Shown: positions 1 to 32,684 of the stretch, piece after piece
How positions within the stretch are numbered: position 1 is the stretch's first letter
Layout of the letters: the number at the start of each line of letters is the position of its first letter
DNA from: Lysobacteraceae bacterium
GTDB lineage: Bacteria; Pseudomonadota; Gammaproteobacteria; Xanthomonadales; Xanthomonadaceae
DNA: 32,684 nt
NCBI GenBank assembly: GCA_024508915.1
Contig: JANINR010000082.1
Location: 1 to 32,684 of the forward strand
Direction of reading: 5' to 3'
The notes under the pieces: model-generated
Database searches by the model: none
The model's input: only the letters and a program-made list of their open reading frames with translations
Told to the model about the DNA's origin: nothing
Made by a program: the position numbers and the translations under genes

Positions 1-1007
1 CCGGGGCCGACGCCGCGCGCGCCGCGGCGCCGGCCGCGCCGGCCGTGCGCTTCGAAGCCGAGGCGGTGATGCCCGGCAAGGCGCCCTATGCCAGCCCCGC
101 GGTGCGCATGTTCGCGCGCGAGCTCGGCGTCGACCTGTCGCGCGTGCGGGGCAGCGAGCGCGGCGGCCGCATCTCGAAGGAAGACGTGCAGCGCTTCGTC
201 AAGGGCGCGCTGCAGGCCGGCGGCAGTGCCGGCGCGCCCGCCGCGGGCGGCGGCCTGGCCCTGCTGCCGTGGCCGAAGGTGGACTTCGCGAGGTTCGGCG
301 AGATCGAAACGCGCGAACTCACCCGCATCCAGAAGCTTTCCGGCGCGAACCTCGCCCGCAACTGGGCGATGATCCCGCACGTCACCCAGCATGACGATGC
401 CGACATCACCGACCTCGAGGCGCTGCGGGTCGCGCTCAACGAGGAGAACGCGAAGGCGGCCGGCAAGGGCGGCGCGGCCAAGCTCACCATGCTCGCCTTC
501 ATCATCAAGGCGAGCGTCGCGGCGCTGCAGAAGTACCCCTCGTTCAACGCCTCGCTCGACGCCGACGGCGCGCACCTGGTGCTGAAGAAGTACTTCCACG
601 TCGGTTTCGCCGCGGACACGCCGAACGGCCTGGTCGTGCCGGTGATCCGCGACTGCGACCGCAAGGGCATCATGGAGATCGCCGCCGAATCCGCGGAGCT
701 CGCGGCGAAGGCGCGCGAGGGCAAGCTCGGCCCGGCGGAGATGCAGGGCGGCTGCTTCACGATCAGCTCGCTGGGCGGCATCGGCGGCACGGGGTTCACC
801 CCCATCGTCAACGCGCCGGAAGTCGCGATCCTCGGCGTGTCGAAGTCGGCGATGAAGCCGGTGTGGGACGGCAAGGCGTTCGCGCCGCGACTCGTCCTGC
901 CGCTTTCGCTCAGCTACGACCACCGCGTGATCGACGGCGCGGCCGCGGCGCGCTTCACCGCCTACCTGGCGCAGCTGCTCGGCGACATGCGCCGGGCGAT
1001 GCTTTGA
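1..1007 (+). CDS. aceF: Pyruvate dehydrogenase E2, dihydrolipoyl acetyltransferase (5' part missing)
   Basis: Transfers the acetyl group from lipoyl-lysine to CoA in the cytoplasmic pyruvate dehydrogenase complex. The reading frame is open from base 3, so the start and the lipoyl domain(s) lie before the window. What is present is an Ala/Pro-rich linker, then a peripheral-subunit-binding domain ([17 protein letters not shown]..., including GGRISKEDV), another flexible linker, and the catalytic acetyltransferase domain. The catalytic domain ends with the family signature DHRVIDG, whose His codon is at 921-923. The stop is TGA at 1005-1007 and the E3 gene follows after 12 bases, so the two are co-transcribed. 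A 2-oxoglutarate dehydrogenase E2 is the alternative; the linker style and the lipoyl-E3 neighbour favour pyruvate dehydrogenase. Confidence 0.93.
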
Positions 1008-1019
1008 GGCGGCGGCGAC

Positions 1020-2843
1020 ATGGCCAACACCATTGAAGTGAAGGTGCCGGACATCGGCGGATACGACGACGTGCCAGTGATCGAACTGCTGGTCGCCGTC
1101 GGCGACACCGTCGCGAAGGACCAGGGCCTGGTCACGCTGGAATCCGACAAGGCGACGATGGAAGTCCCGTCGCCGTCGGCGGGCGTGGTGCGCGAACTCA
1201 AGGTCAAGGTCGGCGACGCCGTGTCGGAAGGCAGCGTGATCGCGGTGCTCGAAGCCGAGGGCGCCGCGGAAGCCACGGCGGCCTCCGGCAAGCCGGCAAC
1301 TCCGGCGGCGGCGGCCGTCCCGTCCGCTTCCGCCGTGCCGTCCGCGCCAGCGACCTCGGCGCCCACGACCTCAGCGCCCGCGCCGCAGGCCGCGGCCGGC
1401 ACCGGCCGCAAGGCCGACATCGAATGCGCCATGGTCGTGATCGGCGCGGGCCCCGGCGGCTACAGCGCCGCGTTCCGGGCCGCCGACCTCGGCCTCGACA
1501 CGGTGCTGGTCGAGCGCTACGCGACGCTCGGCGGCGTCTGCCTCAACGTCGGCTGCATCCCGTCGAAGGCGCTGCTGCACGCCGCCGACGTCATCGAGCA
1601 GGCCGCGCACGCCGGCGAGTACGGCGTGGAGTTCGGCGCGCCGAAGATCGCGCTCGACAAGCTGCGCGCGTACAAGGACAAGGTCGTCGGCCAGCTGACC
1701 AAGGGCCTCGCCGGCATGGCGAAGCAGCGCAAGGTGCGCGTGGTGCAGGGCACGGCGAAATTCGTCTCCGCCAACGAGCTGGAAATCCATCCCCATGACG
1801 GCGAGGGCGACGGCAGGCCGCAGCTGCTTCGCTTCGCGCAATGCATCATCGCCGCCGGTTCGCAGGCGGTGCGCCTGCCGATCTTCCCGTGGGACGACGA
1901 ACGCGTCATCGATTCGACCGGCGCGCTCGAGCTCGGCGACGTGCCGAAGTCGCTGCTGGTCGTCGGCGGCGGCATCATCGGGCTCGAGATGGCCACGGTG
2001 TACCGCGCGCTCGGCAGCCGGGTCACGGTGGTCGAGTTCATGGACCAGCTGATGCCAGGCGCGGACGCCGACCTGGTCAAGCCGCTCGCCGACCGCCTGA
2101 AGAAGCAGGGCGTCGCCGTGCACCTCAAGACGAAGGTCGTCGCGGCGAAGGCGGCGAAGGCCGGCATCGAATGCACGTTCGAAGGCGCCAGCGTCCCGGA
2201 CGCCACGACCTACGATCGCGTGCTGGTCGCTGTCGGCCGCGCGCCGAACGGCGGCAAGCTCGATGCGCAGAAGGCCGGCGTCGCCGTCGGCGAGCGCGGC
2301 TTCATCGCCGTCGACGCGCAGATGCGCACGAACGTGCCGCACATCTTCGCCATCGGCGACCTCGTCGGGCAGCCCATGCTCGCGCACAAGGCCACGCACG
2401 AGGCGCACCTCGCCGCCGAAGTCGCGGCCGGCCTCAAGCGCGAATGGACCGCGCGCGTGATCCCGTCGGTGGCCTACACCGATCCGGAAATCGCGTGGGT
2501 CGGCGTCACCGAGGCCGAAGCCAGGGCCAAGGGCCTCGAGGTCGAGGTCGGCCGGTTCCCGTGGGCCGCGTCTGGCCGCGCGATCGGCCTGGGCCGCACC
2601 GAGGGCTTCACCAAGCTGCTGTTCGATGCGCGGACGCACCGCATCGTCGGCGGCGGCATCGTCGGCGTGCACGCGGGCGAACTGATCGCGGAGATCGCGC
2701 TGGCCATCGAGATGGGCGCGGAAGGCGCCGACATCGCCCACACCATCCACCCGCATCCGACCCTGAGCGAGTCGGTGGGCATGGCGGCAGAGGCCTTCGA
2801 AGGCACCATCACCGACCTGTACATCCCGAAGAAGAAGGCCTGA
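1020..2843 (+). CDS. lpdA: Dihydrolipoyl dehydrogenase (E3) with N-terminal lipoyl domain
   Basis: FAD-dependent E3 that reoxidises dihydrolipoyl groups with NAD+ in the pyruvate dehydrogenase complex; 607 residues. Residues 1-80 form a lipoyl domain with the lipoylation site [10 protein letters not shown] (Lys44). An Ala/Pro/Ser/Thr-rich swinging linker follows (about 82-130), then the E3 body: FAD-binding [10 protein letters not shown], redox disulfide [13 protein letters not shown] (Cys174, Cys179), NAD-binding [10 protein letters not shown], and the C-terminal HPHPTLSE carrying the catalytic His579 and Glu584. The ATG at 1020 has a GAGG-type ribosome site about 11 bases upstream, overlapping the aceF stop. 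Fusion of a lipoyl domain to E3 is known from PDH operons of beta- and gammaproteobacteria, so the architecture is normal here, and it distinguishes this E3 from a stand-alone Lpd. Confidence 0.96.
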
Positions 2844-2873
2844 GCCCCGCGGCCGGCCCAGGGCCGGCGCCGC

Positions 2874-2908
2874 AAAAAAAAGCCCCGGCCGTGGGGTGGG
2901 CCGGGGCT
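2874..2908. terminator. Hairpin with A8 tract downstream of lpdA
   Basis: Eight A residues (2874-2881) lead into a perfect 10-bp stem: AGCCCCGGCC at 2881-2890 pairs with GGCCGGGGCT at 2899-2908, around an 8-base loop. Read on the plus strand the hairpin has no T-tract, so it is only a weak terminator for lpdA. Read on the minus strand it is followed directly by T8, the textbook intrinsic-terminator layout. A second GC-rich inverted repeat (about 2850-2873) sits just before it. No minus-strand gene is seen upstream to be terminated. Confidence 0.7.
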
Positions 2909-3065
2909 CGGGGGCCTGCGGATCGACGAGGAAGGCGCAGGCCTTCGCAGGGATTGACCCGGGCCCCCGGCGAAAGGTTCCGCCGCCCATGGCCGCCCCG
3001 TAGCGCGGTTCAGCCGGCCGCCGCTGGATCCGGCCCATTCAGGCCATTCCGATGGCTTCCGGCGG

Positions 3066-3095
3066 TTGCCGCTGAAAACGGGCCACTGCTATAAT
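3066..3095 (+). promoter_or_regulatory. Promoter of the ATP synthase operon
   Basis: A -35 box TTGCCG (3066-3071), an 18-bp spacer and a perfect -10 TATAAT (3090-3095) make a good sigma-70 promoter. Transcription would start near 3102, about 20 bases before the atpI ATG at 3121. A possible TTG start at 3097 lies too close to the -10 box to be used. This is the best promoter in the window and suits a strongly expressed operon. Confidence 0.8.
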
Positions 3096-3120
3096 TTTGC
3101 GGCTCGGCGGGGCCGTTTTA

Positions 3121-4783
<1,663 letters not shown>

Positions 4784-4817
4784 TCGGCCCCCGCGAACCG
4801 CAAACGGTCACGGCATC

Positions 4818-4861
4818 GCCGGCGGCATCGCGCCGCCGGCACCAGGAGCCGGCTCCAGGAG
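4818..4861 (+). promoter_or_regulatory. Intercistronic hairpins between atpE and atpF
   Basis: A perfect 9-bp stem (GCCGGCGGC 4818-4826 with GCCGCCGGC 4832-4840, loop ATCGC) follows the atpE stop. Next comes a perfect 12-bp palindrome GGAGCCGGCTCC (4845-4856) that touches the atpF ribosome site AGGAG (4857-4861). There is no T-tract, so this is not an intrinsic terminator. It could stabilise the atpE message 3' end or tune atpF translation; that role is inferred. Confidence 0.45.
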
Positions 4862-4870
4862 CAATATCAA

Positions 4871-5341
4871 ATGCTACCCAACCTCACCCTCGTCATTCAG
4901 GGCCTCGCGTTCTTCGCGGTCGCCTGGCTGGTGATGAAATTCGGCTGGCCGCACATCATCGGTGCGATCGAAGAGCGCCAGCAGAAGATCGCCGAAGGCC
5001 TGGCGGCTGCGGACCGCAGCCAGAAGGACCTCGCGCAGGCGCAGGAAAAGGCCTACGACGCGCTGAAGGAAGCGCGCGCGAAGGCCAACGAGATCATCGA
5101 GCAGGCGCACCAGCGTGCCAGCCAGATCGTCGACGCGGCGAAGACCGACGCGCTCGCCGAGGCCGGCCGGCAGAAGGCGCTGGCGGAGGCCGAGATCGCC
5201 GCCGCCGCGAACCGTGCGCGCGAGGACCTGCGCAAGCAGGTGTCCGCGCTCGCCGTGACCGGCGCCGAGAAGCTGCTGCGCCGCGAGATCGACGCGAACG
5301 CCCACAAGGCGCTGCTCGACGAGCTCGCCGCGGAGATCTGA
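4871..5341 (+). CDS. atpF: F1Fo ATP synthase subunit b
   Basis: Peripheral-stalk subunit that ties F1 to Fo; 156 residues, the usual size for a gammaproteobacterial b subunit. One N-terminal membrane helix (about residues 5-25, [20 protein letters not shown]) is followed by a long charged alpha-helical/coiled-coil part rich in Ala, Glu, Lys and Gln (about 35-140), the dimerisation region. The ATG at 4871 has AGGAG at 4857-4861. atpH begins one base after the stop, so the two stalk genes are probably coupled. Confidence 0.96.
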
Positions 5342-5342
5342 C

Positions 5343-5885
5343 GTGTCCCAGGCCCTGACCCTCGCCCGTCCGTACGCCCGCGCCGCCTTCGGCATCGCGC
5401 GCGACGAAGCGGCGGCTTCGAACGGCAGCTATGCCGGCTGGTCGCAGGCGCTCGGCTTCGCCGCGCAGGTCGCGGGGGATCCGCGCGTCGCCGGCCTGCT
5501 CGGCGACCCGCGCCTCACCGACGCCGCGGCCACCGAGCTGCTCGCCCCGCCGCAGGCCCCGGCCTCGTTCGCGCGCTTCCTGGCGATGCTGGCGGACAAC
5601 CGCCGCCTCGCCCTGCTGCCCGAGATCGCCGGCCTGTACGAAGAGCTGCGCGCCGAAGCCGAGCGCGTGGTCAAGGCCACGGTCACCTCCGCCGCCGAAC
5701 TGCCGGCCGCCGAGCTCGACGCGATCAAGGCCTCGCTGCGCCGCCGCTTCGGCCGCGAGGTCGAGGTGGAGACGGCGATCGACGCGAGCCTGATCGGCGG
5801 CGCGGTGATCGACGCCGGCGACGTCGTGATCGACGGCTCGCTCAAGGGCAAGCTCGAGCGGCTCCAGGCCGCGCTCGCCAACTGA
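5343..5885 (+). CDS. atpH: F1Fo ATP synthase subunit delta
   Basis: Connects the peripheral stalk to the top of F1; 180 residues, normal for the family (about 177). The N-terminal helical domain begins with [18 protein letters not shown], the typical delta N-terminus. The C-terminal part contains [43 protein letters not shown], matching the conserved delta C-terminal block (shown here in part only as family evidence). The start is GTG at 5343, one base after the atpF stop, which fixes it. 46 bases separate it from atpA. Confidence 0.95.
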
Positions 5886-5931
5886 CAACCTAGCAACACC
5901 GGCGGCGACGCCGGCACCAAGGGAAACACCG

Positions 5932-9792
<3,861 letters not shown>

Positions 9793-9834
9793 GCGGTGAC
9801 CTTCCGAAGGCCTGTTTCCGGAGAACACGACACA

Positions 9835-10260
9835 ATGGCAGCCACCATCCGTTGCGACATCGTCAGCGCCGAGGCCGAGATCTTCCACGGCGAGGCGACC
9901 ATGGTCGTCGCCACTGGCGAGATGGGCGAGCTCGGCATCGCGCCGCGCCACGCGCCGCTGATCACCCGGCTGCGCCCCGGCAAGGTCGTGGTGACGACGC
10001 CCGAGGGCGAGCAGCTCGACTTCGCGATCTCCGGCGGCATCCTTGAGGTGCAGCCGCAGGTGGTGACGGTGCTTGCCGACACCGCGATCCGCGCAGAGGA
10101 CATCGACGAGGCGGCGGTGCGCGCGGCGAAGGAAGAAGCCGAGCGCATCCTCGCGCATCGCGGCGAGCAGATGGACGTGGCCGAGGCGCAGCAGCGCCTG
10201 GCCGAGGTCACGGCGCAGCTGCAGGCGCTGGAGCGCCTGCGCAAGAACCTCAAGCACTAG
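9835..10260 (+). CDS. atpC: F1Fo ATP synthase subunit epsilon
   Basis: Rotor-associated subunit that also inhibits ATP hydrolysis; 141 residues. It has the N-terminal beta-sandwich ([32 protein letters not shown]) and the C-terminal two-helix arm ([32 protein letters not shown]). The ATG at 9835 is preferred over the upstream GTG at 9796 because it has GGAG at 9820-9823 and gives the normal length. Last gene of the atp operon; a long palindromic element begins 10 bases after its stop. Confidence 0.96.
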
Positions 10261-10270
10261 TCTCGTCGCT

Positions 10271-10372
10271 GCGCCGGATGCGGACGCCTTGGGGGGCGAA
10301 TGTCCCCCGGCTCCGGCCTTCGGCCTGCGCCTCCTCCTTTATTTCGCCCCCCAAGGCATCCGCATCCGGCGC
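10271..10372. repeat. Long palindromic element, family 1, copy A
   Basis: The 30-base arms (10271-10300 and 10343-10372) are complementary at 29 of 30 positions and enclose 42 bases. The inner arm ends and core are shared with copy B: GGGGCGAATGTCCCCCGGC on the left and CCTCCTCCTTTATTTCGCC on the right. Between these is a private hairpin (GGCC-TTC-GGCC, 10315-10325). The outer arm sequence (GCCGGATGCGG...) is unrelated to copy B. It could act as a bidirectional transcript end for atp, or be a non-autonomous mobile palindrome; the sequence alone does not decide. Confidence 0.85.
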
Positions 10373-10427
10373 TCCGATCTGTTCGGTGGCCGGAAGAAGA
10401 GCGGGCGGCTGCCGTGTGGGTTCGGGG

Positions 10428-10521
10428 GTGGGAGCAGGAGGGCCCTGGGGCGAATGTCCCCCGGCAGCCGCTGCGCGGCTGCCTCCTCCTTTATTTCGCC
10501 CCAGGGCCCTCCTGCTCCCAC
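10428..10521. repeat. Long palindromic element, family 1, copy B
   Basis: The 27-base arms (10428-10454 and 10495-10521) are perfectly complementary around 40 bases. It has the same core, in the same orientation, as copy A 55 bases upstream. Both its outer arms (GGGAGCAGGAGGGCCCT...) and its inner hairpin (AGCCGC-TGC-GCGGCT, 10466-10480) have different sequences that are again self-complementary. Read on the minus strand the core contains ATAAAGGAGGAGG, which looks like a Shine-Dalgarno site, but no convincing gene follows it. Confidence 0.85.
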
Positions 10522-10577
10522 TCTCCACGTCACCGCGCATGCGATGCTTCACGCTCTTCACTCGGGGGGAGCGGGGC

Positions 10578-11708
10578 ATGCGGACGACGGTGGTGGCGGC
10601 GTGCGTGGTGGCTTGCGCGCTGGCGATGGGCGCGGCGCAGGCGGCGGAGCGGCCGCGGGCGCGGGAGGCGGGCGTGGTGGTCGGGGTCATGGCGACCGGT
10701 CCGCGCAATGCGATCGTGGACGTGCCGGGCGTGCGCGTCGGCCATGCGACGGTGATCGAAGGCAAGCGAGTCCGCACCGGCGTCACCGCGATCCTGCCGC
10801 ATGGCGGCGACCTGTATGCCGAGCGCGTGCCGGCGGCGCTGTACGTCGCCAACGGCTACGGCAAGCTGCTGGGCACGACGCAGCTGCGCGAACTGGGCGA
10901 GCTGGAAACGCCGATCCTGCTCACCGGCACGCTCGGCGTGTGGAAGGCGGCCGACGCGCTGGTCGACTGGCAGCTCGCGCGACCGGGCATGGAAAACGTG
11001 CGTTCGCTCAATCCGGTGGTCGGCGAAACCAACGATGGCTTCCTCAACGACATCCGCGCGCGTCCGCTGCGCCCGGAGCACGTGCGTGCGGCGCTGGCGT
11101 CGGCCTCGGCCGACAACGTGGAGGAGGGCGCGATCGGCGCCGGCACCGGAACGGTGGCCTTCGGCTGGAAGGGGGGCATCGGCACCAGTTCGCGCACGAC
11201 GCCGGCGGGTCGCACGGTCGGCGTGCTGGTGCAGAGCAACTTCGGCGGCACGCTGACGATCTCCGGGGTCCCGGTGGGCCGCAGGCTGCCCGATCCGGCA
11301 ACGCTCGCCGGCAGCATCGCGGACAAGCCCGTGGCCGATGGCGACGGCAGCATCATGATCGTGGTCGCGACCGACGCGCCGCTCGATCCGCGGCAGCTGG
11401 AACGCCTCGGCAAGCGCGCGATCCTCGGCCTGGCCCGCACCGGGGCGTCGATGTCCAACGGTTCGGGAGACTACGTGATCGCGTTCTCCACCGCGGCTTC
11501 CGTGCGCCGCCGCCAGGGCGAGCCGTTGCACCCCGCTGCGATCCTCGACAACGGCGAGATGGACGACCTGTTCGTCGGCGTCGCCGAGGCCACCGAGGAA
11601 GCGATCGACAACTCGCTGTTCAAGGCCGTGGACATGCGCGGCGATCGCGGGGCGGTGCCGGCGCTGCCGATCGACCAGGTGCTGCCGCTGCTGCGCGAAG
11701 CGCGCTGA
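10578..11708 (+). CDS. P1-family (DmpA-type) serine aminopeptidase, exported
   Basis: Member of the N-terminal-nucleophile DmpA/BapA group, which cleaves itself and releases N-terminal amino acids; 376 residues. The N-terminus is a signal peptide (RTTVVAACVVACALAMGAAQA, cleavage near residue 23), suggesting a periplasmic enzyme. Family marks are IVDVPGVRVGHATV, GAIGAGTGTVAFGWKGGIGTSSR and VQSNFGG. In DmpA the precursor is cleaved before the Ser that begins the SIIIVLATDAPL-like stretch; here that is GDG/SIMIVVATDAPL with Ser258 (codon 11349-11351). The ATG at 10578 is chosen because GGGGGAG lies 6 bases upstream and it starts the signal peptide cleanly. The natural substrate is unknown. Confidence 0.88.
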   Translation: MRTTVVAACVVACALAMGAAQAAERPRAREAGVVVGVMATGPRNAIVDVPGVRVGHATVIEGKRVRTGVTAILPHGGDLYAERVPAALYVANGYGKLLGTTQLRELGELETPILLTGTLGVWKAADALVDWQLARPGMENVRSLNPVVGETNDGFLNDIRARPLRPEHVRAALASASADNVEEGAIGAGTGTVAFGWKGGIGTSSRTTPAGRTVGVLVQSNFGGTLTISGVPVGRRLPDPATLAGSIADKPVADGDGSIMIVVATDAPLDPRQLERLGKRAILGLARTGASMSNGSGDYVIAFSTAASVRRRQGEPLHPAAILDNGEMDDLFVGVAEATEEAIDNSLFKAVDMRGDRGAVPALPIDQVLPLLREAR

Positions 11709-11712
11709 GCCG

Positions 11713-12231
11713 TCAGTACGCGGCGGCGGCCTCGAGCGGCACGTCGGGGTCCCAGCGCGCGCGTCCCCCCAGGAAGCCGAGTTCGATGAGCACGGCCGCG
11801 CCCACCACGTACGCGCCCTGCGCCCGGGCCAGCGCCAGCGCGGCGGCGAGCGTGCCGCCCGTCGCGAGCACGTCGTCCACCAGCAGCACCCGCGCGCCGG
11901 GCGGGACGGCGTCGGCGTGCACTTCCAGGCAATCGCTGCCGTATTCGAGCTCGTAGTCGCGGGCAAGCGCGGGCGCCGGCAGCTTGCCGGCCTTGCGCAC
12001 CGGCACTAAGCCGAGTCCCAGCGCCCGCGCCAGCGCCGCGCCCAGGATGAAGCCGCGCGACTCGACCGCGAACACGGCGTCGAGCGCGACCCCGCGCCAG
12101 GGGGCCGCCATCGCGTCCACCGCCGCGGCGAACCCGTCGGCGTCCGCGAGGACGGGGGTGATGTCCTTGAACACGACCCCCGCGCGCGGGAAGTCGCGGA
12201 CATCGCGGATCAGGTCGCGCCAGTCGGCCAC
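11713..12231 (-). CDS. apt: Adenine phosphoribosyltransferase
   Basis: Converts adenine and PRPP to AMP in purine salvage; cytoplasmic, 172 residues. The N-terminal block [15 protein letters not shown] is the Apt signature, [13 protein letters not shown] follows, and the PRPP-binding loop is [13 protein letters not shown] (residues 115-127). There is no ATG at the right place. The GTG at 12231 has GGAG (plus-strand 12239-12242) 7 bases upstream and gives the normal length, whereas in-frame starts further up would run into the divergent DUF1993 gene. Its stop is only 5 bases from the end of the convergent peptidase gene. Confidence 0.93.
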
Positions 12232-12328
12232 GTGCGGTCTCCGGGAGGGCGCCACGATCCTATCGCCATCGGCGCGCCGGCGCGATAATCGCCGCCCGGG
12301 CGCGGCTGCGCCTCCAGGAGACACCCCC

Positions 12329-12841
12329 ATGGCGATTTCGATGTACCAGGCCTCGGTTCCGGTGCTCGTGCGCGCGCTCGAGAACCTGCGCCACGTGCTG
12401 CAGAAGGGCGAGGCTTTCGCCGCCGACCGCGGCTTCGAGCCGGGCATCCTGCTGCAGACGCGCCTCGTGCCCGACATGCTGCCGCTCGTGCGGCAGGTGC
12501 AGCTCGCCGCCGACATGTCCGCGCGCTGCGCGGCGCGACTGGCGGGCGAAGCGCCGCGCGCGTTCGCCGACGAGGAGACGACCTTCGCCGAACTGTACGC
12601 GCGCCTGGACGCCGCGATCGGCTACATCGAGGGCTTCGACGCCGGCCGCATCGACGGAAGCGAAGCCCGCGAGATCGTGGTGCCGCTGCGCAGCGGCGAA
12701 CGCCGCTTCGACGGCCAGTCCTACCTGCTGCAGTTCACGTTGCCCAACGTGTTCTTCCACGTCACCACGGCCTACGACATCCTGCGCCAGGCCGGGGCGC
12801 CGCTGGGCAAGGCCGACTACATCGGCGGCGGACGCGGCTGA
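12329..12841 (+). CDS. DUF1993 family protein
   Basis: 170-residue soluble protein with no known function. [27 protein letters not shown] near the N-terminus and [25 protein letters not shown] near the C-terminus are typical of DUF1993, a helical family that resembles DinB-like four-helix bundles. The ATG at 12329 has AGGAG at 12316-12320. A GATAAT hexamer (12284-12289) in the 97-bp gap to the divergent apt gene is a plausible -10, but no -35 stands out. Confidence 0.85.
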
Positions 12842-12948
12842 GGGGCACGGGCGCGCGGGCGCGACCGCCGGCGCGCTGCGCGGGCACTCACGGCCGGTCG
12901 ACCCGGCCTGCGGCAGCCTCTGGCGAGGACACACCGCCGGAGACCGCC

Positions 12949-13548
12949 ATGGCCAGGGAAAACAGCGAAGCCGCCGAAACCGCGCGTTGCCTCGACGAAG
13001 CGCTCGCGGGCACCTTTCCCGCGAGCGACCCGCCGGCGATGACCTCACCGATCGCCGCCACGCCGTCGGCCCACAGCGTGGTCGAGGCGTCGACGACGCC
13101 GTTGCGCGTGTACCGCGTCATCGAGGCGTCGCAGGCGTCCGAGCCGTTCGCGCCCTCGAGCAGCGGCGGGCGCTGGAGCCCGCCGGGCCAGGCCTGCGTG
13201 TACGCGTCCCTGTCGCCGGCGGGCGCGATGCTCGAGTACCTCGCGCACGCCGGGAACGGAGCGCCGCCCGAGCTCCTGCTCGCGACTGCGGAACTGCCCG
13301 CCGGCGCCACGCTTGCCGAATGCAACGAACCGTCCACCTGGCGCGATCTCCCGTATCGCCCCGAAGTCCAGCAGGTGGGGGCGGCCTGGCTCGGTTCGGC
13401 GCGCTCGCTCGCGCTGCGCGTTCCCAGCGCGCTGGTGGATGGCGAGGTCAACGTGCTGCTCGATCCCTCGCATCCGGGCTACGCCGCGTTGCAGGTGCAG
13501 GCGCTCACGCCGGTCCGCATCGATCCGCGCCTGCAGTCAGCGAGATGA
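12949..13548 (+). CDS. RES-domain protein (putative NAD-targeting, toxin-like)
   Basis: 199 residues. The RES fold (about 52-190) is shown by RVYRV, SGGRWSPPGQACVYAS, AMLEYLAH and DPSHPGYAAL. The spacing Arg75, Tyr85 (+10), Glu96 (+21) and His100 (+25) fits the active-site pattern I recall for RES toxins such as ParT. RES toxins attack NAD+ or modify proteins with ADP-ribose, and are normally paired with an Xre-type antitoxin just upstream. Here the upstream neighbour is DUF1993 and no antitoxin is visible. The first 35 residues contain DEALAGTFPASDPPAMTSP, a short motif otherwise met in small stand-alone proteobacterial proteins. Start ATG 12949 with GGAG six bases upstream. Whether it is a toxin is open. 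Confidence 0.8.
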   Translation: MARENSEAAETARCLDEALAGTFPASDPPAMTSPIAATPSAHSVVEASTTPLRVYRVIEASQASEPFAPSSSGGRWSPPGQACVYASLSPAGAMLEYLAHAGNGAPPELLLATAELPAGATLAECNEPSTWRDLPYRPEVQQVGAAWLGSARSLALRVPSALVDGEVNVLLDPSHPGYAALQVQALTPVRIDPRLQSAR

Positions 13549-13660
13549 AGGTTGTGTTGCATTCAGCCGCGATCGCGGCCGCGAAGCGTCGCCGCACGCG
13601 TTGCGCGCCCGAAGCGGTGCGGCGCGCCGCGCCGCACCTACTGCAGTCCGTGGCCGAACG

Positions 13661-13684
13661 GGTTAAGCGAACGTTGCCTTAACC
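13661..13684. promoter_or_regulatory. 24-bp near-perfect palindrome upstream of the EF-hand gene
   Basis: GGTTAAG (13661-13667) and CTTAACC (13678-13684) flank a middle centred on AACGTT. Only two positions in each half-site break the symmetry. It lies about 90 bases before the EF-hand gene in an otherwise featureless 225-bp gap, is AT-richer than its surroundings and lacks a T-tract, so an operator is more likely than a terminator. The regulator is unknown. Confidence 0.45.
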
Positions 13685-13773
13685 ATCGCGGGCAGCGTGC
13701 GGTTCATCGCCGCGGTTCCAGTTTGGCGGTGCGGCTGAAGACCGCGCACACCAACACGAATGGAGCTCCCTCG

Positions 13774-14232
13774 ATGAATCGCCACCTGATTTCCCTTTCG
13801 CTCGCCGCCGCCGCCCTGGCCGCCGCCCCCGCCGCCTTCGCCCAGAGCGCGCACGCCAACGGCAACGCCCGCGAACACGCAAGCACCCAGGCGATGCAGC
13901 AACACATGGGCACGCAGGACGCGACACCCGCCACCCCGGCGACCCCTGCGACGCCGGCCACGCCGGCCGATCCGCAGCAGGGCACGCCGGCCACCCCGGC
14001 CACGCCCGCGACCCCGGCCGATCCGGCGGGCCCGAAGAAGGTCACGTGGTCCGAGCTCGACAGCAACGACGACGGCAACCTGAGCAAGGCCGAGGCCGGT
14101 GCGGTGGAGAGCCTGGCCGCCGCCTTCGACGGTGCGGACGCCGACAAGGACGGCATGCTGACCGCCGACGAGTACAAGGCCTATCTCGCCGCCCGGCAGG
14201 ACAGCCCGGCCCCCGGCAGCGACGGGAACTGA
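13774..14232 (+). CDS. Exported EF-hand calcium-binding protein with TPA repeats
   Basis: 152 residues. The signal peptide (about 1-23, ending AAFA/Q) is followed by a low-complexity linker with repeated TPA units (residues 50-86). Then come two canonical 12-residue EF loops: DSNDDGNLSKAE (96-107) and DADKDGMLTADE (122-133). All calcium-ligand positions (1, 3, 5, 12) are acidic or Asn. This suggests a periplasmic or surface calcium-binding protein of unknown purpose. GGAG lies about 8 bases before the ATG. The TPA repeat is also a short tandem DNA repeat (about 13921-14030), so copy number may vary between strains. Confidence 0.85.
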   Translation: MNRHLISLSLAAAALAAAPAAFAQSAHANGNAREHASTQAMQQHMGTQDATPATPATPATPATPADPQQGTPATPATPATPADPAGPKKVTWSELDSNDDGNLSKAEAGAVESLAAAFDGADADKDGMLTADEYKAYLAARQDSPAPGSDGN

Positions 14233-14238
14233 TGCACG

Positions 14239-14272
14239 GCACCGGTCGCGCGCCGAGGCGCGCGGCCGGTGC
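14239..14272 (+). terminator. GC-rich hairpin after the EF-hand gene
   Basis: GCACCGG...GCGCG pairs with CGCGC...CCGGTGC to give a 15-bp stem (one T-G pair) closed by a CGAG tetraloop, seven bases after the EF-hand stop. There is no following T-tract, so it may be a weak terminator or a 3' stabiliser. Confidence 0.5.
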
Positions 14273-14286
14273 ACCGGCGGCAACGC

Positions 14287-14314
14287 TTGCCGTCCACGCG
14301 GCCGCCCGTAGACT
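14287..14314 (+). promoter_or_regulatory. Promoter for the HAD hydrolase gene (leaderless)
   Basis: TTGCCG (14287-14292), 16 bp, TAGACT (14309-14314). The -10 ends 7 bases before the ATG at 14322, so the message would begin at or next to the start codon; no ribosome-binding site is visible. Confidence 0.5.
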
Positions 14315-14321
14315 GGCCGCC

Positions 14322-15116
14322 ATGGACGCCGCCACGCCTTTTCCGACGCCACCCGGCCTGCGACTCGTCGGTTTCGACGGCGACGACACGCTGTGGCGCA
14401 GCGAGGACTACTACCGCGCCGCGCAGGCGGACTTCGAACGCATCGTCGCCAACTACGTCGACCTCGCGGACGTGCACGAGCGCCTCTACGCGATCGAGCA
14501 CGCGAACCTGGCGCTGTTCGGCTACGGCGCGAAGGGCATGACGCTGTCGATGATCGAGGCCGCGATCGCCATCACCGGCGCGCGCATCACCGCGTCGGAC
14601 CTGCAGCGCATCGTGGACCTCGGCAAGACGATCCTGCGCCATCCCGTCGACCTGCTGCCCGGCATCCGCGAGGCGGTGGCCGCCATCGCCGCCGAGCACG
14701 AAGTGGTGCTGATCACCAAGGGCGACCTGTTCCACCAGGAAGCCAAGGTCCGCGAGTCGGGGCTGGCCGACCTGTTCCGCCGGATCGAGATCGTGAGCGA
14801 GAAGGACGCGGGCACCTACGCGCGGGTGCTGGGCGAATTCGACCTCGCGCCATCGCAGTTCGCGATGGTCGGCAATTCGCTGCGTTCCGACATCGCGCCG
14901 GTCCTCGCGCTGGGTGGCTGGGGCGTGCACATGCCGTACCACGTCACCTGGGTGCACGAGACCCACGCCGAGCTTCCCGACGGCACCGCGGCGCGCCTGC
15001 GCGCGGCCGCAACGCCGGCCGAGCTTCCCGCCGCGGTCGCCTCGCTTGCGGCCGCTGCCGCGGCGTCCACGCCCGGCGACACGCGACTTCCTTCCGCTAC
15101 CGGAGCCCCCGCATGA
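14322..15116 (+). CDS. HAD-family phosphatase
   Basis: 264-residue cytoplasmic haloacid-dehalogenase-type hydrolase. Motif I is FDGDDT (nucleophile Asp19, acid Asp21), motif II lies in VVLITKGD, a Lys (VSEKDAG) supplies motif III, and MVGNSLRSDIAPV is motif IV. A helical cap fits between motifs I and II (about 30-110). This layout is shared with small-molecule phosphatases such as nucleotide and phosphoglycolate phosphatases; the substrate cannot be read from the sequence. I chose ATG 14322 because a promoter-like pair ends just before it. The frame is open back to an ATG at 14232 that overlaps the EF-hand stop, but that stretch forms the terminator-like hairpin. Its stop overlaps the next start (ATGA). 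Confidence 0.88.
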   Translation: MDAATPFPTPPGLRLVGFDGDDTLWRSEDYYRAAQADFERIVANYVDLADVHERLYAIEHANLALFGYGAKGMTLSMIEAAIAITGARITASDLQRIVDLGKTILRHPVDLLPGIREAVAAIAAEHEVVLITKGDLFHQEAKVRESGLADLFRRIEIVSEKDAGTYARVLGEFDLAPSQFAMVGNSLRSDIAPVLALGGWGVHMPYHVTWVHETHAELPDGTAARLRAAATPAELPAAVASLAAAAAASTPGDTRLPSATGAPA

Positions 15117-15553
15117 ACATCCGACTGTCGCTTTCCTGCCTCGCCGTTGCCGCAGCGCTCTCGCTCGCCGCGCCCGCCGCGCAGGCGCGCGACCTCGAAT
15201 GCAAGCTGCAGTTCAACCTGGCCGGCTGGTCGTTGTTCTACAAGACGGCGTCCGGCACCGGCACCGTCACCTGCAACAATGGCCAGCGCCTCGCGGTGAA
15301 GATCAGCGCGAAGGGTGGCGGGCTCACGGTGGGCAAATCGAAGATCGAGGACGGCACCGGCAAGTTCGCCGGGGTCGAGCGCATCGACGACGTGCTCGGC
15401 ACCTACGTCGCGGCGGAAGCGCACGCGGGCGCGGTCAAGTCGAGCAAGGCGACGGCGATGACCAAGGGCGACATCTCCCTGGCCCTCGCCGGCACCGGCA
15501 AGGGCTTCGACCTCGGGATCGGGTTCGGAAAGTTCGTGCTCGAGCGGCGCTGA
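15113..15553 (+). CDS. Exported protein of unknown function
   Basis: 146 residues with a clear signal peptide (cleavage about AAQA/RD, residue 24). The mature part is Gly- and Lys-rich and predicted mostly beta: LECKLQFNLAGWSLFYKTASG, TVTCNNGQRLAVKI, GGGLTVGKSKIEDG. It has two Cys (positions about 28 and 55) that could form a disulfide in the periplasm, and ends FGKFVLERR. I do not recognise a named domain. The ATG overlaps the HAD hydrolase stop by four bases (ATGA), so it is translationally coupled to a cytoplasmic enzyme, an odd pairing for an exported protein. Confidence 0.78.
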   Translation: MNIRLSLSCLAVAAALSLAAPAAQARDLECKLQFNLAGWSLFYKTASGTGTVTCNNGQRLAVKISAKGGGLTVGKSKIEDGTGKFAGVERIDDVLGTYVAAEAHAGAVKSSKATAMTKGDISLALAGTGKGFDLGIGFGKFVLERR

Positions 15554-15590
15554 GCGCGACAGCGGGCGGCACCGCACGGTGCGGGGGAAG

Positions 15591-15797
15591 TCAGGACGCG
15601 GGCTTGTCCTGGACGATCGTCGGCAGCGGCTGCAGGCTGCGGTCGACGCCCGCCTCCACCTGCTGCGTGACCCAGGCCAGCGTGCCCGCGTAGAGCGCCA
15701 GCAGCACGGCGGCGGCGATCGCCAGGACGCAACGGCGGCGGACGCGCGCGTCCTGGTGGGCGGCGGGGGTGAGCGCGTGGGGATGCAAGGTGGCCAT
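15591..15797 (-). CDS. Small single-pass membrane protein
   Basis: 68 residues: a polar, His-rich N-terminus (MATLHPHALTPAAHQDARVRRR), one hydrophobic helix (about 23-43, LAIAAAVLLALYAGTLAWV) and an outside tail QQVEAGVDRSLQPLPTIVQ. The positive-inside rule puts the N-terminus in the cytoplasm. No ribosome site is obvious. It is convergent with the exported-protein gene, 37 bases away. Composition and topology look real, but homologues are needed to be sure. Confidence 0.55.
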   Translation of the reverse strand: MATLHPHALTPAAHQDARVRRRCVLAIAAAVLLALYAGTLAWVTQQVEAGVDRSLQPLPTIVQDKPAS

Positions 15798-15935
15798 GGC
15801 GCTGCACGCTACGCGCGGCGCCGTCACGGACACGTGGAGGAAACCGGCGTTTTCCGTGCGTTCCCGCGTTCGTTCATGGACGATTCGGCCAGCGCCCGTT
15901 CTATGCTTTGCCGCCCCACCCAGGAGGATCCGACG

Positions 15936-16466
15936 ATGCGCCACGCTCCCTGCTTGTTGGCCCTGCTGCTTGCCGGCGGCGCCGTTTCGGCGCAGCAGGC
16001 GCCGGCGCCTGCGTCGCTCGAGCGCGCGCCCGCGACCGCCGCCGAATGGAACCCGCGTACCGGCGACCCCTGGGTGGACGCGGCGCTGGCCGACATCAAC
16101 GCCTACGGCCGGCGCTATCCCGATGCCTTCGCGGACGAGCTGGTGCGCTACCACGGCGCGCCGCGCGACGTCGTCGCGGCGTTGCTCGCCGCCCCCGCAT
16201 GGACGCCCGGCGACGTCTATTTCGCCTGCGCGCTGGCGCAGTCGATCGGTCGATCCTGCCGCTACGTCGCCGACGCGCGGCAGGCCGACCCCGGCGCCGG
16301 CTGGGGTGCGCTCGCGCAGCGACTGGGGGTGAAGCCCGGCTCGCCCGAATTCCACCGTCTGAAGGATGGCTTCGGCGAGGCCTACGGACGCTGGGGTCGG
16401 CCGCTGCCGCCGCCGCACGCCGGCAAGGCCAAGGGCAAGGGAAAGGGAAAGCCCCATGGACGATGA
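15936..16466 (+). CDS. Exported protein of unknown function with Lys/Gly tail
   Basis: 176 residues. The signal peptide is RHAPCLLALLLAGGAVSA (cleavage near residue 19), followed by an Ala/Pro-rich stretch. A compact helical domain (about 45-155) contains WVDAALADINAYGRRYPDAF, YHGAPRDVVAALL and VYFACALAQSIGRSCRYV; the two Cys could form a disulfide. The C-terminus is a basic GKAKGKGKGKPHGR tail. I do not recognise the family. AGGAGG (15922-15927) sits 8 bases before the ATG, a strong ribosome site. It overlaps the next gene by 11 bases, suggesting an operon. Confidence 0.8.
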   Translation: MRHAPCLLALLLAGGAVSAQQAPAPASLERAPATAAEWNPRTGDPWVDAALADINAYGRRYPDAFADELVRYHGAPRDVVAALLAAPAWTPGDVYFACALAQSIGRSCRYVADARQADPGAGWGALAQRLGVKPGSPEFHRLKDGFGEAYGRWGRPLPPPHAGKAKGKGKGKPHGR

Positions 16467-16854
16467 CGCCACGGTCGTGCACCGCGGGGGTTGCCACTGT
16501 GGCCGCGTGCGCTTCGAAGTCGATGCGCCGGCGCGCCTGCAGGCGCTCGACTGCAACTGCTCGATCTGCCGGATGACCGGCTTCCTGCACCTGATCGTGC
16601 CGGCCCGCGCGTTCCGGCTGCGCGCGGGCGCCGACGCGCTGTCCGAGTATTCGTTCGGCACCGGCATCGCCCGCCACCGCTTCTGCGCGCATTGCGGGAT
16701 CAAGGCGTTCTACGTGCCACGCAGCCACCCCGACGGCATCGACGTCAACGTGCGCTGCCTGGATCCGGGCACCGTCGAAGCGCTCGAGGTCGTTCCGTTC
16801 GACGACGCCGACCGCGATGCGGCGACTGCGGCCATTGCCCACCTGTCGCGATGA
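16456..16854 (+). CDS. GFA/CENP-V family zinc protein
   Basis: 132 residues, cytoplasmic. The zinc-binding pattern of the glutathione-dependent formaldehyde-activating (GFA) family is complete: GGCHCGRVRFEV (Cys13, Cys15), CNCSICR (Cys33, Cys35, Cys38) and FCAHCGIK (Cys77, Cys80). Most members of this family have no proven activity, and true Gfa glutathione-formaldehyde adduct formation is disputed, so only the fold is called. The start overlaps the upstream exported-protein gene by 11 bases; the GNAT gene follows within 11 bases. Confidence 0.88.
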   Translation: MDDDATVVHRGGCHCGRVRFEVDAPARLQALDCNCSICRMTGFLHLIVPARAFRLRAGADALSEYSFGTGIARHRFCAHCGIKAFYVPRSHPDGIDVNVRCLDPGTVEALEVVPFDDADRDAATAAIAHLSR

Positions 16855-16865
16855 GGCGCGGATCC

Positions 16866-17378
16866 ATGGAAGCCGCCCGCAACGCCATCCGCATCACCGG
16901 ATTCGAGCCGCGCTGGCGCGCCGATTTCGCGCGCCTCAACCTCGAATGGCTGCGGCGCTGGTTCGTGGTCGAGCCGTTCGACGAGGAGGTGCTGGGCGAT
17001 CCGGAACGGCACATCCTCGCCGATGGCGGCCGCGTCCTGTTCGCCCTGCTCGAGGACGATGCCGGCGCCGACGCCGGCGCGGCCACGCGCGCGGTCGGCA
17101 CCGTCGCGCTGCGCAACGCCGGCGACGGCGTCTACGAACTCACCAAGATGGCGGTGGAACCGGAACTGCGCGGGGCCGGCATCGGCCGCGCGTTGCTGGA
17201 GGCCGCGATCGCGGAATACCGCGGGCTCGGCGGACGCGAGCTGTACCTCGAGTCGAGCAGCGTGCTGGCCCCGGCGCTGCGCATGTACGAGAGCGCGGGA
17301 TTCGTGCACCACCCGGCGCCGCGGCCGGGCTCGCACTATGCGCGTGCCGACGTCCACATGGTCTGGGAAGGCGGTTGA
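16866..17378 (+). CDS. GNAT-family N-acetyltransferase
   Basis: 170-residue acetyl-CoA-dependent transferase. The acetyl-CoA loop is in MAVEPELRGAGIGRALLEAA (RGAGIG at 102-107), followed by YLESSSVLAPALRMYESAGF, which is motif B. The substrate is unknown. ATG 16866 has GAGG at 16853-16856; an alternative ATG at 16851 overlaps the GFA stop and would add five residues. The 3' end overlaps the convergent histidine kinase gene by 43 bases. Confidence 0.88.
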   Translation: MEAARNAIRITGFEPRWRADFARLNLEWLRRWFVVEPFDEEVLGDPERHILADGGRVLFALLEDDAGADAGAATRAVGTVALRNAGDGVYELTKMAVEPELRGAGIGRALLEAAIAEYRGLGGRELYLESSSVLAPALRMYESAGFVHHPAPRPGSHYARADVHMVWEGG

Positions 17379-18589
17379 AGCGCGATCCGCGCGCGATGCG
17401 CGGACGGGAATCCAACGTGCCATCCCAGGCGTTGCGCCAGGCGGTCGAGCAGCGCCGGCATCGCGCCGGTGTCGCTGCGCGTCGCGTCGCCCGCGACGCC
17501 CATGTCGGCCGTGCCGGCGCCGTGCGATGTCTCCGCGACCGCATCGAATTCGAGCGCGAGCACGTCGCCGTCCAGCCGCATCGACAGCACGCCCGCGCCC
17601 GCCGGTGGCAGGAGGCGGCGCAGGACGCCCCGTAGCAGGAGCCGGGCTTCCCGTGGCGCCAGCGCCAGCATGCCGGCTGCGCGCACGTCCAGCGCGATGC
17701 CCGGCGACTGCGCGAGCGCCGCGGCACCCACGTCGTGCAGGAACGCGGCCGCGTCGACGGTGTCGCGCCGGGGCGGCCGCCGCCGCGCGACGTCGAGCAT
17801 CGCTTCCAGCAGGTCCGAGAGCTCGCCCATGCCGCGCTCGACCCGGCGCAGCCTCGCATCGAGCGCCGCCGGCTGCGGTTCATCGAGCAGCACCTCCAGC
17901 GCGCCCTGGACGACCGCCACCGGCGTGCGCAGTTCGTGGCTGGCATCGGCGAAGAACGCCTGCTGCTGCGCGTCCGCTTCGACCAGCCGCGCCTGGTAGG
18001 CGTCGATCGCGCCGGCGAGCCGGCCGAGCTCGTCGCGGCTCGTCGCTTCGCACAGCGAGGTCGAGGACGGGCGCGTGGTCAGCGCATCGACGGAGGCGGC
18101 AAGCCGCGTGACCGGCGCGAGCGCGGTGCCCGCGAGCAGCCATCCGAGCCAGCCCGCCAGCGCGGTCCCCAGCACCACCATCGCCGCGAGGAACATGTGC
18201 AGCGCCTGCTCGAGCCGCTCGATGTCGCGCAGGTCGATGACGAAGGTCATCCGCCCGCTACCGGTGTCGAACACGCCGACATGCACGTCGCCGAGGACGG
18301 GATCCTCGTGCACGCCTGGGGGGTAATCCGCATAGCGCGCAGGCGCGTCGCCGCCGAGATAGCCGCTCAGCCGATGCGTGCGCGGCAGCGTCGCAGGCAG
18401 CCCGTTGGCCAGCCGCAAGCCGTAATCGTCGGCCTGGCCCTGGAGGATCTCGGCCGCGAGTTCGTACTCGTAGTCCTCCGCGACCAGCGCCACGGCCGCC
18501 GCGAACGCCAGGCTCAGGACGAAGCCGAGCGCGACGAAGGCCAGCGCGACGCGCCTGCGCAGCGGCATCGGCGCCCTGGCCGGCGTCAC
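17336..18589 (-). CDS. Membrane sensor histidine kinase with degenerate ATP-binding domain
   Basis: 417 residues. There are two membrane helices (about 14-36 and 131-153), a 95-residue periplasmic sensor between them, then a HAMP linker (about 155-207) and a well-kept dimerisation/phosphoacceptor helix FFADASHELRTPVAVV with His218. The C-terminal half, where the catalytic ATP-binding domain belongs, lacks the usual N-box Asn (LLLRGVLRRLLPPA at the expected place) and any DxGxG or GxGLG box. It may therefore be unable to phosphorylate itself and may act as a phosphatase or depend on a partner. The start is GTG at 18589, overlapping the regulator stop (GTGA) with GGAGG just upstream; ATG 18568 is the alternative. 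Confidence 0.85.
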   Translation of the reverse strand: MTPARAPMPLRRRVALAFVALGFVLSLAFAAAVALVAEDYEYELAAEILQGQADDYGLRLANGLPATLPRTHRLSGYLGGDAPARYADYPPGVHEDPVLGDVHVGVFDTGSGRMTFVIDLRDIERLEQALHMFLAAMVVLGTALAGWLGWLLAGTALAPVTRLAASVDALTTRPSSTSLCEATSRDELGRLAGAIDAYQARLVEADAQQQAFFADASHELRTPVAVVQGALEVLLDEPQPAALDARLRRVERGMGELSDLLEAMLDVARRRPPRRDTVDAAAFLHDVGAAALAQSPGIALDVRAAGMLALAPREARLLLRGVLRRLLPPAGAGVLSMRLDGDVLALEFDAVAETSHGAGTADMGVAGDATRSDTGAMPALLDRLAQRLGWHVGFPSAHRARIALQPPSQTMWTSARA

Positions 18590-19284
18590 GGCGCCTCCGC
18601 GATGCGGTAGCCCACGCCGCGCACCGAGGCGATCAGCGGCCGGGCGAACGGACGGTCGACGAGTGCGCGCAGTTCGTACACCAGCGTGTGCAGCGCGGCG
18701 ATGTCGCCGTCGCCGCCCGGCCACAGCGTGCGCAGCAGGCGTTCGCGCGCGCACACGTGCGGCGCCTTGGCCAGCAGCGCCGCGAGCAGCGCGCCCTGCA
18801 TGCGGGTCAGCGGGATGCGGCGGCCTTCGCGCGTGGCCGCAAGCATCGCCGGGTCGTAGGCGAGGCCGGCATGCGACAGCGGCGCCGGCGTCGCGGCCGG
18901 GGCGCAACGCCGGTGCAGCGCGCGCAGGCGCGCTTCGAGCTCGCGCAGCGCGAACGGCTTCACCATGTAGTCGTCGGCACCCTCCGCGTAGCCGCGCAGC
19001 TTGTCCTCGAGGGTGTCGCGCGCGGTCAGCATCAGCACCGGCACGCCGTCGCCGGCGTCGCGCAACGCGCGGCACAGCGCGAGTCCGTCGAGCCGCGGCA
19101 GGCCCAGGTCGAGCACGATCGCATCGAATCCGCCGAGGCGCGCGCGGGCCAATCCGGTCGCGCCGTCGGCGCAATGGTCCACGGCGTGGCCGCGCCGTTC
19201 CAGGAAATCCCAGATGTTGGCGGCGATGTCGCGCTGGTCCTCGATCACGAGGATGCGCATGCCGGTGGCGTCGGGGGCGGACAT
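18586..19284 (-). CDS. OmpR-type response regulator
   Basis: 232 residues: a receiver domain with acidic pocket VIEDQ, phosphoacceptor Asp59 (VLDLGLP), Thr87 (LTARD) and Lys109 (VKPF), then a winged-helix DNA-binding domain ending SVRGVGYRIAEAP. It is transcribed before, and overlaps, the kinase gene, so they form a pair. ATG 19284 is used; ATG 19260 (MRILVIED) would be equally good and neither has a strong ribosome site. The divergent LTA-synthase-like gene starts about 94 bases away and is an obvious candidate target. Confidence 0.92.
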   Translation of the reverse strand: MSAPDATGMRILVIEDQRDIAANIWDFLERRGHAVDHCADGATGLARARLGGFDAIVLDLGLPRLDGLALCRALRDAGDGVPVLMLTARDTLEDKLRGYAEGADDYMVKPFALRELEARLRALHRRCAPAATPAPLSHAGLAYDPAMLAATREGRRIPLTRMQGALLAALLAKAPHVCARERLLRTLWPGGDGDIAALHTLVYELRALVDRPFARPLIASVRGVGYRIAEAP

Positions 19285-19377
19285 CGGAACGGGACTTAAC
19301 GACCGGCTGAGATTGGGCTGAGGGTGGATTACGGGCGCGGCGGCGAGCCTGCAGCATACCCTCCGCGAGAACCCGGC

Positions 19378-21324
19378 TTGCAACCGCACCCCCTGTACGA
19401 ACGCTTCCGTCCGCTGCTGTGGCTCGGGGTGGTGTTCCTGTCCGTCTCCTTCCTCACCCGCCTGGTCCTGCTGCTCGCCACGGGCAGCGGCGTGCCGGCC
19501 AGTGCGGCGACCTGGGCCTTCGTCTTCGGCGTCGGCCTCGGCTACGACGTGCTGGCCTACGTCTACCTCGCGATCCCGCTCGTGCTGCTGCTGTGGCTGT
19601 TGCCGCGGCGCTGGCTGGCGCGCCGGCCGGGCAGCTTCCTGGTGGGCTTCGCCTGCCTCGTGCTGCTGCTGGTCTCGCTCTTCGTCGCGGTCGCCGAGTG
19701 GACGTTCTGGGAGGAGTTCCAGGCGCGCTTCAACTTCATCGCGGTGGACTACCTCGTCTACACGACGGAAGTGATCGGCAACATCCGGCAGTCCTATCCG
19801 GTGGGCTGGATCCTCACGGCACTGGCCGGCACGGCGCTCGCGGTGTTCGTGGCGACGCGGCGCTGGCGCGCGGTGCGCCACGACAGCGCGCCGTTCGCCG
19901 CGCGCAGCGTGGTCGCCGCCGCCTGGATCGCCGCGGCGGTGCTGGGCACATGGCTGGTCACCGGCGAGATGAAGGACCGCAGCGACAACGCCTATGCCAA
20001 CGAGCTGGCGGGCAACGGCATCTACCAGTTCTTCGCGGCCTATCGCAGCGCCTCGCTCGACTACGACCGCTACTACCGCACCGTGCCGCTCGACGAGGCC
20101 TTCGTGCAGGTGCGGCGCGAACTGGCGACCCCGGACGCGACGTTCCTGCACGGCACCGGCATCGAGCGCCGCATCCGCAATGCGGCGCCCGAACGGCGCC
20201 TCAACGTGGTGCTGGTCAGCGTCGAAAGCCTCTCCGCCGAATACTCCGGCACGTACGGCCGGAAGGACAGCCTGACGCCGCAGCTGGACCGGCTGTCCGG
20301 GCAGAGCCTGGTGTTCGGCAACCTCTACGCGTCGGGGACGCGCACGGTGCGCGGGCTCGAGGCGCTGGCGCTGTCGGTGCCGCCGACGCCGGGCGAATCC
20401 ATCGTCAAGCGCGCCGGCAACGAAGGCCTGTTCTCGCTGGCCACCGTGTTCGACCGCAAGGGTTACCGCTCGCAGTTCCTGTACGGCGGCTACGGCGCCT
20501 TCGACGACATGAACCGCTTCTTCGCGGGCAACGGCTACGAGGTGCTGGACCGCAACGCGATCCCGTCGAAGGACATCCACCACGAGAACATCTGGGGCGT
20601 CGCCGACGAGGACCTGTACACCATGGCCCTGCGCGAGTTCGACCGCGACGCGGCGGCGGGGCGCCCGTTCTTCGCGCACATCATGACCACGTCGAACCAT
20701 CGCCCGTACACGTTCCCGCAGGGACGCGGCCCGTGGCCGCAGGGCAAGCGCGACAGCGCCGTGGCCTATACCGACTGGGCGATCGGCGACTTCCTGGCGC
20801 GCGCCCGCGCGAAACCGTGGTTCCGCGACACGCTGTTCGTGATCACCGCGGACCACTGCGCGTCGAGCGCGGGCATCGCGGCGCTGCCGGTGTTCCGCTA
20901 CCACATCCCGATGTGGATCTACTCGCCCGGCAACGTCGCGCCGGGACGCTTCGACGGCCTGATGGGGCAGGTGGACATCGCCCCGACGCTGCTCGGCCTG
21001 CTCGGCATGGATTACGACAGCGCGTTCTACGGCGTCGACGTGTTCCAGGCGCCGCCGGAGCGCGCGTACATCGGCACCTACCAGCTGCTCGGCTACCTGC
21101 AGCCGGGGCGCCTGGTGCAGCTCGCGCCGCACCGGCAGGTGGAGACGGTACGGCCATCGCACGACTTCGACACGCCGCAGCCGCCGCTGCCGGAGGTGCC
21201 GGCGGCGACGCTGCAGGCCGTGTCGGACTACGAGACCGCCGCGTACCGGTTCACGCACGGACGGATGCGCGCCTCCCTGATCGGCGCGGCGGAGACGGCG
21301 GACACGGCACATGCTGCGCGCTGA
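19378..21324 (+). CDS. LTA-synthase-like sulfatase-fold membrane transferase
   Basis: 648 residues. About five membrane helices (first 210 residues) carry a periplasmic sulfatase-type domain (about 270-570), the layout of LtaS and OpgB. Catalytic features are VLVSVESLSAEY (metal Glu), the nucleophile Thr in SGTRTVRGLEAL, and ITADHCASS (metal Asp-His). In Gram-negatives such enzymes usually move phosphoglycerol or phosphoethanolamine onto periplasmic glucans or lipid A; the substrate here is unknown. The start is uncertain: I prefer TTG 19378 because codons from the alternative GTG at 19324 have unusually low GC at the third position and would leave only 39 bp to the divergent regulator. Confidence 0.9.
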   Translation: MQPHPLYERFRPLLWLGVVFLSVSFLTRLVLLLATGSGVPASAATWAFVFGVGLGYDVLAYVYLAIPLVLLLWLLPRRWLARRPGSFLVGFACLVLLLVSLFVAVAEWTFWEEFQARFNFIAVDYLVYTTEVIGNIRQSYPVGWILTALAGTALAVFVATRRWRAVRHDSAPFAARSVVAAAWIAAAVLGTWLVTGEMKDRSDNAYANELAGNGIYQFFAAYRSASLDYDRYYRTVPLDEAFVQVRRELATPDATFLHGTGIERRIRNAAPERRLNVVLVSVESLSAEYSGTYGRKDSLTPQLDRLSGQSLVFGNLYASGTRTVRGLEALALSVPPTPGESIVKRAGNEGLFSLATVFDRKGYRSQFLYGGYGAFDDMNRFFAGNGYEVLDRNAIPSKDIHHENIWGVADEDLYTMALREFDRDAAAGRPFFAHIMTTSNHRPYTFPQGRGPWPQGKRDSAVAYTDWAIGDFLARARAKPWFRDTLFVITADHCASSAGIAALPVFRYHIPMWIYSPGNVAPGRFDGLMGQVDIAPTLLGLLGMDYDSAFYGVDVFQAPPERAYIGTYQLLGYLQPGRLVQLAPHRQVETVRPSHDFDTPQPPLPEVPAATLQAVSDYETAAYRFTHGRMRASLIGAAETADTAHAAR

Positions 21325-22087
21325 CGCAGGCGGCGGCGCGATGGGCGATGCCTGGGCCAAGGTGCCGCAGGTCACGCTCGGCTTCTGGATCGTGAAGATC
21401 CTCGCCACCACGCTCGGTGAGACCGGCGGCGACGCGGTCACGATGTCGATGGGCCTCGGCTACCTCGCGGGCACGGCGATCTTCGCGGTGCTGTTCGTGG
21501 TCGCGGTGGCCGCGCAGGTGCGGGCCGCGCGCTTCCGGCCGTGGCTGTACTGGGCCACGATCGTGGCGAGCACCACCGTCGGCACCACGCTCGCCGACTT
21601 CGCCGACCGTTCGCTCGGCATCGGCTACACGGGCGGCTCCGCGCTGCTCCTCGTCCTGCTCTGCGCCTCGCTGGTGGCGTGGCGCCGGAGCACCGGCTCG
21701 ATCGCGGTGGACACCGTCGCCGACGCGAAGTCGGAGGGCTTCTACTGGACCACGATCATGTTCTCGCAGACGCTGGGCACCGCGCTCGGCGATTGGGTCG
21801 CCGACACCGCAGGCAACGGCTACGTCGGCGGCATCGCGATCTTCGGCGGCCTGCTGGCCGTGGTGGCGCTGCTGTACCGCTTCACCGCCGCCCCGCGCAC
21901 GGCCCTGTTCTGGGCCGCGTTCATCCTGACCCGCCCGCTCGGCGCGGTGCTCGGCGATTTCCTGGACAAGCCGCTGGACCACGGCGGCCTCGCGGTGAGC
22001 CGCTACGGCGCTTCGCTGCTGCTCGTCGGCCTGATGGCCGCCGCAGTCGCGCTGCTGCCGCAGCGGCCGGCGCGCCGCGCCCACTGA
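21311..22087 (+). CDS. COG4705-type multi-pass membrane protein with fourfold repeat
   Basis: 258 residues, about seven to eight hydrophobic segments. A motif of the form (T/P)-x-G-x-x-x-(G/A)-(D/E) near a membrane boundary occurs four times: TLGETGGDAVTMSMGLGY, TVGTTLADFADRSLGIGY, TLGTALGDWVADTAGNGY and PLGAVLGDFLDKPLDHGG. Each repeat therefore places an acidic residue in a similar setting, as expected of a transporter or ion-binding bundle. I recall this from the uncharacterised COG4705 family; function unknown. It overlaps the preceding gene by 14 bases, so the two are likely co-expressed. ATG 21341 is an alternative start. Confidence 0.8.
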   Translation: MLRADAGGGAMGDAWAKVPQVTLGFWIVKILATTLGETGGDAVTMSMGLGYLAGTAIFAVLFVVAVAAQVRAARFRPWLYWATIVASTTVGTTLADFADRSLGIGYTGGSALLLVLLCASLVAWRRSTGSIAVDTVADAKSEGFYWTTIMFSQTLGTALGDWVADTAGNGYVGGIAIFGGLLAVVALLYRFTAAPRTALFWAAFILTRPLGAVLGDFLDKPLDHGGLAVSRYGASLLLVGLMAAAVALLPQRPARRAH

Positions 22088-22134
22088 GGAAGCCGGGCGC
22101 TTAGAATCGGCGGACCCGTCCTGCCGGATCCGCC

Positions 22135-23187
22135 GTGAAGATCGTCCAGTCGCCGCTGCACCTGCGCCACGCCGGCGGCATGGAATCCTGCCGCGGAGGG
22201 ATGGCGCCGAAGCTGTCCGTCGCGCCGATGATGGACTGGACGGACACCTACTGCCGCGTGTTCCATCGCATCCTCGCGCCGGACGCGCGCCTGTACACCG
22301 AGATGGTGCACGCGAACGCGGTGATCCGCGGCGACCGCGCGAGGCTGCTCGCCATGGATCCGGTCGAGCATCCCGTGGCGCTGCAGCTCGGCGGCAGCGA
22401 GCCGGCGCTGCTGGCGCAGGCGGCACGCATCGGCGCGGAGCACGGCTTCGACGAGATCAACCTCAACTGCGGTTGTCCGTCCGACCGCGTGCAGGCCGGG
22501 CGCTTCGGTGCGTGCCTGATGCGCGAGCCCGCGCTGGTGGCGGAGGGCGTCGCGGCGATGATCGAGGCCGTTTCCACGGTGCCGCGCGCGGTGCCGGTGA
22601 CGGTGAAGTGCCGGCTCGGGGTGGACGACGACCACGACTGGGATCGCTTCCTCGGCTTCATCGATGCCGTCGCCGCCGGCGGCTGCGGGATGTTCGTGGT
22701 GCACGCGCGCAACGCCTGGCTGAAGGGCCTGTCGCCGAAGGAGAACCGCGAGGTCCCGCCGCTGCGCTACGACTGGGCCTACCGGTTGAAGCGGGAGCGG
22801 CCCGCGTTGCAGGTCGTGGTCAACGGCGGCATCGCCACGCTCGAGGAGGCGACCGCGCACCTCGCGCACGCCGACGGCGCCATGCTCGGGCGCGCGGCTT
22901 ACCACGATCCGTACCTGCTGCATCGCATCGATGCCGCGTGGTCCGGACGGCCGGTGCGCACGCGCGCCGACCTGCTGCAGGCGTTCCGCCCGCACGTCGA
23001 GGCGTGGCTGGCGAGCGGGGTGCCGCTCAAGCACGTGACCCGGCATGTCCTCGGCCTGTTCAACGGGGAACGGGGCGGGCGCGCGTTCCGGCAGGTCCTG
23101 AGCGAAGGCGCGCACAAGCCGGGCGCCGACTGGTCCCTGGTCGAGCGCGCGCTCGCGGCGACCGCCACGCTGGCGTCCGCGGCCTGA
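22135..23187 (+). CDS. dusA: tRNA-dihydrouridine(20/20a) synthase
   Basis: FMN-dependent enzyme that reduces U20/U20a in the tRNA D-loop. The TIM-barrel core begins LSVAPMMDWTDTYCR. The catalytic Cys is in NCGCPSDRVQ, and GRFGACLM after it is typical of the DusA subgroup. VKCRLGVDD, VVHARNAWLKGLSPKENR and VVVNGGIATLEEA provide FMN and substrate contacts. The GTG at 22135 (350 residues) sits 28 bases after a TAGAAT -10-like box (22102-22107). ATG 22180 or ATG 22201 would shorten the variable N-terminus without touching the domain. Confidence 0.94.
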   Translation: MKIVQSPLHLRHAGGMESCRGGMAPKLSVAPMMDWTDTYCRVFHRILAPDARLYTEMVHANAVIRGDRARLLAMDPVEHPVALQLGGSEPALLAQAARIGAEHGFDEINLNCGCPSDRVQAGRFGACLMREPALVAEGVAAMIEAVSTVPRAVPVTVKCRLGVDDDHDWDRFLGFIDAVAAGGCGMFVVHARNAWLKGLSPKENREVPPLRYDWAYRLKRERPALQVVVNGGIATLEEATAHLAHADGAMLGRAAYHDPYLLHRIDAAWSGRPVRTRADLLQAFRPHVEAWLASGVPLKHVTRHVLGLFNGERGGRAFRQVLSEGAHKPGADWSLVERALAATATLASAA

Positions 23188-23223
23188 GCGCACGCGCCGC
23201 CCCATGCCCGTGCCGCTTCCGCC

Positions 23224-24135
23224 ATGCTGACCCGCGACTGCGACGCCTTCCTCGCCTTGGCGCGCGGGGTGGCGGCCGATTTCGGCCCGCCCGTCGCGCG
23301 CGCCGCGTTCCTGGTCGCGCCGGAGGGCTTCGCGCTCGCGGCGCAATCGGCGCAGGACAACCGGTACATGGCCGATGCCGCGGACTTCGATGCCGCCCGC
23401 GCGCTGGCGGAACATCGCGGCCTGCAGCGCGCGCTGTCCGGCGCACTGCCGACCGTCTGCTTCCCGGGAGATCCCGACACGCCCGACGCGGTCTTCCCGA
23501 ACAACGTGTTCGCCACGGTCGCCGGCCGCTACGTCGTCGGCCGCATGCGCCATCCGGTGCGGCGGCGCGAAGCGGCGCGCGCCGACATCCGGGGCTTCCT
23601 CGGCGGGCTGCTCGACTACGCCGAGATCGACCTGTCCGGCCAGCCGCACCCCTGCGAACTGACCGGCGCGCTGGTGATCGACCGCGCCCGCGGCCTGGGC
23701 TTCTGCGGCCTCTCGGAGCGCTGCGACGCGGAAGGCGCGCGGTTGATGCACGAGGCCTTCGGCTTGCGCGCTACCCTGGTGTTCGACCTGGCGCCCGGCG
23801 AATACCACGCCAACGTGGTGCTCGCGATCCTCGCCGGGCGCGCGGCGCTGGTGTGCCCCGGCGGATTCGCCGACCCGGGCGTCCCCGAGGCGATCGCGGC
23901 GCTCTACGCGCCGCACGCGATCCGCCTGTCCGCCGCCGAACACGCCGCGTTCGCGGCCAACGCCATCGCGCTGCCCGGCGACACGGCCTGGATGAGCCGG
24001 CGCGCGGCCGGCGCGCTGGCCCCGGCCAGCCGGGAGGCGCTCGCCGGCGCGGGGTTCGCCTTGCGCGAGGTCGCCCTGGACGCCCTCGAGGCCGCCGGCG
24101 GATCGCTCCGGTGCTGCGTCGCCGAGGTGTTCTGA
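23224..24135 (+). CDS. Arginine-deiminase-fold hydrolase (amidinotransferase superfamily, CtlX-like)
   Basis: 303 residues of the guanidino-group-modifying fold (arginine deiminase, DDAH and the CtlX citrulline-utilisation group). Marks are TPDAVFPNNVFAT (substrate Asp loop), ELTGALVIDR, the catalytic His in PGEYHANVVL, and the C-terminal catalytic Cys in GGSLRCCVAEVF. Whether it acts on arginine, citrulline or dimethylarginine is not shown by the sequence. There is no clear ribosome site before ATG 23224, 36 bases after dusA. The arginase gene at 30852 is also in the window but not linked to it. Confidence 0.85.
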   Translation: MLTRDCDAFLALARGVAADFGPPVARAAFLVAPEGFALAAQSAQDNRYMADAADFDAARALAEHRGLQRALSGALPTVCFPGDPDTPDAVFPNNVFATVAGRYVVGRMRHPVRRREAARADIRGFLGGLLDYAEIDLSGQPHPCELTGALVIDRARGLGFCGLSERCDAEGARLMHEAFGLRATLVFDLAPGEYHANVVLAILAGRAALVCPGGFADPGVPEAIAALYAPHAIRLSAAEHAAFAANAIALPGDTAWMSRRAAGALAPASREALAGAGFALREVALDALEAAGGSLRCCVAEVF

Positions 24136-24245
24136 CGGGTTGTCCCCCGGCTGGGAATGAACCCCGGCTTCGGAAATGCCTGAAAGTTAAGGACGGATTC
24201 ACCGCGACCTTTCGACAATCCCTGCTCCAGAGGAGACCTCCCGCC

Positions 24246-24659
24246 ATGTCGCTGCCGTCCCGCTCCGCGTCCCTGCTGCTCCTCGCTGCCCTCCTGGGCG
24301 CCGCGGGCGTGGCCGTGGCCGCGCCGCAACAGCAGCAGCACCGCGGCCGCGGGGCCCTCCCCACGGACGAGGATCCACCGGCGCCGCGGCGTGCCGCCGC
24401 GCCGCGTCCGGACTGGGGTCCTTCGCAGCCCCCGCGCCGCAGCGACGACGCCCTGTCCGACAGCGTCCGCCGCGTCGAGCAGCGGACCCGCGGCCAGGTC
24501 TTGAGCGCCGAGCGCGTTCCCTACGACGGCCGCAACCTCAACCGCATCAAGGTCGTGGACGAGCGCGGCCGCGTGCGCGTCTACATGGACGATCCCCAGC
24601 AGGGCGCCTCCCCGCAGGGCCAGGGCGACGACGCGCCTACACGCGACAACGACGACTGA
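24246..24659 (+). CDS. Exported PepSY-like protein upstream of phoPQ
   Basis: 137 residues. It has a signal peptide (cleavage about VAVA/APQ, residue 25) and a Gln/Pro/Arg-rich linker. A short domain (about 73-118) reads SDSVRRVEQRTRGQVLSAERV and NLNRIKVVDERGRVRVYMDDP, which resembles a PepSY fold, and the tail is acidic and Gln/Gly-rich. AGAGGAG (24230-24236) precedes the ATG by 9 bases. PepSY proteins are often periplasmic modulators of peptidases or sensors; its place directly before phoP suggests it may feed the PhoQ periplasmic sensor, an inference. Confidence 0.82.
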   Translation: MSLPSRSASLLLLAALLGAAGVAVAAPQQQQHRGRGALPTDEDPPAPRRAAAPRPDWGPSQPPRRSDDALSDSVRRVEQRTRGQVLSAERVPYDGRNLNRIKVVDERGRVRVYMDDPQQGASPQGQGDDAPTRDNDD

Positions 24660-24683
24660 ATAGGCAATATTCAGCTTCGCCGA

Positions 24684-24696
24684 GGTCCAATGGACC
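24684..24696. promoter_or_regulatory. 13-bp perfect palindrome before phoP
   Basis: GGTCCAATGGACC, perfectly symmetric about one A, 48 bases before the phoP start in the 85-bp gap after the PepSY-like gene. It may be an operator, possibly for autoregulation. It is not the direct-repeat PhoP box known from enteric bacteria. Confidence 0.35.
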
Positions 24697-24744
24697 GGGC
24701 ACCGACGCAATGCCCCTGTCCTACAAGAAACGGAGTTCCGATCG

Positions 24745-25428
24745 ATGCGTATCCTGCTCGTCGAAGACGAAGCGCCGCTGCGCGAGACCCTCGCCGCACG
24801 CCTGAAGCGCGAAGGTTTCGCCGTCGATGCCGCCCAGGACGGCGAGGAAGGCCTGTACATGGGCCGCGAAGTGCCGTTCGACCTCGGCATCATCGACCTC
24901 GGGCTGCCGAAGATGTCCGGCATGGAGCTGGTGAAGGCGCTGCGCGAGGAGGGCAAGCAGTTCCCCGTGCTGATCCTCACCGCGCGCTCGAGCTGGCAGG
25001 ACAAGGTCGAAGGCCTGAAGCAGGGCGCCGACGACTACCTGGTCAAGCCCTTCCACATCGAGGAGCTGCTGGCGCGCATCAACGCGCTGGTGCGCCGCGC
25101 CGCCGGCTGGAGCAAGCCGACGCTGGACTGCGGCCCGGTCGTGCTCGACCTCGCCGCGCAGACGGTCACCGTCAACGGCGCCAACGTCGACCTCACCAGC
25201 TACGAGTACAAGGTGCTCGAGTACCTGATGATGCACGCGGGCGAGCTGGTGTCGAAGGCCGACCTGACCGAGCACATCTACCAGCAGGACTTCGACCGCG
25301 ATTCGAACGTGCTCGAAGTCTTCATCGGCCGCCTGCGCAAGAAGCTCGACGGGGACGGCTCGCTGAAGCCGATCGAGACCGTGCGCGGCCGCGGCTACCG
25401 CTTCGCGATCCCGCGCAGCGGCGACTGA
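24745..25428 (+). CDS. phoP: OmpR-type response regulator PhoP
   Basis: 227 residues. The receiver domain has the acidic pocket LLVEDE, phosphoacceptor Asp51 (IIDLGLPKMSG), Thr79 and Lys101 (LVKPF). The winged-helix domain ends VFIGRLRKKLDGDGSLKPIETVRGRGYRF. The sequence is close to PhoP of the Xanthomonas group, and the next gene is its kinase. CGGAG precedes ATG 24745. PhoPQ systems sense low divalent cations, acidity or cationic peptides and control envelope remodelling; the signals in this organism are not shown by the sequence. Confidence 0.9.
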   Translation: MRILLVEDEAPLRETLAARLKREGFAVDAAQDGEEGLYMGREVPFDLGIIDLGLPKMSGMELVKALREEGKQFPVLILTARSSWQDKVEGLKQGADDYLVKPFHIEELLARINALVRRAAGWSKPTLDCGPVVLDLAAQTVTVNGANVDLTSYEYKVLEYLMMHAGELVSKADLTEHIYQQDFDRDSNVLEVFIGRLRKKLDGDGSLKPIETVRGRGYRFAIPRSGD

Positions 25429-25440
25429 GTTGCCGGGCGC

Positions 25441-26856
25441 GTGCCGGGGGCGCGTGAACCTCTGCTGCGCTGGCGGCCGCGCTCGCTGCAGTCGCGGCAG
25501 TTGTGGGCCGCGAGCCTCGGCCTGGTCGCCTTCCTCGCGCTCACCGGCTACGCGCTCGATCGCGCCTTCCTCGATGTCGCCAGCCAGGGCCAGCGCGAAC
25601 GGCTGAAGTCGTACGCGCTGTACTACGCCGGCCACACCGACTTCGCGCGCGACGGCAGCCTGATCCCGCCGGACGTGCCGCCGGAGGGGCGCTTCGACCG
25701 CCCCGGCAGCGGCCTCTACGCCGCCATCGAGCTGCCCCAGGGCCGCTGGTCGTCGCTGTCGGCGCAAGGCCCGCTGCTGCCCGCCACCGAGATGCTCGGC
25801 GGCCGCGAGGAACGCTTCGACGGGCCGCTGCCGATCACCCGCAGCGACGGCACGCCCGGCAACGTGTACCGCTACAGCATCGGCCTGGTCGACGCCACGC
25901 GCGGCGACGCGGCCGAGTTCCCGTACACGATCAGCATCATGGAGGACGCCGGCACGCTGCCGAAGCAGGTGAGCGTGTTCCGGCGCGCGTTGTGGGGTTA
26001 CCTCGGCATCGCCGCGGTGCTGCTGCTGTTCCTGCAGGCGCTGGTGCTGCGCTGGAGCCTGTTGCCGCTGCGGCGGGTGATCGTCGAGCTGACGCGCGTG
26101 CAGCGCGGCCAGCTCTCGCGCATGAGCGGCCGCCATCCGCGCGAACTCGCGCCGCTGACCGAGAGCATCAACGCGCTGGTCGACAGCGAGCGCGAGAACC
26201 TCGACCGCCAGCGCAACACGCTCGCCGACCTCGCCCACAGCCTGAAGACGCCGCTCGCCGTGCTGCGCACGCGCCTCGACAGCGACGCCGGCGAGGCCGA
26301 ACTGCGCGACGAGCTCGAGACGCAGCTGCGGCGCATGAACGATCTCGTCGGCTACCAGCTCACGCGCGCCGCCTCCGGCGGCCACAAGCTGTTCGCCGCG
26401 CCGGTCGCGATCGAGCCGCACGCCGAGCAGATCGTGCGCGGCCTCGAGAAGATCTACGCGTCGAAGGGCACCATCTGCGAGTTCGACATCGATCCCGCCG
26501 CGCGCTTCCACGGCGAGCCCGGCGACCTCCAGGAGCTGCTCGGCAACCTGCTCGAGAACGCATTCAAGTGGGCGGGTTCGCGCGTGCTGCTCACCGTGCG
26601 CGTCGGCGAGGAAGCGCCGAACCGGCGCCCCGGCCTGCGCATCGCGGTCGACGACGACGGCCCGGGCATCCCGCCCGATCGCGTCGCGGCGGTCCTGCAG
26701 CGCGGCGTACGCGGCGACGAGCGGGTGCAGGGGCACGGGATCGGGCTGGCGATCGTGCAGGACATCGTGCGCAGCTATCGCGGCGAACTCGACGTCGGCG
26801 CGTCGCCCGAACTCGGCGGTACCCGCTTCCAGGTCACCCTCCCCCCCGGCCTCTGA
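25441..26856 (+). CDS. phoQ: Sensor histidine kinase PhoQ
   Basis: 471 residues. TM1 is about 20-40, then comes a periplasmic sensor of about 140 residues, TM2 about 185-205, and a HAMP-like linker. The phosphoacceptor helix is TLADLAHSLKTPLAVL (His266); HSLKTP instead of HELRTP is characteristic of PhoQ. The ATP domain is intact: N-box GNLLENAFKW (Asn373), G1 DDDGPGIP (404-411), G2 GHGIGLAIV. The start is GTG 25441, 12 bases after phoP. The periplasmic part does not show a long acidic patch like that of enteric PhoQ. Confidence 0.9.
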   Translation: MPGAREPLLRWRPRSLQSRQLWAASLGLVAFLALTGYALDRAFLDVASQGQRERLKSYALYYAGHTDFARDGSLIPPDVPPEGRFDRPGSGLYAAIELPQGRWSSLSAQGPLLPATEMLGGREERFDGPLPITRSDGTPGNVYRYSIGLVDATRGDAAEFPYTISIMEDAGTLPKQVSVFRRALWGYLGIAAVLLLFLQALVLRWSLLPLRRVIVELTRVQRGQLSRMSGRHPRELAPLTESINALVDSERENLDRQRNTLADLAHSLKTPLAVLRTRLDSDAGEAELRDELETQLRRMNDLVGYQLTRAASGGHKLFAAPVAIEPHAEQIVRGLEKIYASKGTICEFDIDPAARFHGEPGDLQELLGNLLENAFKWAGSRVLLTVRVGEEAPNRRPGLRIAVDDDGPGIPPDRVAAVLQRGVRGDERVQGHGIGLAIVQDIVRSYRGELDVGASPELGGTRFQVTLPPGL

Positions 26857-26857
26857 C

Positions 26858-26880
26858 GCCCAGCGCCTTCGGGGCTGGGC
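26858..26880 (+). terminator. Hairpin after phoQ
   Basis: GCCCAGC (26858-26864) and GCTGGGC (26874-26880) form a 7-bp stem with a GCCTTCGGG loop, two bases after the phoQ stop. There is no T-tract. Its right arm shares four bases with the left arm of the palindromic element that follows, so the two structures would compete. Confidence 0.5.
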
Positions 26881-26992
26881 GGCGGAAGCGTGCGGGGACT
26901 TCCGGGGGACGCCGTGAATACATCCCTGTAGGCTCTTCGGCGCCATCCATGGCGCCGACGCCCCCGAAAGTCCCCGCACGCTTCCACCGCCC
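26877..26992. repeat. Long palindromic element, family 2, copy C
   Basis: The 32-base arms (26877-26908 and 26961-26992) are complementary at 30 of 32 positions around a 52-base core. The core carries two small hairpins, TACA-TCCC-TGTA and GGCGCCA-TCCA-TGGCGCC, joined by CTCTTCG. The inner arm end CTTCCGGGGG and the core are shared with copy D, while the outer arm (GGCGGAAGCGTGCGGGGA) is not. There is no coding potential of note. Confidence 0.85.
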
Positions 26993-27067
26993 CCGCACGC
27001 CGACTCTCCCCGCTTCTTGAAGAGCGAGGTGCGTCGGCTCGACGAAGCCACGCGACTCGCTTGCGGT

Positions 27068-27185
27068 GGTCGCCGTGGAGTGCGCAGGCCCTTCCGGGGG
27101 CGTCGGAGCCATGGATGGCGACGAAGAGGCTACATGGATGTACTTGTGCCGGCCCCCGGAAGGGCCTGCGCACTCCGCGGCGACC
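27068..27185. repeat. Long palindromic element, family 2, copy D (reverse orientation)
   Basis: The 34-base arms (27068-27101 and 27152-27185) match at 33 of 34 positions around 50 bases. Its core, read on the minus strand, matches copy C: TACATCCATGTAG, CTCTTCG, CGCCATCCATGGC. The outer arms (GTCGCCGTGGAGTGCGCAGG) are unrelated to those of C. C and D lie 75 bases apart in opposite orientation between the convergent phoQ and mtfA genes. Confidence 0.85.
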
Positions 27186-27213
27186 CCTCCCGAAGCGACG
27201 GGCCGACCGCCCC

Positions 27214-27972
27214 TCAGGACTCGGTGCGGAAGGCGTAGAGGCGCGCGAGGTGGCCGGCGACGGCGGGCATCGCGCGCTGCAGGACGCGCGGCGCACTGAA
27301 GTGGTACTCCGTGCACACCGCGAAGAACTCCTCCGGCGATTCCGCCGCGTAGTCGTCGATCGCCACGCGACGGCCGCGGTCGACGTCGCGCGCGAAGGCG
27401 TCGTACGCGCGCTGGAAGTCGTCCGCCCATTCGCGTTGCCACGCGCGCGGCAGCGGCGGCGTGCCGTCGAGCACGCCGTCGAGGACATCGAGCTTGTGCG
27501 CCATCTCGTGCACCACCACGCAGAAGCCGCTCCACGGATCGGCGATGTCCGCCTGCACGTCAGCCCACGACAGCACGAGCGGCCCGGCGTCCCAGGCTTC
27601 GCCGATCAGCTCGTCCTGCCATTGGTGCAGCACGCCCGCCGCGTCCACGTGGCTGCGGTCGACGCGGAACGCATCGGGATACACGAGCAGTTGCGACCAG
27701 CCGTGCAGGCCTTCGGCGCCGAAGCCCAGCAGGGGCAGGCAGCACAGCGCGGCAAGGCGCACGCGGTCGGCATCGGTGAGCGCGAGGCCGCCGAGCGGCG
27801 TGATCGTCTTGCGTTGCAGGAACCGGGCGGCGAGCGCGGCCAGCCTTGCGTCCGCTTCGGGCGCGAGATCGCGCGCCCAGGGCAGCGACGTCGCGGCGTC
27901 GCGCCACGACGCGGGGTCGATCGGTTCAGGGGTGCGGCGCAGCCGCCGCAGGAGTGGATCCAGCAATGCCAA
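27214..27972 (-). CDS. mtfA: M90-family zinc peptidase MtfA-like
   Basis: 252 residues, cytoplasmic. The zinc site is HEMAHKLD (His155, Glu156, His159), with the third ligand in AAESPEEFFAV (Glu211 or Glu215), matching MtfA. In E. coli, MtfA binds the repressor Mlc and has aminopeptidase activity; the partner here is unknown. The start appears to be TTG 27972 (TTG 27966 also possible), without an obvious ribosome site, 24 bases after an exported-protein gene, so translation may depend on that gene. Confidence 0.9.
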   Translation of the reverse strand: MALLDPLLRRLRRTPEPIDPASWRDAATSLPWARDLAPEADARLAALAARFLQRKTITPLGGLALTDADRVRLAALCCLPLLGFGAEGLHGWSQLLVYPDAFRVDRSHVDAAGVLHQWQDELIGEAWDAGPLVLSWADVQADIADPWSGFCVVVHEMAHKLDVLDGVLDGTPPLPRAWQREWADDFQRAYDAFARDVDRGRRVAIDDYAAESPEEFFAVCTEYHFSAPRVLQRAMPAVAGHLARLYAFRTES

Positions 27973-27996
27973 CCGCGTGCGCGCGCCGGTCGCGCG

Positions 27997-28317
27997 TCAG
28001 CGGAACATGCCGGGCAGGAAGCTGTGCCAGCGCGGGGCGTGCGTGCTGGTCGCATCGTCGCCGCCGCCGCCACGCACGGTCACCACCGGCTTGATGCGCG
28101 CAGGCGCAGGCGCTGCGGGCTTGGCGGCCGTCGCGGTCGCGGGCTTGGCGGCCGGCGCCGCGGCGTCGGGCGCGGTGCCCGCATCGACGCCGGTGCATTC
28201 GCCGCCGTCGCCGCCCGGTCCATGCATGCGCGGCTGCACGTTGCCGGCGCTCGCCGCGGAGGCGGCGAACAGCAGGCTCAGGGCGAGCAGGGCGGGCGTA
28301 TGGCGCGATGCGGTCAT
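27997..28317 (-). CDS. Exported Ala/Pro/Lys-rich protein
   Basis: 106 residues. The signal peptide is RHTPALLALSLLFAASAASA (cleavage near residue 25). The mature part has a Gly-rich segment with one Cys (GPGGDGGECTG), repeated AAKPA units, a Gly-run and a short C-terminal block WHSFLPGMFR. No family is recognised. ATG 28317 is chosen because GAGGA lies 8 bases upstream; the ATG at 28341 would add eight non-typical residues. Likely transcribed together with mtfA. Confidence 0.65.
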   Translation of the reverse strand: MTASRHTPALLALSLLFAASAASAGNVQPRMHGPGGDGGECTGVDAGTAPDAAAPAAKPATATAAKPAAPAPARIKPVVTVRGGGGDDATSTHAPRWHSFLPGMFR

Positions 28318-28361
28318 GGCGGCGATCCTCGGGGGACGCACGGGGCCGGAAGCGGTCCCGC

Positions 28362-28392
28362 ACTATAGCGTGGATGCGGCGTGAGTGCCGAA
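28362..28392 (-). promoter_or_regulatory. Putative promoter for the exported protein-mtfA pair
   Basis: On the minus strand, TATAGT (28367-28362) is a good -10. TTCGGC (28392-28387), 19 bp upstream, is a weak -35. The leader would be about 38 bases. Confidence 0.4.
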
Positions 28393-28471
28393 GGTTGCAT
28401 GCTGCCCTGCAGCAGACAACCGCAGGGCGTTCCGGCAGACTTCGGCGGGTGCCGCACCCCGTCCCGTCCCC

Positions 28472-29458
28472 ATGAACGAACGCGATCTGCTCGCGCGGCT
28501 GGCCATCGGCCCGGCCAGCGGAGCCGAGCTGGCGCGGGAAGCGGGCCAGACCCGGGCGGCCGTGTGGAAACACATCGAGGCGCTGCGGGCCGCAGGCGTG
28601 GACATCACGGTCCGGCCGGGGCGCGGGTACGCCCTGGCGCAGCCGGTGGCGCTCCTGGATCCGGAGGCGATCCGCTCGGCGATGGCGCCCGGCCCCCGGG
28701 ACGCGCTCGCGGCGCTCGAGGTCGCCTGGACCATCGATTCCACCAATTCGGCGCTGCTGGCGCGCGAGGCGCCCGCGAAGGGCGCCGCCGTGCTGCTCGC
28801 GGAGCGCCAGACCGGCGGCCGCGGCCGGCGCGGGCGCAACTGGGCGTCGCCGCTGGCGTGCAACGTCTACCTGTCGTTGTCGCGGCGCTTCGGGGGCGGG
28901 CTGGCGCGCCTGGCCGGGCTCAGCCTCGTCGCCGGCGTGGCCGCGGCCGAAGCGCTGCAGGCGCTGGGCTTCGCCCAGGTGCGCCTGAAGTGGCCGAACG
29001 ACCTCGTGGTCGCCGATCCGGCGGGTGGGCTTCGCAAGCTCGGCGGCCTGCTGGTCGAGGGCGGCGGCGAGGGCGGCGGACCCGCGCGGGCCGTCGTCGG
29101 GCTCGGGCTCAATGTCGCGATGCCCGCCGCGCAGGCGGCCGCGATCGACCAGCCCTGGGCGGACCTCGCCGGCCTTGCGGGCGGCGCGGCCCCGTCGCGC
29201 AACGCCGTGGTCGCGGCGCTGCTCGACCATTGGCTGCCCGCGTTCGACGCCTTCGATGCGGAAGGACTGGCGCCGTTCCTCGCGCGGTACGCGCGCGTCG
29301 ACGCGCTGGCCGCGAAGCCGGTCCGCGTGCATGCCCCGGATGGCGTGCGCGACGGCGTCGCCGTCGGACTGGGCGCGGACGGTGCGTTGCAGGTGCGCGA
29401 CGCGGGCGGCGCGACGTTCGTGGTGCACGCCGGCGACGTGAGCGTGCGATCCGCATGA
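28472..29458 (+). CDS. birA: Biotin-protein ligase / biotin operon repressor
   Basis: Activates biotin with ATP and attaches it to acetyl-CoA carboxylase; 328 residues. The N-terminal winged helix (about 1-62, LARLAIGPASGAELAREAGQTRAAVWKHIEALR) indicates that it can also repress genes. The ligase domain has STNSALL, GRGRRGRNWASP (biotinyl-AMP loop), LKWPNDL and GLGLNVAMP, and a small C-terminal domain follows. ATG 28472 is chosen because the conserved domain starts there; the frame is open a further 29 codons upstream without homologous sequence. The stop overlaps the coaX start (ATGA). Confidence 0.94.
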   Translation: MNERDLLARLAIGPASGAELAREAGQTRAAVWKHIEALRAAGVDITVRPGRGYALAQPVALLDPEAIRSAMAPGPRDALAALEVAWTIDSTNSALLAREAPAKGAAVLLAERQTGGRGRRGRNWASPLACNVYLSLSRRFGGGLARLAGLSLVAGVAAAEALQALGFAQVRLKWPNDLVVADPAGGLRKLGGLLVEGGGEGGGPARAVVGLGLNVAMPAAQAAAIDQPWADLAGLAGGAAPSRNAVVAALLDHWLPAFDAFDAEGLAPFLARYARVDALAAKPVRVHAPDGVRDGVAVGLGADGALQVRDAGGATFVVHAGDVSVRSA

Positions 29459-30201
29459 GCCGGGACTCGTCGACCGACTGGTTGTTCGACCTCGGCAACA
29501 GCCGGCTCAAGTTCGCGCCGCTGCATGCCGACGGCGGCGTCGGTGCGATGCAGGCGCTCGCGCATGACGGGTCCGGATTCGCGCCGGGCTGGGAGGCGTT
29601 GCTCCCTCCCGGCGGCAATGCCGCATGGCTGGCGAGCGTCGCCTCGCCCCGCGTGCGCGAAGCACTCGTCGCGGTGCTCGCGACGCGCTTTCGCCGCGTC
29701 CATCTCGCGCGCACCTGCGCGGGATTCGCCGGAATGCGCATCGCGTACGCGGACCCGTCGCGACTGGGCGTCGACCGCTTCCTCGCGCTGCTCGGCGCGC
29801 ACGCGCGCGGCGCGCCGGCGTCGCTCGTCGCCGGCATCGGCACGGCGCTGACGGTGGACCTGCTCGATCGCGGACGGCATGCCGGCGGACGCATCGCGCC
29901 CTCGCCGGCCTTGATGCGCGCGGCGTTGCATGCGCGCGCGCCTGCATTGCCGGCCGCGGGGGGCGCATACGAGGAATTCGCCGGCGACACCGCCGATGCG
30001 CTCGCCTCCGGCTGCGAGGGGGCAGCGCTTGCCCTGGTCGCGCGCAGTGCCGATACGGCCGCCGTGCGCCTCGGGCATGCGCCCGTGCTGCTGGTGCACG
30101 GCGGCGGGGCGCCCGCACTGCTGCCGCACTTGCCGGGCGCGGTGCATGCGCCCGCGCTGGTCCTCGAGGGACTCGCGCGATGGGCGCGCGCGGCCGCGTA
30201 G
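29455..30201 (+). CDS. coaX: Type III pantothenate kinase
   Basis: First step of CoA biosynthesis, phosphorylating pantothenate; 248 residues. The ASKHA-fold marks are FDLGNSRLKF (phosphate-1 loop, Asp12), PSRLGVDRFLALLGA and GIGTALTVDLLDRGRHAGGRI (phosphate-2), and LVHGGGAPAL near the C-terminus. The ATG at 29455 overlaps the birA stop by four bases. Pairing of birA and coaX is common in beta- and gammaproteobacteria. Confidence 0.93.
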   Translation: MSRDSSTDWLFDLGNSRLKFAPLHADGGVGAMQALAHDGSGFAPGWEALLPPGGNAAWLASVASPRVREALVAVLATRFRRVHLARTCAGFAGMRIAYADPSRLGVDRFLALLGAHARGAPASLVAGIGTALTVDLLDRGRHAGGRIAPSPALMRAALHARAPALPAAGGAYEEFAGDTADALASGCEGAALALVARSADTAAVRLGHAPVLLVHGGGAPALLPHLPGAVHAPALVLEGLARWARAAA

Positions 30202-30208
30202 GGCCGCA

Positions 30209-30214
30209 TAGAAT
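30209..30214 (+). promoter_or_regulatory. -10 box of the SPOR-like gene
   Basis: TAGAAT ends 6 bases before the ATG at 30221, so a transcript from it would be leaderless. No -35 is visible. Read-through from coaX is also likely. Confidence 0.4.
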
Positions 30215-30220
30215 CGACGC

Positions 30221-30772
30221 ATGCTGACGCGCGCCGCCATCGTCCTGCTGGTCGTCCTCAACCTCGGTGCGGGCGCGTGGTGGTGGCTGCATGCGCCCCC
30301 GGCGCCGGAGCCGCCTCCCGCACCTCCGCCGGGCGCGGCAAGGTTGCACCTGGCAGACGCTTCCACCGCCGCGGCCGTTCCGGCGAGCACGCCGAGCACC
30401 GCCGCCCCGACGAGCGCACCGCCGGCGAACGCGCCGCCGGAGAACGCGCCCCTGGCGGCGACAGCGTCGCAGGTGCCCGTGCCGGCCACGGTGGATTCGG
30501 ACGGCGCCTGCGAGGGCGGCGAGGGGCCCGCCGCGGGCTGGCGCGTCTACCTGCCGCGGTTGCCGTCGGCGGATGCGGCGCAGGCCATTGCCGCGCGCAT
30601 CGGCGAAGCCGGTTTCAGCGATTACCTGGTCGTGCGCGACGGCGCCGACGCGAACACGATCGCGCTCGGCCGCTACGGCAGCGAGGACGCCGCGCGCCGC
30701 CGCAGCGCCGCGTTGCGCGCGGCGGGCTTCCCCGCACGGTGCGCTAGAATCCCGCCAGCCACGCCGGCATAG
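30221..30772 (+). CDS. SPOR-like inner-membrane protein
   Basis: 183 residues. A short N-terminal membrane anchor (about 5-24, AAIVLLVVLNLGAGAWWWL) is followed by a long Pro/Ala/Thr linker. A C-terminal SPOR-type domain (about 106-172) has WRVYLPRLPSADAAQAIAARI, GFSDYLVV, NTIALGRYGSEDAARRRSAALRAAGF. SPOR domains bind denuded peptidoglycan strands at division sites. The last beta strand is not recognisable: the end ARIPPATPA is encoded by the tRNA promoter region, and the stop codon TAG (30770-30772) lies inside the tRNA-Thr gene. Confidence 0.82.
   Translation: MLTRAAIVLLVVLNLGAGAWWWLHAPPAPEPPPAPPPGAARLHLADASTAAAVPASTPSTAAPTSAPPANAPPENAPLAATASQVPVPATVDSDGACEGGEGPAAGWRVYLPRLPSADAAQAIAARIGEAGFSDYLVVRDGADANTIALGRYGSEDAARRRSAALRAAGFPARCARIPPATPA
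30745..30750 (+). promoter_or_regulatory. -10 box of tRNA-Thr
   Basis: TAGAAT 12 bases before the tRNA 5' end, located inside the SPOR-like coding sequence. No clear -35. It implies the tRNA can be made independently of the upstream operon. Confidence 0.45.
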
Positions 30773-30838
30773 CTCAGTTGGTAGAGCAACCGCCTTGTAA
30801 GCGGTAGGTCCCCAGTTCGAATCCGGGTGCCGGCACCA
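30763..30838 (+). tRNA. tRNA-Thr (anticodon UGU)
   Basis: 76 bases including an encoded CCA. The acceptor stem GCCGGCA/TGCCGGC is perfect, the D arm is GCTCAGTTGGTAGAGC, the anticodon stem ACCGC/GCGGT is perfect with loop CTTGTAA (anticodon TGT), and the T loop is TTCGAAT. One A-C opposition in the T stem is also present in E. coli tRNA-Thr(UGU), as I recall. It reads ACA and possibly other ACN codons. Confidence 0.97.
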
Positions 30839-30851
30839 GACTGGAGCGTCG

Positions 30852-31790
30852 ATGAGCCCGCGCATTCCGACCGAAGCCTCGAAGAAGGTGACCCTGATCG
30901 GCGTCCCCACCGATATCGGCGCGGGTCATCGCGGCGCTTCGATGGGCCCGGATGCGCTGCGCATCGCCGGCCTCGGCGAGGCGCTCGCCGCGCGCGGCAT
31001 CGATGTCGCCGATCGCGGCAACCTGCCCGGCCCGCGCAACCCGTGGCTGCCGCCGGTGGACGGCTACCGCCACCTCGACGAAGTCGTCGCCTGGAACCGC
31101 GCGGTCATGGACGCCGTCGGCAGCGAGCTGCGCGACGGGCGGCTGCCGATCATGCTCGGCGGCGACCACTGCCTCGGCATCGGTTCGATCACTGCCGTCG
31201 CGCGCCATTGCCGCGACACCGGCAAACAACTGCGCGTGCTGTGGCTCGACGCGCACGCCGACTTCAACACGCATGAAGTCACGCCGTCCGGCAACCTCCA
31301 CGGCATGCCGGTGGCGTGCCTCTGCGGCATCGGCCCCGACCCGCTCGTCCGCCTCGGCGGCGACGCGCCCGCGCTGCGCCCGGCGCAAGTGCGGCAGGTC
31401 GGCATCCGTTCCGTCGACGAGGGCGAGAAGCGCTTGGTCAAGCAGCACGGCCTCGACGTGTACGACATGCGCTACATCGACGAGGTCGGCATGAAGCGCA
31501 CGATGGAGGAGGCGCTGGCCGGCGTCGACGCGAACACGCACCTGCACGTGAGCTTCGACGTCGACTTCCTCGACCCGTCGATCGCGCCGGGCGTCGGCAC
31601 CACCGTGCCCGGCGGCCCGAACTACCGCGAGGCGCAGCTGGTGATGGAGATGATCGCCGACAGCGGCCGCCTCGGATCGCTCGACATCGTCGAGCTGAAT
31701 CCCCTGCTCGACAACCGCAACGAGACCGCGCGGGTCTCCGTGGAGCTGGTGGAAAGCCTTTTCGGCAAATCCACCCTGATGCGCGACTAG
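30852..31790 (+). CDS. rocF: Arginase
   Basis: Mn-dependent enzyme splitting arginine into ornithine and urea; 312 residues. All metal ligands are present: His106 (GGDHC), Asp133/His135/Asp137 (DAHADFNT), Asp236/Asp238 (SFDVDFLDP). RGASMGPDALR and SGNLHGMP are substrate-side motifs that favour arginase over agmatinase. GGAG lies 6 bases before ATG 30852, and the gene begins 13 bases after the tRNA, so it may be co-transcribed with it and released by tRNA 3' processing. Confidence 0.94.
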   Translation: MSPRIPTEASKKVTLIGVPTDIGAGHRGASMGPDALRIAGLGEALAARGIDVADRGNLPGPRNPWLPPVDGYRHLDEVVAWNRAVMDAVGSELRDGRLPIMLGGDHCLGIGSITAVARHCRDTGKQLRVLWLDAHADFNTHEVTPSGNLHGMPVACLCGIGPDPLVRLGGDAPALRPAQVRQVGIRSVDEGEKRLVKQHGLDVYDMRYIDEVGMKRTMEEALAGVDANTHLHVSFDVDFLDPSIAPGVGTTVPGGPNYREAQLVMEMIADSGRLGSLDIVELNPLLDNRNETARVSVELVESLFGKSTLMRD

Positions 31791-31799
31791 CGCCTGAAC

Positions 31800-31815
31800 G
31801 GCGGCCGAAGCCGCC
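31800..31815 (+). terminator. Small hairpin after arginase
   Basis: GGCGGC-CGAA-GCCGCC, 9 bases after the stop, no T-tract. Weak evidence for termination. Confidence 0.35.
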
Positions 31816-31908
31816 GCCCCGGATCGACGCCGTATTCACGCCGCGCGGGATTCCATGGCAGCGCACGAGGGCGTGTCGCCGCTCGGCCCCACGAAACAGG
31901 AGACTTCC

Positions 31909-32073
31909 ATGCGTACCAACCGGAAACTGCTTGCGGTGTTGCTGCTGTCGATGATGGCCACGCTGGGCGCCTGCCATACCGTCGACGGCATGGGCAAGGA
32001 CCTCGAGTCCGCCGGCGATTCGATCCAGGACACCGCGCACGACTGCACCGACAACGTGCAGGGCAACTGCTGA
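31909..32073 (+). CDS. Entericidin-like lipoprotein
   Basis: 54 residues. The signal sequence ends in the lipobox LGAC, so the mature protein starts at lipidated Cys22. The mature part CHTVDGMGKDLESAGDSIQDTA fits the entericidin EcnA/EcnB family (N-T-V-x-G-x-G-x-D pattern). Unlike enteric entericidins it has two further Cys near the C-terminus (CTDNVQGNC), which could form a disulfide. AGGAG (31898-31902) precedes the ATG. Family members are small, stress-induced envelope lipoproteins. Confidence 0.88.
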   Translation: MRTNRKLLAVLLLSMMATLGACHTVDGMGKDLESAGDSIQDTAHDCTDNVQGNC

Positions 32074-32119
32074 ACAACGAAACCTTGACCGGACGGCAAC
32101 GCGATTGCCGCGATGATGG

Positions 32120-32143
32120 AAGTCCGGCGTCCGCGCCGGATTT
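32120..32143 (+). terminator. Hairpin between the entericidin-like gene and csbD
   Basis: TCCGGCG (32123-32129), loop TCCG, CGCCGGA (32134-32140), extendable by A-A-G/T-T-T to 10 bp and followed by a short T run. It could terminate or attenuate the entericidin transcript before csbD. Confidence 0.5.
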
Positions 32144-32167
32144 CCCCCATCGAGAGGATCGTCACGC

Positions 32168-32371
32168 ATGAACAACGACATCATCGCCGGCAAGTGGACG
32201 CAGTTGAAGGGCAAGGCCCAGCAGAAGTGGGGCGAGCTCACGGACGACGTGTTCGACGTCCAGCAGGGCGACAGCAAGTACCTCGCCGGCAAGCTGCAGG
32301 AGCAGTACGGCTGGGGTCGCGACCGCGCGGAGACCGAGGTGCGCGATTTCGAGCGCACGCTCGATTCCTGA
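32168..32371 (+). CDS. CsbD-like stress protein
   Basis: 67 residues of the CsbD family: [27 protein letters not shown] followed by [18 protein letters not shown]. These small, highly charged helical proteins accumulate under general stress; the molecular role is unknown. AGAGGA (32153-32158) is 9 bases before the ATG. It follows the entericidin-like gene after 94 bases that contain a hairpin. Confidence 0.93.
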
Positions 32372-32391
32372 TGAGGTGAGGCAGGACGAGG

Positions 32392-32425
32392 AAGCCCGCG
32401 CGGCGCCCCGGCGCCGCGCGGGCTT
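32392..32425. terminator. Strong bidirectional hairpin after csbD
   Basis: A perfect 15-bp stem (32392-32406 with 32411-32425) around a CCCG loop, beginning AAGCCC and ending GGGCTT, then GTTCC. It sits between csbD (plus) and the convergent minus-strand gene ending at 32441, so it probably ends both transcripts. Confidence 0.8.
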
Positions 32426-32440
32426 GTTCCTGCGCCCGCC

Positions 32441-32684
32441 TCAGCCCGGCGGCGGATCCGGGACGAAGCCCGCGGGGAACGGCTGCGGACGCGGACCAGC
32501 GCCGTGCCGCCAATCCGGGAGGATGCCCAGCGCCGCCAGGCGACGCGCGGCGTCGTAGCGGACCGCGCTGACCTGCGCCGGCGCGCGGCTTGCGCGCACG
32601 AATCCGGTGGCCCCCACCGGCGCCCATTCGCGCGCTCCGTGACCGGTCCCGAGCGACTGCGTCGCGGCGTCGGCGGCGTTCGCC
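32441..32684 (-). CDS. C-terminal part of an unrecognised protein
   Basis: On the minus strand the frame is open from the window edge to a TGA at 32441-32443 and encodes about 80 residues with normal codon bias. The protein segment includes SLGTGHGAREWAPVGATGFVRAS, PAQVSAVRYDAARRLAALGILP and ends FVPDPPPG. The block G-T-G-H-G-x-R-E followed by Y-D-x-x-x-x-L-x-x-x-G-I looks conserved, and I recall similar C-termini in hypothetical proteins of related species, but I cannot name the family. The start lies beyond the window. Confidence 0.65.
   Translation of the reverse strand, partial: ANAADAATQSLGTGHGAREWAPVGATGFVRASRAPAQVSAVRYDAARRLAALGILPDWRHGAGPRPQPFPAGFVPDPPPG

Follow-up and report, generated by a model that had tools for sequence, protein, structure and literature searches.

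The question raised by this locus is how two neighbouring palindromes can share a core almost letter for letter when their outer arms are unrelated and the two arms of each copy still match one another. The palindromes, A and B, lie between an ATP synthase epsilon chain gene and a family S58 peptidase gene in the window we analysed, a 32,684-nt stretch of a Lysobacteraceae bacterium contig (all positions are those of the window; see Table 1). The common core was confirmed as two identical blocks, with GGGGCGAATGTCCCCCGGC found exactly at 10293–10311 in A and 10447–10465 in B, and GCCTCCTCCTTTATTTCGCCCC at 10329–10350 in A and 10481–10502 in B, and the outer arms of A and B are without similarity, as originally claimed. 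The arm-to-arm matches also hold, with 29/30 in A (30 nt from 10271, counted by eye; the inverted arms as a whole are 10266–10300 and 10343–10377, 35 nt, 91%) and 27/27 in B (10428–10454 and 10495–10521). The sole mismatch in these 30 nt of A is an A.C on the + strand, i.e. a G.T on the − or G-rich strand, and so belongs to the commonest mismatch class of the family described below. Both palindromes fold much better than 200 dinucleotide shuffles (z-scores of −9.7 and −12.0, with 0/200 shuffles as good), and on the − strand both have the order outer arm, GAAATAAAGGAGGAG, inner hairpin, CGGGGGACATTC, outer arm. The epsilon chain stop codon ends 10 nt ahead of hairpin A, a CGTC at 10264–10267 lies near the stem of A, and the start of the S58 peptidase was picked by eye within the ORF 10278–11708. 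The window also has a tRNA gene at 30763–30835 on the + strand (Rfam RF00005).

Table 1. Coordinates of the two hairpins and the adjacent genes in the window.
Feature	Position	Strand	Remarks
Upstream gene, ATP synthase epsilon chain	9796..10260	+	Pfam PF02823, PF00401; start codon uncertain
Hairpin A, whole unit	10271..10372	- (G-rich strand)	Covariance-model match 10272-10371, strand -, 95.1 bits
Hairpin A, left outer arm	10271..10297	.	Similar arms in G002 copies
Hairpin A, core half GAATGTCCCCCG (G-rich strand CGGGGGACATTC)	10298..10309	-	
Hairpin A, inner variable hairpin	10310..10330	.	
Hairpin A, core half CTCCTCCTTTATTTC (G-rich strand GAAATAAAGGAGGAG)	10331..10345	-	
Hairpin A, right outer arm	10346..10372	.	
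Spacer of doublet	10373..10427	.	55 nt between stem bases; 109 nt between core motifs
Hairpin B, whole unit	10428..10521	- (G-rich strand)	Covariance-model match 10426-10523, strand -, 94.9 bits
Hairpin B, left outer arm	10428..10451	.	Arms pair 27/27 counting GAA/TTC of core
Hairpin B, core half GAATGTCCCCCG	10452..10463	-	
Hairpin B, inner variable hairpin	10464..10482	.	
Hairpin B, core half CTCCTCCTTTATTTC	10483..10497	-	
Hairpin B, right outer arm	10498..10521	.	
Downstream gene, family S58 peptidase	10578..11708	+	Pfam PF03576, E 3.5e-113

The core is not confined to this one site, as it would be in a local chance duplication, and occurs in many units of other genera. In the same genome, an exact-core search found seven units, and ten were picked up, in five doublets, with a covariance model based on 62 dereplicated units. 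The model matched at least 10 of 100 relatives, including at least six of the nine members of the genus (own genome counted, under strict filters), as well as, among 369 genomes sampled across the class, at least four (own genome counted; at E 1e-5 and scoring few candidates in each), and the exact core was present in 2/300 genomes of the order of genome G101 (centre included). A scan of the collection returned at least 119 stretches, many from Variovorax, and the other carriers among the matches listed were Hydrogenophaga, Ramlibacter, Pseudorhodoferax, Rhodoferax, Lysobacter, Pseudoxanthomonas, Stenotrophomonas and one Stagnimonas MAG. The carriers are some soil and water bacteria, and the taxonomic spread is patchy, covering the Xanthomonadaceae and Burkholderiales, with 1–166 exact cores per genome in 22 genomes that had all been picked as core carriers, the highest number being found in one Variovorax genome. 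Plasmid records gave matches in Variovorax and one Burkholderia, with a degenerate unit seen on a Burkholderia anthina plasmid (L185), and phage sequences searched with one hairpin query gave none. It should be noted that core-based searching overlooks degenerate units, and that G002 and Lysobacter sedimenti, and likewise G006 and a Lysobacteraceae MAG, are the same genomes and hence not independent samples. The repeat family is real and the window pair is one instance of it. A literature search by core strings and text, with subscription papers and preprints outside its scope, found no name for the family, and Variovorax is unmentioned in parts of two REP papers (PMC12306157, main text, and PMC3733652). 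Strings of the core do occur in published papers, and among the matches listed the titles concern subjects other than bacterial repeats.

Each unit is a hairpin of about 100 nt, in which the outer stem (medians of 30 and 27 bp, range 20–53) and the inner hairpin are both variable, with a conserved 11x8 internal loop between them. The loop motif on the G-rich strand is GAAATAAAGGAGGAG / CGGGGGACATTC, with AUAAAGGAGGA / GGGGGACA as the G-rich purine loop. Alignment of the copies bore out a palindromic family with a near-fixed core, free arms and preserved pairing: across 62 dereplicated units, 89.7% of cells in the whole structure are paired compared to 58.9% when shuffled, there are 639 double-change cells compared to 194 when shuffled and 144–190 with partners slid by 1–3 columns, and in the outer stem pairing holds in 90.3% of cells, 25/29 pairs having changed on both sides, the structure scored here having been drawn from that same alignment. 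A larger set of 160 dereplicated units, chosen under a ceiling on core mismatches, kept the ACA of columns 74–76 in 160/160 units and each of the GG doublets (columns 35–36, 38–39, 69–70 and 72–73) in 157–160. Notable variation within the G runs was found only at columns 37 (A 150, G 7, C 3) and 71 (G 147, A 13), and 23/28 deviations in the two five-base runs fell at the two middle positions. Columns 37 and 71 covary (G37 is found with A71 in 6/7 cases; Fisher p 5e-7, uncorrected for ancestry), as does the loop-flanking pair 29/77 (A-T 149, C-G 6, G-C 2, others 3).

The mismatches within the stems are strand-biased, and this is a new finding here. The unit sets used for the core, covariation and doublets were chosen partly by pairing which credits G.T, and their mismatches were kept out of this claim; we used instead 191 units selected by the core alone and counted mismatches over 25 inner positions of the stem, as seen on the G-rich strand. 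The 154 units of the Burkholderiales side, with which one Stagnimonas locus was counted, have G.T 340, A.C 11, G.A 329, C.T 11, G.G 39 and C.C 5, where much of the G.A comes from two inherited core-adjacent mismatches and some G.T positions are inherited too. The bias is weaker in the 37 units of the Xanthomonadaceae side, which is the window's own (G.T 34, A.C 10, G.A 30, C.T 9, G.G 30, C.C 9). After dereplication, G.T compared to A.C is 78 to 3 in the 36 units of the former and 28 to 9 in the 23 units of the latter. A mutation bias of one genomic strand is excluded because doublet members on opposite strands are both biased, with G.T:A.C of 122:10 and 113:3 for the two members of 57 inverted pairs. 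The G-rich strand is also predicted to be the more stable in 63/66 (RNA parameters) and 65/66 (DNA parameters) dereplicated units, and in 57/66 and 59/66, respectively, when the arms alone are folded. One specific single strand appears to be maintained for folding.

The original prediction was that simple copying of one element could not explain A and B, and this stands in so far as the arms do turn over, but A and B need not be arm-replaced copies; they are two arm subtypes of one doublet. The arms of A match copies in the congeneric G002 at 45/52 positions, and the best match of the B arms outside their locus is 39/52, with a copy in the same genome in flipped register. One arm pair is common to 11 units in G003, another is found in three of the four matches in G001, and two arm types recur amongst the Variovorax doublets. 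As the arms recur within lineages, they are inherited there and not random. Conservation of arms elsewhere had been named as evidence against the prediction, and A-like arms do recur in G002, with 7/52 positions differing; turnover is still seen. Within-unit arm pairing has a mean of 0.85 compared to a between-unit left-arm identity of 0.50 in units labelled Xanthomonadaceae, and 0.81 compared to 0.62 in the other group (the group labels are partly wrong).

Rewriting of the arms with symmetry kept, as had been proposed, can be seen at the orthologous site L005 (G000) and L133 (G006), which form one collinear alignment of 83% over about 3 kb. Here the arms of unit 1 are largely different yet paired, and an indel in one arm of unit 2 is mirrored in the other. 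At a second site, L243 (G000) and L137 (G006), the doublet lies directly behind a 5S rRNA gene (5S and 23S by Rfam); the flanks align directly (84% and 96%) and unit 2 aligns reversed, with similar arms and opposite cores. Judged from the alignment, this core inversion is as template switching between inverted arms would produce, and window B, which is a perfect palindrome in tandem with A, may have flipped likewise. The other route suggested originally, in which flanking DNA is captured as an inverted duplication, found no support at one Variovorax presence/absence locus, where the intergenic distance in genomes without the element is mostly 6–14 nt.

Template switching inside the hairpin fits the rewriting of the arms, and could be taken to suggest that the units are inert palindromes kept symmetric only by this process during replication (quasipalindrome correction), with no selection on a strand. 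The matched indel of L005 and L133 and the inverted unit behind the rRNA operon favour this. It also agrees with published reports that the arms of inverted repeats become homogenised, and the spacer between them inverted, through template switching (PMC8604942), and that RNA hairpins are maintained by the process (PMC8794818); our family shares with these arm homogenisation, spacer inversion and multi-base compensatory change. However, template switching alone is insufficient because it is strand-neutral whereas the mismatches are strand-biased (78 to 3 on the dereplicated Burkholderiales side), a difference from such hairpins which points to selection as well, and it does not give conservation of a 27-nt core across families. 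Inert palindromes are already disfavoured by the strand-bias counts, and we regard them as very unlikely.

Units are commonly found in pairs, with 111 outward, nine tandem and one inward by the orientation of the G-rich strands, plus 63 lone units, and the core-core gap is 100–127 nt in 86/111 outward pairs. The usual arrangement is therefore outward whereas the window doublet is tandem, with both G-rich strands on −. In Variovorax the doublet is about 260 bp with outward-facing hairpins, and L094 has an array of five units. Placement is intergenic: amongst 122 clusters, 21 are at locus edges, and the remaining 101 comprise 59 between tandem, 37 between convergent and four between divergent genes, plus one inside a gene (a home-made codon-usage script provided the gene calls for these and for the gene-end counts below).

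This placement bears on whether the unit acts as RNA, as a protein-binding or processing hairpin in transcripts (e.g. for a GGA-binding regulator, RNase III or a 3'-end stabiliser) that has been passively dispersed. G.U is tolerated, G.A mismatches occur, and the purine internal loop is conserved with covariation of the pairs on either side of it, all traits that structured RNAs typically have. The median distance from 135 facing gene ends to the element is 58 nt; one doublet sits within a probable operon, between two of its genes, and another, L243, comes after 5S rRNA. Against this, partnerless units have no orientation to transcription (15 sense, 13 antisense), the G-rich strands of A and B are antisense to both neighbouring genes, and any transcript of an outward doublet would read one unit from the C-rich strand. 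A known RNA family was also rejected, as no Rfam family matched the element at gathering score in the window or in six loci; weaker matches were mostly to microRNA hairpin models. We consider an RNA role rather unlikely.

A further suggestion is that the units are transcription terminators or bidirectional 3' ends, as they favour gene 3' ends and the window doublet comes after atpC, a place taken in G001 and G003 by an ordinary hairpin with T-run of terminator type (by eye). However, a T-run (5 T in 7 nt) within 10 nt past the stem was found on either strand in 0/191 units, and a separate terminator-like site lies ahead of the element at 16/135 facing gene ends (20/642 in the control, which includes operon-internal ends, so that the two rates are not directly comparable). 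One doublet is inside a probable operon, and terminators need no conserved internal loop. We regard this reading as very improbable.

Genomes differ in the presence of the element. After atpC, L189 (G006) retains a truncated unit in which one arm and half of the core are left and the side facing the next gene is deleted, and the other five members of the genus have no element in the 330 nt compared. The L059 doublet of Variovorax is flanked by a CoA-ligase/ATP-grasp gene on one side and a CoA-binding/CoA-ligase gene on the other (Pfam; read as sucC-sucD), and of 16 such loci inspected from 30 fetched, four have it whole, one has it partly deleted, one has the ends only and ten are without it. 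In the ends-only allele, L292 (Variovorax G812), the two doublet ends are joined at a 4-nt overlap, CGCC, in a join that looks like a microhomology deletion. No target-site duplication was found at the one Variovorax presence/absence locus examined.

Some units are associated with other repeats. L244–L253 and L219 (G003) are eleven near-identical single units within a longer repeat whose outer parts resemble GTAG-type REPs, several with sequences like GTAGGAGCGGCGGCAGCCGCGA (by eye), which suggests that the unit was captured by a REP mosaic and may ride on other repeats. In L145 and L147 (G002), tandem 24-nt copies of TATCCGGCGCCCGACGAATGTCCG lie right beside the second unit, and this repeat holds a piece resembling the core half CGAATGTCC. 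L256 and L260 (G035) have several same-orientation units in a row with drifting cores (GAACTC variants). A larger element spanning distant units was considered and rejected in the Ramlibacter L069 region, where units 4.5 kb apart have only about 170 nt in common.

The family appears to be a newly found relative of palindromic repeats already known from bacteria. REPIN/BIME elements are described (PMC3116915, PMC8266576) as intergenic, with tens to more than 100 copies in some genomes, inverted hairpin doublets with preferred spacing, and arrays, and REPs as being processed as folded ssDNA by TnpA-REP with conserved stem mismatches. Our family is likewise intergenic with a high copy number in some genomes, and has inverted doublets with preferred spacing and mosaics. 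It differs in its conserved 11x8 internal loop with free stems, in a unit of about 100 nt compared to 20–60 nt for REPs, and in the absence of a consistent GTAG or CGTC at the stem base, a tetranucleotide given as a REP hallmark at the stem foot in PMC3733652. Within 14 nt outside the stem base on the 5' and 3' sides of the G-rich strand (counts without a background rate), GTAG was found in 0 and 1 of 139 units of the Burkholderiales side and 0 and 0 of 78 of the Xanthomonadaceae side, CTAC in 2 and 1, and 1 and 1, CGTC in 6 and 1, and 4 and 9, and GACG in 5 and 5, and 4 and 10, respectively. There was also no linkage to a cognate RAYT. Mobilisation by RAYTs was rejected as a candidate when 0/18 PF01797 (Y1-transposase) loci with about 1.5 kb flanks, from 12/14 carrier genomes, were found to carry the core; PF01797 is absent from the unit carriers G000, G106 and G116, and is present in 41/60 relatives with or without units. 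We have not filed the family as a REP because the tags are rare, no RAYT is linked in 18 loci and the size differs.

Two other classes invite comparison. Integron attC sites function as one folded strand, with structure conserved beyond the stem sequence and unpaired bases setting the strand. By analogy, our family may also depend on one folded strand with structure kept over stem letters, but its outermost stem is the variable part. ERIC, Correia and BOX are MITE-like structured repeats, about 250-bp and intergenic, and the Variovorax doublets are similar as intergenic repeats of about 250-bp with inverted ends TTCAGGGCG, but the outer ends of the family vary between genera and no transposase was found.

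We therefore favour, with a probability of about 0.5, a reading in which A and B together make up one doublet of a REPIN/BIME-like family, dispersed and apparently non-autonomous, that is read as a folded single strand and mobilised, with arms template-switched and the fold selected. What is conserved would be the folded form of one strand, with a purine loop held between the long outer stem and the inner hairpin, and stem letters would be free provided they pair. A protein would recognise this folded single strand, most likely as ssDNA exposed at replication, and mobilise or copy the unit, in Variovorax as the outward-facing doublet. Template switching between inverted arms would rewrite them symmetrically and occasionally invert the core, and selection on the folded strand would keep the pairing, with wobbles tolerated on that strand. 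Counting against this are that no mobilising enzyme was found in the 18 RAYT-type loci or the PF01797 search of carriers, that GTAG/CGTC tags are rare and no target-site duplication was found, and that two loci, the one in a probable operon and the one behind an rRNA operon, leave room for action as RNA. More tentatively, it is possible that the element is defined by structure and not sequence, as a strand-selective hairpin in which stems are replaced by templated rewriting, the core flips in place, and the purine core might be a two-layer G-quadruplex/duplex hybrid (GGNGG - hairpin - GGNGG).

It is an old question how long stems evolve by compensatory change, and here one family offers, within and between genomes, many units that have the same core with rewritten stems, orthologous pairs, an inverted core and a built-in strand control. 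This makes it testable how much of the stem symmetry is owed to template switching and how much to selection. Should the folded G-rich strand be read by an enzyme, the family would be one more ssDNA-hairpin system beside RAYT/REP and integron attC.
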